Source of the DNA: Xanthobacteraceae bacterium
GTDB lineage: Bacteria > Pseudomonadota > Alphaproteobacteria > Rhizobiales > Xanthobacteraceae
Assembly (NCBI GenBank): GCA_019746355.1
Contig: JAIESC010000068.1
Span: forward strand, 115,122 to 179,121
DNA: 64,000 nt
Reading direction: 5' to 3'
This document shows positions 1 through 64,000 of this stretch, one piece after another. A model generated the notes under the pieces. That model had not been told where the DNA came from, did not search any database, and worked only from the letters and a program-made list of their open reading frames with translations. Position numbers and translations under genes: made by a program. How positions within the stretch are numbered: position 1 is the first letter of the stretch; each line of letters opens with the position of its first letter.

Positions 1-2
1 AC

Positions 3-35
3 GGCTGGTGCATGGCGGAAGGCCTTTCGCCAGCC
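3..35 (-). terminator. Possible terminator hairpin after the oxygenase operon
   Basis: An imperfect inverted repeat (outer arms GGCTGG and CCAGCC, inner near-palindrome around AAGGCCTT) lies about 70 bases downstream of the last gene of the minus-strand oxygenase operon. No T-run can be checked because the window ends here, so the terminator role is only a suggestion. Confidence 0.3.
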
Positions 36-103
36 ATCCTAGTTGAGAGAGGTTTCCTGCCCGTGAATCAAAGAAGAATGAAATTGCCTTGAGTTTTAGT
101 GAT

Positions 104-1114
104 TTAAGGCCCGGCCGCTGCGACCTCGGCGCGGGTGACGAACGCGTCAGCAAAGAACTCGCTTTCCGGCAGCCCAGCGACGATGAACTCAGCTTTGGCG
201 GCTTGCGTCATCACCGGCACGCCGCAGACATAGGCCTGGAAATCCGCAAGCGACGGATGGTCTTCGAGCACGGCCTTGTGCACCAGGTTGTGCCGGAGGC
301 CGGGCTCAGGCACGTCGGACAGAACCGGCACGTAACGAAAGCGCGGACTGTCCTTCGCCCATCTTGAAGGCAGGTCCGAATAGAGCCCGGAGCGCTGCCG
401 CGCCCCCCAATAGAGCGTCATGTCGCGGGCGATGCCCTTGATCATCATGTCCTCGATGATCGATTGGATCGGCGCGAAGCCGGTGGAGCCTGCGACGAAC
501 AGGAGCGGCTTTGCGCTGTCGCGCAGCATGAAATCGCCGAACGGCACTTCGACGTTCAGGATATCGCCGCGCTTGAGCTTCTCGAACACATAGGTGGTGA
601 ACGCACCGCCCGGCACATGGCGGATGTGCAACTGCACCCCGTCGCTTTCGCGCGGCGGATTGGCCATGGAGAAGTCGCGGCGCTCGCCATTGTCCAAAAT
701 GAGATTGAGGTGCTGGCCGGCCTTGAACTTGACGCGGATGCCGGCGGGGAAGCGCAGGTGCACCAGCATCACGTCGTCGGCGAGCCGCGTCAGGCGGAAC
801 ACACGGGCGGTGGTGGTCTTGCGCGCGAACGGGTCGGCCTTGGCGATCGAGCGCGGCGCGATCACGAGGTCGGAGCGCGGCCGCGCGTTGCAGAACAGCA
901 CCTGGTTGTCGGCGCGCTCGGCCCCGCTCAGCGCATCGCCGGCAAAGGCGCGGGTCTCGCCGGACACCACGCGGCCCTTGCAGGTGCCGCACACGCCCTT
1001 GCGGCAGGAGAACGGGATTTCCAGGCCGGCGCGCTGCGCCGCATCGAGCACCGACTCGTTCGGCTCGCAGGGAAAGCGATACTCGGAGTTCGCGACGGTA
1101 ACCGTGAAGGTCAT
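104..1114 (-). CDS. Ring-hydroxylating oxygenase, ferredoxin-reductase component
   Basis: A 336-residue electron-transfer flavoprotein that would pass electrons from NAD(P)H to the Rieske oxygenase encoded just upstream. The N-terminus is a plant-type [2Fe-2S] ferredoxin with cysteines at about residues 37, 42, 45 and 75 (pattern C-x4-C-x2-C...C). It is followed by an FAD-binding domain (RRDFSMAN near 145-152) and an NAD-binding domain (FVAGSTGFAPIQ). The domain order ferredoxin-FAD-NAD is that of benzoate and anthranilate dioxygenase reductases. The gene is last in a minus-strand operon alpha-beta-reductase, only 4 bases after the beta subunit. The natural substrate cannot be read from this component. 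Confidence 0.93.
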   Translation of the reverse strand: MTFTVTVANSEYRFPCEPNESVLDAAQRAGLEIPFSCRKGVCGTCKGRVVSGETRAFAGDALSGAERADNQVLFCNARPRSDLVIAPRSIAKADPFARKTTTARVFRLTRLADDVMLVHLRFPAGIRVKFKAGQHLNLILDNGERRDFSMANPPRESDGVQLHIRHVPGGAFTTYVFEKLKRGDILNVEVPFGDFMLRDSAKPLLFVAGSTGFAPIQSIIEDMMIKGIARDMTLYWGARQRSGLYSDLPSRWAKDSPRFRYVPVLSDVPEPGLRHNLVHKAVLEDHPSLADFQAYVCGVPVMTQAAKAEFIVAGLPESEFFADAFVTRAEVAAAGP

Positions 1115-1118
1115 CGTG

Positions 1119-1589
1119 TCACAACGGCAGCGCGAGCAGCGTTTGAATGCGCGAGGAATCGCACACCACGATGCGTTTTAAGAATTTCAAATCGTTGCCC
1201 GCGGCGCGGACCACGTCGAGGTAGACGCCGGTCGCGAAAATATCGGTCTGGCCGTCGTGCATAATGCGGGCCACCATGAACGGCGTCTCGGTCTCGGCTT
1301 CGCCGCCGCCGTTCTTCAGCACGCTCGGCAGGCCAAGGATGTGGCGGTAGGCCTGCTTCTCGTAGACATTGGCGCCGCGCAGCGAGGCGACGCGGTCGAT
1401 CAGCATGCCCCGGGTGTCGGCGTAGATCATGCCGCCCGGAAAACCGGCACGGTGATTCTCGGCGCTGGTCACGACGTAGAGGCACGGATCGAGAAAGAAC
1501 TCGGGCCAGGCCTCGAGCTCGTCGCGGGCGATACAGCGGATATAGGCGGCGTTAAGCGCGAGAATGCGCTCGATGGTGATCCCGGCCAT
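1119..1589 (-). CDS. Ring-hydroxylating oxygenase, small (beta) subunit
   Basis: A 156-residue protein with the cone-fold (SnoaL-like) sequence pattern of aromatic-ring-hydroxylating dioxygenase beta subunits, including an early NAAYIRCIARDELEAWPEFF stretch. The beta subunit has a structural role in the alpha3beta3 oxygenase and carries no metal centre. It lies 12 bases after the alpha gene and 4 bases before the reductase gene, so the three are almost certainly translated from one message. Confidence 0.92.
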   Translation of the reverse strand: MAGITIERILALNAAYIRCIARDELEAWPEFFLDPCLYVVTSAENHRAGFPGGMIYADTRGMLIDRVASLRGANVYEKQAYRHILGLPSVLKNGGGEAETETPFMVARIMHDGQTDIFATGVYLDVVRAAGNDLKFLKRIVVCDSSRIQTLLALPL

Positions 1590-1601
1590 TCTACGTGGAC
1601 C

Positions 1602-2864
1602 TTAAACGCCCATATGCGAGCGGTAGCACTTCCAGAAGCCGCGCACCGAGGCTTCGGTCGCGCGCGTGCCTTCGTTGGCGGTGCTGTTGCCGCCCATCTC
1701 GACCACGGCGCGCTCGCCGTCGGCGGCCGCGACGCCGCGCTGCACGAAGCCGCCGACCGCGCCGTCCTCCATCGAGACGTAGCCCGCGGGGCCGGCGAGG
1801 TTGTTCTGGCGAAGCCGCCGCTTCTTCATCTCCTCCGTGTCGTCGGCAAAGCCGAACGTGGTCCAGTTCAGCGCGGTCTGCTGCAGACCCTTGGGCAGGA
1901 TCTGCCGCACCGCCAGCGCGTTCTGGATCTGCTGCAGCACGAAGTTCGGAAACACCGTCAGGATCTGCATGTGACAGCCGTCGCCGAACTCGTCGGCATT
2001 GTCGAGCAGGCTCGGGTCCTTCAGGGTGAAGCTCTCGTTCTCGGAGCGGATGCCCATCGCGGCGTAGTCGTTGCCGCTGTTCTTGGTGTCGATGAACGAG
2101 AAGCTCGCATGGTTGCCGCCGTCCGGGCTCACCACCATGCCGCCCTTCTGCGACAGCCGGTTGATGCCGAAGGTGGTGAAGAAGGTGTGGAGCAGGGAGG
2201 CATGATAGGTGTCTTTCACGTTCTCGAAGTAGAGCTTCCAGTTGTTCGGCAGCATCTGCGTGTAGCGGCCGGTGACGACCACGGGCTTGTGCAGCACGCG
2301 CCTGATGCGGGTCGCCACATCCTCGCCGAGATATTCCTCGATCGGCGGCACGTCGTCGGAAAGGCTGCCGAACACCAGCCCGGCGAACAAGGCGACACGC
2401 AGCTTCCGCGGGCCGTGGTCGGAGCGGCAGAAGGTCTTCGGCATGCCGCCCTTGCCGTTGACGCCGTCCTCGAACGCGACCGCCTTGAGATTGCCCTTCA
2501 GGTCGTAGTTCCAGGCGTGATAGACGCAGGTGAAGTCGCGGGCGTGGCCGCCGCCGTCGAGCGCGATCAGCGCGCCGCGATGCGCGCAGCGGTTCTCGAA
2601 GGCGTAGACCTCGTCGTCGAAGTCGCGCGCGACGATCACCGGCATGCTGCCCACGTAAGTGACGCGATAGTCGCCTGGCTTGGCGACCTCGGCTTCGAGG
2701 CAGAGGAAATTCCACACCGGGCCTTCATAGATGCGCTGCTGCTCCAGCGAATAGATCTCCGGCGAATGGTAGATCCAGTAGGGAATGCGCGTCAGCGCGC
2801 CCTGCGGCCACTCCATCGGCTGCGGAGCGTTCGGAATCGAGCCGGGTGTGATATTGACGTTCAT
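1602..2864 (-). CDS. Ring-hydroxylating oxygenase, large (alpha) Rieske subunit
   Basis: A 420-residue catalytic subunit. The Rieske [2Fe-2S] ligands are visible as C93, H95, C113 and H116 (CAHRG...CVYHAW). The mononuclear iron site is in [14 protein letters not shown], with D218 bridging the centres and H221/H226 binding iron. By general resemblance it fits the salicylate/anthranilate-type large subunits (AndAc/NagG group), but I cannot fix the substrate. I start it at 2864 (MNVNITPG). The frame stays open upstream, but that part runs into a palindromic repeat at 2887-2991 and is unlikely to be protein. It is the first gene of the three-gene operon. Confidence 0.94.
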
Positions 2865-2886
2865 GGTCTTCGCGAACCTCTCAGTG

Positions 2887-2991
2887 GTCATTCCGGGGCG
2901 CGCCGCAGGTGCGAACCCGGAATCCAGATCGAAACTCCACCCGTGCCGCTGGATTCCGGGCACGCGAGCTTCGCTCGCGCCCCGGAATGAC
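2887..2991. repeat. Nested palindromic repeat (REP-like)
   Basis: A 105-bp imperfect palindrome. The outer 16-base arms (GTCATTCCGGGGCGCG at 2887-2902, its complement at 2976-2991) are perfect. An inner pair (CCCGGAATCCAG at 2916-2927 with its complement at 2949-2960) is also perfect, giving a two-level hairpin. Sequences of this kind are scattered between genes in Bradyrhizobium and Rhodopseudomonas relatives (family knowledge). It lies between the extradiol dioxygenase and the oxygenase alpha gene, both minus strand, and may attenuate or process a shared transcript. Confidence 0.85.
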
Positions 2992-3002
2992 GGCGGAGAA
3001 CA

Positions 3003-4013
3003 TCAGCCGGTCTTGCGCGCCGGCGCGGTCGCGTCCCACCACGGACAGACGTCGCGGGCCAGCTTGTAGTTGCCCTCCATGACGTTGAGCGGCAGACGGT
3101 AGCCCTTCTCGGCGTTGGAGATGCGAAGCTCGCGCGCCTCGTTGCGCTGCTCTTCGTTCAGCCAGTAGCGCTCATGGCCCCAAAGGCTCGGCCCCTGGGT
3201 GATGATCTCCGGCGTCCAGTTCGCGGGGTCGATCGAGCGGCCGCCCCAGCCATATTCGAACATGAACTTCGACGGCGACCACGAATAGAACGAGTGGACC
3301 TGGTCGTTGTAGTGGCGGCCGAACGTTGTCGCGATCATCTCCGGATTCTTCAACGCGAGGTCGTAGCCCTGGCCGACGTCGTCGAGATAGCAGGTCTCGA
3401 CCATCAGATGATGGATGCCGGTCTTGCCCGACTCGATGAATGCCACGCTGTGATGGCGCGGATTGACGTGGAAGAAATAGGCGGCGAACGGCTTGGTGAA
3501 GTAGTCGCTGAGCTTGAAGCCGAGGATGTCCTGATAGAACGGCAGGATGTCGCCGATCTTCTCGCAGTGGAGCACGGCGTGGCCCATGCCGAGCGGGCCG
3601 GTGCGGAAGCCGGAGATAGCGCGGCCGGGCTTGAACGGATCGGTGGTGGTCTCGGCGCCATGGAAGATTTCCAGCCGGTTGCCGGCGGGGTCCGACAGCA
3701 CGATCAGGTCGCGCACCTTGCGCTCCTCGGCCAGCGCCCGCGAGCCGCGCGCGAACGGCACCTTGTGCCGTTCGAGATTGGCCGCGTAAGCGTCGAGCGC
3801 CGCGGCGTCCGCAACCTCCCAGCCGAAGAAGCCCGGAGCCTCGCCCGCGTCCTCATGCACCACGAGCCGCTGCTTCTTGTCGTCCATGCGGAACGTCGCC
3901 GTGCCGCGGCTCTTGTCGACGAGCTGCATGCCGAGGAACCGGCCGGCGTAGGCGGTCCAGTCCTCGAGGTTCGCCGTCCGAAGGCCGATATAGCCGAGCG
4001 TTTCCAAGCCCAT
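3003..4013 (-). CDS. Type I extradiol ring-cleavage dioxygenase (VOC fold)
   Basis: A 336-residue BphC-like enzyme expected to open a catechol-type ring next to the hydroxyl pair. The iron ligands are in place: H145 (GMGHAVL), H202 (HHLMVE) and E253 (FMFEYG). The acid-base histidine H234 (GRHYND) and Y243 (SFY) have the spacing seen in biphenyl-diol dioxygenase. The protein is about 40 residues longer than classical BphC, at the C-terminus. It lies upstream of the oxygenase operon on the same strand, which supports a pathway of hydroxylation then meta cleavage. The start at 4013 faces the divergent binding-protein gene across 275 bases that probably hold both promoters. Confidence 0.92.
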   Translation of the reverse strand: MGLETLGYIGLRTANLEDWTAYAGRFLGMQLVDKSRGTATFRMDDKKQRLVVHEDAGEAPGFFGWEVADAAALDAYAANLERHKVPFARGSRALAEERKVRDLIVLSDPAGNRLEIFHGAETTTDPFKPGRAISGFRTGPLGMGHAVLHCEKIGDILPFYQDILGFKLSDYFTKPFAAYFFHVNPRHHSVAFIESGKTGIHHLMVETCYLDDVGQGYDLALKNPEMIATTFGRHYNDQVHSFYSWSPSKFMFEYGWGGRSIDPANWTPEIITQGPSLWGHERYWLNEEQRNEARELRISNAEKGYRLPLNVMEGNYKLARDVCPWWDATAPARKTG

Positions 4014-4288
4014 CGCAGTGCTCCTGCGGAATTAGCTAGCGATTTGCCCACCTTATACCACACCTGTCGAGTTCGGCGGAACCTCGCGCCATGTCGGCAA
4101 AGCATGGGTGCACATCTGGTTGTTTTTTGGGGGGCGAGCCGGTCCGATCATCGCGGCAGCCGCCCAATCGTCGGGCTTCCGCCCCATGGGGGCCGGTGCT
4201 AGCGTTGACGCACAGGTCGATTGCAGCGTGCATCCATCCGCACGGTCTCGGCAGAAAGGCCGCCGGATTTTCCAACGGAGGAACGTCC

Positions 4289-5548
4289 ATGGCCTTTCGG
4301 AAATCACCAATCCTGTTTGCGTTGTTGTCGGGTGCGGCGCTGGTCGCCGTGTCCGCCGGGCCGTCCCGGGCGGCCGAGGAATTGCGGATCGGCCTGATCG
4401 CGCCGATGACCGGACCCTTCGCCCAGGTCGGCAAAGATATGGTCGACGGCTTCAACATGTATCTCGAAGAGGTCGGTGGCGACTTCGCGGGGGCCAAGGT
4501 CAAGCTGATCGTCGAGGACGACGTGGCCAAGCCCGACACCGGCGTGACCAAGGCGAAGAAGCTGATCCTGCAGGACAAGGTGCACATGCTCGTCGGCGGT
4601 GTTCTCGCCTCGACCGGCTATGCGCTCGCTCCGGTCAGCACGGCGGACAAGACCGTCTACATCGCCTCGGTGCCCGCGTCCGACGATCTGACGCAACGCG
4701 ATCTGCCCAAGTTCCCGTATTTCATCCGCACCGGCTGGAGCAGCTCGCAGCCGCATCACGCGCTGGGCCAGTGGGCCTGCGAGCAGGGCCACAAGAAGAT
4801 CTCGGCGATCGGTGCCGACTATGCCTTCGGTTACGAGTCGGTCGGCGGCTTCCAGAAGGCGTTCGAGGACTGCGGCGGACAGATCGTGCAGAAAATCTGG
4901 CCGCCGCTCGGTGCCAAGGACTTCGGGCCGTACATTCCCGGCATCAAGGCGGACGCCGACGCCGTGTTCACGCTGATGGTCGGGCCGATGGCGCTGCAGT
5001 TTCCCAAGCAGCTTCGCCAGGGCGGGTTCAAGAAGCCGATCGTCGGCGGCGGCACGAGCTACGACGAGTTCGCGCTGCCGTTCATGGATGACGGCGTGAT
5101 CGGCGACGTCTCGGCGCTGCAATACAGCGCGGCGCTGCAGACGCCGAAGAACGAAGCCTTCGTGAAGAAGTATCGCGGCAAGTACGGCAAGGTGCCATCC
5201 TACTTCTCGGAAACCAACTACAGCACCGCGATGATGATCCACGAGGTGCTGAAGGGCACCAACGGCGCATTCCCCGGCCCGGAGCAGTTCGTCGCCAAGA
5301 TGGCGGCGCTCAAGGTCGACACCCCGCGCGGACCGGTGAGCTTCGACGACATGCGCAACCCGGTGCAGAACATCTACATCAAGAAGGTCGAGAAGAAGAA
5401 GCTGTTCGGCTACGACAAGGACGAGCTCTGGAACACGGTCATCAAGACCTATCCGCACGTGAGCCAGTTCTGGACCTACGGCAAGGAAGCGTTCCTGAAG
5501 CAGCCGGTCTACAGCCGCGACTTCCCGCCCTGCAAGTTCTGCCAGTAG
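4289..5548 (+). CDS. ABC transporter substrate-binding protein, Liv/aromatic-acid type
   Basis: A 419-residue periplasmic binding protein of the branched-chain amino acid family (type 1 fold). A signal peptide (about residues 1-28, ending PSRAA) precedes the mature start EELRIGLIAPMTGPFA. The start at 4289 has a clear GGAGG at 4277-4281. No permease or ATPase genes are next to it, so it either uses a transporter encoded elsewhere or is the remnant of a larger uptake operon. Its divergent position next to the extradiol dioxygenase suggests an aromatic acid or related ligand. That is inference from context; the fold alone does not name the ligand. Confidence 0.9.
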   Translation: MAFRKSPILFALLSGAALVAVSAGPSRAAEELRIGLIAPMTGPFAQVGKDMVDGFNMYLEEVGGDFAGAKVKLIVEDDVAKPDTGVTKAKKLILQDKVHMLVGGVLASTGYALAPVSTADKTVYIASVPASDDLTQRDLPKFPYFIRTGWSSSQPHHALGQWACEQGHKKISAIGADYAFGYESVGGFQKAFEDCGGQIVQKIWPPLGAKDFGPYIPGIKADADAVFTLMVGPMALQFPKQLRQGGFKKPIVGGGTSYDEFALPFMDDGVIGDVSALQYSAALQTPKNEAFVKKYRGKYGKVPSYFSETNYSTAMMIHEVLKGTNGAFPGPEQFVAKMAALKVDTPRGPVSFDDMRNPVQNIYIKKVEKKKLFGYDKDELWNTVIKTYPHVSQFWTYGKEAFLKQPVYSRDFPPCKFCQ

Positions 5549-5570
5549 CAGCGCGCGGATTGTGAAGTCG

Positions 5571-5600
5571 AAAACCCCGGTCCATTGGACCGGGGTTTTT
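5571..5600 (+). terminator. Rho-independent terminator
   Basis: An 11-bp perfect GC-rich stem (AACCCCGGTCC with GGACCGGGGTT) with a three-base ATT loop, followed by a T-rich run, 22 bases after the stop of the ABC binding protein. The A-run on the left arm could let it work for the opposite strand as well, which would serve the small minus-strand ORF ending at 5602. Confidence 0.9.
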
Positions 5601-5601
5601 C

Positions 5602-5709
5602 TTATTCATCCGGCGGTGCGCCGGCCTGCATCATCGTGCGGGTGTTTTCCGCGACGATCTCCCACATCCCCGACATGACGATCATGGGCATCCAGAACAG
5701 GAATGGCAT
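5602..5709 (-). CDS. Candidate 35-residue Met-rich small protein
   Basis: A short minus-strand frame encoding 35 residues, starting MPFLFWMPMIVMSGMWEIVA. The first 15-20 residues are very hydrophobic and methionine-rich, enough for one membrane segment, and the tail is hydrophilic (ENTRTMMQAGAPPDE). Its stop touches the bidirectional-looking terminator at 5571-5600, which gives it a natural transcript end. I do not recognise a family. It is shorter than usual gene-calling limits and could be a real small membrane protein or chance. Confidence 0.4.
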   Translation of the reverse strand: MPFLFWMPMIVMSGMWEIVAENTRTMMQAGAPPDE

Positions 5710-5846
5710 CGGTCGCCTCGCATTTTCTGTTTCTGTGTTGTTTTCGCGAGGGGATAACGCACGGAGACCCGATCCGTGTCACATTAAATTTCGCGCAAGT
5801 GGCTGCCGAGCGCGGGAACTTTTGTCCGTGGTCACATGTGTGGCGC

Positions 5847-6524
5847 TCAATCGAAGCCGTAAAACTGACAGAACTCATGCAATTCGGCGCGCGGCGAGCG
5901 GAAGTCGTTGGCCTTGTGCTTCCTGTCGCCGTACCCGATGGCGAAGCCGCAGAACAGCATTTCGTTGTCCGGCAACTTCAGGAACTCGCCGACCGTGTCA
6001 TAGAGTCGCGCCCAGGCTTCCTGCGGACAGGTGTCGAGGCCATAGCCGCGGGCGAGAAACGCCATGGCATGGACATAGCCGCCGAGGTCGGCCCACTGGC
6101 CGGGGCCAAGCCGCCGGTCGATGGTGATGAACAGCGCCACCGGCGCGCCGAAGAACTCGAAATTCTTCTTGTACTGCCCGAGCCGGCCGGCTGCGTCGTC
6201 GCGGCCGATGCCGAGCGAGCCGTAGAGCTGGATGCCATGCCCCTCGCGGCGCTCCTTGTAGGCGCCGAACATCGGCTCGGGATAGATCGGGTATTCCGGC
6301 TTGCTGTGGCGCGGATCCTCGTTGGCGATGCGCTTTGCAACGACGGCTTTGAACTCGGCGAGCGGTTCGCCGGTGAGTGCGTAGACGTTCCAGCTTTGCA
6401 GGTTGCCGCCGGATGCCGCGCGTTGTGCCTTGACGATGATCTCCCTGACGATCTTGAGATCAACCGGCTTGTCGAGGAAGGCGCGGCAGGCGATGCGCGA
6501 GTCGACGGCTTCGAAAACGTCCAT
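5847..6524 (-). CDS. Nitroreductase-family flavoprotein
   Basis: A 225-residue protein of the NfsA/NfnB-like FMN nitroreductase fold. The N-terminus has the family pattern of an alpha helix, R-x4-F and a conserved FMN-phosphate region (AASGGNLQSWNVY, residues about 36-48). The C-terminal part has the typical GYGLDTCPQEAWA and an AIGYGDR motif. It would reduce nitro compounds, quinones or related electrophiles with NAD(P)H. It starts at 6524 just after a small palindrome (6545-6567) and is separate from the nitrilase operon upstream. The real substrate is unknown. Confidence 0.9.
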   Translation of the reverse strand: MDVFEAVDSRIACRAFLDKPVDLKIVREIIVKAQRAASGGNLQSWNVYALTGEPLAEFKAVVAKRIANEDPRHSKPEYPIYPEPMFGAYKERREGHGIQLYGSLGIGRDDAAGRLGQYKKNFEFFGAPVALFITIDRRLGPGQWADLGGYVHAMAFLARGYGLDTCPQEAWARLYDTVGEFLKLPDNEMLFCGFAIGYGDRKHKANDFRSPRAELHEFCQFYGFD

Positions 6525-6544
6525 GGATGATCCTCAGGGCTGTC

Positions 6545-6639
6545 ATCGCCGGGCCTTTCCCGGCGATCTCGCTTGGGCGGGTACAGTGCCGACCTAAGCG
6601 GGATCACCGGGTCACGCCGCTTCGCGGCGGCCCGGTGAT
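6545..6639. repeat. Pair of palindromes between nitrilase and nitroreductase
   Basis: Two hairpins. ATCGCCGGG at 6545-6553 pairs with CCCGGCGAT at 6559-6567. ATCACCGGG at 6603-6611 pairs with CCCGGTGAT at 6631-6639, with an inner CGCCGC/GCGGCG stem. The second sits 8 bases after the nitrilase stop and could end that operon, although no T-run follows. They look like REP-type intergenic palindromes. Confidence 0.7.
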
Positions 6640-6646
6640 GTCGGTG

Positions 6647-7690
6647 CTATTCGTCCGGAGCCGCAAGACGGCGCGGCGGAGAGGGCAGTTCCTGCGATGA
6701 CGGGGCGCCGAGCGCGACGGGATCGTTGTGCACGCGGTAAAGCTGCGGTGCGGCGCGATTGATGTGCACCTGGAAAATGTCCGGCCGGTTGTAGTGCCCG
6801 GCGAAGTCGTGGCGGAGCTTCATCTGGATGCCGAGGTCGAGATTGCACTCGGCATAGAGAATGCCTTCCCCCGCGCCCAGGGGCCCGGCGATGATGCGCG
6901 ACAGCGGGTCGACGATCAGCGAGCCGCCGCAGCAGTCCGGGTTGCGCAGGAATTTCTCCGCCTCCGCGCTGGGCTGAAGCATCTCGATCATCCGCTCGTC
7001 GACCGTGCCGCAGGCCGAGATCACGAACGCCTTGCTCATCTGCGCGAAGGCCTGCGAGTCGATCGCCACGCGGTTGCGCAACGGATCGCCGCTGGTCGGA
7101 AAGTGGTTGGGCCAGCTCATCACGTGAATGCGCGTGCCTTCGGCGATCAGCGCGAACACCGCCAGCGGATTGGAGTTCTCGCCGCAGATCAGCCCGGACA
7201 TCGGGCCGAACTCGCTCTGGAACGCGCCGAACGTGTCGCCGTAGCCGCCCATGTGCACCAGCCGCTCGCCGACCGTCGGCATGATCTTCTGGTGCTTGCG
7301 GATGATGCTGCCGTCGGGAGCGAAATAGATCTGGGTGTTGAACATCGTCCCGGTGGTGTTGGGGATCTTCTCGCACACGCCCATCACCACATAGGCGTTG
7401 GCGTCGCGGGCGGCGGCGCCGAGCGCCTCGGTCTGCGGCCCGGGAATCTCGAGCGAATTCTTGAACAGCTCGACGGCGAGCTTGTTGGCGAGCGTGCCGG
7501 TCGCGGCGTGGTGGTGGTACCAGACCGGATGCGCGGGAATGAAGCCTTCGGGAAAGCCGATCACCCGCGCGCCGGCCTGACCTGCCTCGCGGATCAGCCG
7601 GCAGGCTTTCTCGGTCGAGCCCTCGCGGTCGAGGAACACCGAGGCGGCCTGCACCGCTGCGACCTTCACCGTGCCGTACTGATCGCCCAT
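6647..7690 (-). CDS. Nitrilase (carbon-nitrogen hydrolase superfamily)
   Basis: A 347-residue enzyme with the nitrilase catalytic triad: E48 (GFPEGFIPAHP), K135 (HQKIMPT) and C169 (GLICGENSNPL). The PEGF...HPVWYH and CGENSNPLAVFAL stretches are those of true nitrilases (nitrile to acid plus ammonia), not amidases or N-carbamoylases. I start at 7690 (MGDQYGTVKVAAVQ). The frame stays open further upstream, but that overlaps the next gene and lacks homology. It follows the CynX-like transporter gene by only 5 bases, so uptake and hydrolysis of a nitrile, cyanide-like or related compound are probably co-expressed. Confidence 0.94.
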   Translation of the reverse strand: MGDQYGTVKVAAVQAASVFLDREGSTEKACRLIREAGQAGARVIGFPEGFIPAHPVWYHHHAATGTLANKLAVELFKNSLEIPGPQTEALGAAARDANAYVVMGVCEKIPNTTGTMFNTQIYFAPDGSIIRKHQKIMPTVGERLVHMGGYGDTFGAFQSEFGPMSGLICGENSNPLAVFALIAEGTRIHVMSWPNHFPTSGDPLRNRVAIDSQAFAQMSKAFVISACGTVDERMIEMLQPSAEAEKFLRNPDCCGGSLIVDPLSRIIAGPLGAGEGILYAECNLDLGIQMKLRHDFAGHYNRPDIFQVHINRAAPQLYRVHNDPVALGAPSSQELPSPPRRLAAPDE

Positions 7691-7695
7691 TTTTC

Positions 7696-8862
7696 CTATG
7701 CTCCCGCGCTTTTTTCGCGCAGCACGACGGTCGGCGCAAGGCCGATCACGACGATCGAGCAGATGCCGATCGGGATGAAAGGCGCGAAGGTCCAGCCCGT
7801 CAGGTCCCACAGCGCGCCGCCGATGATCGGCACGATCACCGCGCACGAATAGCTGATGGTGAAGATGCCCGCGGTCACGCGATGCACGTCCTCGGGCGGA
7901 GCGATCAGCGGCGGCAGCGCCAGCACGAGCACCAGCACCGCCGCACCGCCGAAGCCCCAGACGGCGCAGCCGGCGACGGCCCAGGCGCCGCCGAGAAATA
8001 CGATCGCCGCGACCGAGGCGAGGCAGATCAGCGCGAACGCCATATACGACCACGTGGTCCGGACCATGCGTTCGGCGGAGAGGAGCAGCAGGAAGGATGC
8101 CGGAAGCTGGCCGGCGTTGAGCGCGGTGAGCGCTGCGTGAATAAGGTCGGGCCGGCCGGTCTGGGTGAAATAGTCCGGCAGGAAGCCGTTCATCGAGAAG
8201 TAGGTGGCGTTGACGCAGCCGAGCAGGAGCCCGATCCGCCAGAGTAGCGGGTTGCGGAAATCGGGCATCCACCGGCGGCTGGCCAGGCTTGGCGCTGCCG
8301 CCGGTCCGCGCGGCGCGCAGATTGCGATCGTCACGGCGACGGCCGCGACCATCAGCCCCCAGAACAGAAAGCTGCCGCGCCAGCTTTGCTCGATCAGCGG
8401 CAGCAGCAGCGGGATGGTCAGCGCCGCGGGCAGGATCTCGCCGATGATCAGCCCGTTGGTGTAGACCGCGGTGGCAAAGCCGATGCGCTGCGGCACCCAG
8501 GCGCGCACCAGCGGCGGCAGCGACGGCTGCATCACGGCGACGCCGAACGCCGTCACCACGGTGCCGAAGTAGAGCATCGCGATGCTTGGGCCGACGCCGC
8601 GCAGGGCCGACCCCACGGCGCAGAGCGCAAGCCCGACCAGCAGCGCGTTCAGCGCGCCGAGCCGCGCGATCATCAGCGAGCCGGCAATGGCCGCGCCCGC
8701 GAACAGCACCATCGGCAGGCCGGTGAGAATGCCGACCTGGGTTTCGGACAGGTGCAGGTCGTCGTGAATGAGCGGCGTGACCGGCGGGACGGCGAGGATC
8801 GTCAGGCGCAGCGCATTGCCGGCGAGCCAGAGCAGCAGCAGCGCGCGGACTGGCCCGGTCAT
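7696..8862 (-). CDS. MFS transporter, CynX/NimT family
   Basis: A 388-residue integral membrane protein with about 12 predicted segments. The opening (LLLLWLAGNALRLTILAVPP) and the following VTPLIHDDLHLSETQVGILT match the cyanate/nitroimidazole transporter subgroup (CynX/NimT). It sits 7 bases after the second MFS gene and 5 bases before the nitrilase in one operon. A role in moving a nitrile-, cyanate- or nitro-like small molecule is inferred from family and neighbours; direction of transport is unknown. Confidence 0.88.
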   Translation of the reverse strand: MTGPVRALLLLWLAGNALRLTILAVPPVTPLIHDDLHLSETQVGILTGLPMVLFAGAAIAGSLMIARLGALNALLVGLALCAVGSALRGVGPSIAMLYFGTVVTAFGVAVMQPSLPPLVRAWVPQRIGFATAVYTNGLIIGEILPAALTIPLLLPLIEQSWRGSFLFWGLMVAAVAVTIAICAPRGPAAAPSLASRRWMPDFRNPLLWRIGLLLGCVNATYFSMNGFLPDYFTQTGRPDLIHAALTALNAGQLPASFLLLLSAERMVRTTWSYMAFALICLASVAAIVFLGGAWAVAGCAVWGFGGAAVLVLVLALPPLIAPPEDVHRVTAGIFTISYSCAVIVPIIGGALWDLTGWTFAPFIPIGICSIVVIGLAPTVVLREKSAGA

Positions 8863-8869
8863 CGGCCGG

Positions 8870-10081
8870 CTACGCGGCTTTTCGCTGCGGCACGCACATC
8901 ACCGCAACCATCGAAAGAAGCGTGAAGCCCGCGACCAGGATAAAGGTCCAGCGCGGCGCGCCGTAGTCGAGCAGCGCGCCGAACAGCGGCGGCGCGAGGA
9001 TGCCGGCGACGTGATAGCCGGTGGTGACGAAGGCGAACACCGCGCCGAACGAGCCGGGCGGGGTGACCTCGCGCACGATCATGTCGCGCGAAGGCATCAC
9101 GATGCCGCCGCACAGGCCCGCAAGCGACATCACCAGAATGAGAAGGAGCGCGCCGGGGTCCACGCTGGCGATCAGCGGCGCGGCCAGCACGGTCGCAAGC
9201 AATCCAACCGACGCGAGCAGGCGGTGATTGCTGATCCGTCCCGCGAGCCATCCGCCGACCAGCACGCCGCCTGCGCTGAGCAACAGATAGGCGGAGAGGG
9301 CGGTGTTTGACGTCACTGGGCTGGTGCCGTAAAGCGAGTCGAGCGCCACCACCGAGAAGTTCTGCAGGCCGAAGCTGCCGAACGCATACACCAGGAAGAA
9401 CACGAAGTTCATCAGGATCGGCGCGGTGACGAGCAGCCGCCAATCGGTCGGCGTGGAGCCCGCATCGCGCGGCTTGGCCGCGGCCGGATGCGGTTCGCCG
9501 TCGGGCTGGAATATGAGCACCAGGGCGGCGATCACGCCCAGCAGTGCCGCGCCGAGAAATGCGCCGCGCCAGCCGAACATCCCATGCAGCACCAGCACGG
9601 CGGCCGGAGCCGCGGCGCTGCCGAGCATTCCTGAGAAGGTGTGCACGGAATAGGCCTGGCTGATGCGCCCGGGCGCGACGTAGCGCGAAAGCAGCGCATA
9701 GTCCGCCGGGTGATACACGGTGTTGCCGAGGCCAATGACGCCGAACATCGCCACCAGCATCCAATACGAGTTCACCAGTCCGGCGACGGTGAAGCCGGCC
9801 GCTCCGAGGAGCAGGCCGGCGATTAGGGCGAAGCGCGCGTTGATCCGGTCGATCAGAAAGCCTGCCGGCGTCTGTGCCACGGCGGAGACCAGATTGAACA
9901 CGGTGATGGCGAGCCCCACCTCGGTGTAGCTCACGCCGTAGTCGTCTTTGACGAAGGCGAACAGCGGCGGCAGCACCAGCATGTAGAAGTGGCTGACGAA
10001 GTGGGCGGTGCTGACGCCTGCCACGAGGCGGATGTCGCTCGTGCGCCGTGCCGCGAAGGTGAGATCGGTGGCTTCCGTCAT
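8870..10081 (-). CDS. MFS transporter
   Basis: A 403-residue major-facilitator protein with about 12 hydrophobic segments. The start at 10081 (MTEATDLTFAARR) is followed by a short cytoplasmic tail and then the first segment (LVAGVSTAHFVSHFYMLVLP). The loop between segments 2 and 3 has GFLIDRINARF, a variant of the family G-x3-D-R-x-G-R motif. It belongs to the same operon as the CynX-like transporter and nitrilase. It is unusual for one small operon to have two unrelated MFS carriers; one may import the substrate and the other export the product. Confidence 0.88.
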   Translation of the reverse strand: MTEATDLTFAARRTSDIRLVAGVSTAHFVSHFYMLVLPPLFAFVKDDYGVSYTEVGLAITVFNLVSAVAQTPAGFLIDRINARFALIAGLLLGAAGFTVAGLVNSYWMLVAMFGVIGLGNTVYHPADYALLSRYVAPGRISQAYSVHTFSGMLGSAAAPAAVLVLHGMFGWRGAFLGAALLGVIAALVLIFQPDGEPHPAAAKPRDAGSTPTDWRLLVTAPILMNFVFFLVYAFGSFGLQNFSVVALDSLYGTSPVTSNTALSAYLLLSAGGVLVGGWLAGRISNHRLLASVGLLATVLAAPLIASVDPGALLLILVMSLAGLCGGIVMPSRDMIVREVTPPGSFGAVFAFVTTGYHVAGILAPPLFGALLDYGAPRWTFILVAGFTLLSMVAVMCVPQRKAA

Positions 10082-10113
10082 TCCGTTCGCTTGTGCCGCA
10101 GCCTGCTCCGGTT

Positions 10114-10168
10114 CTCTCTCCCCCACCAGGGCGTTCACGCCGTCTTCGCGGGCTATGCGGGGAGAGGG
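10114..10168. repeat. Palindromic intergenic repeat
   Basis: Arms CTCTCCCC (10116-10123) and GGGGAGAG (10159-10166) enclose a roughly 35-base spacer in the gap between the CoxL-like gene and the MFS operon. It looks like a common alphaproteobacterial intergenic palindrome. It may mark the end of the CoxL-like transcript. Confidence 0.5.
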
Positions 10169-10181
10169 AGGGGCCGGTGTA

Positions 10182-12530
10182 TTACTGCTTCGCCTTCGCC
10201 TCTTGGATCGCCTGCCAGACGCGCGCCGGGCTTGCCGGCATGTCGATGTGCTTGATGCCGTAGACCGACAGCGCATCGACCACCGCATTCATGATCGAGG
10301 TGAGCGATCCCGCGCAGCCCGCTTCGCCGCAGCCCTTGACGCCGAGCGGATTGGTCTTGGCCGGCACCGGATGGCTCTCGACAACGAAGTCGGGGACGTT
10401 GTGCGCCTTCGGCAGGGCGTAATCCATGAACGAGCCGGACAGGAGCTGCCCGCTCTCGTCATAGACCGTGTGCTCCATCAAGGTCTGGCCGATGCCTTGC
10501 GTCACACCGCCGTGCAACTGGCCGTCGACCAGCAGCGGATTGATGATGGTGCCGAAGTCGTTGACCGCGGTGTACTTGACGACCTCGATGTTGCCGGTGT
10601 CGGGATCGACCTCGACCTCGCAGACATGGCAGCCGTTGGGATAGGCCGATGGCGCGCCGTCGCTGACGTGCTTGACGTCAAGCGATTGCGGTCCATCCGG
10701 CGGCAAGGGCATGCCGGTGCGGACTTTCTGCGCCAGCTCCATGATGCCGATCTCGCGGTCGGTGCCGGCGACGACGAACCGGCCGTCCTTGAACTCGATG
10801 TCGCCAGCCGAAGCTTCGAGCGCGTGCGAGGCGATCTGCTTGCCCTGATCGACCACCTTGGCCGCGGCCTCGACGATGGCCTGGCCCGAATTCATCATCG
10901 AGCGCGAGCCGCCGGTGCCGCCACCGGCCAGAAGCTCGTCGCTGTTGCCTTGCAGGATGCGCACCTTGTCGAACGGCACGCCGAGCCGGTCGCTCAGCAC
11001 CTGGGCGAACGGCGAGGCATGGCCCTGGCCGTAATCGAGCGTGCCGGTGCGGATCGTCACGCCGCCGTCGGCGTCGAAGGCGATGCCGCCCATCTCCTTG
11101 TTGGCGGGGGCGGTGACCTCGAGATAGCAGCCAACGCCGATGCCGCGGATCTTGCCGCGCTTTTTGCTGTCGCGTTTGCGCGCGTTGAAGCCCTTCCAGT
11201 CGGAGGCCTCCAGTGCCTTCCGGAAGATCGCCGGGAAATCGCCGGTGTCATAGGTGGTGCCGGCCGCCGACTTCCATGGGATATCGCTCTTGCGGATCTG
11301 GTTCTTGCGGCGAAGCTCGATGCGGTCGAAGCCGGTCTCGGCGGCGGCATAATCGATCAGCCGCTCCATGAAGTAGTTGCCCTCGGGCCGGCCTGCGCCG
11401 CGATAGGGGCTGACGAACGTCGTGTTGGTGAACACGCACTTGCTCGACACCTCCATCGCCGGTGTGCGGTAGAGGCTGATGACGTTGCGCACGATGTTGA
11501 GCGTGCCGGGCTGCGGCGACATTGCGCCCTGGAAGCCGCCGAGGTTGGCGAAACCGTCGAGCCGCAGCGCGAGGAAATGCCCCTCTTCGTCGAGCGCCAG
11601 CTCCGCGGTCATCTCATGGTCGCGGCCGTGGTTGTCGGACATGAAGCTGCCCGAGCGTTCGTCGGTCCACTTCACCGGCCGGCCGAGCGCCTTCGCGGCA
11701 TGCAGGATGCAGATGTATTCCGGATAGACCTGCGCCTTCATGCCGAACGAGCCGCCGACATTGCCGGTGAGGATGTGCACCTTGTCCGGCGTGGTCTTCA
11801 TCGCCGCGGTGATGCCGGCCTTCATGCCCATCACGCCCTGGCTGACGGTGTTGAGCGTGTAGCTGTCGCCAGTCTTGTCGTAGCGGGCGTTCGCCGCACG
11901 CGGCTCGATCGCGTTGACCACCATGCGGGTGTTCTGGATCTTGAGCTGCACTTTGTGCTTGGCCGCGGCAAAGGCTGCGTTCACCTTCTCGGTGTCGCCA
12001 TAGTGAAAGTCGAGACAGATGTTGCCCGGCACGCTGTCGAACAGCGCGGTGGCGCCCGGTGCCGTCGCCTGCTGCGGCGTGGTCATGACCGGCAGCGGCT
12101 CGATGTCGAGCTCGATCGCCTCGGCCGCGTCCTTGGCCTGCAGCACCGTTTCGGCCACCACGCAGGCGATCGGATCGCCGACGAAACGCACCTTGTCGGT
12201 CGGCAGCGCCGGCCGCGGCGGCTTCTTCAGGTCGGTGCCGTCCTTGCTCTTGAACGGCAGCGCCGATTGCAGCGTGCCGTACTGCGCCACGTCCGCGCCG
12301 GTGTAGACGCCAAGCACGCCCTTCATCTTTTTCGCGGCGTCGGTGTTGATCGACTTGATCCGCCCGTGCGCGACGCTCGAGCGCAAAATGTAGGCATGGG
12401 CCTGATTCGGAAAATTGACGTCGTCGGTGTAGCGGCCTTCACCGCGCAGCAGCGTCGCGTCCTCCTTGCGGGGCGCCGGCTGGCCGATGGCGTAGGCGGA
12501 GCGGGACGTGGCGGTATCCTGGATGTTCAT
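10182..12530 (-). CDS. Xanthine dehydrogenase-family molybdopterin-binding (CoxL-like) subunit
   Basis: A 782-residue molybdenum hydroxylase large subunit. The active-site loop reads PYRGAGRPE (YRGAGR at 376-381), the form II-like version, not the CSFR loop of true aerobic CO dehydrogenase. The catalytic glutamate is E736 in GCGEAGC. The Moco-contacting GGSFGMKAQVYPE is at about 259-271. The usual partner genes (FAD-binding medium subunit and [2Fe-2S] small subunit) are not adjacent, so it must use subunits encoded elsewhere or another electron acceptor. It lies 100 bases upstream of the MFS-nitrilase operon on the same strand. The substrate is likely an aldehyde or N-heterocycle, but cannot be named. 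Confidence 0.9.
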   Translation of the reverse strand: MNIQDTATSRSAYAIGQPAPRKEDATLLRGEGRYTDDVNFPNQAHAYILRSSVAHGRIKSINTDAAKKMKGVLGVYTGADVAQYGTLQSALPFKSKDGTDLKKPPRPALPTDKVRFVGDPIACVVAETVLQAKDAAEAIELDIEPLPVMTTPQQATAPGATALFDSVPGNICLDFHYGDTEKVNAAFAAAKHKVQLKIQNTRMVVNAIEPRAANARYDKTGDSYTLNTVSQGVMGMKAGITAAMKTTPDKVHILTGNVGGSFGMKAQVYPEYICILHAAKALGRPVKWTDERSGSFMSDNHGRDHEMTAELALDEEGHFLALRLDGFANLGGFQGAMSPQPGTLNIVRNVISLYRTPAMEVSSKCVFTNTTFVSPYRGAGRPEGNYFMERLIDYAAAETGFDRIELRRKNQIRKSDIPWKSAAGTTYDTGDFPAIFRKALEASDWKGFNARKRDSKKRGKIRGIGVGCYLEVTAPANKEMGGIAFDADGGVTIRTGTLDYGQGHASPFAQVLSDRLGVPFDKVRILQGNSDELLAGGGTGGSRSMMNSGQAIVEAAAKVVDQGKQIASHALEASAGDIEFKDGRFVVAGTDREIGIMELAQKVRTGMPLPPDGPQSLDVKHVSDGAPSAYPNGCHVCEVEVDPDTGNIEVVKYTAVNDFGTIINPLLVDGQLHGGVTQGIGQTLMEHTVYDESGQLLSGSFMDYALPKAHNVPDFVVESHPVPAKTNPLGVKGCGEAGCAGSLTSIMNAVVDALSVYGIKHIDMPASPARVWQAIQEAKAKQ

Positions 12531-12768
12531 GGAGCAATTTCGCCTGTTTCGCCTGAATTTCTAAGGGAACAAGAGCCGGTTTGAGATATCGGACGAAGCC
12601 TGATTTCACAAGGACGGCCACAGGTTTCCGTCATGTTCTCGTCGGCCACCAGAGTTGCGCCCACCGGTGCGGCTCTTTAGACTTTCCGGCGAAGTTGAAA
12701 TTGACCGCCGCGCCGTCGAGCCCTGCGCTTTGAGCGCAACAAGGCTTCCGCGTGGGGAAAGGTTAGGA

Positions 12769-13872
12769 ATGGACGACGAGGCCCGGGCGACCGGCCTCGG
12801 CCCTGTGCCTGACCGGGAAGCCCGTGGGCCCCGGCGGGGCCGGCGGTCGCCCTATCGGCATCCGCGCCGCGACAGCGGGGCAGGCGGTGCGGGTGGGCAG
12901 GACCTGTCCGGTCCGACCTATGCCGCGCTCGATCTCGGCACCAACAACTGCCGCCTGCTGGTGGCGCGCGCGACGCGCGACGGGTTCCGCGTGGTCGACG
13001 CATTTTCGCGCATCATCCGGCTGGGGGAGGGCATTACCAGCTCCGGCCGCCTGAGCGACGCCGCCATCGTGCGCGCGGTCGAGGCCTTGCGGGTGTGCAG
13101 CGCCAAGATGCGCAACCGTGGCGTGACGCGCGCCAGGCTGATCGCGACCGAAGCCTGCCGGGCGGCGGGCAACGGGCTCGAATTCCTCGACCGCGTGCGG
13201 GATCAGGTCGGCATCGAGCTCGAGATCGTCGACCGCGAGACCGAAGCGCGGCTTGCCGCCACCGGCTGCACCCCGCTGGTCGATCCGCAGGCGCGCGGCG
13301 TCATCCTGTTCGACATCGGCGGCGGCTCTTCGGAACTGGTCCGCCTCGGGCCGTGCGGGGCGGCGCAGCATGGCCCGCCGCATCCGGCGATCGAGGGCTG
13401 GACCTCGATGCCGATCGGCGTCGTCACGCTCGCCGAGCGCCACGGCGGCGTGACGGTGACGCGGGAGAGTTTCGAAACCATGATCGCCGAGGTCGCGGTG
13501 CACGTGAACCGCTTCGCCGCCGAGCACGGCGGCACCGACGGCGTTCACATGCTCGGAACCTCGGGCACCGTGACCACCATCGCCGGCGTCTATCTCGAGC
13601 TGGCGCGCTACGAGCGCCGCCGTGTCGACGGCTGCTGGATGAGCGACGTGCAGGTGAGCGGTGTGGTCGAGCGGCTGCTGGCGATGACCTACGAAGGCCG
13701 CGTCGCCAACCCCTGCATCGGCGCCGAGCGCGCCGATCTGGTGCTCGCGGGATGCGCGATTCTCGAAGCGATCCGCCGCGCGTTCCCGTGCCCGCGGCTC
13801 CGGGTCGCCGACCGCGGGCTGCGCGAAGGCATGCTGGTGCAGATGATGCGCGAGGACGGAGTGTGGCGATGA
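12769..13872 (+). CDS. Ppx/GppA exopolyphosphatase-family phosphatase
   Basis: A 367-residue protein of the ASKHA fold. Phosphate-1 motif YAALDLGTNNCRLLVA (51-66), the connect region ATEACRAAGN, the second phosphate loop DIGGGSSELV and the later GTSGTVTTIAG are all present. Family members hydrolyse polyphosphate or pppGpp. It has a Gly/Arg/Pro-rich N-terminal extension of about 48 residues, common in Rhizobiales homologues and likely disordered. Start at 12769 (MDDEARATG); a start nearer residue 50 is possible. The rlmE gene follows on the same strand after about 150 bases, a neighbour pairing usual in this group. Confidence 0.92.
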   Translation: MDDEARATGLGPVPDREARGPRRGRRSPYRHPRRDSGAGGAGGQDLSGPTYAALDLGTNNCRLLVARATRDGFRVVDAFSRIIRLGEGITSSGRLSDAAIVRAVEALRVCSAKMRNRGVTRARLIATEACRAAGNGLEFLDRVRDQVGIELEIVDRETEARLAATGCTPLVDPQARGVILFDIGGGSSELVRLGPCGAAQHGPPHPAIEGWTSMPIGVVTLAERHGGVTVTRESFETMIAEVAVHVNRFAAEHGGTDGVHMLGTSGTVTTIAGVYLELARYERRRVDGCWMSDVQVSGVVERLLAMTYEGRVANPCIGAERADLVLAGCAILEAIRRAFPCPRLRVADRGLREGMLVQMMREDGVWR

Positions 13873-14023
13873 GCTCCGATCGCGTTGCAACTCGGGCCAT
13901 AGCGCGTCGAAGACGCGCGTTACCGCGCTGTTGGCGCTCCCTGCCCCTTTCAGGGGGAGGTGAAGCGGCCACATGCGATGCCTTCGCTCTCCAGGGGACG
14001 ACGAAGCGCGGAAAGGCCGCGCC

Positions 14024-14710
14024 ATGACAACCAAAGGTTCGGGTCGCGGGGAGCGGAGCCTCAAGGTCCGCGTCAAGGACAAGCGTAAGACGCAGTCGTC
14101 GCGCAAATGGCTGGAGCGCCAGCTCAACGATCCGTATGTGGCGCGGGCCAAGCGCGAGGGCTACCGCTCGCGCGCGGCCTTCAAGCTGATCGAGATCGAC
14201 GACAAGCACCGTCTGTTCAAGCCCGGCGCGCGGGTCGCCGATCTGGGCGCTGCGCCCGGCGGCTGGAGCCAGGTTGCGGCGAAGCGCGTCGGCGCGCAGG
14301 GACGCGTCGTCGGCATCGACATTCTCGACATGGACGAGATCGCAGGCGTCGAGTTCGCGAAGATCGATTTTCTTGACCCCGCCGCGCCGGACCGGCTGAA
14401 GACGATGCTCGGCGGGCCGGCCGACGTCGTTCTCTCCGATATGGCGGCGAATGCCACCGGCCACCGCCAGACCGATCATCTGAAGATCATGGCGCTGGTC
14501 GAGGCGGCGGCGGAATTTGCCGGCGAGGTGCTGAAGCCCGGCGGATCGTTTCTGGCGAAGGTGATCCAGGGCGGCACCGAGGGCGCATTGCTTGCGGGCC
14601 TCAAGCGTGATTTCGCGACCGTGAAGCATGTGAAGCCCGCCGCGAGCCGCTCCGACTCCGCCGAGCTCTACGTGCTGGCGACCGGATTCCGCGGCGGGGC
14701 AAAAAAGTGA
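14024..14710 (+). CDS. rlmE: 23S rRNA (uridine-2'-O)-methyltransferase RlmE (FtsJ/RrmJ)
   Basis: A 228-residue SAM-dependent enzyme that methylates U2552 in the A-loop of 23S rRNA in the assembled 50S subunit. The catalytic K-D-K-E set is visible: K in [11 protein letters not shown] in [12 protein letters not shown] in FLAKVIQG and E in SAELYVLA. The SAM-binding site is [12 protein letters not shown] short Lys/Arg-rich N-terminus ([16 protein letters not shown]) suits rRNA binding. The start at 14024 (MTTKGSGRG) is chosen because the family begins close to this basic stretch. Confidence 0.96.
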
Positions 14711-14779
14711 CAGTCGGTCGAGGCTGCATCCGGACTACCGGTAGAATAGCATGGCCCTGTCGATCAACAGGAGGCGTGC

Positions 14780-16381
14780 ATGGCGAGCCGGCGTGATTTC
14801 CTGCGGGGCACCGCGGCAACTGCATTTGCGATGTCGGCGCATCCCGATCTGTTCGCGCAGTCTGTTGCTTCACCATCCGTGAACTGGAATGCAGGTTCAG
14901 TGCGGCATCTGTTGCCGACCGTGAACGACACCCGCATTCTGCTGAAGGCGTCTTTTGCATCTGCGCTGCCGGATGCTCCGACGCTCCAGATCGGCGGGAG
15001 CGCTTTTCGCGGTCGCATGAGCGACACGCGCGGCGAGCACTGGCATTTCCATGCGACCGACCTGGCGCCCGATCGCATGCATCGCCTGTCGCTCCTTGGC
15101 GGCGACGGCCGCCCGCTGTGCGAACCGTGGGAGCTCGCGACGTTTCCCGATCCCGATGACAGGCCGTCGCAATTCAGGGTCCTGTTCTTCGCGTGCGCAG
15201 GCGGCCACGAGGCGATGAAGTATCTCAGCCCGGCGGTGCGGGCGAGGCTGCTCCGGCGTGCGCTGAGTTTTCAACCACAGGCGGCGGTCGCCAACGGCGA
15301 TCATGTCTACTGGGATCTGTTGTCGCCGCTGACATCGAAGCGGCTCGGCGCGTCGCCTGACGCGGAGAAGATTGCCGGCAAGTTCAATCGGGCAGGCGTG
15401 GTGCTTGGTGGCGACAACGAGGCTGTTCTCAAGCGGGCCGTCGGACCGCAGATTGCGTCGGTCTACGGTGCGGATTTCCGCTCGACACCCGTTTTCTTCA
15501 TCCAGGATGACCACGACTATTTCGACAACGACGAGGCCACCGACGATTTCGTCACGTTTCCACCGACCCACTTCATGCTGCAGATGGCGCGCGCCACGCA
15601 GCATTTGTACTACCCGGAGTACCTGCCCGACGTGGCGCGTCCGCGCGGTCTGGCCTGGTCCTCGTCAGCCGACCGCGTCGATGGCGTGTCGGAGACCTTC
15701 GGCACCATTCGCTATGGCCGGCTTGCGGAAGTGCTGCTGTATGACATTCGCAGAACTGCGACGCTGGCAGGACCGAGCGCGGTCTATGTCGACGTCGAGG
15801 CGGAAAACTGGCTGAAGGCCCGGATGGCCGCGACCGACGTCGCCCACGTCGTCCATGCTCCTTCCAATCCGCCGGGCTGGACGGCCGGGAAGTGGGGCGA
15901 GTGGTATCCGGACGTCGTCGGACCGGACAAGAAGCTGACGATTTCGGTGCCGAAGCCTTACTGGCAACCGGGCTGGCTCAAGCAGCACGACCGGCTGATG
16001 GCCGCGATGTCGGCGATGCGGAGCCGCAGGCCGCTGATCGTCAGCGGCGACATGCACGCGGTCGCGCTCGCGACCATGCAGCGCAGCGGCTCGCTCGACC
16101 TCAGAACCAATCCGATCCACGTTGCGCTGTCAGGCACGATCGGCACGTGGACGGGTGGCTGGCCGTCCAGCGGCATACGCGGCACGCCGGCTACGCCTTC
16201 GGCGGTGCTGGACCTGAGCGAGAAGGTGAAACCGATCGAGCAGCACGGCTTTACGCTCGTCGATTTCACCCCCGACAGGATGGTGCTGCGCTTCTTCAAG
16301 TGGGACGTGAACACGCAAGGCGTCGATGCGATCGACACGCTGCAGCCGTTCCACACCGAGGAATTGATCCGTCCGGCTTGA
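14780..16381 (+). CDS. Tat-exported PhoD-like metallophosphoesterase
   Basis: A 533-residue periplasmic phosphatase-like protein. The N-terminus is a Tat signal (SRRDFLRG, then a hydrophobic stretch to about residue 28). Metal-binding motifs of the calcineurin/PhoD type appear in order: NGDHVYWD, GGDNEAV, QDDHDYFDNDE and SGDMHAVAL. AGGAGG-type RBS sits at about 14770. Family members hydrolyse phosphomonoesters or phosphodiesters using Ca/Fe. The precise substrate is not readable. It runs almost into the convergent TPR gene, with 8 bases between stops. Confidence 0.88.
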   Translation: MASRRDFLRGTAATAFAMSAHPDLFAQSVASPSVNWNAGSVRHLLPTVNDTRILLKASFASALPDAPTLQIGGSAFRGRMSDTRGEHWHFHATDLAPDRMHRLSLLGGDGRPLCEPWELATFPDPDDRPSQFRVLFFACAGGHEAMKYLSPAVRARLLRRALSFQPQAAVANGDHVYWDLLSPLTSKRLGASPDAEKIAGKFNRAGVVLGGDNEAVLKRAVGPQIASVYGADFRSTPVFFIQDDHDYFDNDEATDDFVTFPPTHFMLQMARATQHLYYPEYLPDVARPRGLAWSSSADRVDGVSETFGTIRYGRLAEVLLYDIRRTATLAGPSAVYVDVEAENWLKARMAATDVAHVVHAPSNPPGWTAGKWGEWYPDVVGPDKKLTISVPKPYWQPGWLKQHDRLMAAMSAMRSRRPLIVSGDMHAVALATMQRSGSLDLRTNPIHVALSGTIGTWTGGWPSSGIRGTPATPSAVLDLSEKVKPIEQHGFTLVDFTPDRMVLRFFKWDVNTQGVDAIDTLQPFHTEELIRPA

Positions 16382-16389
16382 GGCGGCCT

Positions 16390-17337
16390 CTAGGGATTGA
16401 CACCCAATTCCTTGAGCAACTGCCGCGTCGTCGGCAGCTTCGGATTGATCTCCAGCGCCTTCGTCAGGTCGGCGATCGCGCCGGCCTTGTCGCCTGAATC
16501 CTTTTTGGCGAGCCCGCGGTTGTTCCAGGAATGGGCGTCTTTCGGGTCGTATTCGATCGCCTTGTCGTAGTCGGCGATGCCGCCGGCATTGTCGTATTTC
16601 ATCAGCTTGACCATGCCGCGGTTGCGCCAGCCGCGCGCGTCGGTGGGCGCGACGCGGATCGCCTCGCCGTAGTCGGCCGCGGCGCGGTCGAGGTTGTTCA
16701 TCGCCCGATAGATGTTGCCGCGGTTGATGTAGCCCAGCAGGTCGTCCGGCTGCAGCTCGATGGTCTTGGAATAGTCGGCGATCGCGCGGTTGAAGTCGCG
16801 CTTGCGCTGGTAGGCCCAGCCGCGATTGCCATAGGCGCGGGCGCTCTTCGGGTCGTGCTTGATCGCGGTGGTGAAATCCGCAATCGCCTCGTCGAGCTTG
16901 TTGCGTTTCAGCAGCGCATCGCCGCGGTTGTTGTAGGCGGCAGAGAGCGTCGGATCGAGCTTGATCGCGTGGTTGTAGTCGGCGATGGCGCGTTCGAGGT
17001 CGCCCTTGAGCGCGAACACCCGGCCACGATTGCTGAACGAGCAACCGAAGGTCGGATCGATCTTGATCGCCTGCTCCAGGTCGGCCAGCGCCTGGTCGAG
17101 TTCGAGCTTCTCGGTCAGCGCGAAGCCGCGGTTGCAGTAGGCGACGGCGAGTGAACGGCCGGTCTCGGTCCTGGCGTCGATCAGCGCGGTGCAGCCGGCG
17201 ATCCGCGCCTCGTGTGTCGCGTCAGGCGCCTTGCAGGCGCTTGCGGGCGTGGCTTGCGCCGCCGCTTGAGGGGCGGCGAACGGAAGGGCGGCGACGACGG
17301 CCGCGGTGACAATCAATAATGACGTTCGCATCGGCAT
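16390..17337 (-). CDS. Exported tetratricopeptide-repeat protein
   Basis: A 315-residue protein with a signal peptide (MPMRTSLLIVTAAVVAALPF, cleavage near AAAQA) and about seven 34-residue TPR units from residue 55 on, each with the NRG...A..DY..AI..DP pattern, plus a partial eighth at the C-terminus. The start at 17337 is preceded by GGAGG. TPR arrays bind partner proteins; no partner is indicated. A second, longer protein of the same type lies just upstream on the same strand, which points to tandem duplication. Confidence 0.88.
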   Translation of the reverse strand: MPMRTSLLIVTAAVVAALPFAAPQAAAQATPASACKAPDATHEARIAGCTALIDARTETGRSLAVAYCNRGFALTEKLELDQALADLEQAIKIDPTFGCSFSNRGRVFALKGDLERAIADYNHAIKLDPTLSAAYNNRGDALLKRNKLDEAIADFTTAIKHDPKSARAYGNRGWAYQRKRDFNRAIADYSKTIELQPDDLLGYINRGNIYRAMNNLDRAAADYGEAIRVAPTDARGWRNRGMVKLMKYDNAGGIADYDKAIEYDPKDAHSWNNRGLAKKDSGDKAGAIADLTKALEINPKLPTTRQLLKELGVNP

Positions 17338-17466
17338 GGAGATGGCGGCCTCCTTGGGCTGAAGTTGGGCAGCCTCGGTCGCGTGCTCGACGCGGTTCCG
17401 GCTCCCGCGCATCTGCAAATTGGTCGCAGCGGTTCATCGCCGGATTTCCGGCGTTTTCCGCCCCAT

Positions 17467-18723
17467 TCAGCGCATCACGCCCAGGCGGCGCAGCGCGTCC
17501 GCGGGCTGCTGCAGGCCTGGGTCCAGCGCCGCCGCCCGGCGAAGGTCGGCGATGGCCGCGTCCTTGGCGCCAAGCTTTTCCTGGATCAGCCCGCGCAGGC
17601 TCAGCGCCTGCGCCCAGTTGGGGTTGATCTCGGCGGCCTTGGTTGCATCGTTGAGCGCCTCGCGGAAGCGGCCGGCGATGTAGTGCGCTTGCCCGCGTTC
17701 GTAGTAGGCCGGAGCGAAACCCGGCGAAAGCGCGATGGCTTTGTCGTAGTCGGCGATCGCGCGGTCGAGCGCGCCGCGGTTGCGCCAGATGTTGCCGCGG
17801 GTGCCGTAGAAGGCGGGGTTGCGCGTGTCGAGCGCGATCGCCTTGTCGAGGTCGGCGAGCGCCCGGTCCGGATCGCCGCGGGCGCCGAGCGCGATGCCGC
17901 GGTTGCCGTAGGCCGACGCGTTCTCGGGGGCAAGCCGGATCGCGGCGTCGAAATCGGCAATTGCGCGGTCGGGATCTTTCTTGGCGCTGAAGGCAAGCCC
18001 GCGGTTGAGATAGGCCAGCGCATAGTTCGGATCGAGCTTCAGCGCCGCGTCGTAGTCGGCGATGGCACGGTCCTGCTCGCCCTTGTCGGCAAGTGCGATG
18101 CCGCGGTTGTTGAAGGCCGCGGCCTCCCTCGGGCTGAGCCGGATGGCCTGGTCGTAATCGGCGATGGCGCGGTCGCTCTGGCCGATGCGGCGGAGCGCCA
18201 GCCCGCGGTTGAAGTAGGCCGCGCCGAGATTGGGATCGAGCCGCAGCGCCTGATCGTAGTCGGCAATGGCCCGATCGGTGTCGCCCTTGGCATCGTGCGC
18301 CGTGGCGCGGCCCATGAAGCTCACAGCGCCGCGCGGATCGAGCCGGATCGCCTGATCGAAGCTGGCGATGGCGCGGTCATAGTCGCGCCGCACCAGGTGC
18401 GCGTTGCCGCGGCTCAGATAGGCGCGGGCATAGCCGGGGTTGATGCGCACCGCGGTATCGAACTCGGTGACGGCCCGGTCGTAATCGCCGGCGCGGGCAT
18501 AGGCGATGCCGCGGTTGGAATGGACGATGGCGAGGTTGTCGCCGACATAGCGGCCGCTGTTCAGCAGCGTGGTGCAGGCGGTGGCCTGAACCTCCGCGCT
18601 TGCGCCGCCCATGCCGGCGCAGCGCCGCTCGTCCGCCGACAGTGGCTGCGCACGGCTTGAGGCGGCCGTGAGTGCCAACACTGCTGCGGTCAGCACAAGA
18701 AGGGCGAGGCGCGAGGTCGGCAT
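17467..18723 (-). CDS. Exported tetratricopeptide-repeat protein (10 repeats)
   Basis: A 418-residue protein with a signal peptide (MPTSRLALLVLTAAVLALTA, cleavage near SSRAQ) and ten consecutive 34-residue TPR units from about residue 62 to the C-terminus. The repeats are unusually uniform (DRAIADYDQAIRLDP appears with little change several times). A short pre-repeat region with two cysteines (RRCAGMGG, ATACTTLL) recurs in the downstream paralogue and may form a disulfide. It is a paralogue of the gene at 16390-17337. The function is unknown beyond a probable periplasmic scaffold. Confidence 0.9.
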   Translation of the reverse strand: MPTSRLALLVLTAAVLALTAASSRAQPLSADERRCAGMGGASAEVQATACTTLLNSGRYVGDNLAIVHSNRGIAYARAGDYDRAVTEFDTAVRINPGYARAYLSRGNAHLVRRDYDRAIASFDQAIRLDPRGAVSFMGRATAHDAKGDTDRAIADYDQALRLDPNLGAAYFNRGLALRRIGQSDRAIADYDQAIRLSPREAAAFNNRGIALADKGEQDRAIADYDAALKLDPNYALAYLNRGLAFSAKKDPDRAIADFDAAIRLAPENASAYGNRGIALGARGDPDRALADLDKAIALDTRNPAFYGTRGNIWRNRGALDRAIADYDKAIALSPGFAPAYYERGQAHYIAGRFREALNDATKAAEINPNWAQALSLRGLIQEKLGAKDAAIADLRRAAALDPGLQQPADALRRLGVMR

Positions 18724-18827
18724 GGCCTTCGTTCGGGAATCGGTGCGAGCGTTCTGTGACGGCTCTGGCGCAAATTTAAGATCGTCGCGTGACGTACGCC
18801 AGCTTTTGCTCGCCGACGCAGGTAACA

Positions 18828-20246
18828 TCAGCCGCCGCGCGGGTCGGAGGCACGGCCCGTGGCCGGCAGCCGGTTGGCCATTTCCGCCCCTGCATCCTTC
18901 GGCAGGAAGGCGAAAACCAGCGCCGAGCTTGCGGCGACCAGCCCCACGAGAATGAAGCCCGGCGGGAAGTCGGCGGCCGTGATGGCCGCGCGTTCGCTGA
19001 GGCGCGATGTCACCTCCACCGTCAGCGCCGCGCCGGCCACGCCGGTCGCAAGCGACACCTGCTGGGCGACGGCGGCGAACGCGGTGGCCCGGCTCATGCG
19101 CGCGGCGGGCACTTCGGCATAGGCGAGCGCATTGACCGCGGTGAACTGCAGGGACCGGAAAAAGCCGCCGATCATCAGGATCGTCACCATGACTGCGAAC
19201 GACGTGGTGGCGGAAAACCCGGCGCAGGCGACGATGAACAGTCCGCCGAGGATGGCATTGGCGACCAGCACGGTGCGGAAGCCGAACCGCTTGAGCACCC
19301 AGGGTGCGGCCGCCTTGACGATCAGCGCGCCCATGGTCGAGGTGAAGGTGATCAGGCCGGACTGAAACGGCGTGAGGTTGAAGCCGACCTGAAGAAGAAG
19401 CGGGAGGAGAAACGGCATCGCGCCGACGCCGATGCGGAACAGGAAGCCGCCGGTGACGCTCGCGCGGAACGTCGGCAGCTTCAGCAGGCCGAAATCGATC
19501 ACCGGCGCGGGCGCCCGCCGCGCATAAGGAATATAGAGTCCCAGCGCGATCAGGCCGGTCCCGATCATCGCCACGACAATGGGCCAGGGCACGATCTCGA
19601 AGCCCGCGACCGAGAAGCCAAACGTCAGGCCCGCGACGGCGACGCCCGCCAGCACCATGCCCACCGCATCGAACCGTTCCGGCACCTCGGCACGGACATC
19701 CTCGATGTAGCGCAGGACCAGGACGATGCCGATCAGCCCCATCGGCACGTTGATCAGGAAGATCCAGTGCCACGACGCATAGGTGGTGATGAAGCCGCCG
19801 ATCGGCGGGCCCAGCAGCGGCCCGATCATGGCGGGGATCGACACCCAGGCCATGGCGTTGACCAACTCCCGCCGGTCGATGGTGCGCACCAGCACCAGCC
19901 TGCCGACCGGGGTCATCATCGCTCCGCCGATACCCTGGACGATCCGGGCGAGCACGAAGTGCCAGAGCTGGGTCGACAGTGCGCAGCCGATCGAGCCGAT
20001 AATGAACACGGCGATCGCGGCGGCGAACACCGTCCGCGCGCCGAACCGGTCGGCGGTCCAGCCGCTCATCGGGATGAAGACCGCAAGCGAGAGCAGGTAG
20101 GAGGTCACCGCAAGCTTCAACGTCAGCGGGCTCGTGCCGATATCGGCGGCAATCGCCGGCAGCGAGGTGGCGATCACCGTCGAGTCCATGTTGTCCATGA
20201 ACAGCGACACCGCGACGATCATCGGGACGAGGCGTTTGCTGGTCAT
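18828..20246 (-). CDS. DHA2-family MFS multidrug exporter
   Basis: A 472-residue transporter with about 14 hydrophobic segments, of the EmrB/QacA drug:H+ antiporter-2 family. Visible motifs are LFMDNMDSTVIATSLPAIA in segment 1 (a variant of the family D-x-T-[VI]-[VI]-N-x-A-L-P motif D1), GWTADRFGARTVF (motif A) and GPLLGPPIGGFI (motif C). No adaptor (EmrA) gene is adjacent, so it probably acts alone in the inner membrane. Substrates cannot be predicted. Confidence 0.92.
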   Translation of the reverse strand: MTSKRLVPMIVAVSLFMDNMDSTVIATSLPAIAADIGTSPLTLKLAVTSYLLSLAVFIPMSGWTADRFGARTVFAAAIAVFIIGSIGCALSTQLWHFVLARIVQGIGGAMMTPVGRLVLVRTIDRRELVNAMAWVSIPAMIGPLLGPPIGGFITTYASWHWIFLINVPMGLIGIVLVLRYIEDVRAEVPERFDAVGMVLAGVAVAGLTFGFSVAGFEIVPWPIVVAMIGTGLIALGLYIPYARRAPAPVIDFGLLKLPTFRASVTGGFLFRIGVGAMPFLLPLLLQVGFNLTPFQSGLITFTSTMGALIVKAAAPWVLKRFGFRTVLVANAILGGLFIVACAGFSATTSFAVMVTILMIGGFFRSLQFTAVNALAYAEVPAARMSRATAFAAVAQQVSLATGVAGAALTVEVTSRLSERAAITAADFPPGFILVGLVAASSALVFAFLPKDAGAEMANRLPATGRASDPRGG

Positions 20247-20335
20247 GGACTCGTCATCAATGGTCCGGGCGCCTCCCTGGCGCCACTATAGGGGCGGCCG
20301 GTGGATGAAATTGAGATTTCCACGGAATTTCCTAG

Positions 20336-21979
<1,644 letters not shown>

Positions 21980-21981
21980 AC

Positions 21982-23007
21982 GTGAGCGTCGGCAAGCGCA
22001 TCCTGCTGGCGTCGCGCCCGGTTGGCGAGCCTCAGGAGAGCGACCTTCGCATCGAGGACATGCCGGTGCCGACGCCGGGGCCCGGCGAGATGCTGCTGCG
22101 GACGCTGTGGCTGTCGCTCGATCCGTATATGCGCGGCCGCATGAGCGACGCGCCCTCTTACGCGACGCCGGTCGCAATCGGCCAGGTCATGGAAGGCCGC
22201 ACCGTCAGCGAAGTCGTTGCGTCTCATCTCGAAGGCTACGCGCCCGGCGACATCGTGCTGAGCCCCAGCGGCTGGCAAACCCATGCGCTGAGCCAGGGCG
22301 GGCTCACGCGCAAGATCGATCGGTCGATCGCGCCGGTTTCGACCGCGCTCGGCGTGCTCGGCATGCCGGGCATGACGGCCTACGTGGGGCTGCTCGACAT
22401 CGGCCAGCCGAAGACCGGCGAGACCGTCGTGGTGTCGGCGGCGTCCGGTGCGGTGGGCTCGGCGGTCGGCCAGATCGCGAAGATCAAAGGCGCGCGTGCC
22501 GTGGGCATCGCCGGCGGTCCGGCCAAATGCCGCTACGTGGTCGACGAGCTCGGTTTCGACGCCTGCATCGACCACCACGCGCCCGACATGGCCGAGCGGC
22601 TCAAGGCTGCATGTCCGAACGGCATCGACGTCTATTTCGAGAATGTCGGTGGCGCGGTGTTCGAAGCGGTGTTTCCGCTCCTCAACAATTTCGCCCGCGT
22701 GCCGGTCTGCGGGCAGATCGCGACCTACAACGCCAGCGAGATGCCGGCGGGCACGTTGCGGACCTCGCAAGTGACGCGCGCGATCCTCACCAAGCGGCTC
22801 ACCTTGCGCGGCTTCATCGTGACCGACTTCGCCGCGCGCCAGGGCGATTTCCTGCGCGATGTCTCCGCCTGGGTGCGCGAGGGCCGCATCAAGTATCGCG
22901 AGGATATCGTCGACGGGCTCGAGAAGGCACCGCGCGCGCTGATCGGCCTGCTGCGCGGCGAGAACTTCGGCAAGATGCTGGTGCGTGTCGCAGCGCCGGA
23001 GCGCTGA
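21982..23007 (+). CDS. NADP-dependent oxidoreductase, CurA/leukotriene B4 dehydrogenase-like
   Basis: A 341-residue medium-chain reductase without zinc ligands. The cofactor site is SAASGAVGSAVGQIAK. The N-terminal LSLDPYMRGRM and the FENVGGAVFEAV motif are typical of the PTGR/CurA (YncB) group that reduces the double bond of alpha,beta-unsaturated carbonyls with NADPH. Translation starts at a GTG at 21982, 2 bases after the guaB stop, so it is probably co-transcribed with guaB. Confidence 0.93.
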   Translation: MSVGKRILLASRPVGEPQESDLRIEDMPVPTPGPGEMLLRTLWLSLDPYMRGRMSDAPSYATPVAIGQVMEGRTVSEVVASHLEGYAPGDIVLSPSGWQTHALSQGGLTRKIDRSIAPVSTALGVLGMPGMTAYVGLLDIGQPKTGETVVVSAASGAVGSAVGQIAKIKGARAVGIAGGPAKCRYVVDELGFDACIDHHAPDMAERLKAACPNGIDVYFENVGGAVFEAVFPLLNNFARVPVCGQIATYNASEMPAGTLRTSQVTRAILTKRLTLRGFIVTDFAARQGDFLRDVSAWVREGRIKYREDIVDGLEKAPRALIGLLRGENFGKMLVRVAAPER

Positions 23008-23018
23008 CGGTGCGCCAA

Positions 23019-23385
23019 CATCGCAGATATTTCTTCACCCCGGTAACGCACGTCGTAGTCGCCGGGCGGAAGCGGCGCCTCCTCCATTCGCGGCAGTAGA
23101 AGGAAACGGATCGGCTGCCAGTCGCCAAAGCCCTGATCGAGTGTGGCCTTTTGACGGATCGGCATCGTCCGGTAGCCCTCGGCCATGTTGCTGAGCCGCA
23201 GCGACATGCGGGCATCGCCTCCGTCCCGGCTGACACGGAAATCGCCGGCCACGACGGGCCCGCAGGGCTCGGTGAAAACGCGGTGGACATAACAAAAGTG
23301 CCTGCTCGAATTGTTTCGAGCCGAAGACGCCGTCCATGGCCCACCAAGTTTCCGAAAATGTTTGCAAAGCGCGACGCCAATCCAC
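23019..23385 (-). pseudogene. Degenerate copy C of the membrane-protein paralogue
   Basis: Read on the minus strand, this segment resembles the C-terminal two thirds of the intact protein at 26809-27531: MPIRQKATLDQGFGDWQPI matches MPIRADARLDDTFGPWQRI and LPPGDYDVRYRG matches LPPGEYEVRFR. Near the C-terminus an extra G (CCGGGGTGAAG against CCGGGTGAAG in the intact copy) shifts the VKKYL ending out of frame, and the usual stop is lost. Upstream, the CYV region appears only in a different frame from the preceding segment, suggesting a second shift. It is the most diverged of three copies and abuts the 3' end of the CurA-like gene. Confidence 0.65.
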
Positions 23386-23397
23386 CAGCGTCGCAAA

Positions 23398-23660
23398 TCA
23401 GAAATACTTCTTCACCCGGAAGCGCACTTCATATTCGCCGGGCGGCAGCGGCGGCATGTTCTCCCGTGGATTGGGCACTAACTCGATGCGCTGCCAGGGC
23501 CCGAACGTGTCGTCGAGCCTGGCGTCGGCCCGGATCGGCATCTTCCAGTGGCCTTCCTGTCTGCGGTCGAGGCCGAGCGACATCGTCTGGCTGTCGGCCT
23601 TGCTCGCGACTAGGAAACTCCCGGCGATCACCGGGTGGTCGCCGTCACGCCGCCACCCTC
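23398..23660 (-). pseudogene. 5'-truncated copy A of the membrane-protein paralogue
   Basis: The last 80 or so codons of a gene homologous to 26809-27531, ending in its own stop at 23398 (PPGEYEVRFRVKKYF then stop). Homology fades upstream near 23660 (RRDGDHPVIAG against RRENDRPVITG), exactly where the methyltransferase gene ends. The membrane-spanning N-terminus and start codon are missing. The first 144 bases (23404-23547) are about 96% identical to 26815-26958, with most differences silent. The rest is far less similar. Confidence 0.8.
23404..23547. repeat. Direct repeat, left copy (partner 26815-26958)
   Basis: 144 bases with 6 mismatches to 26815-26958, offset 3411 bases, in the same orientation, flanking the restriction-modification genes. 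Beyond 23547 similarity falls sharply although the same protein family continues to about 23660. This pattern suggests recent gene conversion or a partly homogenised long target duplication. Confidence 0.85.
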
Positions 23661-24865
23661 TGTCTTGCTCGGTTCCCCAGCCCCTCGCCAGGATGCGCGG
23701 CGTGATCGCCGACCAGCGAGTGGTAGGCCGACGGCACGTCGGCGACACGCTCGGGTGGTGGCACCACCTCACGTCGTGGTGGCAAGAGGTGCAGTTCTTT
23801 CTTTTTGATCGGCACCCCCAAGAGTTGCTGCCGAATCTCCCGGGCGATGATCTCTGCGACGAGCGATGGAACCGCATTGCCGAGCATGCGCTGTACGTCG
23901 TGGCGACTGCAGTCGAACTGCAGACCGTTGGGGAAGGTCTGAAGACGGCACAGTTCCTGAGGTGAAAGACGCCGACTAGTCCAGTGGAAAGGCCCGGTCG
24001 CGGGGCCTGGTTGCGCCTGGATGGTCCACGATGGGCGGTTCTTGGCGAGCTTCAGCAGAAAGCTCCAGTAGCGTGTGCGCCAGCCGAACAGCGGCATGCC
24101 GGCACCTCGCGCCGTGTGCCAGAGATAGTTCTCGCCCTCGGGAATGCTCGGTAGTAGGTCCGCCCACTTCCCACCCATCTTGAGTGAGGAATCGTTCAGC
24201 CGGTCCGGCAGGTCGCCGAGTGCGTCCCAGGTCGTGCGGTAGGGCTCAAGGTCTGCACCCAGAGTGATGTCATCGAGCTTGCCGTGCGTCGGCTTGGGGA
24301 GCTTGAATTGCTTGCCGTCGCGGCTTGCAACGATGAAGACACGCTCGCGGTGCTGTGGCACGCCATAGCTCGCCGCGTCGATTACCTGCCAAACGGGCCG
24401 GTACTTTGAGCCTGTTTTGCGGTTGATCTGGTCGACACCTGCGAGGATACGGTTGAGCCCTTCGCTCTTGCCCCTGTAGGCAAGCCCGTAGACGTTCTCA
24501 AGCACAAACGCCTTCGGCTGCACGTCGCGAAGGACGCGCAGGTAGGCTGTCAGCGTGTCAGAACGGGGATCGTCGAGTCGCATGGCATCGCCGCGCGCCC
24601 AATAGCCCGATTTGGAGAATGGCTGACATGGAGGACCACCAATGAGCACGTCGGCCTCGCCTTTCTTCAGGTTGGCCACCCGCAAAAGATCCTTAGACTT
24701 AACGTCGTGGAGGTCACGCTCTATCACCGGCCAGCGGCGGTTGAGGCGCAGAGTGCGGCAACAGACGGCATCCATCTCGACAGCAACCGAGGTCTCGAAC
24801 CCAGCAGCCTCGAAGCCGAAGTCCAGGCCGCCTACACCTGTGAACAGGCTGATTGCCTTAAGCAT
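23645..24865 (-). CDS. DNA (cytosine-5)-methyltransferase
   Basis: A 406-residue m5C methyltransferase. Conserved motifs are in standard order: I (SLFTGVGGLDFGFEAAGF, 6-23), IV with the catalytic C80 (GGPPCQPFSKSG), VI (LENVYGL, 122-128), VIII (QHRERVF, 171-177) and X (MLGNAVPSLVAEI, 327-339). The region at about 225-300 should be the target-recognition domain. I start at 24865 (MLKAISLF); an upstream extension would precede the promoter. After motif X there is an atypical basic/proline-rich tail of about 55 residues whose last codons overlap the truncated paralogue copy. It protects host DNA against the divergent endonuclease. The recognition sequence is unknown. Confidence 0.94.
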   Translation of the reverse strand: MLKAISLFTGVGGLDFGFEAAGFETSVAVEMDAVCCRTLRLNRRWPVIERDLHDVKSKDLLRVANLKKGEADVLIGGPPCQPFSKSGYWARGDAMRLDDPRSDTLTAYLRVLRDVQPKAFVLENVYGLAYRGKSEGLNRILAGVDQINRKTGSKYRPVWQVIDAASYGVPQHRERVFIVASRDGKQFKLPKPTHGKLDDITLGADLEPYRTTWDALGDLPDRLNDSSLKMGGKWADLLPSIPEGENYLWHTARGAGMPLFGWRTRYWSFLLKLAKNRPSWTIQAQPGPATGPFHWTSRRLSPQELCRLQTFPNGLQFDCSRHDVQRMLGNAVPSLVAEIIAREIRQQLLGVPIKKKELHLLPPRREVVPPPERVADVPSAYHSLVGDHAAHPGEGLGNRARQRVAA

Positions 24866-24899
24866 TTCTTGATGACCCCACACAGCCGTCGTGAGAACA

Positions 24900-24928
24900 A
24901 ATATAGAACGCCCCGCTTCGCGCGTCAA
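24900..24928 (-). promoter_or_regulatory. Strong sigma70-type promoter for the methyltransferase
   Basis: On the minus strand TTGACG (24928-24923) and TATATT (24905-24900) are separated by exactly 17 bases. The expected start point is about 28 bases before the methyltransferase ATG at 24865. No similarly good promoter is visible for the divergent endonuclease gene. Confidence 0.7.
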
Positions 24929-25067
24929 CGGAGGCGCCAAGATGGGTGCGCAGGCCCGAATCGCTGCGCGTCATGATAATCGTACATGCGGGCAGACTCG
25001 CCGGCGACATGGATGCCCAACGTGTCCATAGCGTGCTGGTCCAGCCCATTCCCGGAGAGTTGTAGGT

Positions 25068-26279
25068 ATGAGCAGTGACGATGTATCCGTCGGCGAGGAG
25101 ACGTCATTCTCGTGGAAGGTCTATTCCGTCAGCGCTCGCGACAAGGCGCCACTGATTCAGTTCATCCGCGAAGGCCTTGAGGCGCGCGGCTGCACAATCC
25201 ATCACATAAGCCCCGCCAATCGAGCGCCGTTCCACATCGTTCTTGACATGCCGGGCGGCGAGCGACTCAGTGTCCTTGTCTACGCTTTCCTTGCCAACTC
25301 CAAGCCGACCACGCACCGGCCCACCGATGAGCACCGGTTCCAGATCAAGTACGGTGGCGATCTCTCTGGCGTCATCGACGTCGCCGTCGATCCACGCGGC
25401 GTCACGACGACGATCTTCGTAGGCATCGATGTTGAGCGGAACTTGTTCGTGGCCGCCGATCCGCTGATGAACAGCCCGTCGCCAATGTCGCGCTCGGTAG
25501 AGTTCAAGACTGAGAAGGTCGAGCGGATTCTCACCAAAGGCTGGTGCGCATGGGAACGCGACCGGCGCGAGGCCAAGACAACGACGCGTCGGGCTTTCGA
25601 GTTGCTGCCAGACATCCGCACCGAGATACTCATCGGCGGACGGCAGGATAGGTTGCTGGATCTGATCTTGCTTGAGCGCGTCGCCGGCGGGCTCGATCCC
25701 GGCGAGCGACATCTCATAGCCGATAAGTTCCGCGAGTTGCCTGGCAAGCGCGCAGCAAGCAAGATATCGCACAAGCTGCTTGACGAGCTGAGCATCGCGC
25801 CCGAGGCGCTGCTCGATCTCATCAATTCCGCCAGCCGACTGAAAATGGCCGTGCGCGGCTGGGTAGCCGAGGCGCATCTCGAGGCATACCTCAAGAGTGT
25901 CGAGGGGGTTACCGAGTGCGTCCGCCTGCAGGGCGACGGCAAGCCCGACATCAGCTTGCGCTGGAAGCACGGCAAACCGATCCTCGTCGAATGCAAGAAT
26001 GTCCTACGTACGACATATGCGGGCGGCGTTCCAAAGCTCGATTTCCAGCGAACCCGCGCCTCCAAGTCAGATCCGTGCTCGCGTTACTACACACCGAGCG
26101 ATTTCCAATTGGTCGCCGCGTGCTTGCACCCCGTGACGGAGCAGTGGGAGTTCAAGTTCGCGCTGACCAGAGAGCTGCCGACACACGGGAGTTGTCCGGG
26201 GCGGATAGACAACAATATTCGAGTTGGGGGTAGCAGCTTCTCATCACAAATCGATGCCGTGCTTGACAGGCTGGCTTGA
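25068..26279 (+). CDS. Probable type II restriction endonuclease (PD-(D/E)XK)
   Basis: A 403-residue protein I do not recognise by name, but with a nuclease signature: PD at 293-294 and E-C-K at 308-310 in GKPDISLRWKHGKPILVECK, the spacing of the PD-(D/E)XK fold, with a possible helical acidic residue in GWVAEAHLEAYL (265-276) before it. The N-terminal 150 residues contain HRPTDEHRFQIKYGG and look like a separate domain, possibly for DNA recognition. An RBS GGAGAG precedes the start. Its place between an m5C methyltransferase and a vsr gene makes it the restriction partner. No catalytic data can be inferred beyond this. Confidence 0.8.
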   Translation: MSSDDVSVGEETSFSWKVYSVSARDKAPLIQFIREGLEARGCTIHHISPANRAPFHIVLDMPGGERLSVLVYAFLANSKPTTHRPTDEHRFQIKYGGDLSGVIDVAVDPRGVTTTIFVGIDVERNLFVAADPLMNSPSPMSRSVEFKTEKVERILTKGWCAWERDRREAKTTTRRAFELLPDIRTEILIGGRQDRLLDLILLERVAGGLDPGERHLIADKFRELPGKRAASKISHKLLDELSIAPEALLDLINSASRLKMAVRGWVAEAHLEAYLKSVEGVTECVRLQGDGKPDISLRWKHGKPILVECKNVLRTTYAGGVPKLDFQRTRASKSDPCSRYYTPSDFQLVAACLHPVTEQWEFKFALTRELPTHGSCPGRIDNNIRVGGSSFSSQIDAVLDRLA

Positions 26280-26303
26280 TTATCGTCGGAAACGAGATCA
26301 GAT

Positions 26304-26732
26304 TTAGTTTAGTTTGCTGACCGCTTTTCGCGATCGAAGAAACCTCGCCAGCGTCTTGCTCAGCTTTCGGTTGTCCATAGTCTCGCACTCCCATACGACG
26401 AGCACGCCCCAGCCCAATTCGTGAAGCAGCGCAACACTCGCTTCGTCGCGCCGACGATTGCGTTCGAGCTTTGGCCCCCAGTATTCTGGCTTCGATCTCG
26501 GCAGCTTGCGGCCATCTGCGCAGTCATGACGATGCCAGAAGCAGCCGTGAACAAGGATCACCTTGCGATGGCGAGCCAGCACCATGTCGGGGCTGCCGGG
26601 TAGCCTCGATTGATGCAGCCGATATCGGTATCCCATGCTATGGACGAGGCTCCGGACGATCATCTCCGGCCTAGTGTTGGTCTTGCGGATGCGCCGCATC
26701 CGCTCAGTCAAGCTGAGTCTTTCGTGCTTCAC
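26304..26732 (-). CDS. vsr: Very short patch repair (Vsr) mismatch endonuclease
   Basis: A 142-residue endonuclease that nicks 5' of the T in T:G mismatches arising from deamination of 5-methylcytosine. Family features are present: TRPEMIVRSLVHSMGYRYRLH at the N-terminus, the catalytic aspartate in LPGSPDMVLARH, and the histidine and zinc site in VHGCFWHRHDC. It ends 25 bases from the convergent endonuclease gene, so it is transcribed separately from it. Its presence supports the idea that the neighbouring methyltransferase makes m5C in vivo. In E. coli the partner is Dcm; here it goes with a complete R-M set. Confidence 0.95.
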   Translation of the reverse strand: MKHERLSLTERMRRIRKTNTRPEMIVRSLVHSMGYRYRLHQSRLPGSPDMVLARHRKVILVHGCFWHRHDCADGRKLPRSKPEYWGPKLERNRRRDEASVALLHELGWGVLVVWECETMDNRKLSKTLARFLRSRKAVSKLN

Positions 26733-26808
26733 GCGAAGATTCCCTTACCGCGCCTCAGCGCCATACTATGCTGTTCCACCGCTGCAACGGCTTTGATGCT
26801 GGCGTTCG

Positions 26809-27531
26809 CTAGAGATACTTCTTCACCCGGAAGCGCACCTCGTATTCGCCGGGCGGCAGCGGCGGCATGTTCTCGCGTGGGTTGGGGACGAACTCGATGC
26901 GCTGCCAGGGCCCGAACGTGTCGTCGAGCCTGGCGTCGGCCCGGATCGGCATCTTCCAATGGCTCTCCGCTTCGCGGTTCAGGCGAAGCGCCAGGGCTTG
27001 ACTGTCGCTCTTGCTGGTGACCAGGCAGCTTCCGGTAATCACCGGCCGGTCGTTCTCGCGACGCAGGTCGGACACGTAGCAGCCTTTGCCGGATTTCTCC
27101 GCCCACAGCACCACGTCGACCTTGTCGCGGCGCGGCTGCGGCGTGCCGGGTGGCAGACGGATTTCGTATTGCACGCTCGGGGTCCCTGAGCTTTTCGGCC
27201 AGTCGAAGGTGACAAGCATCAGGCCGCCGACGAGGACCGCGGCCGCTGCCACACCGATGAGCGAAAGCCGCCGCGCCTCCATGCTGCTCCGCATGCAGAC
27301 GAGCGCCAGGAAGACGCCGAGCAGCAGGCCGACGAGCCCGCCGCCGAACGTGCTCCAGATCAGCATGTCCTTGAGCTCGGCGATGTCGCGGTCGGTCCAC
27401 GCCGCGATCGCATAGGCCAGCGCCTCGCCGCCGAACAGGCCGAGCCAGCCGCCGATGAGCGCTCCCGCGACGCCCACGAGATGGCGGGTCGGGGCGCTGA
27501 ACGGCGGGGGCGGAGTCGGACGCGAGGCCAT
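26809..27531 (-). CDS. Membrane-anchored protein, intact copy B of a three-copy set
   Basis: A 240-residue protein of unknown function. The N-terminal half has three hydrophobic segments (about 17-42, 57-82 and 90-108). The C-terminal 130 residues form a soluble domain with the motifs MPIRADARLDDTFGPWQRI and LPPGEYEVRFRVKKYL. The C-terminal domain recurs, truncated, at 23398-23660 and, degenerate, at 23019-23385. This is the only full-length copy, and marks the right side of the restriction-modification island. The soluble domain looks like a beta-sandwich carried on the membrane, but I assign no function. Confidence 0.75.
   Translation of the reverse strand: MASRPTPPPPFSAPTRHLVGVAGALIGGWLGLFGGEALAYAIAAWTDRDIAELKDMLIWSTFGGGLVGLLLGVFLALVCMRSSMEARRLSLIGVAAAAVLVGGLMLVTFDWPKSSGTPSVQYEIRLPPGTPQPRRDKVDVVLWAEKSGKGCYVSDLRRENDRPVITGSCLVTSKSDSQALALRLNREAESHWKMPIRADARLDDTFGPWQRIEFVPNPRENMPPLPPGEYEVRFRVKKYL
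26815..26958. repeat. Direct repeat, right copy (partner 23404-23547)
   Basis: Right copy of the 144-base near-identical repeat, inside the 3' end of the intact gene. Recombination between the two copies would delete the methyltransferase, endonuclease and vsr genes as a 3.4-kb circle and leave one intact paralogue. Confidence 0.85.
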
Positions 27532-27626
27532 TTTCCGGAACTGGGACGAGGCGGGCTCGTTTTGAAGCCTACACTATCGCTCGCGCCCTTGAGCCGCTAG
27601 TAAACCGGGCGAAACGGAGCTTCGGC

Positions 27627-28052
27627 ATGTCCATCCCTGCGATTCTCGCGCCCCTGTTTGTCCAGGTGCTGCTCACCTTTGCGCTGATGCTCGGCATGAT
27701 GGTTTTGCGCGGCACCGCCTTGATCCGGGGCAAGACGCGCACGGAAAGCATCGCCATGCGCGAGCTGAACTGGCCGTATCGGGCGACGCTGTTTGCCAAT
27801 TGCTTTAGCAACCAGTTCGAGTTGCCGGTCCTGTTCTACGTTCTGACCACTCTGGCCATGGTCACGAAGCACGCGGACCTCCTCTTCGTGCTGCTGGCCT
27901 GGGTGTTCGTCGCGATGCGGTTGCTGCAGGCGCTGGTGCATGTAACCAGCAACGACGTGCGCTTCCGTGGCGGCTTCTATGGCGTCGGCGCGATCGTGCT
28001 GCTGGTGATGTGGCTGATCTTCATCGTCAAGATCATGCTCGGCGTGCCGTGA
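27627..28052 (+). CDS. MAPEG-family membrane protein
   Basis: A 141-residue four-helix integral membrane protein. The family signature region RELNWPYRATLFANCFSNQF, the LPVLFYVLT helix and the FVAMRLLQALVHVTSNDVRFR stretch match the MAPEG (glutathione/eicosanoid metabolism) superfamily. Bacterial members are of unclear function. It lies 13 bases upstream of the RsmB-like gene on the same strand. Confidence 0.85.
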   Translation: MSIPAILAPLFVQVLLTFALMLGMMVLRGTALIRGKTRTESIAMRELNWPYRATLFANCFSNQFELPVLFYVLTTLAMVTKHADLLFVLLAWVFVAMRLLQALVHVTSNDVRFRGGFYGVGAIVLLVMWLIFIVKIMLGVP

Positions 28053-28065
28053 TGAGGGGCTCCGC

Positions 28066-29367
28066 ATGACACCCGGCGCACGCCTGGCCGCGGCCATCGA
28101 AGTTCTCGCCGACATCGGCGCGCGGCGCAGGCCCGCACCCGACGCGCTGAAAGACTGGGGCCTGTCGCACCGCTTTGCAGGCTCGGGCGACCGCGCCGCG
28201 ATCGCCGGCCTCGTCTATGACGCGCTGCGCCGCAAGGCCTCTTCGGCCTTCGTAATGGGCGACGACAGCCCGCGCAGCACAGCGCTGGGCATGCTCGTTC
28301 GCGAACGCGGCCTTGATGCCGACGCGGTGGCACGGCTGGCCGACGGCGGCCGCTATGCGCCGCCGCAACTGACCGGCGCCGAGCGCGCGAAGCTCGGCGC
28401 GCCGGACGTCTCCGGCGCGCCGCCCCATGTGCGCGGCGACTATCCGGAATGGCTCGATCCTTATCTCGCAAAGGTATTCGGCGAGGAGCGGGCCGAGGAG
28501 GGCGCGGCACTCGCCTCGCGCGCGCCGCTCGACCTGCGCGTCAACGCGCTCAAGGGTGCGCGTGACGAAGCGTTGGCAGAGCTCTCGGATCTCAAGCCCG
28601 AGCCGGCGCGCTGGTCGCCGCACGGAATTCGCATCAAGCTCGCCGCCGATGCGAAGAATCCCGCGGTGCATGCCGAGCGTGCCTACCTCAAGGGCCTCGT
28701 CGAAATCCAGGACGAGGGCTCGCAGCTTGCCGCGCTGCTCGCGGCCGCAAATCCCGGCGAGCAGGTGCTCGACCTTTGCGCCGGCGGCGGCGGCAAGACG
28801 CTCGCGCTGGCCGCGGCGATGCAAAACAAAGGGCAGATTTACGCCACCGACGACGACAAGCGCCGTCTTGCGCCGATCCATGGGCGGCTGGAACGCGCCG
28901 GCGCGCGCAACGTTCAGGTCCGCACGCCGAAGTCCGTGGGCAATGAGCTGGACGATCTTGCCGGCAGGCTTGACCTCGTGCTGATCGACGCGCCGTGCAC
29001 CGGCATCGGCGCGTGGCGGCGCAATCCCGATGCCAAATGGCGGGTGCGCCCGGGCGCGCTCGAGGTCCGCAATAGGGAGCAGGTGGCGGTGCTCGACCGC
29101 GCCGCGGCGCTGGTCAAGCCCGGCGGCCGCATCGCCTACATCACCTGCTCGGTGCTCGACGAGGAGAATGGCGCGCAGGTGCGCGCCTTTGCCGGACGGC
29201 ATCCGGGCTTTTCCATCCAGCCGCCGGCCGAGGTGACGAACGCTCTGGGCGAGCGCGCCTATCTGTTCCGCCGCGCGGTGCTGATATCGGACGAGGGCCT
29301 GCTGATGACGCCGCGGCGCACCGACACCGACGGTTTCTTCGTCAGCATCCTGCGCCGCGCAGCCTGA
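28066..29367 (+). CDS. RsmB/NOP-family RNA (cytosine-5)-methyltransferase
   Basis: A 433-residue SAM-dependent enzyme of the NOL1/NOP2/Sun family. The two characteristic cysteines are in DAPCTGIGAWRRNPDAKWR (motif IV) and YITCSVLDEENG (motif VI). The SAM site is LDLCAGGGGKTLALAA. The N-terminal 150 residues resemble the NusB-like RNA-binding part of RsmB, though no strict assignment to m5C967 of 16S rRNA can be made. It sits between guaB and guaA, as in related Bradyrhizobiaceae. Confidence 0.93.
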   Translation: MTPGARLAAAIEVLADIGARRRPAPDALKDWGLSHRFAGSGDRAAIAGLVYDALRRKASSAFVMGDDSPRSTALGMLVRERGLDADAVARLADGGRYAPPQLTGAERAKLGAPDVSGAPPHVRGDYPEWLDPYLAKVFGEERAEEGAALASRAPLDLRVNALKGARDEALAELSDLKPEPARWSPHGIRIKLAADAKNPAVHAERAYLKGLVEIQDEGSQLAALLAAANPGEQVLDLCAGGGGKTLALAAAMQNKGQIYATDDDKRRLAPIHGRLERAGARNVQVRTPKSVGNELDDLAGRLDLVLIDAPCTGIGAWRRNPDAKWRVRPGALEVRNREQVAVLDRAAALVKPGGRIAYITCSVLDEENGAQVRAFAGRHPGFSIQPPAEVTNALGERAYLFRRAVLISDEGLLMTPRRTDTDGFFVSILRRAA

Positions 29368-29415
29368 CCGCGCGGGGCGGGAACAAACGAGATGGCTTGA
29401 TGCTTATGATTGGCC

Positions 29416-29670
29416 ATGAATACTCGATTTCTCGCCCAGCTCAGGTTAGCGGGGTTTCCGCAACGCAGTCCCGACACAGTTCCGACTTGCGCCGACCTCA
29501 TTGAGGGCTGCGGCGAGGCGCTGCAAAGGGTCGAGTGGAATCGTCCTGCAACCGAATGGACAGCCTACTCCCGCGACGGCTCGGCTTACGCCGGTCAGAC
29601 CCCTGAAGATGCACTGGCCAACCTGTGGCTCGCCACGCATCGGCAATTCGACCGCGAGATCATCCTGTAA
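29416..29670 (+). CDS. Small hypothetical protein
   Basis: An 84-residue soluble protein starting MNTRFLAQLRLAGFPQRSPD. The acidic middle (CADLIEGCGEALQRVEW) and the C-terminus (TPEDALANLWLATHRQFDREI) recall the small phage- and plasmid-type proteins that predict substrate binding sites, but I recognise no family. Start at the ATG 29416; an in-frame TTG lies two codons upstream. Confidence 0.55.
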   Translation: MNTRFLAQLRLAGFPQRSPDTVPTCADLIEGCGEALQRVEWNRPATEWTAYSRDGSAYAGQTPEDALANLWLATHRQFDREIIL

Positions 29671-29836
29671 AAGCCGTGACGCAGCGTCATTCGGTCGTCG
29701 CGAAGGACCTGCCTTCATCGGGCTCGCGTCGGTCAAGCCGTGGTTGCACGTCAATCAGTCCGCGTCCTAGTCTGTTTCGAAAGGCTGGCAACTGCGCATT
29801 TGCCTGCCATCAAAACACGCGCAGGGAGGTGACGCG

Positions 29837-30856
29837 ATGGCTGCTGGGCCAAAGCGACATAGGCCGGGACGACGCGAGGCGGCATGCAACACATTCCGTC
29901 TCATAGCGGCATGTCTGAGCGTGCTTGCCGCTCTCGCGTTGCCGCGAGACGCGCACGCGCAGGGCTATCCCGAACGCACCATCAGCTACGTCGTGCCAAG
30001 CGGCCCCGGCAGCTCGCCGGACATTGTCGGGCGCATCGTCGCGGAAGCGCTTGCCAAGATCCTCGGCCAGCCGGTGGTGGTGATGAACCGCGCCGGGGCA
30101 GGGGGGACGATCGCGGCCGCCGCCGCCGCGAGGGCCACGCCCGACGGCTATACGATCCTTCAGGCGAACGCCAACCTCTCGTTCAGCCAGACGCTTTACA
30201 AGAACCTCGCCTACGACATCGAGAAGGACTTCGTTCTGGTCGGGCGCTTGGCGTCGGGCTTCTACATCGTCGTGGCGCATCCCAAGGTCGGCGTCAAAAC
30301 CCTGAAGGAGCTGATCGAAAAGGCCAGGGCGCAGCCCGGCAAGCTCAACTATGCGTCGGGCGGCGTGGGGGCCGCGACCTTCATCGTCACCGAGGTGCTG
30401 AAGGCGCAGGCGCAGCTCGACATGGTCCACGTCCCCTACAACGGCGGCGGACCGGCGCTCGCCTCGATCCTCTCCGGCGTGACCGACATCTACGGATCGC
30501 CCTACACCACCGCCAAGCCGTTCGTCGACGAGGGCAAGCTTATCGGCCTCGCGGTCTCGTCGGCACAGCGCATCCCCTACATCCCGGACATGCCGACGGT
30601 CGCCGAGACGCTCCCCGGCTACGAGGTGACGACGTGGCATGGGCTGGTGCTTCCGGCCGGTACGCCCCCCGCCATCCGCGACAAGCTGCAGTCCGCGATC
30701 AGCTATGCCGTCAACCTGCCGGAGATGAAAAAGCGGTTTGAGGAGCTTGGCTATGTGGCGATCTCCGAGACGCCGCAGGAGTTTGCCAAATTCCTGCGCG
30801 AGGACGTCGAGAGCATGGCGAGCCTCATCCGGCAGTACAACCTGAGGCCGGAGTGA
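29837..30856 (+). CDS. Bug/TctC-family periplasmic binding protein
   Basis: A 339-residue extracytoplasmic solute receptor of the tripartite tricarboxylate family. A signal peptide ends near RDAHAQ (about residue 42). The mature start YPERTISYVVPSGPGSSPDIVGR and the GAGGTIAAAAAARATPDGYTIL motif are typical. The membrane components TctA and TctB are not adjacent, as is usual for orphan Bug proteins of this kind. The following PanE-like reductase, 31 bases downstream, may be in the same operon, hinting at a carboxylic acid ligand. Confidence 0.92.
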   Translation: MAAGPKRHRPGRREAACNTFRLIAACLSVLAALALPRDAHAQGYPERTISYVVPSGPGSSPDIVGRIVAEALAKILGQPVVVMNRAGAGGTIAAAAAARATPDGYTILQANANLSFSQTLYKNLAYDIEKDFVLVGRLASGFYIVVAHPKVGVKTLKELIEKARAQPGKLNYASGGVGAATFIVTEVLKAQAQLDMVHVPYNGGGPALASILSGVTDIYGSPYTTAKPFVDEGKLIGLAVSSAQRIPYIPDMPTVAETLPGYEVTTWHGLVLPAGTPPAIRDKLQSAISYAVNLPEMKKRFEELGYVAISETPQEFAKFLREDVESMASLIRQYNLRPE

Positions 30857-30887
30857 CGCGTCCGCGGCGTTCAATCCTGGAAATCTC

Positions 30888-31919
30888 ATGAGCCAGAAAA
30901 TCGCAGTCCTCGGCACCGGCGCGAACGGAAGCTGCGTCGCAGCCGACCTCGCCAACGCCGGCCTCGACGTCGTGGTGATCGACCAATGGCCCGCCCATGT
31001 CGAGGCGATGCGGGCCAACGGCGTGCACGTGACGCTGCGGCAGGGCGAGATCCGCGCCAAGGTGCGGGCCTATCACCTGTGCGAGCTCGCCTCGATGCGC
31101 CAGGTGTTCGACGTCGTGTTCCTGGTGACCAAGGCCTACGACACGCGCTGGCATGCCGAGCTGATCAAGCCCTATCTCGCGCCGGACGGATTTCTGGTCG
31201 GCCTGCAGAACGCGATGACGGCGGGCGTGATCGCCGACGTGGTCGGCCATGCCCGGACGCTCGGCTGCGTGCCCGAGCTGTCGTCCTATTGCTTCGTGCC
31301 GGGCGAGATCAAGCGCAACACCGCGCCCGACCGGACCTGGTTCGCGCTCGGCAGCTTTCATCCCTCCACCGCCGGCCGCGTCGAGGAGGTCGCCGCGATC
31401 CTCCGTCACGCCGGCAAGGTGGAAATCTCGTCGCACATTCTCGCGGCGAAATACATGAAGCTCGTGCTGAACTCGATGACGCTTGGCACCATCGCCATGA
31501 CCGGCGGCGAGCTGTCGGACAGGCAGCCCGAGGGCATGCAGGAGCTGATGATGCAGCTCGGCTCGGAGGCACTTCGGGTCGGTGAGGCGCTGGGCCACCC
31601 GGTCGTGCCGATCTTTGGGCTGACGCAGGCCGAGATCGAAGGCTCGAACAATCTGCTGATGAAGCTCGTCGACAAGGTCAACCACGACATCGGTCCGGGG
31701 CGTGGCGCCAACACCACCTTGCAGGACCACATGAAGGGAAGGCTGAGCGAGATCGACCTGATCAACGGCTACGTCGTCGAGGAGGGCCGCAAACGCGGTA
31801 TCCCGACACCGGCCAACGAAACGCTGATCGAGATGACGCGTCGCATCCACGCCGGCGAATTGAAGCCCGACCCGTCCAATCTCCCGATCGCGTTGCAACT
31901 GCTGCGATCGAAGACCTAA
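30888..31919 (+). CDS. Ketopantoate reductase-family (PanE/ApbA) dehydrogenase
   Basis: A 343-residue NAD(P)H-dependent reductase. The nucleotide site is IAVLGTGANGSCVAADLANAG (residues 4-24, GxGxxG). The C-terminal helical domain has the conserved GRGANTTLQDHMKGRLSEID pattern, with the family K-x-R-x-E-I-D-x-N region (seen here as RLSEIDLINGY). Rhizobiales have many paralogues of this family with 2-oxoacid substrates other than ketopantoate, so a vitamin B5 role should not be assumed. It follows a Bug binding protein. Confidence 0.9.
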   Translation: MSQKIAVLGTGANGSCVAADLANAGLDVVVIDQWPAHVEAMRANGVHVTLRQGEIRAKVRAYHLCELASMRQVFDVVFLVTKAYDTRWHAELIKPYLAPDGFLVGLQNAMTAGVIADVVGHARTLGCVPELSSYCFVPGEIKRNTAPDRTWFALGSFHPSTAGRVEEVAAILRHAGKVEISSHILAAKYMKLVLNSMTLGTIAMTGGELSDRQPEGMQELMMQLGSEALRVGEALGHPVVPIFGLTQAEIEGSNNLLMKLVDKVNHDIGPGRGANTTLQDHMKGRLSEIDLINGYVVEEGRKRGIPTPANETLIEMTRRIHAGELKPDPSNLPIALQLLRSKT

Positions 31920-31989
31920 GATAACGCGCCATCTCGTTGTCTGCCTTGCGGCTTCCGGTGTTGAAGTTTGGTGACGATGGAGAAAGCCC

Positions 31990-32259
31990 ATGCCGTGGCG
32001 AAAAGTGTTGCTCGCAATGTCTGCGGCGGCCGTCGTCGCCGTCACCTTCGCATCCACCGACGCAGAGGCCCGCCGGCGCGGGGCGCGCTCGATGAGCCCT
32101 GACTATTACGACCGCTACTATTGTGGGCGGCTGCCGGCCTACGGCTACGATGGTTGCGGTCGTCCGGAGTTCAGCTATGGCCCGGACTCCTGCTGGCTGC
32201 GCGTGATCGCAAATACGCGGGAGGGGCCGATCCCTCGTCCGGTGTACATCTGCGGCTGA
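31990..32259 (+). CDS. Small exported Tyr/Cys-rich protein
   Basis: An 89-residue protein with a signal peptide (MPWRKVLLAMSAAAVVAVTF, cleavage near TDAEA). The mature part has four cysteines (YYCGRLPAYGYDGCG, DSCWLRV, VYICG) and many tyrosines, compatible with a disulfide-bonded periplasmic or envelope protein. I recognise no named family, though similar short exported proteins are common in Bradyrhizobiaceae. Confidence 0.65.
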   Translation: MPWRKVLLAMSAAAVVAVTFASTDAEARRRGARSMSPDYYDRYYCGRLPAYGYDGCGRPEFSYGPDSCWLRVIANTREGPIPRPVYICG

Positions 32260-32322
32260 CTGGCGGTTTTGCCCGGCGCGCCTGCAAGCCTGTTGAGGCG
32301 CGCAGCGTAAGCGCGAATTTGC

Positions 32323-32338
32323 GAGGCCGTTCGGCCTC
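32323..32338. terminator. Hairpin between convergent genes
   Basis: GAGGCC (32323-32328), a four-base GTTC loop and GGCCTC (32333-32338) lie just before the stop of the minus-strand coiled-coil gene and downstream of the plus-strand exported protein. It probably serves as a shared weak terminator; there is no T-run. Confidence 0.4.
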
Positions 32339-32530
32339 TCAATCGCGCTTGGTGGTGCCGGCGGATCGCTGATCCCGTTCGAGGCGGCGGTTTTCCGCCC
32401 TCAAGCGCTGTGTTTCCTTTTCGAGCGCGTCAATCTGCTCGTCGAGCCGGGATATCCTCGTCTTGGGTGAATCGCTGCCGCGCAACTTTTCGAGCGCCTT
32501 GCCAACGTCGAGCTTGGTCGTTTCGGCCAT
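32339..32530 (-). CDS. Small coiled-coil protein
   Basis: A 63-residue, highly charged protein (MAETTKLDVGKALEKLRGSD...) whose second half has clear heptads (ISRLDEQIDALEKETQRLRA) typical of a short dimeric coiled coil. The start at 32530 has GAGGGA upstream. It is too short to assign a role; a regulatory or structural partner-binding function is possible. Confidence 0.6.
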   Translation of the reverse strand: MAETTKLDVGKALEKLRGSDSPKTRISRLDEQIDALEKETQRLRAENRRLERDQRSAGTTKRD

Positions 32531-32741
32531 GGGAAATCCCTCGTGATGATTTCCGGGCGCACATGATGCGCCCGGGCTGGGCTCTTTACCATTGGTCCAA
32601 GGTCCAACCTCGTTTGCCTCCCGCTTGCGCGGTGAGGGGCATCTGTCCGACACTCGCCGCCAAGGAAGGCCAGCCCGTTGCGACGCCGGGCCGTCCCCGG
32701 CGGTGAAACGGGCGAGGCGCTTTCGCATCAGGGAGGCGAGC

Positions 32742-34046
32742 ATGTCAGTTTCAACGTCGGTCCGGCGCGGATTGCTTGTGGCCGGAGGCTTCGCGTATCT
32801 CGCCGCGGCGGTGTTGCCGCTTGCGGCGCAGCAGCAGGCACCTGCTCCGTCCGGCGCAAATATACCGCCGATGTCCCAGGGCCGGCCGGGCTTCAGCCCG
32901 ATCGACCAGACCAAGGTCGAGCGGAGCAAGCAGGATTTCAACCTCAAGGGTCATCCGGTCCCACCGGTTGCCACGGCGGTCGACAAGCTCCCGGTCGACA
33001 AGATCAAGCTGCCGGCAGGCTTCAAGGCCGAAGTCTGGTCGAGCGGCCATCCGGGCGCGCGCACCATGGTGATGGGCGACAAGGGCACCATGTTCATGGG
33101 CTCGCGGATCATCGGGCGCGTCTATGCCATCACTGACAAGGGCGGCAAGCGCGAGCCCAAGGTTCTGATCCAGGGCCTGACGCAGCCGAACGGCCTCGCC
33201 TTCAAGGACGGCTCGCTCTACGTGTTCGCGATCAACAAGGTCTATCGCTACGACAAGATCGAGGACAATCTCGACAAGCTCCCTGAGCCGGTGGAGCTGA
33301 CCCAGGCCTATAATCTGCCCGACACCGTCCACCACAATTGGAAATACGTGGCGTTCGGTCCGGACGGAAAGATGTATGTGCAGGTCGGCGCGAACTGCAA
33401 CGTCTGCGAGATCAATCCCGGCACCCACGGCCAGATTCGCCGCTACAACGCCGACGGCAGCGGCATGGAGATCGTCGCGCGCGGTGTCCGCAACACGGTC
33501 GGGTTCGACTGGCATCCGGTAACCAAGGAATTATGGTTCACCGACAACGGCCGCGACTGGGCTGGCAACGAAGGACCGCAGGACGAGCTCAATCGCATCG
33601 CCAAGGGCAACGAAGGCGCGGACTTCGGCTTCCCGTACTGCCACGCCAACCGCATTGCCGATCCGGATGTCAGGAAGCCCAATCCGTGCGCGGGCGTGAC
33701 ATTGCCGGCGGCGCTGACCGGGCCGCATTCGGCAGGCCTCGGCATCAAGTTCTACACCGGCGACATGTTCCCGAAGTCCTACAGGAACGTCGCCTTCATC
33801 GCCCGCCACGGCTCGTGGAATCGCGAGAAGAAGTTCGGCTATGACGTGGCGATCGCCCGCATCTCCGGCGGCAAGGCGAAGATCGAGCCGTTCCTGACCG
33901 GGCTTCTCAACGAGGAGAAGAACGAGTTCTACGGCCGTCCGTCCTACGTCTTGCAGATGAAGGATGGCTCGCTGCTGGTGTCTGACGAGAACAATGGCGC
34001 GGTCTACCGCATCAGCTACGGCGATCCGAAAACCGCCGCGAGGTAG
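32742..34046 (+). CDS. Exported PQQ-dependent sugar (sorbosone) dehydrogenase-like beta-propeller
   Basis: A 434-residue periplasmic protein of the soluble glucose/sorbosone dehydrogenase family. A signal peptide (residues 1-29, ending LAAQQ) precedes a six-bladed propeller. Family marks are LTQPNGLAFKDGSLYVF, VRNTVGFDWHPVTKELWFTDNGRDW and FIARHGSWNREKKFGYDV. Members oxidise sugars or sugar-like alcohols using PQQ and pass electrons to a cytochrome. RBS GGGAGG at 32731-32736. An efficient terminator follows at 34076-34103. Confidence 0.88.
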   Translation: MSVSTSVRRGLLVAGGFAYLAAAVLPLAAQQQAPAPSGANIPPMSQGRPGFSPIDQTKVERSKQDFNLKGHPVPPVATAVDKLPVDKIKLPAGFKAEVWSSGHPGARTMVMGDKGTMFMGSRIIGRVYAITDKGGKREPKVLIQGLTQPNGLAFKDGSLYVFAINKVYRYDKIEDNLDKLPEPVELTQAYNLPDTVHHNWKYVAFGPDGKMYVQVGANCNVCEINPGTHGQIRRYNADGSGMEIVARGVRNTVGFDWHPVTKELWFTDNGRDWAGNEGPQDELNRIAKGNEGADFGFPYCHANRIADPDVRKPNPCAGVTLPAALTGPHSAGLGIKFYTGDMFPKSYRNVAFIARHGSWNREKKFGYDVAIARISGGKAKIEPFLTGLLNEEKNEFYGRPSYVLQMKDGSLLVSDENNGAVYRISYGDPKTAAR

Positions 34047-34075
34047 GTCCTCGCGCGACGGACGCGAAACGCGGG

Positions 34076-34103
34076 CGGCCGCAAGCCTTGGGGCTTGCGG
34101 CCG
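34076..34103 (+). terminator. Rho-independent-type terminator hairpin
   Basis: A perfect 12-bp stem (CGGCCGCAAGCC at 34076-34087 with its complement at 34092-34103) and a TTGG loop, followed by TTT, 30 bases after the sugar dehydrogenase stop. Confidence 0.75.
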
Positions 34104-34214
34104 TTTCCGCTGAGGCGAGGGCGGTCCCGAACCAGCCGTGGATTGGGCACAAAATAGTCGCGAAGTTCCTGTGGCCTTGATGCCCGGGCGACGTGCCAGC
34201 CATGGGGATCTGGG

Positions 34215-34637
34215 ATGGTTTGGACCAAGCTTGCGACAGCTCGCATTTGCGGCGGGCTCTTGGCCTGTGCTGCCGGTGCCGCGCTTTACATCAGTCATCA
34301 GGCGACGACGGCGGCCGAGGCGGCCTGCCATGGCCTGCGCAACTCGATCCTTTCGACGTTGGCGCAAAACGTCGATGCCAGGGTGAAGAGCGCCCGGGTT
34401 TACAAGGACCTGACCGAGTTTGAGCGGTCCTGCGCGCTCCGCGATCCGGACGCGAAGGCGGTCTATTCGGCCGTGGACCGGACCATCCTGTTCACCGGCC
34501 GGTCGGACGCCGAGGCCGCCCCGTCCCGGCCGGTGCGCTTCGCGCCGCCGCCTCCGGGCTTCGAGCGCCGCGGGCCGGGCGTCTGGCTGCCGCCTCCGCC
34601 GCCGGAGGAGTTCAGAAGGCGCCCGTTCGGCACTTAA
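34215..34637 (+). CDS. Hypothetical protein with signal anchor and Pro-rich tail
   Basis: A 140-residue protein. An N-terminal hydrophobic segment (about residues 10-28, GLLACAAGAALYI) could be a signal peptide or anchor. The middle is predicted soluble (LTEFERSCALRDPDAKAVYS) and the C-terminus is proline-rich (FAPPPPGFERRGPG, LPPPPPEEF). No recognised family. It lies between the sugar dehydrogenase terminator and guaA and probably has its own promoter. Confidence 0.6.
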   Translation: MVWTKLATARICGGLLACAAGAALYISHQATTAAEAACHGLRNSILSTLAQNVDARVKSARVYKDLTEFERSCALRDPDAKAVYSAVDRTILFTGRSDAEAAPSRPVRFAPPPPGFERRGPGVWLPPPPPEEFRRRPFGT

Positions 34638-34854
34638 AGACCGTGGGACAGGTGTGGAAAATGGCGGGAATCGCGCCCCGCCACCCTCACGCTCGGGGGT
34701 GCGGACCGCTATCTAATCGGGGGCCGGTACACCTCCTGACAGGATCGTTCCCGCCTTGACCCAGACATCCGCAGCCGCCAAAACCCCGTCCAAAATGACG
34801 TCCGGGTCAGCCCCGGCGGATTCCGCCGCCCGATCCGGCGAGATGGCGGCGCAG

Positions 34855-36417
34855 ATGTCCGAGCAAACCTCGCACGACAAGGTTCTCATCGTCGATTTCG
34901 GCTCGCAGGTGACCCAGCTCATCGCGCGGCGGGTGCGCGAGGAGAAGGTCTATTGCGAGATCGTGCCGTTCCAGAAGGCGGCCGAGGCGTTTCTTTCGAT
35001 GAAGCCCAAGGCCGTGATCCTCTCCGGCGGGCCGGCCTCCGTGCTCGACAAGGACGCGCCGCTCGCGCCGAAGGGGTTGTTCGAGGCGGGCGTGCCGGTG
35101 CTCGGCATCTGCTACGGCGAGCAGGCCATGGCGCGTCAGCTCGGCGGCGAGGTCGAGGGCGGCCACCACCGCGAGTTTGGCCGCGCCGAGGTGCTGGTCA
35201 CCGAGGACACGCCGCTGTTCGAGGGCGTCTGGAAGAAGGGCGAGAAATATCCGGTCTGGATGAGCCACGGCGACCGGGTGACGCGGCTGCCGCCGGGCTT
35301 CCGCGTGGTCGGCACCTCGCCGAACGCGCCGATCGCCATGATCGCCGACGAGAAGCGCCGCTTCTACGCCACGCAATTCCACCTCGAGGTGATGCACACG
35401 CCGCAGGGCGCGCAGCTCTTACGCAACTTCGTGCGCAAGATCGCGCAGTGCCGCGGCGACTGGACCATGCGCGCCTTCCGCGAGGAGGCGATTGAGAAGA
35501 TCAGGGCGCAGGTCGGCAAGGGCAGGGTGATCTGCGGCCTGTCCGGCGGCGTCGACAGCGCGGTTGCCGCGGTGCTCATCCACGAGGCGATCGGCGATCA
35601 GCTCACCTGCGTGTTCGTCGATCATGGGCTCCTTCGCCTCAACGAAGGCAAGACCGTCGTCGACCTGTTCCGCGGCCACTACAACATCCCGCTGGTGCAT
35701 GTGGATGCGTCGAGGGAGTTCCTCGGCGCGCTCGCCGGCACCACCGATCCGGAAGTCAAGCGCAAGACCATCGGCAAGCTGTTCATCGACGTGTTCGAGG
35801 CCGAAGCGAAGAAAATCGGCGGCGCGGATTTCCTGGCGCAAGGCACGCTCTATCCCGACGTGATCGAGAGCGTGTCGTTCACCGGCGGGCCGTCGGTGAC
35901 GATCAAGTCGCACCACAATGTCGGCGGCTTGCCCGCGCGCATGAACATGAAGCTCGTCGAGCCGCTGCGCGAGCTGTTCAAGGACGAGGTGCGCGCGCTC
36001 GGCCGCGAGCTCGGCCTGCCCGATGTGTTCGTCGGCCGGCATCCGTTCCCGGGCCCGGGGCTCGCGATCCGCTGCCCGGGCGAGATCACGGCGGAGAAGC
36101 TCGACATCCTGCGGCTCGCCGACGCGATCTACATCGACGAGATCCGCAAGGCCGGGCTCTACGACGACATCTGGCAGGCCTTCGCGGTGATCCTGCCGGT
36201 CAAGACCGTCGGCGTGATGGGCGACGGCCGCACCTATGATTTCGTCGTGGGCTTGCGCGCGGTCACCTCGACCGACGGCATGACCGCGGACTTCTATCCG
36301 TTCGACATGAAGTTCATCGGCCAGGTGGCGACGCGCATCATCAACGAGGTGAAGGGCGTCAACCGGGTGGTCTATGACGTGACGAGCAAGCCGCCCGGCA
36401 CGATCGAGTGGGAGTAG
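34855..36417 (+). CDS. guaA: GMP synthase (glutamine-hydrolysing)
   Basis: A 520-residue enzyme that converts XMP, ATP and glutamine to GMP. The class I amidotransferase domain has catalytic C86 (GICYGEQ), with a histidine in QFHLEVMHT. The ATP pyrophosphatase P-loop is [12 protein letters not shown]. The C-terminal dimerisation domain ends in PGTIEWE. I prefer the start at 34855 ([16 protein letters not shown]), which gives the normal family length. The frame stays open upstream to TTG 34756. The last 13 coding bases (36403-36415) are repeated at 42326-42338, consistent with use of this 3' end as an attachment site. Island insertion kept the coding end intact. Confidence 0.97.
36403..36415 (+). 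repeat. Left attachment-like repeat, guaA 3' end
   Basis: ATCGAGTGGGAGT, the last codons of guaA before its TAG. Partner of 42326-42338. Confidence 0.55.
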
Positions 36418-36567
36418 AGGGAAATCGGCGGCAATAGCGCAGGCTTCGTGGCAATGCTCGTCATGGCGTGGTCTCCGGTCGGCGCTTCAACGCCGGATGA
36501 TTCGAGGTTGATCACCTCGGGACTACGCCACCCGCAATTCCTACCAATCCCGCGACAGCACCGTCAT

Positions 36568-37020
36568 TCAAGGTCCGCTGGACTGTGCGAAGCCTGCTCC
36601 TTCATCGTGCTGGGGTGTCAATCGCTGCTTGCGTTGAGAGTTCGATAATCCCTCGATGATCGGGCAGTCGGGACGGCTATCGCCTTGGCAGCTGCGGACA
36701 AGATGGCGAAGCGTGTCGCGCAACTCCGTGAACTCCACCAGCTTGCGGTCGATCTCAGCGAGCTTTGTCTTGGCCAGCGCCTTTACATCGGCGCTCTCGC
36801 GCTCCTTGTCGTTATAGAGCGAAAGCAGTTGTCGGCATTCCTCGACCGAAAAGCCAAGGCGGCGCGAGCGTTGGATGAAGCGCATGCGATGGACGTCAGC
36901 TATCGAATAGTCGCGATAGCCGTTGCTGGCGCGGTCAGCCGTCAGCAGGCCGATATCCTCGTAATAACGAATGGTCTTGGCCGGCAGTCCCGATTTTTCT
37001 GATGCAGCGCCAATATTCAT
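36568..37020 (-). CDS. MerR-family metal-sensing regulator, CueR/GolS-like
   Basis: A 150-residue transcription activator of the monovalent-metal branch of the MerR family. The winged-helix DNA-binding domain (MNIGAASEKSGLPAKTIRYYE...NGYRDY) is at the N-terminus. The dimerisation helix is followed by the metal-binding loop with cysteines C111 and C119 (SCQGDSRPDCPI), and S77 (RESADVK) is the +1-ion signature. The proline two residues before the second cysteine is at the position reported as important for gold selectivity in Salmonella GolS, but it also occurs in rhizobial CueR/HmrR, so copper, silver and gold are all possible. Its promoter (37049-37079) has a MerR-type operator identical to that of the RND operon. 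Confidence 0.9.
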   Translation of the reverse strand: MNIGAASEKSGLPAKTIRYYEDIGLLTADRASNGYRDYSIADVHRMRFIQRSRRLGFSVEECRQLLSLYNDKERESADVKALAKTKLAEIDRKLVEFTELRDTLRHLVRSCQGDSRPDCPIIEGLSNSQRKQRLTPQHDEGAGFAQSSGP

Positions 37021-37048
37021 CTGGCTGTCCCTAGAGTGAGTTGGACAT

Positions 37049-37079
37049 CAGATAGCGCTTCCAGTCACTGGAAGGTCAA
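37049..37079 (-). promoter_or_regulatory. MerR-type promoter of the regulator gene, with operator palindrome
   Basis: On the minus strand -35 TTGACC (37079-37074) and -10 TATCTG (37054-37049) are 19 bases apart, the over-long spacer typical of MerR-activated promoters. The spacer holds the palindrome CTTCCAGTCACTGGAAG (37058-37074). The TSS would fall about 22 bases before the start codon, with AGGGA as RBS. The arrangement predicts autoregulation. Confidence 0.85.
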
Positions 37080-37282
37080 GTGCCTTTGTTCGCCAGCAAG
37101 CAGACGCTGCTCCTGCAATCCCATGTGCGAGTGCATCAAGAATGTGCCGGGACGAGCGACCGGAAAGTGGCGGGCTATCCCCGGCCACCGTCAGCGCCGC
37201 GCAATAACGACCGATTTCCGGCGGGCGGAGCTTCAACTCCGCCCCCAGCGCAGCATGCTCTCGAGCTCCGCAGGGCAGGGCC

Positions 37283-37414
37283 ATGACGACAGGTAAAAGA
37301 GAGATGGTCGAGCTTGATGAGCCAGTGGAACTGGCCGAGTACAACAAAGACTGGCCTCACGTATTCAGGCCAGAGGCGCAGCGAAATTTCATCCACTCTG
37401 GACTTCGATTATAG
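37283..37414 (+). pseudogene. Remnant of a GrpB-family protein (N-terminal fragment)
   Basis: A 43-codon frame starting at ATG 37283. EPVELAEYNKDWPHVF matches the start of GrpB (UPF0157) nucleotidyltransferase-like proteins, which begin with the pattern VELVPYDPxWPxxFE. It stops at 37414 after about 43 residues against about 170 in the family, and no continuation is seen. It lies between the regulator and the pump genes in the putative island. The rest of the gap 37080-37282 shows no gene. Confidence 0.5.
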
Positions 37415-37474
37415 CGCGTCATGACAAGGTTCAGAAACCAGATGGACACTTGAAATGCTGCCTGTTTGATGTTG

Positions 37475-37508
37475 TGGGCGGGCAGGCTTGAGGCCTGCCC
37501 GCCCCACA
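37475..37508 (-). terminator. Terminator hairpin after the RND operon
   Basis: A very stable, nearly perfect hairpin (GTGGGCGGGCAGGC at 37475-37488 with GCCTGCCCGCCC at 37494-37505) lies a few bases after the pump gene stop on the minus strand. There is no T-run, so termination may need Rho, but the stem could also stabilise the transcript end. Confidence 0.5.
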
Positions 37509-37514
37509 TGCTCG

Positions 37515-40500
37515 TTAGCCCAGAGGATCCCCTTCGACAGCCGCCAGCGCGTTAACCCCGGAACCGGCTGCTCGCCGCAGGACCAGCCGTCGGATGACGA
37601 CGTAGAAGACAGGCGTCAGGATCAACCCGAAGAATGTCACGCCAAGCATGCCGGCGAACACGGCGATGCCCATGGCATGGCGCATCTCTGCACCGGCTCC
37701 CGTCGCAATGACCAGTGGCACGACACCGGCAATGAATGCGAGTGACGTCATCAGGATAGGTCGCAGACGCAGGCGCGCGGCTTCGAGCACCGCGGCAAGT
37801 GGATCCCGGCCCTTCTTTTCCTCTTCATAAGCGAACTCCACGATCAGGATGGCATTCTTGGCCGCCAGACCGACCAGCACGACAAACGCGATCTGGGTGA
37901 AGATGTTGTTGTCACCGTTTGAGAGCCAGACGCCGGCGATGGCAGACAGCAACGCCAACGGCGCGATGAGGAGGACCGTGAAGGGCAATGACCAGCTGTT
38001 GTACTGGGCTGCCAGGATCAGGAATGCCAGCAGTACCGCGAGCGGAAACACGATCATGGCCGTGTTCCCAGCCTGCTTCTCCTGGAAGGTCAGATCGGTC
38101 CACTCGAACGTCATGCCGGCTGGCAGCGTCTCGCCCACGATCCGCTCGATTGCCGCTGTCGCCTGCCCGGACGAATAACCCGGCGCCGGACCTCCTGTGA
38201 TGTCGACCGAGGGATAGCCATTGTAGTGCATCACCCGGTCAGGTCCTGAACTGGTAACGACAGTTGCAAGGGCGGCCAGGGGCACCATCTCGCCTGCGGC
38301 ATTGCGAACCTTCAGGCGTGCAATGTCGTCCACTTGCGCGCGGAATGGCTCATCCGCCTGGACGATCACGCGATAGGTGCGGCCAAAACGGTTGAAATCG
38401 TTTGCGTACAAGGAACCCAGATTGACCTGCAATGTCTCGAAGATCGCCGTCAACGGAACGCCTTGTGCCTTGGCCTTGACCCGATCGAGATCGACCTGAA
38501 CCTGCGGCGCGTTCATCTGGAAGCTCGCCATCATGCCGGCAAGCTCCGGCGCCTGCGAGGCCTTCGCCATGATCTCGCCCTGCGCCTTGGCAAGGGCCTC
38601 AAGGCCTGCGCCGGAGCGATCCTCGATCTGGAGCTTGAACCCCCCGATCGTTCCGAGCCCCGGCACCGGCGGCGGCGGGAAAATGCCGACGAAGCCGTCC
38701 GGGATCTGGCTGTACTTCCCCATCAGCCGTCCGGCGATCGCTTGGGCCGAGAGCGACGGATCCTTGCGCTGATCGAATGGATCGAGCATGGCGAAGACCA
38801 CGGCTGCATTTGGCAGGTTGACGAAGCCGTTCACGGAGAGGCCCGGAAAAGCCACGATGCTTTCAACGCCCGGTTCCGCCATCGCGATCCTGGACATCTC
38901 CTTGACGACGGCCTCTGTCCGGTCGAGCGACGCGCCGGACGGCAGCTGAGCAATGCCGACGAGATAGTACTTGTCCTGCGCAGGCACGAAACCGGTCGGG
39001 ATGCTCTGGAACCCCATCCAGGTCATTCCGATAAGTCCTGCATAGAGTGCCAGGACCACGCCGCTTATGCGGATGGCGCGACGTGCCGCGCCGACATAGG
39101 CGTTCGATGCCCGGTCGAAGAAGCGATTGAACAGACGGAAGAACCAGCCGAACGCGAAATCGATGCCACGGGTGAGCCCGTCGCGGTGTGACCCGGCGTG
39201 GTGTGGCTTCAAGAGCACGCCTGCCAGCGCTGGCGAAAGCGTCAGGGAGTTGATCGCCGAAAGAACCGTCGAGATCGCAATCGTGACCGCGAACTGGCGG
39301 TAGAACTCGCCCTGAAGGCCTGACAGAAAGGCGGACGGAATGAACACCGCAGCGAGGACGGAAGTGATCGCGATGATCGGCGCGGTCACCTCATCCATCG
39401 CCTTGCGGGCCGCTTCCTTCGGCGTTTCGCCAAGACCGATGTGCCGTTCGACATTCTCGACGACAACGATGGCGTCGTCGACCACGATGCCGATCGAAAG
39501 AACCAGGCCGAACAGCGACAAGGTGTTGAGCGAGAAACCCAGCAGATACATCACCGCAAGCGTGCCGACGAGCGATATGGGCACGGCAACCAACGGAATG
39601 ATGGACGCACGCCACGTCTGCAGGAACAGGACGACGACGATGACGACGAGAACGATCGCTTCGAGCAGCGTCGCCACGACGGCGGCCAAGGACGCGCGCA
39701 CGAAGACGGTTGGATCGTAAGCAATCCGGTATTCCAGGCCCTCCGGAAAACCTCGCTGCAACTGCTGCATCTCGGCGTGCACGGCGTTCGCGACGTCCAG
39801 CGCATTTGCGGCGGGACGTTGAATGATCTGCATCGCGACGGCCGGCTCACCGTCGAGCAGGCTACGCAACGCGTAGGCATCAGCACCGAGTCCAATCCGC
39901 GCGACATCGCGCAGGCGCACGATCTGCCCGTCATCGCCTGTCTTGATGACGATCTCGCCGAATTGTTCCTTGCTGGACAGTCGCCCCAGTGTACTGACCG
40001 TGACCTGATGGCTGGCTGCCTCCGACGGCTGCTGGCCAACCGAGCCGGCTGCGACCTGGACGTTTTGTTCGCGAATGGCAGCGACGACATCCCCTGCTGT
40101 CAGACCACGTGTGGCAACTTTGGCGGGGTCTAGCCAGACGCGCATGGCGTATTCGCCGGCGCCCCATACGATGACGTCGCCGACCCCTGGCAGGCGGGCG
40201 AGTGTGTCGCGAATTTGGAGGGTGGCAAAGTTGGAGATGTAGAGGGGATCGTAGCGCTTGTCGGGCGATACGAGGTGCACCACCATCAGGATGTCGGGCG
40301 ACGTCTTTTGGGTAACGACGCCGATGCGTTGAACCTCTTGCGGCAGGCGTGGCAGGGCGCGCGACACGCGGTTCTGCACCTGGATCTGGGCCATGTCCGC
40401 ATCGGTGCCTTGGGCGAAGGTGACGGTGAGCGTCATCCTGCCGTCGGTCGCAGCCTGCGAGCTCATATAGAGCATGCCCTCGACGCCATTGATCGATTGT

Positions 40501-40703
40501 TCGAGCGGGGAGGCCACGGTCTCGGCGATCACCTGCGGGTTGGCACCCGGATAACTTGCAGTCACCTGCACGGTCGGCGGGGTGACGGACGGGTATTCGC
40601 TCAACGAGAGTTGAAACAGGGCAATCGCTCCGGCGATCAGCATGAGGGCCGAGAGTACGATCGCAAAGATCGGGCGATTGATGAAAAAGCGTGGCAGGTT
40701 CAT
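37515..40703 (-). CDS. RND efflux pump, inner-membrane transporter (HAE-1 type)
   Basis: A 1062-residue proton-driven efflux protein with the layout of AcrB/MexF: N-terminal TM1 (MNLPRFFINRPIFAIVLSAL), a large periplasmic loop, TM2-6 with GIVVDDAIVVVENVERH (TM4 proton-relay aspartates), a second periplasmic loop, and TM8-12. The overall likeness is to the MexF/MdsB (GesB) group, so substrates should be organic drugs or solvents more than heavy metals; the CusA-type methionine pathway is not evident. It overlaps the adaptor gene by 4 bases. No outer-membrane channel gene is adjacent, so a TolC-like protein elsewhere must be used. Confidence 0.93.
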   Translation of the reverse strand: MNLPRFFINRPIFAIVLSALMLIAGAIALFQLSLSEYPSVTPPTVQVTASYPGANPQVIAETVASPLEQSINGVEGMLYMSSQAATDGRMTLTVTFAQGTDADMAQIQVQNRVSRALPRLPQEVQRIGVVTQKTSPDILMVVHLVSPDKRYDPLYISNFATLQIRDTLARLPGVGDVIVWGAGEYAMRVWLDPAKVATRGLTAGDVVAAIREQNVQVAAGSVGQQPSEAASHQVTVSTLGRLSSKEQFGEIVIKTGDDGQIVRLRDVARIGLGADAYALRSLLDGEPAVAMQIIQRPAANALDVANAVHAEMQQLQRGFPEGLEYRIAYDPTVFVRASLAAVVATLLEAIVLVVIVVVLFLQTWRASIIPLVAVPISLVGTLAVMYLLGFSLNTLSLFGLVLSIGIVVDDAIVVVENVERHIGLGETPKEAARKAMDEVTAPIIAITSVLAAVFIPSAFLSGLQGEFYRQFAVTIAISTVLSAINSLTLSPALAGVLLKPHHAGSHRDGLTRGIDFAFGWFFRLFNRFFDRASNAYVGAARRAIRISGVVLALYAGLIGMTWMGFQSIPTGFVPAQDKYYLVGIAQLPSGASLDRTEAVVKEMSRIAMAEPGVESIVAFPGLSVNGFVNLPNAAVVFAMLDPFDQRKDPSLSAQAIAGRLMGKYSQIPDGFVGIFPPPPVPGLGTIGGFKLQIEDRSGAGLEALAKAQGEIMAKASQAPELAGMMASFQMNAPQVQVDLDRVKAKAQGVPLTAIFETLQVNLGSLYANDFNRFGRTYRVIVQADEPFRAQVDDIARLKVRNAAGEMVPLAALATVVTSSGPDRVMHYNGYPSVDITGGPAPGYSSGQATAAIERIVGETLPAGMTFEWTDLTFQEKQAGNTAMIVFPLAVLLAFLILAAQYNSWSLPFTVLLIAPLALLSAIAGVWLSNGDNNIFTQIAFVVLVGLAAKNAILIVEFAYEEEKKGRDPLAAVLEAARLRLRPILMTSLAFIAGVVPLVIATGAGAEMRHAMGIAVFAGMLGVTFFGLILTPVFYVVIRRLVLRRAAGSGVNALAAVEGDPLG

Positions 40704-41941
40704 CGACGCGCCTCCTGCGTATTGCCATTGGCAGCGCCGTTGACCGAACGCTGATCGGGCGGCATCGCGATCCGGTTCGGGGTAACCCGCATGCCGGGTC
40801 GGACGAGCCCCTTGATGATGATCGTGTCACCGGGGTTGAGACCGCTTGCAACGGCGCGCAGTCCCTCGTTCATCGCGCCCAATTCAACCGGCCGGTACTC
40901 GACCTTGTCACCGGCACCCAGCACCAGGACGTAGCGGCGGCCCTGATCGGTCCCGACCGCTTGATCATCGATGAGGACGGTCTCCCGGGGCGCGCTCGTA
41001 GCAAGTTTCGCCCGCGCGAACAGGCCTGGTGTCAGTCGGCCGCCGGGGTTGGCCAGCACAGCTCGGGCGCGGATCGTCCCGGTGCTGCGATCGATACGAT
41101 TTCCGAGGAAGTCCAAGGTGCCCGAATGCGGGTAGCCGTTCTCGGTGGCGAGCCCGACTTCCACCGGGAATGAGGTGGCTTTGCGCCCGACGGCCTCGGG
41201 GCGGGTCTGGTTCAGAAAGCTCAGATAGGTCGCTTCATCGATATCGAAATAGACATAGACAGGGTCGACCGACACGATCGTGGTGAGCAATGTCGCCGCG
41301 GCTCCGGATGCTCCCGTGACGAGGTTTCCTTCTGTCACAAGTACCCTGTCGACGCGTCCGGCGATCGGGGCGGTCACGCGGGAATAGGAAAGGTCGAGCC
41401 TGGCTGCGGCAACTGCAGCCTTTGCCTCCAGCACCTGCGCTTGCCGCTCCCGCTTCCTGGACAAGGTGTCATCATAGGTCTTGTTGGAGATGGCTCCGCT
41501 CGGGACCAGCCGCTGCGATCGATCGAGATCCGTCTCGGCTTGTGAGAGCAGAACCTCGGCCCGTTGCAACTGCGCTTCCGCATTCTGGAGCGCGACCTCA
41601 AACGGGCGAGGATCGATCTGGAAGAGCAACTGGCCTCGTTCAACGAGACCGCCTTCCGGCACGCTGACGGAATCAAGCGTACCGCCGACACGCGGCCGTA
41701 GCTCGACCGTTTTGACGGCCGCCACGACGCCCGTAAACTCCGACGATCTTGCGATCACCCGCGTGACGACTTCGGCGACCGGGACCTGCGGCGGTGGCGG
41801 GGTCACGGGGGCGGTCTTGCTCGTTTGGCCTGAGGTCAGCGCCCGGCTGACAGTGGCAGGCACGCCATTGAGATAAACAAACAATGCGCCGCCGCCCGCG
41901 GCCGCCAAAGTGAAGAGAAATATCTTAGACTTCCCAGTCAT
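40700..41941 (-). CDS. RND efflux pump, periplasmic adaptor (membrane fusion protein)
   Basis: A 413-residue MexE/AcrA-like adaptor. A signal/anchor segment (IFLFTLAAAGGGALFVYL) is followed by the lipoyl and hairpin regions: VELRPRVGGTLDSVSVPEGG, LFQIDPRPFEVALQNAEAQL, a long coiled-coil hairpin, then SYSRVTAPIAGRVDRV. It joins the pump to the outer-membrane channel. GAGG lies upstream of the start at 41941. It is first in a two-gene operon driven by the MerR-type promoter at 42005-42035. Confidence 0.93.
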   Translation of the reverse strand: MTGKSKIFLFTLAAAGGGALFVYLNGVPATVSRALTSGQTSKTAPVTPPPPQVPVAEVVTRVIARSSEFTGVVAAVKTVELRPRVGGTLDSVSVPEGGLVERGQLLFQIDPRPFEVALQNAEAQLQRAEVLLSQAETDLDRSQRLVPSGAISNKTYDDTLSRKRERQAQVLEAKAAVAAARLDLSYSRVTAPIAGRVDRVLVTEGNLVTGASGAAATLLTTIVSVDPVYVYFDIDEATYLSFLNQTRPEAVGRKATSFPVEVGLATENGYPHSGTLDFLGNRIDRSTGTIRARAVLANPGGRLTPGLFARAKLATSAPRETVLIDDQAVGTDQGRRYVLVLGAGDKVEYRPVELGAMNEGLRAVASGLNPGDTIIIKGLVRPGMRVTPNRIAMPPDQRSVNGAANGNTQEARR

Positions 41942-42004
41942 TTAAACGACCTCGTCGTCAGAATGCGCGACGTCTCCGACGACACCGCTTGATGATTTCC
42001 GGCG

Positions 42005-42035
42005 ACGGTAATGCTTCCAGTGACTGGAAGGTCAA
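42005..42035 (-). promoter_or_regulatory. MerR-type promoter of the RND operon, with operator palindrome
   Basis: On the minus strand -35 TTGACC (42035-42030) and -10 TACCGT (42010-42005) are 19 bases apart. The spacer carries CTTCCAGTGACTGGAAG (42014-42030), identical to the operator at 37058-37074 apart from the central base (the same palindrome read on the opposite strand). It lies about 65 bases upstream of the adaptor start. The shared operator ties the pump to the regulator at 36568-37020. Confidence 0.85.
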
Positions 42036-42041
42036 CAGCCG

Positions 42042-42505
42042 TTTTTGGGGCGTTGCGATCCGGATCATAAGACGGGGTCGGAGGCGATCCGGTGACGACC
42101 GATGGCACAGCCTTCGTGCGCAGAGCCTTCGGGTGGCTGCTGGGCTGGATCAGCGTGGTCTGCCGCGCGCATGACGGCATTTTGCCGACGGCCCGATCGA
42201 GGCCGAGCAGATCAGAACCTCAGGAATCGACCGATCGATGCCGATAGTCGCTGAAACCGAGCAAATGACGGATCGGGGAGACGGTGCTTGACGGTGCGAT
42301 CAACGCGCTACCATGGCTCTGAACAATCGAGTGGGAGTGAGCTGCAATATCTGAATCTATCGAGAACGGTTGGCGATAGATGTCGGAGCCGCATGTCTGT
42401 GCCGCTCGATCCTCCGCCACTCGGGCGCCTCATCCCAAGGAGCGCATGAAGCGATCGAAGGCGCACAACGTTTATTCCCGTGTCGCTGCCACGTGCAGGC
42501 ACGAC
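42042..42505. other. Gap of about 460 bases, no clear gene
   Basis: Between the pump promoter and the hydrolase gene I see no protein I can recognise. A GTG-started open frame of 51 codons (42092-42247, beginning VTTDGTAFVRRAFGWLLG) has GGAGG 6-8 bases upstream but no family. The right attachment-like repeat lies at 42326-42338, and the boundary of the putative island is placed there. Confidence 0.4.
42326..42338 (+). repeat. Right attachment-like repeat (copy of the guaA terminus)
   Basis: ATCGAGTGGGAGT followed by GAG, matching the guaA terminus at 36403-36415. In this copy a TGA, not TAG, follows the IEWE codons. Confidence 0.55.
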
Positions 42506-43378
42506 TTACTCTTTGGTAAAATGGACACTCCGCTCCAGGAATTCCATGACGCGTTGCGACTGGCCCGGAAGGAAATGGTATCCGTCTTCGATAAAGCATA
42601 TCTCTGCATGTGGGACTGTTCGTTCTAACCTGGCCTGCGTGTCCCAAGAGTTGAGCAGGACATCCCGCCCGCCTATGATCGCGAGGAGCGGTACAGTGAA
42701 CTGGCGTAGCTGATTATCGGTCAGCTGCGGGATTTTTACCACTCGCGGCCTGATCGCTCGCCCGACGGCCTCCATAAGGTCGGCCATCGGTCGCAATTCG
42801 ATGGGGAATTCCTTTGGAACGGGGCCAAAAACTTTCTCTCGAATCTTGCGCTTTCCCCAAGGGCCGAGAAGAAGGAATGGCGCTACCCTAAGTAGGAAAT
42901 TCCTCTGCTGGCCGATGCCGGCTGGGCAGATCAAGGCGAGCGCCTGTACCGCTGAGGGTCTTTTACTCGCGTAGTCGAGTGCGAGCCAGCCACCCAAGGA
43001 CGTGCCGACGACGCCGGCCGTCGGTATCTTTAAGCCTCTAAAGACATCGTCGAGCCACAGCGCGTGCGCGTCACCGGCAAGATCCGGTCTCACCCGTGCG
43101 CTCAGGCCGGCTTCTCCGATCATATCGATCGCGAAGAGCCGGAACTTGGATGCCCACAGCGTGACATCCGCCATCCAGGCAGCGGAATTGGCCTGTGAAC
43201 CATGGAGCAACACAACCGGGGGAGCGTCCTCCCGTCCGCACGTCACGACAAATGTAGAGCCTTGACGTGTCGGGACGTGCAGCTCGGATTTCGGCACCGG
43301 CCACCGGTCCAGGACCTGCCGATATTGCGTCTCGACCTGCTTCGCCGCCTTGTCGCTTCGAAAGACCACGTCGTTCAT
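42506..43378 (-). CDS. Alpha/beta hydrolase
   Basis: A 290-residue hydrolase of the alpha/beta fold. The nucleophile is S127 in VVGTSLGGWLAL, the acid D239 (IIGGRDVLLN) and the base H268 (EDGYHFLPGQ), with an oxyanion HG in VVLLHGSQANSAAW. Substrates could be esters, C-C bonds or lactones. Start at 43378 (MNDVVFRSDK). Its ATG overlaps the stop of the HTH gene by 4 bases, so the two are translationally coupled. Confidence 0.85.
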   Translation of the reverse strand: MNDVVFRSDKAAKQVETQYRQVLDRWPVPKSELHVPTRQGSTFVVTCGREDAPPVVLLHGSQANSAAWMADVTLWASKFRLFAIDMIGEAGLSARVRPDLAGDAHALWLDDVFRGLKIPTAGVVGTSLGGWLALDYASKRPSAVQALALICPAGIGQQRNFLLRVAPFLLLGPWGKRKIREKVFGPVPKEFPIELRPMADLMEAVGRAIRPRVVKIPQLTDNQLRQFTVPLLAIIGGRDVLLNSWDTQARLERTVPHAEICFIEDGYHFLPGQSQRVMEFLERSVHFTKE

Positions 43379-43797
43379 GAGCGTGGTCCTAGTAGAAGTT
43401 GCAGCATCTCTAGCAATTTGGCCGCATCGGACGGACTGCCGATCACAACGACTTTGAGGCATTTTGAGCGAGGGTCGAACGCCGTGTTGATGTGCAACGG
43501 TGACGTCTTGCCGTCGCCCGTCATCGCGGCGGAGTTCAGGAACGTGGCTATTCGCTCCGCACCCTCTGGTGTCATGCGAGGGATATCGACGATGCACGTG
43601 GCGCGCACGTCACTCGTCGTATCCGTGTGACCTCTCACTACACCGGCAAACTCGTCGAGTTTGGCCTGTTCGATACGATAGGACTTCCCAATCCGCGTCG
43701 CTGGCAGGTGTCCGTTTCGGATGTAGCGGATCACGGTTTTCGGGTGCAGCTTCAACTGCTCTGCCGCCTGATCGACGGTCACAAGGATATCTGACAC
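43375..43797 (-). CDS. Excisionase-family helix-turn-helix protein
   Basis: A 140-residue protein. The N-terminal 50 residues (LVTVDQAAEQLKLHPKTVIRYIRNGHLPATRIGKSYRI) are the MerR-like/excisionase (TIGR01764) winged HTH. The C-terminal 85 residues form a separate domain (TSDVRATCIVDIPRMTPEGAERIATFLN) that may be ligand-binding. It is coupled to the hydrolase gene, suggesting a specific regulator of that operon, not a phage excisionase. Confidence 0.75.
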   Translation of the reverse strand: MSDILVTVDQAAEQLKLHPKTVIRYIRNGHLPATRIGKSYRIEQAKLDEFAGVVRGHTDTTSDVRATCIVDIPRMTPEGAERIATFLNSAAMTGDGKTSPLHINTAFDPRSKCLKVVVIGSPSDAAKLLEMLQLLLGPRS

Positions 43798-43889
43798 CTC
43801 TATGTTGCTCCGTATAATTCCATTTTATCCATATTCCAGGGAGTCTCATAGAGCAATAGGGAACATCAACGGAGAGCTTGAAAGAGCAG

Positions 43890-44249
43890 ATGTCGGAAGA
43901 TGGCGGAACACAAATGAAGTCTCGTCTCCGTGGCGACTTGGCCGCGGCGATGAAGGTCGGAAGGAAACGCGACGCTGCGGTCATTCGAGAGTTGATCGCT
44001 GCTATCGACAATGCCGAAGCAGCGCCCGGCCGCACCGAGCAGACTTTTCTGATCCGCCACGACTTTCGCAGTGGATCAGCGGAAGTGCAAAGGCGTGTCC
44101 TGAGCAAGGATCGGGTGCGCAGCCTTCTCTTGGAGGAAATCGAAGAGCGTGAGCAGGCGGCCGCCCAATTCGGCCGGCTGGGTGAGCGGGAACGTGCCCA
44201 TGAACTGCACACACAAGCCAGTTTGGCAAAACGCTATGTCGAAGAATAA
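43890..44249 (+). CDS. GatB/YqeY-like protein
   Basis: A 119-residue helical protein. The sequence MKSRLRGDLAAAMKVGRKRDAAVIRELIAAIDNAEA matches the start of YqeY/GatB C-terminal-like proteins (MKxxIxxDLKxAMKxxD..x..x.LR.LxAxIxNAE), but it is shorter than YqeY (about 150) and has diverged in the second half. I start at ATG 43890 (MSEDGG) with GGAGAG at 43871; TTG 43878 and ATG 43914 are alternatives. A tRNA-amidation role is not implied. Confidence 0.6.
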   Translation: MSEDGGTQMKSRLRGDLAAAMKVGRKRDAAVIRELIAAIDNAEAAPGRTEQTFLIRHDFRSGSAEVQRRVLSKDRVRSLLLEEIEEREQAAAQFGRLGERERAHELHTQASLAKRYVEE

Positions 44250-44349
44250 AGGCGAACGATGCACGATTGGCTTGTCACTACGGGCGCGCAGGCTTGCCAA
44301 CGCCTTCCCACTTGAATCGAAGCCGCAGGCTACGGCGTGAACGGGTGAG

Positions 44350-44637
44350 TTGCGATTGTCCTTCGAGCTTCGCCATCTTCGTTATGTGGTCGCGGCTGCA
44401 GAACACGGCAGTTTTCGCAAGGCGGCGCTGGCGCTCGGGGGGGCAAGAATCCGCGGTAAGTCGCCGCATTCGCGATCTCGAAGATGAAATCGGTGCAACG
44501 CTGTTCGTTCGTCATCATCACGCTGGCGTCTGCCCAACCTGCGCCGGGCATCAGTTCGTTGGCCGCGCTCGCAAGGCGATCAATCAGCTCTCCTACGCAA
44601 CGAGAGCGCTTCGTCCGGGCCAAGTTTTCTCCGGGGC
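44350..44637 (+). pseudogene. Frameshifted N-terminal fragment of a LysR regulator
   Basis: A LysR-type HTH is visible in two frames: FELRHLRYVVAAAEHGSFRKAALALG in one, then GQESAVSRRIRDLEDEIGATLFVRHH after a +1 shift at a run of seven G residues (about 44437-44443). Removal of one G restores the motif. The C-terminal effector domain is missing: the sequence runs into the recQ stop region near 44637. It is either a pseudogene or, less likely, a switch by slippage at the G tract followed by truncation. Confidence 0.75.
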
Positions 44638-46530
44638 TCACTCATGCCCTCTGATCACCTCCAGGAACGCCTCGCCGTACCGCGCGAGCTTCGCTTCGCC
44701 GACGCCGGAGATGCCGGCAAGCTCAGCCGACGATCGCGGAGCGCGCGCGGCCATCTCCATCAGCGTCTTGTCATGGAAGATCACATAGGGCGGCACATTC
44801 CCGGCCTTCGCCAGCTCCATACGCTTCGCGCGCAGCTTCTCGAACAGGCCGCGGTCGGCAAGCGGCATCGCCTCCCTGGCCTCGCGGCGGGCGGACTTTC
44901 CTTTCGCCTTGGCCTTCTTCACGACGCGCAGGCTTAAGGCCGGCTTCTCGCGCAGGAACGCGCGGCCTTTGGCAGAGATGGACAGGCCTCCATGGCCCGC
45001 CACGTCCACCATGATCAGTCCGTGCGCCACGAGCTGGCGGATGATCGAGCGCCAGGCGTTGCGGTCGTGCGTCGTGCCGATGCCGAACGTCGAGAGCTTG
45101 TCGTGGCCCAGCCGTTCGATCCGCTCGTCGGTTTCGCCGAGCAGCACCGAGATCACATGCGCCTGACCGAAGCGTTCACCGGTGCGGTAGATGCAGGAGA
45201 GCAGCTTCTGCGCATCGACCGTCCCGTCGAAGGTTTCCGGCGGGTCGAGGCAGACGTCGCAATTGCCGCAAGGTTCGCAGTCGTCGCCGAAATAGCGCAG
45301 CAGCACCTGCCGGCGGCACTGGCAGGATTCGGCGAAGCCCAGCAGTGCGTCGAGCTTGCGGTGTTCCATCCGCTTGCGCGTGTCGGGCGCCTCCGACTCG
45401 TCGATGAAGCGGCGCCGCAGCGCCATGTCCTCCGCGCCGTAGAGCATCAGCACTTCGGACGGCAGGCCGTCGCGGCCGGCGCGGCCGGTCTCCTGGTAGT
45501 AGGCCTCGATGCTGCCGGGCAGGTCCGCATGCAGCACGAAGCGCACGTCCGGCTTGTCGATGCCCATGCCGAAGGCAATGGTGGCCACCATGATCAGGCC
45601 CTGCTCGTGCTGGAAGCGGCGCTGATTGGTTTCCCGCGCCTTCATCTCCATGCCGGCGTGATAGGGCAGGGCGGCGTGGCCGTGGTCATTGAGGGTGGCG
45701 GCGACGTCCTCGGTCTTGCGCTTGGACAGGCAGTAGACGATGCCGCTCTCGCCCTTGCGGGTCTCGAGGAAGCGCAGCATCTGCTGCGTCGTGCTGGTCT
45801 TCTCGGCCGCGCCATAGCGGATGTTGGGGCGGTCGAAGCCGGCGACGAAGCTGTTTTGCGCGCCGATCTTCAGATGTTCGACGATCTCGTCCCGTGTCGG
45901 TTCGTCCGCCGTGGCGGTGAGCGCAATGCGCGGCACGTCGGGGAACAGGTCCGCGAGGCAGTCGAGCGCGCGGTATTCGGGCCGGAAATCGTGGCCCCAT
46001 TGCGAAACACAGTGAGCCTCGTCGATGGCGACGAGACAGAGCGGCGCCGCCTTGATCCGCTCGAGGTTCTTCAACAGCGTTTCCGGCGCCATGTAGAGGA
46101 GGTCGAGCTCGCCGCGCTCGATATCGCGCCAGAGCAAGTCCTTTTCCGCGCCCCAGAGCCTCGAATTGAGCGCCGCCGCCTTCACGCCGGCCTGCCTCAG
46201 CGCCGCGACCTGATCTTCCATCAATGCGATCAGCGGCGAGACGACGAGGCCCGTGCCCGCGCGGACCAGCGACGGGATCTGGTAGCAGAGCGACTTGCCC
46301 CCGCCCGTCGGCATCAGGACGAAGGCGTGGTTTCCCGCGATCACATGCTCGATGATCTGCCGCTGCCGCCCGCGGAACGCGTCATAGCCATAAACTGATT
46401 TCAGGATGGAGAGCGGGTCGGCCGGCACGGGAACGGTCAAATCCTGCAAGAGGGGCGGCTTTTGAAATAGCCAAGTTCGTCGGCAACGAAGCACCGGGGG
46501 CGCTTTCACGCAAGTCACGCGGAATCTCAC
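44638..46530 (-). CDS. recQ: ATP-dependent DNA helicase RecQ
   Basis: A DNA helicase of the RecQ family, up to 630 residues from the GTG at 46530. The motor has Walker A MPTGGGKS (73-80), DEAH (170-173), [13 protein letters not shown] and the motif VI region [10 protein letters not shown]. The zinc-binding RQC region has [25 protein letters not shown], and an HRDC domain closes the C-terminus ([20 protein letters not shown]). The family normally starts near [12 protein letters not shown] (about residue 38), so the true start may be a TTG/GTG near 46440. It lies divergent to the SNF2 gene. Confidence 0.96.
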
Positions 46531-46717
46531 CCAGGCCCCCGTGGCGCGCAGCGAGCGGCCCCGACAGCCGCACGGCGTTCTTGATCCGTCGTATTCAAAG
46601 GCCGGATTCGGCTGTCCACAGGGCGGTTTTTATTGTCGCGAATCAATACGCCATGTTGGCTACAACGGCTGGCCGGTTGAGATGGCGCAACTTGACGGGC
46701 GCTGCCGGGCTGAACGG

Positions 46718-49228
46718 ATGGCTTTGATGAAACCGAAACGCCAAAGTCTGAATTCTGCGGTCAGGTCGAACAAGGAACCCAAGCTCTCGCGCACCCTTGC
46801 GCCCGCCGGTCTGTCGCCGGCGGACTGGCAGCGCGTCCTGCGTCGCCAGTTCGGTCGTGAGCAGGCCTTCGAACTCGAAAATCTGGGTAGCGAGCCGTTT
46901 TTCTCCGAGTTTCGCGTCAGCAACCCGGTTTCGAAATCCAGCTATCGGGTGGCGATTCGCGGCTTGGGGCCGGGTGGAAATTTCTGCTCATGCCCCGATT
47001 ACGGCACCAGTGAGTTGGGAACCTGCAAACACATTGAATTCACACTGGCCCAGTTGGAGAAAAAGCGCGGCGCCAAGGCGGCGTTTGCGCGGGGATACGA
47101 GCCGGCTTTCTCCGAGCTGTATTTGCGCAACGATGGCCAGCGCCGTGTGCACTTTCGCGTTGGAGCGGATTGTCCACCTGCGCTGCGCGAGGCCGCCGCT
47201 CGTCTGTTCGACCTGCGGCGCAGCGGCATGCTGTCGAGCGATCGCTTCGATGAACTGGAGCAATTCATGGCCACGGCCGCCAAGACCGGACATGAATTGC
47301 GCGCCTACGACGATGCGCTCGATTTCATCGCCGGCCGGCGGGACGCGGACCGCAGGGAGGCAAAGCTCGGGCAGTTGTTCCCCGCCGGCGTCGCCGATCG
47401 CGGGCTGCAGACCTTTCTGAAGGTGCCGCTGTATCCCTATCAGATCGAGGGGGCGCTGTTTGCGGTGCGGGCCGGCCGTGCGTTGATCGGCGATGACATG
47501 GGGCTCGGCAAGACGATCCAGGCGATCGCCGCGGCCGAGATATTCGCACGGCATTTCGGCGTCTCGCGTGTGCTGGTGATCTGCCCGACGTCGCTGAAAT
47601 ATCAATGGCAGAACGAGATCGAACGCTTTACGGGGCGGCAGGGGGAGCGGGCGGCCCGCGTCATCGGCGGGGGCCGCGCGCAGCGGCAGGCCGACTATGC
47701 TCTGAACGACTTCTGCAAGATCACCAACTACGAAAAGCTCAAGCCCGACCTCGACCTGATCGCCGCCTGGGCGCCCGAGCTCGTGATCGTCGACGAGGCG
47801 CAGAGGGTGAAGAACTGGAATACCATTGCGGCGCGCGCCTTGAAGCGCATCGGTAGTCCGTATGCGATCGTGCTGACCGGGACGCCCCTGGAGAACAAGC
47901 TCGAAGAGTTGATTTCCATCGTTCAATTTGTCGATCAGCATCGGCTGGGCCCGACCTGGAAGCTTCTGCACGAGCATCAGGTCAAGGACGAGGCGGGCCG
48001 GGTCACCGGCTATACCGGGCTTGCGAAGATCGGTCAGACGCTCGCGCCGGTCATGATCCGCCGCCGCAAATCCGAGGTGCTGCGCCAACTGCCAAGCCGG
48101 ACGGATCAGAATCTGCTGGTGCCGATGACCGAGATGCAGATGCGCTACCACAAGGAAAATGCCGATGTGGTGATGCAGATCGTGCAACGATGGCGCAAGA
48201 CCAGGTTCTTGTCGGACATGGACCAGCGGCGGATGATGTGCGCGCTACAGAACATGCGCATGTCGTGCAACAGCACCTATCTGCTCGACCCGGAAACGGA
48301 CCATGGCGTCAAGGCAGACGAATTGGCGGCGCTGTTCGAAGATTTGTTCGCCGATCCCGAGGCCAAGGCGGTGGTGTTTTCGCAATGGACGCGGACCCAC
48401 GACATCCTGATCCGCCGTCTGGAAGCGCGGAACTGGGGTTATGTCAGTTTTCACGGCGGGATTCCGTCCGAGAAGCGGCCGGCCCTGGTCGAGCGGTTTC
48501 GTGGTGACCCGGAGTGCCGCGTGTTCCTGTCCACCGATGCGGGCAGCACCGGTCTCAATCTGCAGCACGCCTCCACTTTGGTGAACGTGGACCTGCCGTG
48601 GAACCCGGCCGTTCTCGAGCAGCGCATTGCGCGCGTATACCGCCTCGGCCAGAAGCGTCCGGTGCAGGTGATCAATTTCGTTGCCAAGGGCACGATCGAG
48701 GAGGGCATGCTTTCGGTGCTGGCATTCAAGCGTTCCTTGTCGGAAGGGATCCTCGATGGCGCCAGCGGCGAGATTTCGCTTGGCGGCTCGCGTCTCACCC
48801 GCTTCATGAAGAACGTGGAGAACGTCACCGGCCACATGGGCGAGGGAGAGGCCGTGACGAGCGCCGAGGAGATGAAAAACGTCGTCGTGGACGAAAACGC
48901 TGAGTTTGCGGAAGATGCCGATGCGGATGTGGGCGTCGACGCCGGCCGGCCGGCGGGCGCGCGGACGGCCGGGGCCGGAGCGCCACAGCGCGAGACGGCG
49001 CCCGATCCGTGGCAGGCGCTGATACAGATCGGTGCGCAGTTCATGGCCGCTCTCGCGGTTGCGAACGGTCCCGACTCCAGGGCGCATTCGTGGATCGAGC
49101 GCGATCCGTCCACCGGCGTGAAGAACCTCAAAGTGCCACTGCCGGATCCCCAAACTGCGAAACAGCTTGCCGACGCATTTTCCGTGCTTGCGGATAGCCT
49201 GCGCGGTGAAGCGCGCACGCGACTGTGA
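46718..49228 (+). CDS. SWIM zinc-finger and SNF2-family helicase-like ATPase
   Basis: An 836-residue protein (from ATG 46718, MALMKPKRQS). The N-terminal part has a SWIM-type zinc motif C90-x-C92...C103-x-H105 (FCSCPDYGTSELGTCKHIEF). The SNF2 motor follows: GDDMGLGKT (258-266), DEAQ (359-362), a helicase C domain with STDAGSTGLNLQHAS and QRIARVYRLGQKRPV. The C-terminal 150 residues are acidic and low-complexity. Proteins of this architecture remodel protein-DNA complexes or act in stress and phage responses; the role here is not known. It is divergently transcribed from recQ, and ATG 46682 or 46727 are alternative starts. Confidence 0.92.
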   Translation: MALMKPKRQSLNSAVRSNKEPKLSRTLAPAGLSPADWQRVLRRQFGREQAFELENLGSEPFFSEFRVSNPVSKSSYRVAIRGLGPGGNFCSCPDYGTSELGTCKHIEFTLAQLEKKRGAKAAFARGYEPAFSELYLRNDGQRRVHFRVGADCPPALREAAARLFDLRRSGMLSSDRFDELEQFMATAAKTGHELRAYDDALDFIAGRRDADRREAKLGQLFPAGVADRGLQTFLKVPLYPYQIEGALFAVRAGRALIGDDMGLGKTIQAIAAAEIFARHFGVSRVLVICPTSLKYQWQNEIERFTGRQGERAARVIGGGRAQRQADYALNDFCKITNYEKLKPDLDLIAAWAPELVIVDEAQRVKNWNTIAARALKRIGSPYAIVLTGTPLENKLEELISIVQFVDQHRLGPTWKLLHEHQVKDEAGRVTGYTGLAKIGQTLAPVMIRRRKSEVLRQLPSRTDQNLLVPMTEMQMRYHKENADVVMQIVQRWRKTRFLSDMDQRRMMCALQNMRMSCNSTYLLDPETDHGVKADELAALFEDLFADPEAKAVVFSQWTRTHDILIRRLEARNWGYVSFHGGIPSEKRPALVERFRGDPECRVFLSTDAGSTGLNLQHASTLVNVDLPWNPAVLEQRIARVYRLGQKRPVQVINFVAKGTIEEGMLSVLAFKRSLSEGILDGASGEISLGGSRLTRFMKNVENVTGHMGEGEAVTSAEEMKNVVVDENAEFAEDADADVGVDAGRPAGARTAGAGAPQRETAPDPWQALIQIGAQFMAALAVANGPDSRAHSWIERDPSTGVKNLKVPLPDPQTAKQLADAFSVLADSLRGEARTRL

Positions 49229-49402
49229 CGATGATTGCGGGCCACGGCGATTTCCTTGGGTGATCTCGACATCCGCGCCGGCGCGTCAGCCCCTTGCAAG
49301 CGCCGTTGCGACATGCCGGCATCCAAGCACTTGAAAGCAGCGGATGGTCCTCCGATAGCCTTGGGAGCGGTGGCAGGCTTGAAATACGGTTTGGAGTGAG
49401 CA

Positions 49403-49753
49403 ATGGCACGCGTGCGCTGCATCACCGAGATGGGCATGGGCGTCGACGTCCACGGGCGCGACGCCACCAAGGCCGCCAAGCGTGCGGTCTCGGACGCGAT
49501 CCGCCATTCCAGCCTCGGCTTCGTCAGGATGCTGGGGAAAACGCCGCACGACATGTTTGTCGATGTCGTCATCGGCGTTCCGGATCCGGGCGCGGTTGAT
49601 ACGTCCGCCGTCGCGAAGGAGCTCCCCTACGGGACCGTGACCGTCAAGGCGGTGAAGGGCGGGCTGGAGATTCCGGCCGAAGGCGGCGGCGATGCCATCA
49701 CCATCGCCAATGCGGCGGTGATCGTGAGCCTGGACGACGGCAAGGTGGCGTAG
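49403..49753 (+). CDS. Lin0512-family protein
   Basis: A 116-residue protein matching the conserved Lin0512 family (TIGR02058) in length and motifs: VRCITEMGMGVDVHGRDATKAA and a C-terminal AITIANAAVIVSLDDG. The biochemical function is not established. It lies 46 bases upstream of the AlkD-like gene and may be co-transcribed with it. Confidence 0.75.
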   Translation: MARVRCITEMGMGVDVHGRDATKAAKRAVSDAIRHSSLGFVRMLGKTPHDMFVDVVIGVPDPGAVDTSAVAKELPYGTVTVKAVKGGLEIPAEGGGDAITIANAAVIVSLDDGKVA

Positions 49754-49799
49754 CCCCCGGTTCGGCCGGCGCGGCACCAGTCCAAGGATTTCATCGACG

Positions 49800-50489
49800 A
49801 TGGCCGAAAACGCCGGCGATCCTTGCGGCGATCCTTGGGCGCAGCTCACCGACCGATTGCGCGCCTTGGGCAGCCGGGCGCGGGCGGAGAAAGAGAAGCG
49901 CTACCAGAAATCCGTCTGGCAGCATTGGGGCGTTCCGCTGCCGATGATGGATCGCGCGATCCGTGAAGCGCTGCCGGCTGTGCCGCACGATCGGCGTATC
50001 GAACTGAGCGCGCGTCTGTGGCGCGAGCCCGTGTGGGACTTGAAGGTCGTTGCAGGCCGTGTTCTTGCGCACAGGACGACTCCGGTCAGCGAGCAGCTTT
50101 GGCAGTTCGTGCTCGAACGCATGCCGGAGCTGGACGGTTGGGCGGTGGCTGACAACATGGCCGCTGTCGCCTCGCGCTGCCTGCTGGCCGATCCGCGACG
50201 CCTTGATGCGGTCGAGATCTGGGTCGACAGCGCCCAGCTGTGGACGCGCCGGGCGGCGCTCGTGTTCACTCTGCCGTGGACGAAGGACGGCCGCGATCCG
50301 GAGCGGATGCTCCGCTGGGCTGCCCGCCTCGCGGCTGATCCCGAGTGGTTCATCCAGAAGGCCATCGGCTGGTGGCTGCGCGAGCTTTCCAAGCGCGATC
50401 CGGCGAGGGTGGAGCGCTTTCTCGCCGATTACGGGGCAACGCTGAAAGGCGTGGCGCGCCGCGAGGCCACGAAATACCTGGCACGTTGA
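49800..50489 (+). CDS. AlkD-like DNA alkylation repair protein
   Basis: A 229-residue protein made of HEAT-like helical repeats, of the AlkC/AlkD glycosylase superfamily that removes N3- or N7-alkylated bases. Family features include the WQHWGVPLPMMDRAIREAL start, RLWREPVWDLKVVAGRVL, the DGWAVADNMA aspartate region, and EWFIQKAIGWWLRELSKRD at the end. It has no HhH motif. The fold is well matched; the specific lesions repaired are inferred. Confidence 0.88.
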   Translation: MAENAGDPCGDPWAQLTDRLRALGSRARAEKEKRYQKSVWQHWGVPLPMMDRAIREALPAVPHDRRIELSARLWREPVWDLKVVAGRVLAHRTTPVSEQLWQFVLERMPELDGWAVADNMAAVASRCLLADPRRLDAVEIWVDSAQLWTRRAALVFTLPWTKDGRDPERMLRWAARLAADPEWFIQKAIGWWLRELSKRDPARVERFLADYGATLKGVARREATKYLAR

Positions 50490-50539
50490 GGGAACCCGCA
50501 GGGGCTCGGCATGGCAAAAAAATTGTTCATTCCGCCTGA

Positions 50540-51940
<1,401 letters not shown>

Positions 51941-52003
51941 GATCTTCGCCGGGGATGTCAAACCTGCTCCGCAGCCGCCGCTTTGCCGTGCGGGCTGCTC
52001 GCC

Positions 52004-52123
52004 GCTGATGGCCGGATCGGCGTCCCCTTGATGTCGCCGCCGTTTGCATCGCGCTTCGGCATGTTGCGCGACCGCTACGGCACGCCGTGGATGATTTCGA
52101 CTCCGCAAGCGGCGAAGGGCTGA
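52004..52123 (+). pseudogene. C-terminal remnant of a PhnB-like VOC protein
   Basis: A 39-codon stretch ending at TGA 52123. ADGRIGVPLMSPPFASRFGM then LRDRYGTPWMI matches the end of PhnB/glyoxalase-like VOC proteins (RFGMLTDRFGxPWMV). No start or N-terminal part is present upstream. It lies 64 bases after gdhA and before the DoxX gene. Confidence 0.6.
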
Positions 52124-52189
52124 CCGGCAACCGTCAGGGGCGTAGCCGCCGTTGAGCGCGGCACCCGATTTCAAAAGGAATAAGGTGCG

Positions 52190-52597
52190 ATGCCTTCGTC
52201 CAGGATCAGGCGAACAGCGGGCCCTGTCATGAGCGGCCTCGTCATTGCCTTCATGGTGTTCGATGGTGGCATGAAGCTCGTGCCCTTCGACGTCGTGATC
52301 AAGGCCACGGCCGAGCTCGGCTATCCGGCTTCGCCGGAGTTGATGCGCGGGCTCGGCGTGGCCGCGCTGATTTGCACGGCGCTCTACGCGTGGCCGCGAA
52401 CCGCCGTGCTCGGCGCGATCCTTCTCACCGCCTATATGGGCGGCACGGTCGCCACGCATCTGCGCGTCGGCAACCCGCTGTTCAGCCATATGCTCTTCGG
52501 TGTGTATCTGGCGGTCTTCGCCTGGGGCGGGCTTTATCTGCGCGATGCGCGCCTGCAGGCGCTGTTGCCGCTCAGTTCGCCGGCTGGCGAAGCGTGA
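52190..52597 (+). CDS. DoxX-family membrane protein
   Basis: A 135-residue protein with four hydrophobic segments (about 11-28, 52-70, 72-90 and 100-118), of the DoxX-like family. MVFDGGMKLVPFDVVIKATAELGYP and GGTVATHLRVGNPLFSHM are characteristic. Bacterial members have been linked to redox and thiol stress, but the activity of this subgroup is not known. Confidence 0.82.
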   Translation: MPSSRIRRTAGPVMSGLVIAFMVFDGGMKLVPFDVVIKATAELGYPASPELMRGLGVAALICTALYAWPRTAVLGAILLTAYMGGTVATHLRVGNPLFSHMLFGVYLAVFAWGGLYLRDARLQALLPLSSPAGEA

Positions 52598-52796
52598 CGA
52601 GTGAAATCGGTTCGGGGCAATTGAGCGCTTCTGATCACCGTACGGCGATTTGCAGCAGAACCAGGTTTATGGAGATCCTGCGCCGTGTCGGTGCCCGGCT
52701 CGCTGAGCCTTCCCAAGGCAAGCCGGCGTTGCGGGAATAGCATGAAGTCGGTGAAGCTCTTTTTGATTGCGGCTGCGTAGAGGCAAGGCGAGGCTG

Positions 52797-53402
52797 ATGG
52801 CACCCGTCAAGGTCGATCCGGACAAGGTCCGCGCGTTCAAGGACGCCGCGAGCTTCTACAAATGGCTCGGCCGGCATCACGACAAGGAAGACGAGGTCTG
52901 GATCAAGATTCACAAGGTGGGATCGGGGCTCAAGTCGATCACGCCTGCCGAGGCCATCGAGGTGGCGCTCTGCTGGGGCTGGATCGACGCCATCCGCAAA
53001 GGCTTCGACGACACGAGCTTCCTGCAGCGCTATACGCGGCGCGGTCGCAACAGCACCTGGAGCCAGATCAACGTCGACAACGTCGCCCGGCTGATCAAGG
53101 AGGGCCGGATGACCGTGCACGGCCTCGAGGCGGTCGACGCCGCCAAGGCCGACGGGCGCTGGGCCCGCGCCTACCGAAGCAAGGACATGCGGATTCCCGG
53201 CGATCTCCAGGCTGCGATCGACGCGAACCCGAAGGCCAGGGCGATGCTCGGGACGCTCAGCGCGCAGAACCGCTTCGCGCTGGCCTTTCGCGTCCACAAC
53301 ATGAAGACGGAAGCCGGCCGCACGAAGAAGATTGCGGCCTTCGTCGCCATGCTCGCACGCGGCGAGACGATCTATCCGCAGAGCCGGAAGGGCAAGAGGT
53401 GA
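52797..53402 (+). CDS. YdeI/OmpD-associated family protein
   Basis: A 201-residue cytoplasmic protein of the bacteriocin-protection (YdeI/OmpD-associated) family. Typical motifs are ASFYKWLGRHHDKEDEVWIKI, ALCWGWIDAIRKGFDDTSFLQRYTRR and the C-terminal RTKKIAAFVAMLARGETIYP. The start ATG 52797 follows GGCGAGG. Family function is not established biochemically. Confidence 0.88.
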   Translation: MAPVKVDPDKVRAFKDAASFYKWLGRHHDKEDEVWIKIHKVGSGLKSITPAEAIEVALCWGWIDAIRKGFDDTSFLQRYTRRGRNSTWSQINVDNVARLIKEGRMTVHGLEAVDAAKADGRWARAYRSKDMRIPGDLQAAIDANPKARAMLGTLSAQNRFALAFRVHNMKTEAGRTKKIAAFVAMLARGETIYPQSRKGKR

Positions 53403-53697
53403 TCGGCCGCGAGAACGCTGGCATCGGTTGTTTCGGATCAGGAGCCAGGGCGGTGGCAGATTGTGGCGCAGTGGGATAGCGTCTTGCTGAATCCGCGGCG
53501 GACGCCGGGCCTTGCGGCCCTCTCGTATGCTGGTGACGGCGATTTGAATGCGGGGCCTGATCGGAGCGCGTTGATGTTGTGCCACAAGGGTGTGCTTGGC
53601 CTTGGCTTGAGGAAATGTATCGGCTTGCTTTACCGCCAATAGGTCGGTGCAATGCTTTCGCCCAGCGACGTTCATTTCCGAAGAACCGGCCGCACGA

Positions 53698-54838
53698 ATG
53701 AGCGAATATCAGTACTACGAGTTTCAGGCGATTGATCGGCTGCTCGACCGGGGTGTGCGGGAAGAGTTGCGGTCGATTTCTTCGCGGGCGCGGATCACCG
53801 CAACGAGCTTCACGAATCATTACGAATGGGGCGATTTCAAAGGCGACCCACGTAAGTTCATGGAGCGCTGGTTCGACCTCCATCTCTATCTTTCGAATTG
53901 GGGTGTGCGGCGTCTGATGATGCGAGTGCCCAAGCGCTTGCTGAGCCGTACGGAGGTCAGTCTCTTCCTTGGCGAAGTCGATTGGGTCAAGGTGTGGACG
54001 TTCTGGCGATAACTTGATCGTCGACGCTCACCGCGACGAAATGGAAGTGGACGATGACTGGGATGATGGTTCCGGCTGGCTTGCCACGCTTGCGTCCCTG
54101 CGAGCCGATGTGCTCTCGGGCGATCTCAGGCTGTTTTATCTGTTGTGGCTGACCGCGGTGCAGGATGAGCGGCTCGCCGACACCGACGTTGAGCCGCTGC
54201 CGGGCATCGGCCCGTTGACGGGCGGACTCGAAGCTTTCGCGGAGTTTTTCGGCGTCGATCCCGACCTTATGCAGGCGGCCGCCGAGCTCGGCGCAGACGG
54301 CGCGTCGATGTCCAACGATGATCTGCGGGACAGACTGGCTGCCATCCCCGAGCGCGAGAAGACGGAGTTTCTGCTGCGCGTGGTCGAAGGCGACGCTCAT
54401 GTGGCCGCTGCGCTCAGGGGCCGGGTTCGCAAGATATCTCCGGCACTTGCGACACTCCGCACAGTCGGTGCCTTGCGCACGCGGGCGAGCGAGATCGCAG
54501 AGGCGCGCGAACGTGCCGACGCCGGACGTCGCGAGGCGGAACGCCGTCATAAAGCCGAAGAAGCCGAACGCGAACGCCGCGCTCGGCTTGAAGCCCTGAA
54601 GCGGCGGGGCGAAGGCGTGTGGCGCGAGATCGACGAGGAAATCGAGCGACGCAATCCGGCTGGATATGAAAAGGCGGCAAATCTGCTTTTCGATCTTCAG
54701 GAATTGGCTGCGGAACAGGGAAGCCAAAGCGAATTTGCCCGCCGCTTGGCCTCAATTCGCGTGCGGCACGAGAGGAAAGCGAGATTTATCGAGCGGCTGA
54801 ACAGGCTCGGGAGCCAAAGCGATGAGCGAGCATTCTGA
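53698..54838 (+). pseudogene. Conserved hypothetical gene split by a frameshift
   Basis: Two adjacent frames read as one protein of about 380 residues. The first (53698-54012, MSEYQYYEFQAIDRLLDRG) ends early at TAA in ...VDWVKVWTFWR. Deleting one T at about 53999-54001 (ACGTTCTGG to ACGTCTGG) joins it to SGDNLIVDAHRDEMEVDDDW and on through the rest to 54838. The family is conserved in Bradyrhizobiaceae as one uninterrupted protein (recalled, not computed). The C-terminal part has a long charged coiled-coil stretch (RREAERRHKAEEAERERRAR). Either the gene is broken or this is a single-base error in the assembly. Confidence 0.75.
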
Positions 54839-54897
54839 TCCCCGCCGGTTTCCGAAAAGGACATGCGAAAACGGAGGAATTGAGAGCGCGCCCCGGT

Positions 54898-55305
54898 TTA
54901 TCCTAGCCGCGACGAGCCTTCCCATTTCGCCTCCCACGCGAAGTCATAGAACACGCGCAGGACGTTCCCATCGAGGTCTTCGGCCAGGAACTCGAACAGC
55001 TTGTATGGTTTGGCCTCCGGCGCGCCTGCGATGTTCGCTCCTGCCGCCGCCCAGCGGTCATGCAGGGCGCGGACTTCGTCCCGGCTTGCGACATTGAGCC
55101 ACAGGACAACCGGGCCGCGATTGCCGAGCACAGAGCGGTATTCACTGCTGGCCATGAACAGGCGGCTGTCACCTTGCGACAGGCCCGCGAGGCCGATCTG
55201 CCCGTCAGCCCAGTCCACGGTGAAGCCAAGCCTGTCGCGATAGTAGGTGAGCGCCGCGCTCAGGCTGGCGACAGGGACTTCGGGGCACGACGGTGGGAAC
55301 TGCAT
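54898..55305 (-). CDS. Glyoxalase/bleomycin-resistance (VOC) family protein
   Basis: A 135-residue single VOC-domain protein. It starts QFPPSCPEVPVASLSAALTYYRDRLGFTVDW and ends LAEDLDGNVLRVFYDF, giving the paired beta-alpha-beta-beta-beta units of the fold. Whether it binds a metal or an antibiotic is not clear from sequence. It stands alone between divergent and convergent neighbours. Confidence 0.85.
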   Translation of the reverse strand: MQFPPSCPEVPVASLSAALTYYRDRLGFTVDWADGQIGLAGLSQGDSRLFMASSEYRSVLGNRGPVVLWLNVASRDEVRALHDRWAAAGANIAGAPEAKPYKLFEFLAEDLDGNVLRVFYDFAWEAKWEGSSRLG

Positions 55306-55416
55306 CGGGCATTCCGGTCGAAAATCGATGTAATGTCCCGGACAAAAGTAGCATGAGCGTGAACAAATGGCCCACGACGCTATGCCATGGGCTTTGGGCG
55401 GTTCTGCTTGTCGGCC

Positions 55417-56259
55417 TTAGAACAGGTAGGCCACGGCAAAGTTTGCAGTGTGCGTCTGCACCTTCACATTCGCCGTGTAGCGGTCGTCAAACGTTGCGCC
55501 GGCCACGAAGAAAGTGTGGGTGAACGTTCCATAGTCCGCGAACTGATAATCGAACCGCGCGAACCAATTCGCGGTCAGGCGAAACTCCACGCCACCGCCG
55601 ACGGTCCAGCCGGTCATCGTCTTCGATGCCTTGGGCTCGCCCTCGTTGATGAAACAGAAATCCGTGCCCGCGCCGAACGCCGGACAGCTCGATTGGAGCT
55701 CGACGCGCTGCCATGCGGCGCCGCCCGTCGCATAAACCAGCGTGCTGGGCGTCACCAGATAACCCAGGCGCGCACGAACGCCCGCATCCCACGTTTCTTT
55801 GACCGTAGCGGACGGATTGTTGGTCAGCGCAAGGCCACCGATCACGAAAGGTGACCCCGGGATCGGGTTCAGCGTTTTCTTGTTGTTGGCGTAGCCGCCG
55901 TACCCCTCGACGCCCGAAACCCATTGGGGTGCAAACTGCCAGTTAAATCCGGCATAGCCGCCGAAGCGGGCGGCGGTGCTGTCGGCGGAGTCGGATGTTG
56001 GCGTTGTCGCGGCGACCGGCGCAAAGGTTGGCAAGACGTCCGTGCTCGTCCAGTCGTTGTTCGCGATGCGCGCGCCGATGGCCGCGCCGACATAGACGCC
56101 GGTCCACGACGCAACGGGCGCTACGGCCATCAATGGAGCTTTTCTGGGAAAGTCCGACGCTTGAGCGCAAGCCGTAGACAACAACGCTGAGGCGACCCCA
56201 GCACCCAACGCCGAACCATTTTTCCGCGCCCCCAACAACTTGGCGGCAAAGTTCGCCAT
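55417..56259 (-). CDS. Outer-membrane beta-barrel protein, Omp25/porin-like
   Basis: A 280-residue exported protein with a signal peptide (cleavage near TACAQAS, about residue 35). The mature N-terminus ends the plug-like KAPLMAVAPVASWTGVYVGA, and the chain has alternating hydrophobic residues typical of an 8-stranded barrel (GGYAGFNWQFAPQWVSGVEG, GGGVEFRLTANWFARFDYQF). It ends in an aromatic residue (NFAVAYLF), the usual BAM signal. It resembles Brucella Omp25/Omp31 and Bradyrhizobium equivalents. Confidence 0.88.
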   Translation of the reverse strand: MANFAAKLLGARKNGSALGAGVASALLSTACAQASDFPRKAPLMAVAPVASWTGVYVGAAIGARIANNDWTSTDVLPTFAPVAATTPTSDSADSTAARFGGYAGFNWQFAPQWVSGVEGYGGYANNKKTLNPIPGSPFVIGGLALTNNPSATVKETWDAGVRARLGYLVTPSTLVYATGGAAWQRVELQSSCPAFGAGTDFCFINEGEPKASKTMTGWTVGGGVEFRLTANWFARFDYQFADYGTFTHTFFVAGATFDDRYTANVKVQTHTANFAVAYLF

Positions 56260-56370
56260 AGCGGCAACCCGGAGTCAATCACTGCGACAATTGGTTTTCC
56301 ACAGTGGCATCCGGGCAACTCAACTCACGTGACCTATCCGGATAAAGGCCTGTCAGCTCGGGAGCACCCC

Positions 56371-56730
56371 ATGCCCATCACCATCTACGGCATCAAGAAC
56401 TGCGACACGATGAAGAAGGCCCGCGCCTGGCTCGACAAGCACGGCGTCGAATACGCGTTCCATGACTACAAGACCGCCGGCATCGACCGCGAGCGCCTCG
56501 AGCGCTGGTCGAAAAAAGTCGGCTGGGAGACCTTGCTCAACCGCGCCGGCACCACGTTCCGCAAGCTGCCCGACAAGGACAAGGCCGGGCTCGACGCCGG
56601 GAAGGCGATCGCGCTGATGCTCGACCAGCCGTCCATGATCAAGCGGCCGATGCTCGACCTCGGCGGCGGCAAGCTCCTGGTCGGGTTCAAGCCGGAACTT
56701 TATGCCGAGGCCATGCCGGGCGGGCGCTGA
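56371..56730 (+). CDS. ArsC/Spx-family thioredoxin-fold protein
   Basis: A 119-residue protein of the YffB/ArsC-like group. The cysteine C11 lies in YGIKNCDTMKKARAW, and the C-terminal IKRPMLDLGGGKLLVGFKPELY is a hallmark. Single-Cys YffB-like members are thioredoxin-fold reductases of unclear substrate, and there is no arsenic operon nearby, so I do not call it arsenate reductase. Start ATG 56371; the frame upstream is not homologous. Confidence 0.88.
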   Translation: MPITIYGIKNCDTMKKARAWLDKHGVEYAFHDYKTAGIDRERLERWSKKVGWETLLNRAGTTFRKLPDKDKAGLDAGKAIALMLDQPSMIKRPMLDLGGGKLLVGFKPELYAEAMPGGR

Positions 56731-56868
56731 CGCGCCACCTTCACGCGCGCGTGATACGCCCCGTTGACCGGCGGTGGGCCACCTGGGGATATCTTTGCGG
56801 GCGCCGGCCCAAGGTCCGATAGACTCACCGGCGATTCGCGGGGGCGAGGGGACAGCGCGCTGCACGTC

Positions 56869-58071
56869 ATGCAGGTCGATTCATTCACGGTTCTGCTGTT
56901 CGGTCTGCTCATCAAGCTCGTGCTGGGCGGGCTGTTTGCCGCCTATTGGTTCAACAACCGTGGCGCGCCGTGGTTTGGCTGGTGGGGTGCCGCGCTCGCC
57001 GTCGGCAGCCTGACCGCCGGGCTGTACATGTTGCGCCCGTCGACCTCGAGCTTTCTCGTCCTGGGTGTGGGCAACGCGCTGTTCTTCACGGCGTTCGCCT
57101 GCCTCTGGCAGGGCGCGCGCGCCTTCGAGCGGCGGCCGCCGCTGTGGCTCGCGGTGGCCGCGGTGCCGGCGGTCTGGCTGGCGGCCTTCCTCATTCCGGG
57201 CTTCATCGACAGCGTGCACCTTCGCATCATCGTCTCGTCCATCATCGTCTCCGCGGTGGTGCTTGCGACGGCGCTCGAGTTCTGGCGCGGCCGCGAGGAG
57301 GCGCTCGCCTCGCGCTGGCCGGTGATCTGCGTGTGCCTGTCGGCGGCGCTGATCTTTGCGGCGCGCATTCCGCTGATGGCCGTGCTGCCGTTTCCGTTCG
57401 GGGCGCTGCCGGCGCAGCCGGGCTCGATCGGCGCGTTCAACCTGACCGTCATCGCCCACACCCTGCTGCTGGTCGTGCTGTTCGTCGCGATGTCCAAGGA
57501 ACGTCTCGAGCTCGAGCAGCGCACCAAGGCGCAGACCGATCCCTTGACCGGCGCGCTGAACCGGCGCGCCTTCATGGCGCGCGGCGAGCGGATGGTCGCG
57601 CGCCACCGCCACGAGGGCGCGCCGCTGGCGCTGTTGTTCCTCGACCTCGACTACTTCAAGTCGCTCAACGACCGCTTCGGGCATTCGGGCGGCGACGACG
57701 TGCTCACCTGCTTCGTCGGTCTCGTCAATTCCGGCATCCGGCCGACCGATTTCCTGTTCCGGATCGGCGGCGAAGAGTTCTGCTGCCTGCTGCCGCACAC
57801 CGGCACCGAGCAGGCGCATCTGATCGCCGAGCGCGTCCGCCATCAGGTGGAAACCGCCGCGGTGATCGTGACCGGCATGCCGGTCAGGACCACGGTCAGC
57901 ATCGGCGTCGCTTCGAGCGAAATCGTCGGTTACGATCTCGATGCGCTGATCCGTCACGCCGACGGCGCGGTGTACGCCGCCAAGCGCAGCGGGCGAAACC
58001 GCGTGGTGATGGCCGATACCGCCCACGTACTCCGGCTCGCCGTCGGCGCGGCCGGGGCCTGGGCGCGCTGA
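56869..58071 (+). CDS. Membrane-bound diguanylate cyclase (GGDEF)
   Basis: A 400-residue c-di-GMP synthase. Six or so N-terminal hydrophobic segments (about residues 6-210) make an integral sensor module. The GGDEF domain starts near TDPLTGALNRRAFM, has the metal-binding FLDLDYFKSLNDRFGH, the active-site variant GGEEF in FRIGGEEFCCLLP, and the inhibitory I-site R-x-x-D (RPTD) five residues before it. It should therefore be active and feedback-inhibited. No EAL partner lies close by. Start ATG 56869 (MQVDSFTVLLF). Confidence 0.93.
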   Translation: MQVDSFTVLLFGLLIKLVLGGLFAAYWFNNRGAPWFGWWGAALAVGSLTAGLYMLRPSTSSFLVLGVGNALFFTAFACLWQGARAFERRPPLWLAVAAVPAVWLAAFLIPGFIDSVHLRIIVSSIIVSAVVLATALEFWRGREEALASRWPVICVCLSAALIFAARIPLMAVLPFPFGALPAQPGSIGAFNLTVIAHTLLLVVLFVAMSKERLELEQRTKAQTDPLTGALNRRAFMARGERMVARHRHEGAPLALLFLDLDYFKSLNDRFGHSGGDDVLTCFVGLVNSGIRPTDFLFRIGGEEFCCLLPHTGTEQAHLIAERVRHQVETAAVIVTGMPVRTTVSIGVASSEIVGYDLDALIRHADGAVYAAKRSGRNRVVMADTAHVLRLAVGAAGAWAR

Positions 58072-58092
58072 TCGCCGCGGTCGGGACACCGG

Positions 58093-58695
58093 ATGGACAA
58101 GGACACGCTCGCCGCCTACCAGGCCGGGGCCGAGGGCTTCGCGCGCGACTGGCACGGGCAGCCGCCGCCGGCCGACCTGCACGCGCTGGTCCGGCGTTTC
58201 TTCCGCCCGGGCGGGCGCACCGCCGATATCGGCTGCGGCAGCGGCCGCGAGGTGGCGTTCCTTGCGCTGAACGGGTTTGACGCGGTCGGCTACGACGCAT
58301 CCGACGCGCTGCTCGAGCAGGCGCGGACGCGCTACCCGAAGCTTCGGTTCGAGGCCGCGACGTTGCCGCAGCTCGCGGCGCTGGCCGACGATTCGTTCGA
58401 CAACGTGCTGTGCGAGACCGTGATCATGCACCTGCCGCGCGCGCTGGTTGCGCCCGCGGTGCGCCGCCTGCTCGCGGTGCTCAAGTCCAACGGCATTCTT
58501 TACCTGAGCTGGCGCGTCACCGATGGGACCGACCAGCGCGATGGAGCGGGCAGGCTTTACACGGCGTTCGACAGCGATCTGGTGCGCCAGGCGCTCGCCG
58601 GCGCGGTGCTGCTGCTCGACGACGAGCCGGTGAGCCTGTCGTCGGGCAAGAAGATTCACCGCATCGTCGCGCGCAAGCCAGCGGGCGCGGGGTAG
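58093..58695 (+). CDS. Class I SAM-dependent methyltransferase
   Basis: A 200-residue small methyltransferase. The SAM site is TADIGCGSGREVAFLALNG (motif I), with acidic loop motif II at AVGYDAS. Later motif IV-like DDSFDNVLCETVIMHLP and a C-terminal region with RIVARKP follow. It begins 21 bases after the cyclase gene and may be co-transcribed. The substrate is unknown. Confidence 0.86.
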   Translation: MDKDTLAAYQAGAEGFARDWHGQPPPADLHALVRRFFRPGGRTADIGCGSGREVAFLALNGFDAVGYDASDALLEQARTRYPKLRFEAATLPQLAALADDSFDNVLCETVIMHLPRALVAPAVRRLLAVLKSNGILYLSWRVTDGTDQRDGAGRLYTAFDSDLVRQALAGAVLLLDDEPVSLSSGKKIHRIVARKPAGAG

Positions 58696-58708
58696 GGCGG
58701 ACGTTTCG

Positions 58709-59050
58709 TCACGCTTTAGTTAGGCGTCGCCGGGCGGCCTCGCGGCACGCTTCGTGCCTACCCGGCCGGCGGATGATCGCGACGCCATATTGCTCGGCGA
58801 TCGCCGCAATCGTGTCGAGTGCCGGCCGATGCGCGATGCGTTTGCCTTCGGCATCGAAGGTGGTGAACATGCGATCGAGGCCGCCGCCGGGGACCGCGAG
58901 CACCAGGAGGTGCGCCGCGACCGTGCCGGCGTTGCGATACGCGTGCCGCCGGTTGCGCGGGGCAAACAGAAATCCGCCGGGACCGAGACGCAACGGATCG
59001 GCCGTGCCTTCGACTTCGAACCGCAGTTCGCCGCGGACGACCTGCGGTCG
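58709..59050 (-). pseudogene. 5'-truncated cupin
   Basis: On the minus strand RGELRFEVEGTADPLRLGPG then GFLFAPRNRRHAYRNAGTVAAHLLVL is the second half of a single cupin barrel, ending ITKA-like at 58709. The first half, with the metal-binding GxxHxHxxxE motif, is missing. The sequence before VVRGELRF is not cupin-like and coincides with the start of the LysR remnant on the other strand. Confidence 0.6.
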
Positions 59051-59218
59051 GGGGCGCTGAGGCGCATCTTGCCGCGATGTGAGCCTCAGCCGAGCACGAT
59101 CTACGCCGTCTATCCCAGCAACCGCCTGATGTCGGCCAAAGTGCGCGCCTTTGTCGATCACCTGGCGCGACGGGTCGGCCGGACGCCGTATTGGGACAAG
59201 GGACTGCTCACCAGGTGA
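59027..59218 (+). pseudogene. C-terminal remnant of a LysR-type regulator
   Basis: A 63-codon tail ending in TGA 59218. FAADDLRSGALRRILPR followed by STIYAVYPSNRLMSAKVRAF and VGRTPYWDKGLL matches the closing segment of a LysR effector domain (IYAVYPxRRxLSAKVRAFVDFL). The DNA-binding and most of the effector domain are missing. The 5' edge overlaps the broken edge of the cupin remnant by about 24 bases. Confidence 0.65.
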
Positions 59219-62200
59219 AGCGGATGCCGCCCATCCCCGAATAGGCGGCGCTGCTGCGCGACTGTTCGGTGTCGAACCGTGCTGTCAGCCATGTGCCGGG
59301 CCGCACCGCCCATTCGGCGGCAGCGGTGGCGAGCAGCGCATCGGCGGCAGGCTTGACGCCGGTCACCACGAACGTCCCGGATGGGATCGTCGCAAATGCG
59401 CCGGTCGCGGTCGGCGCATCGCCGAAGTTGTGCGCCCAGGCGACGCGCGCCCGCAGATTGATCGGCAGCCCCGACGTCGACCGCGGCTGCGCATCGAACC
59501 ACAGGCCGAGCTCGCTGCGAAACGCGTTGGTGTCGTTGGCCTGGTAAGAGATCGCAAATGGCGCAGCGGCACCGCCGGCCTTCTCCTGGTACGACGGCGT
59601 GTGGAAGCGCTGCACCTGCGCGGCGACGAACGGCGTGATGCCGATATCGCGCCATCCGTGCCGTATTCCGGTTTCCACCCGCCCGTTCAGGCTGTAGGCG
59701 TCGAACGCGGCGGTGATGCGGTCCGAGCCCGCGATCGAGACCGTGCGGCTCGTGTCCACCGAATGCCAGCCGTAGGCGAACGCCGCCGAAAGATAGGCCT
59801 TGTCGATCCGCACCGCGCTGTAGACGCCAACCTGCGCGACGGTCGTGTCGGCGCTGCCGCTGTCGAGACTGGTGTTCGTCATTGCACCGCCGGCCGCAAC
59901 GCCGAACACGAGACCCGGAACCGGCCGATAGTCGACGCCGCCGACCACGCCGCCGAGCCGCGTATCGACCGCGCTGCTGCTGGCGTCCCCATTGGTCTTG
60001 CCCCACGCGCCGTAACCCGACACCCAGGAATTGAAGCGTCCGTCGCGCGTCGTGGCCTGCGGCTGCTGCAGCGACGCGAAAGCCTCCTCGGCCGCCGGAC
60101 GAACTTTCTTCTTCTGCACGTAAGCGAGCGACGGATCGGCGAGCGCCACCTCCGCGTTGGGAAGCTCTTGCGCGTAAGGGATCGGCGCGCCCGGCCCGAA
60201 ACCCGACAGGCGCTGATCGATGAACGGGTTGAGCACCACGTTCATGAACGAACCCATCGCCTTGAAGCCGGTCGGTGCTGAGGCCGTCGCGGTCTCGCCG
60301 CTGAGCTGCGAGAGCGCGGCGAGATAGGACGACGGGTCGAGATTGAACAGCGGTTTGAACGCGCCGGCATTGGTCTGGCCCGCGAGCCCCGCCTGGATCG
60401 CCGCCGCGGTGGCCTGCTGGTTGGCGTTGCCGGAGGCGGCGTAGCCGACGAGGTTCGGCGCGAATGACGCGGTGACGCTGGTTGCGTTGTAGGTGATCGT
60501 GGTCGAATAGGCCCCCGGCGCGGAAACCGCGGCGAATTGCTGGTTGACCCCGCCGCCTGCGGAAAAGATGTTATAGGCCTGCCCGAAATTCACGCCCGCG
60601 GAATCCATCCGGATCTGCAACGTGCCGCCGAGCGTGGCGGCCCCGGTCAGCCCGACGAGGCTCGCCGTGCCGTTCGTAAAACTGCTGCGGTAGATCGCGG
60701 AAGGACCAAACGTCAGGCTCGGCGCGTTGATCGTCAGGCTCTGCAGGCCGGTGGGGTTACCCGGCGCGAGCGTACCGTTGATGGTGACCGTCCCGGAGGT
60801 CACGATCCCGCCGTTGCCCGACAGCGTGCCCGCCGGACCGACCAGCACCGATGTCGTGCTGGTCAGCGTGCCGCCGGTCACATGCAAGCCGCCGTTCGAG
60901 ACCGTCGTTGTGCCTGCGTATGTCGAGAAGAACGACAGCGTGAGCGTTCCGCTGCCGACCTTCGTCAGGCTGCCGCCCGAGCCGGCGTCGAAGATGACGC
61001 CTCCATAGCTGGTGCTGCGGTTGTCGCTGCCGACGATCAGCGTCTTGCCGCCGATCTGGAACTGGGCGTTGGCACCGCCGGTGCCGGCCAGCGAGCCGAT
61101 CGTGAAGCTCGACGCCGTTATGGTGGCGATGTTCACCGTGGCGGCGCTCACGCCGGTGCCGTTGATCACGATATGCGCCGTATCGCCGGTGGCCGCCTGG
61201 GTAAATTGGGTAAAGCCGCCCGAGTTGGTCGTGATCGTTGCGTTCGACGCGCTGCTGGAATTGCCGAAGGCCAGCGTGCCGGAGTTGTCGATCGTGGCGT
61301 TGCTCGCGCTGGACGAGCCGCCCCCAAAGAAGCTGAAGAACATCTGCGCGCCGGCGTTGTTGATGATGTGCGCCGAACCGGCACTGGAGGTGTCGTTGAA
61401 GTTGAGCGCAGTGCCGTTGTTGGTGATTGTGCTGGTCCCGGCGTTGCTGCCGTTCGAGAAAGTCAATTGGCCGCCAGCCATGACGGTTTGTTGCGAGGCC
61501 CCGGCGCTGCTTTGATTGAGGAAAATCGTGCTGCCGCCCAAGCGGGTGATGATCGTCGCATTGCCCGCCGTGCTCGAATTCCAGAACAGCGTGGTGCCGG
61601 AGTTGTCGATCGTGGCGTTGCCGGCGCTGGCGGACAGCGGGCCGCCGCCCTGGTTGAAGTTGATGGACGCGCCGGCGCTGTTGAAGATGCTGGCCGTGCC
61701 GCCGTTGCTGCCGTCGTTGAAGTTGACGCTGCCGGAATTGGTGATGATGCCGCTTCCCGCCGAGCTGGTGTTGGCGAGGATCATGGTGCCCCCGCTCACG
61801 ATGTTGACGTTCGAGGGCCCGGCGGTGGCCGAATTGGTCAGTACGAAAAATCCGCCGTTGCCGACGTCGAAAGTCGGCGCGGCCGAGCTTGCATCGGCGA
61901 CCACACCGGCACCGTTGATCTGGAACGTTCCCGGCAGCGTGAAGGTGTACGCGGGCGCGCCGGTGAACGTGAGCCCGCCGACAAACGTGCCGCTTTGGAT
62001 CTCGATGGTAGTCGCAGTCGTCAGCGACGAGTTGAAGAATGCGGTGCCGGTTGGGACGTAGGCCGGCGGTCCGGACGGCACCGGCGACCAGTTCGCCGCC
62101 GTGTTCCAGTTGTTCGGCGGCCCTGCGGTGCCGATCCATGTCGCGTTCTGCGCGCGCGCCACGGCTGTGCTCGCCAGCAGGGACAACACAACGACAGTCG

Positions 62201-62264
62201 TGCGCGAGCCCTGCACGCGCACGCAACTTTTCTTGTGTCGCAACTTCGCGCTCCCAGTGCCCAC
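59208..62264 (-). CDS. Type V autotransporter with repeat-rich passenger
   Basis: A 1018-residue secreted/surface protein. The signal peptide runs to about residue 39 (ending VARAQ). The passenger (about 40-720) is Asn/Thr/Ser/Gly-rich and repetitive, forming a beta-helix: NNGTALNFNDTSSAGSAHII and similar units recur, and SLTKVGSGTLTLSFFSTYAG is the PATR (passenger-associated transport repeat) motif. The C-terminal 260 residues form the translocator barrel, ending GGIRFTW. The barrel starts with FNSWVSGYGAWGKTNGD. Such proteins are adhesins or autoaggregation factors. The start codon at 62264 lies beside an AT-rich promoter region (62330-62395). Confidence 0.9.
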   Translation of the reverse strand: MGTGSAKLRHKKSCVRVQGSRTTVVVLSLLASTAVARAQNATWIGTAGPPNNWNTAANWSPVPSGPPAYVPTGTAFFNSSLTTATTIEIQSGTFVGGLTFTGAPAYTFTLPGTFQINGAGVVADASSAAPTFDVGNGGFFVLTNSATAGPSNVNIVSGGTMILANTSSAGSGIITNSGSVNFNDGSNGGTASIFNSAGASINFNQGGGPLSASAGNATIDNSGTTLFWNSSTAGNATIITRLGGSTIFLNQSSAGASQQTVMAGGQLTFSNGSNAGTSTITNNGTALNFNDTSSAGSAHIINNAGAQMFFSFFGGGSSSASNATIDNSGTLAFGNSSSASNATITTNSGGFTQFTQAATGDTAHIVINGTGVSAATVNIATITASSFTIGSLAGTGGANAQFQIGGKTLIVGSDNRSTSYGGVIFDAGSGGSLTKVGSGTLTLSFFSTYAGTTTVSNGGLHVTGGTLTSTTSVLVGPAGTLSGNGGIVTSGTVTINGTLAPGNPTGLQSLTINAPSLTFGPSAIYRSSFTNGTASLVGLTGAATLGGTLQIRMDSAGVNFGQAYNIFSAGGGVNQQFAAVSAPGAYSTTITYNATSVTASFAPNLVGYAASGNANQQATAAAIQAGLAGQTNAGAFKPLFNLDPSSYLAALSQLSGETATASAPTGFKAMGSFMNVVLNPFIDQRLSGFGPGAPIPYAQELPNAEVALADPSLAYVQKKKVRPAAEEAFASLQQPQATTRDGRFNSWVSGYGAWGKTNGDASSSAVDTRLGGVVGGVDYRPVPGLVFGVAAGGAMTNTSLDSGSADTTVAQVGVYSAVRIDKAYLSAAFAYGWHSVDTSRTVSIAGSDRITAAFDAYSLNGRVETGIRHGWRDIGITPFVAAQVQRFHTPSYQEKAGGAAAPFAISYQANDTNAFRSELGLWFDAQPRSTSGLPINLRARVAWAHNFGDAPTATGAFATIPSGTFVVTGVKPAADALLATAAAEWAVRPGTWLTARFDTEQSRSSAAYSGMGGIRFTW

Positions 62265-62541
62265 AACGGAAGCCAGGAACGCACGGCGCAGGGCGCGCCA
62301 TCGACAACAGCCCGAATCGCTTCCGCAACCAAAATACGAAACGCTGTCACCGATTCAATATTGTTAATTAACAGCAAATTCTGGAAAACAAATTGACTGT
62401 CGCCGGTCTGCGCTTGATTCGAATCGCCAGGCCGCATGCGCTGCCCGGTGACGAGCCGGCGAGCGTGTGTCGGGCAAACGAAAATTCATCGGCTCTGCCG
62501 GGCGCGCGGGCCGCAGCGGCATCGTCAGGGGCTGCCTTCTC

Positions 62542-63768
62542 TCACGCCTGCGGCGCGGGCCGCGAACGTATCTTGATCTCGTGGGTGAGCGTCTGGTGGA
62601 CCGGGCAGCGGTCGGCAATTTCCATCAGCCGCGTCCGCGCCGCGTCCGGGATGTCGCCTTCGATGGTGATGTCGCGGGTGATTTCGCCGATATTGCCTTC
62701 CTTGGTTTCGCAGTCGGCACAGTCCTCCGCGTGGACCCTGCGATGCGACAGCCGCACGGAAAACCGTTCGGCCGCGATTCCCTTGCGATCGGCGTACATG
62801 CGCATCGTCATCGAGGTGCAGGCGCCCAGCGCCGCGAGAAGATAGTCGTACGGCGTCGGCCCCGCGTCGTCGCCGCCGGCCGCGACTGGCTCGCCGGCCG
62901 GGAGCACATGGCGTCCGGCGCGCACATGCTGTGCAAGAGGTCCGGTGCGCGTCTCGGACACCTCGACGATCCCCGGCGGCAATGCCGCTGCTTCTTCGGC
63001 GGCCGGCAAAGCCGGCAGATAACGCGAAGCCCAAGCAGCGATCACGTCGGCCACGTAGATCGCATCCTCGCGCTTTTGCAGCAGATGATCCGCCGTGTCG
63101 AGCGAAACGAAGCTCTTGGGATGTCGCGCGGCCACAAAAATCCGGGTGGCATTGTCGATGCCGACATATTCGTCGCGCGGCGCGTGGCACACCAGCAGCG
63201 CCTTCTTTAGGTTCGCCAGACCGTCGAGCAGGTTCTGTCCCGCGAGGTCGTCGAGAAACTGCTTGGTGATGGTGAAGGAGCGGCCGGAAAGCGTCACCTT
63301 CGCCGTTCCCTTCTCGGCGATCTCGGCGAGATCGGCGGCGAAATTGTGCGTGACGTGCGCTGCCTCGGCCGGTGCGGCGATCGTGACGACGGCCGTCGCT
63401 TCCGGCACATGCTGGGCCGCCGCGAGCACCGCCGCCCCGCCGAGGCTGTGGCCGATCAGCAGCGAAGGCGCGGCGCGGTTTTTTCGCAGGTAATCGGCGG
63501 CCGCCACCAGATCCTGGACGTTGGACGAGAAGTTGGTGTTCGCGAACTCGCCCTCGCTCGCGCCGATCCCGGTGAAGTCGAGCCGCAGCACGGCGATGCC
63601 GCGGGCGGTGATGGCCTTGGCGATCTGCGAGGCCGCAAAGATGTCCTTGCCGCAGGTGAAGCAATGGGCGAACAGCGCGAAGGCGCGCGGGTTCGGCGGC
63701 ACATCGAGACGGGCCGCGAGCTTGTCCCCGGCCGCGCCGGGAAATTCGATCTTGTGCGAGTCGATCAT
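62542..63768 (-). CDS. Alpha/beta hydrolase-OsmC fusion protein
   Basis: A 408-residue bifunctional protein. The N-terminal part (about 1-255) is an alpha/beta hydrolase with nucleophile S108 in GHSLGGAAVL. The C-terminal part (about 275-405) is an OsmC/Ohr-type peroxidase domain with two reactive cysteines, C317 (LGACTSMTMRMYADRKG) and C388 (DRCPVHQT). The fusion is common in Rhizobiales and Pseudomonas and is linked to organic hydroperoxide and oxidative stress, with the hydrolase role unknown. Confidence 0.92.
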   Translation of the reverse strand: MIDSHKIEFPGAAGDKLAARLDVPPNPRAFALFAHCFTCGKDIFAASQIAKAITARGIAVLRLDFTGIGASEGEFANTNFSSNVQDLVAAADYLRKNRAAPSLLIGHSLGGAAVLAAAQHVPEATAVVTIAAPAEAAHVTHNFAADLAEIAEKGTAKVTLSGRSFTITKQFLDDLAGQNLLDGLANLKKALLVCHAPRDEYVGIDNATRIFVAARHPKSFVSLDTADHLLQKREDAIYVADVIAAWASRYLPALPAAEEAAALPPGIVEVSETRTGPLAQHVRAGRHVLPAGEPVAAGGDDAGPTPYDYLLAALGACTSMTMRMYADRKGIAAERFSVRLSHRRVHAEDCADCETKEGNIGEITRDITIEGDIPDAARTRLMEIADRCPVHQTLTHEIKIRSRPAPQA

Positions 63769-64000
63769 GCCGGCTCCTTCTTCATCCGCGCACCGTCCGC
63801 AGCGGCGCGTTTGGCGTGAACGGATGGCCGCCCGTGCCGGCAGCAGAAGCTCGTCTTGTTCGATGGCGCGACATTAGCAGGTCTGCTGCGGCGGCTCTGC
63901 GAGAGCGGAGCAGCCGGCTTGCTGTTCACGGCTCGGAATCCAGGTTAACGCGCGATTTGGAGGACCTGGAGCAGGAATTGCGGGTTCCATGACGCTCGTT
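63769..64000 (+). other. Window end, possible degenerate LysR HTH
   Basis: No complete gene is visible. From about 63888 a plus-strand frame reads AAALRERSSRLAVHGSESRL then TRDLEDLEQELRVP and stop, which faintly resembles the recognition helix of a LysR HTH (SALTRDLxxLExELGVPLF). The pattern is weak, and the gene, if any, continues beyond the window. Confidence 0.25.

What the first reader, a model, noticed from the sequence alone, without database searches (positions are those of the whole stretch)
23019..27531. Restriction-modification-vsr island inserted within a set of three paralogue copies
An m5C methyltransferase, a divergent PD-(D/E)XK endonuclease and a vsr gene are packed between copies of one membrane-protein gene: intact on the right (26809-27531), truncated at its 5' end on the left (23398-23660), and a third degenerate copy at 23019-23385. 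A repeat of 144 bases is 96% identical at both sides in the same orientation. Insertion of R-M genes accompanied by long target duplication has been described for R-M units in Helicobacter comparisons; this locus fits that picture or an alternative in which the module landed in a pre-existing tandem array and truncated one copy.
Basis: partly seen in the sequence, partly recalled or inferred. Interest (0 to 1): 0.75.

Follow-up and report, generated by a model that had tools for sequence, protein, structure and literature searches.

The report
Restriction module inside decayed tandem genes
A bacterial DNA-restriction gene set landed in a row of older sibling genes and cut one of them short; the matching sequences on its two sides are best explained by the siblings copying from each other, not by a duplication made by the insertion.

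Summary
A C5-cytosine methyltransferase, a PD-(D/E)XK-type endonuclease (MTaX1 family) and vsr lie between an intact paralogue (A, 26809-27531), a 5'-truncated one (B, 23398-~23653) and a degenerate fragment (C, ~23025-23315). A close relative (L001, about 92.5% identical on both flanks) has one A-type gene there and no R-M genes, which at first looks like insertion with target duplication. The sequences say otherwise. Only the last 144 bp of B match A closely (137/144). The next 110 bp match at 76/110, below A versus L001 (98/110), and belong to another clade of the family (A+B rejected, AU p=0.001), while the 144-bp part belongs with A (B with that other clade rejected, p=0.004). C belongs to a third clade, found beside the same oxidoreductase gene in another genome. 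So B and C look like older paralogues, B's 3' end was overwritten by A's (gene conversion), and the R-M module replaced the 5' part of B. Its left end is the natural stop of the methyltransferase. The interval varies among relatives. The module is sporadic, foreign in composition and of a known kind. Interest is modest.

The parts
21991..23007 (+). NADP-dependent-type oxidoreductase gene (OXR), conserved left neighbour
   Evidence: PF16884/PF00107; syntenic in L001, 95%
23025..23315 (-). Fragment C: 3' part of a third paralogue, degenerate (frameshift near its end, 5' part missing)
   Evidence: tblastn of family proteins, best P0233 at 60% over 85 aa; groups with P0233 and L012
23316..23397 (.). 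Stretch between B and C mostly without recognisable similarity (one listed row reaches 23336, the furthest row 23378)
   Evidence: no match in the loci held at that time, no Pfam family for a 45-aa translation, nothing in 11 genomes of the relative's genus, a search without a positive control
23398..23653 (-). Fragment B: last ~85 codons of a second paralogue, truncated at its 5' end by the module
23400..23543 (-). Left copy of the 144-bp direct repeat (A-like 3' end of B, inferred gene-conversion tract)
   Evidence: 137/144 to 26811-26954; groups with A, support 99/89
23645..24940 (-). C5-cytosine DNA methyltransferase; its natural stop lies at the junction with B
   Evidence: PF00145, TIGR00675; homologue in L050 ends in the same residues RQRVAA-stop
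25068..26279 (+). Restriction endonuclease (predicted): MTaX1 domain plus C-terminal PD-(D/E)XK motif
   Evidence: PF20296; D294, E308, K310 invariant in 51 sequences; model resembles I-Ssp6803I
26304..26732 (-). Vsr mismatch endonuclease
   Evidence: PF03852, TIGR00632
26733..26808 (.). 76-bp spacer between vsr start and the stop of A; right end of the module lies here
   Evidence: similarity to the L050 module ends at 26731, the vsr start; no match in held loci
26811..26954 (-). Right copy of the 144-bp direct repeat (3' end of A)
26809..27531 (-). Paralogue A, intact, 240 aa
   Evidence: orthologue in L001, 91%
27627..28052 (+). MAPEG family gene, conserved right neighbour
   Evidence: PF01124; syntenic in L001
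28066..29367 (+). rsmB/F-type rRNA methyltransferase gene, conserved right neighbour
   Evidence: PF01189; syntenic in L001

Best explanation
An old tandem array of related genes (order OXR - C - B - A - MAPEG - rsmB) was invaded by a horizontally acquired type II-like R-M-Vsr module. The module came in between A and B by an illegitimate event that removed everything from the end of A to about codon 156 of B. Separately, the last 144 bp of B had been, or later were, overwritten by the same stretch of A (gene conversion), which made the near-identical direct repeats that now flank the module. Shown: three different paralogue clades, the mosaic B, the foreign composition of the module, the module ending at the methyltransferase stop. 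Inferred: that A, B and C once stood intact side by side here, the order of conversion and insertion, gain of the module in this lineage and not loss in L001, and loss of B and C in L001.
For: B's first 36 aa are nearest to P0134 and P0136 (29/36 each) against 21/36 to A, and A+B is rejected there (AU p 0.001); B's last 48 aa match A at 46/48, and B with P0131-P0137 is rejected there (p 0.004). The break is abrupt at DNA level (7/144 against 34/110 differences) and not seen for A/L001. C groups with P0233 and L012, the OXR-adjacent copy of genome G009, in both segments (FastTree support 0.92 and 0.95). Two tandem copies stand at this very locus in G006; G002 has two side by side and a third about 20 kb away, but at another locus. 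P0124 and P0127 share their last 120 aa at 118/120 but their first part at 86/118, the same 3' homogenisation elsewhere. Module GC 60.6%, GC3 0.70-0.75; flanks GC 66-67%, neighbouring genes' GC3 0.84-0.89; B's GC3 0.845. No family member at E 0.001 flanks any of 7 other modules in the stretches fetched.
Against: The closest relative, L001, has a single copy and neither B nor C, so the array must have been lost there, or B and C gained in the window's lineage. G004 too has one copy. No genome with intact A- and B-type genes side by side was found. Within the 144 bp alone, A is not significantly nearer to B than to L001 (7 against 14 differences, p 0.17), so that the conversion is younger than the split from L001 rests on the tree. 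Segments are short (36 and 48 aa), the tested groups were chosen after the identity tables had been seen, and the B+P0131-P0137 branch has support 91/88, below the tool's star. That both B and C keep only their last ~85-95 codons is not explained. C's GC (62%) lies between module and flanks.
Confidence: 0.75

Rival explanations
1. The B fragment travelled with the R-M module. In a donor related to the P0131-P0137 clade the module sat next to a B-type gene; a circle or fragment carrying module plus B end recombined with A's 3' end by homology, leaving a copy of the 3' end on each side.
For: By reasoning, a single crossover with such a circle gives the observed order A - vsr - endonuclease - MTase - B end. 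L001 and G004 have a single copy, so a single-copy ancestor is possible. The repeats hold identical runs of 64 and 32 bp, long enough for homologous recombination (recalled knowledge).
Against: The last 144 bp of B are A-type, not donor-clade type, so conversion is needed as well. It does not explain C. None of 7 other modules carries a paralogue end in the stretches fetched.
Confidence: 0.13
2. R-M insertion with long target duplication: the module duplicated 144-254 bp of A on insertion.
For: Direct repeats of the right size order flank a module that is absent from a syntenic relative. Some R-M systems are said to insert with target duplications of the order of 100 bp (PMC3874152, passage).
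Against: 110 bp next to the module are of another clade; C lies between the left repeat and the conserved flank; the repeats differ at 7 of 144 sites.
Confidence: 0.06
3. The locus is an assembly artefact that joins two related genomes at the repeat.
For: The window's genome is not held and its source is unknown.
Against: Both flanks match L001 about equally (92.49% left, 92.60% right), and a join at a repeat would be expected to leave one copy, not two (reasoning).
Confidence: 0.05

Closest known systems
Insertion with long target duplication of R-M genes (Helicobacter pylori; Nobusato et al. 2000, not read, known through passages of PMC1643837, PMC3031569 and PMC3874152)
   Same: R-M genes flanked by direct repeats of about 100 bp or more, absent from a syntenic relative
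   Different: The left repeat is part of a chimera of two paralogue clades and is separated from the conserved flank by a third paralogue fragment; the repeats do not look like one duplication made on insertion
C5-MTase / MTaX1-PD-(D/E)XK endonuclease / Vsr modules in genomes of the relative's order (for example locus L050)
   Same: Same three genes in the same order and orientations in L050, at 80, 79 and 69% protein identity
   Different: Here it lies between paralogue copies; L050 has a second C5-MTase next to it
Gene conversion between tandem paralogues (concerted evolution)
   Same: 3' end homogenised, 5' part divergent; same pattern in P0124/P0127
   Different: Here one partner was later, or earlier, truncated by the module

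Membership tests
R-M insertion with long target duplication | R-M module absent from a relative with otherwise conserved flanks | tested here: met
   L001 lacks it, flanks about 92.5% identical. None of the three R-M proteins matched in the loci read from 9 of the 10 other genomes of its genus set (G008 not read; some loci partial)
R-M insertion with long target duplication | Direct repeats of about 100 bp or more directly at both ends of the insert | tested here: inconclusive
   144-bp repeats exist, but the left one is separated from the methyltransferase by about 100 bp of another clade
R-M insertion with long target duplication | Empty site holds one copy of the repeat bounded by the same flanks | tested here: not met
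   In the window C lies between the left repeat and OXR; L001 has no C there
R-M insertion with long target duplication | Both repeats descend from one target sequence | tested here: not met
   For the whole 254-bp match: B is a mosaic, A+B rejected in the 36-aa segment. The 144-bp part alone does share one origin with A
Type II-like R-M system | DNA methyltransferase with intact domain | tested here: met
   PF00145 over residues 28-370 of 431
Type II-like R-M system | Endonuclease with catalytic motif | tested here: met
   D294...E308-C-K310 invariant in 51 aligned sequences; Foldseek match to I-Ssp6803I, E 6.4e-4, TM 0.52 by target and 0.21 by query; the motif name and the fold class of that enzyme are recalled
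Type II-like R-M system | Both enzymes act on the same DNA site | not testable with these tools
   no sequence-based prediction of the site was made
Vsr family | Score above curated cut-off | tested here: met
   TIGR00632 131.3 bits against 97.85; PF03852 85.9 against 27
Gene conversion between tandem paralogues | Abrupt change of similarity and of tree position within one gene | tested here: met
Gene conversion between tandem paralogues | Both intact partners present in one genome | not tested
   the window's genome is not held and the contigs of the metagenomic proteins could not be opened

The most novel reading that the evidence does not exclude
The R-M module moves by ordinary homologous recombination through host paralogue ends: it carries or captures a truncated piece of a host gene family as a homology arm, can excise as a circle between the 144-bp repeats and re-enter any genome that has a family member, with no integrase or transposase.
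Probability: 0.08. Interest if true: 0.6.

Novelty: new member of a known kind. Interest (0 to 1): 0.28.

Why it matters
It is a worked case in which a flanking direct repeat plus an R-M-free relative with a single copy looks like insertion with long target duplication, yet segment-by-segment trees point to old paralogues and gene conversion. Surveys that score R-M mobility from flanking repeats could apply the same check. It also marks the interval between the oxidoreductase and MAPEG genes as a variable site in this bacterial group.

Tried and rejected
The window's own genome is not held, so other copies in it and read support could not be checked. A scan of viral contigs for the endonuclease confirmed none (5 stretches matched a pattern, none encoded a relative), and plasmids gave one record with a 30%-identity match over 36% of the query, so no vehicle was found. 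The 111-bp stretch between B and C found nothing in 11 genomes (without a positive control, so weak), and a 45-aa translation from it no Pfam family. The test of constraint on B since the conversion (6 changes on B's side: 4 silent, 2 not; 1 silent change on A's side) is too small to tell whether conversion came before truncation; its p value (0.049) rests on a silent fraction of 27% that I assumed. I considered that both truncated copies arose from repeated R-M insertions, but C has no module next to it and belongs to another clade. A paper search for at least five of the terms restriction-modification, gene conversion, tandem, paralog, insertion, vsr (10 of 13 papers listed, seen as a listing only) showed none that by title describes such a locus. 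Furuta et al. 2010 (PMC2853133) is not held, and Nobusato et al. 2000 was not looked up.
Full report
What is there. The window holds, on the conserved backbone guaB - oxidoreductase (OXR) - MAPEG - rsmB, an extra segment between OXR (21991-23007) and MAPEG (27627-28052). From left to right: fragment C (about 23025-23315, minus), an 82-bp stretch mostly without recognisable similarity, fragment B (23398-~23653, minus), a C5-cytosine methyltransferase (23645-24940, minus), an endonuclease (25068-26279, plus), vsr (26304-26732, minus), a 76-bp spacer and the intact paralogue A (26809-27531, minus).

The R-M module. The methyltransferase matches PF00145 and TIGR00675; vsr matches PF03852 and TIGR00632 above their cut-offs; the endonuclease matches PF20296, MTaX1. 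One paper describes MTaX1 as potentially involved in discriminating modified DNA and found in several R-M systems (PMC10853773, one passage). In an alignment of 51 endonuclease sequences (window plus 50 of the 120 listed hits) D294, E308, C309 and K310 are invariant. A model (mean pLDDT 80.5, pTM 0.61) has one Foldseek match below 0.001, the homing endonuclease I-Ssp6803I (E 6.4e-4, 114 columns, TM 0.52 by target length, 0.21 by query length); that this enzyme is of the PD-(D/E)XK kind is recalled. The endonuclease family is large (1663 proteins at E 0.001 among the 7996 candidates scored) but sporadic: 5 of 391 genomes drawn from the relative's family and 3 of 397 drawn from its order, one of the three weak. 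In the 7 loci read (L050-L056) methyltransferase and endonuclease are together in all 7, vsr is there in 6 of 7, orientations vary, and L050 has the window's arrangement at 80, 79 and 69% identity. None of the 7 shows a family paralogue at E 0.001 in the stretch fetched. Composition marks the module as foreign: GC 60.6% against 66-67% in the flanks, GC3 0.70-0.75 against 0.84-0.89 in neighbouring genes; B's GC3 is 0.845, and C's GC, 62%, lies between.

The junctions. In L050 the methyltransferase ends in the same residues as here, followed by a stop, so the window's methyltransferase is complete, and its stop lies within the first codons of B that can still be aligned. The left junction is therefore fixed within roughly 15 bp, in sequence that serves both frames; that this reflects short shared sequence at the junction is inference. 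On the right, similarity to the L050 module ends at 26731, the vsr start, and 76 bp of unknown origin separate it from A.

The relative without R-M. L001 (Xanthobacteraceae MAG, JAIESI010000256.1) matches the left flank at 92.49% and the right flank at 92.60% (which compared 18000-34000). It has one intact A-type gene (91% protein identity) between OXR and MAPEG, no R-M genes, no B and no C. Taken alone this would fit insertion with target duplication.

Why that is not enough. A and B differ at 7 of 144 sites in the repeat and at 34 of 110 in the next stretch (Fisher p 2e-8), whereas A and L001 differ at 14/144 and 12/110 (p 0.84). In the 110 bp A is nearer to L001 than to B (p 0.0004); in the 144 bp the difference between A/B and A/L001 is not significant by count (p 0.17). 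In the 36-aa stretch before the repeat B is nearest to P0136 and P0134 (29/36 each), against 24/36 to L001 and 21/36 to A; in the last 48 aa it is nearest to A (46/48) (108-109 rows compared). In trees of 27 chosen rows B falls with P0131-P0137 in the first segment (91/88, not starred; A+B rejected, AU p 0.001) and with A in the second (99/89, starred; B with P0131-P0137 rejected, p 0.004). The segments are short and the groups were named after the identity tables were seen. C falls with P0233 and L012, the OXR-adjacent copy of G009, in both segments (FastTree support 0.92 and 0.95). Three clades cannot come from one recent duplication of A.

Mechanism and order. Most likely: an array C-B-A; conversion of B's last 144 bp by A, probably after the split from L001; arrival of the module with loss of the 5' part of B; loss of B and C in L001. 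Of the 7 A/B differences in the repeat, 6 are on B's side by comparison with L001 (4 silent, 2 not) and 1 silent on A's, too few to order conversion and truncation. The mosaic and the foreign composition rest on data; the array as such, the order, the illegitimate nature of the insertion and the loss in L001 are inferred. The repeats, with identical runs of 64 and 32 bp, could let the module be lost again by homologous recombination; no excision junction was looked for because no reads are held.

Known work. Insertion of R-M genes with long target duplication is described as a pattern from Helicobacter genome comparison (PMC1643837, passages; also mentioned in PMC3031569, passages), with duplications of the order of 100 bp (PMC3874152, passage). 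The primary paper was not read. This locus resembles that pattern but fails two defining features, so I do not file it there. It is a new example of known things: an R-M-Vsr module in a variable interval, and gene conversion between paralogues.

Noticed in passing
29757-31799: About 2 kb present in the window but absent from L001, holding a TctC-type solute receptor gene (29837-30856) and a PanE/ApbA-type gene (30888-31919); a second indel near the R-M site.
   Followed up: partly
L050 3722-4768 and 1966-3075: Next to the related module in L050 are a second C5-cytosine methyltransferase overlapping the first one's stop and a GmrSD_N-domain gene, possibly a small defence cluster.
   Followed up: partly
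L056 8720-11033: The endonuclease homologue matches in two pieces about 1.2 kb apart, as if interrupted.
   Followed up: no
L084 3400-7600: In G013 the interval between oxidoreductase and rsmB holds other genes (by eye a TPR-like protein; a second MAPEG-like match) and no family member.
   Followed up: partly
23316-23397: Stretch between B and C without recognisable relatives (55% GC over 23300-23400); B and C both keep only their last 85-95 codons, which is unexplained.
   Followed up: partly
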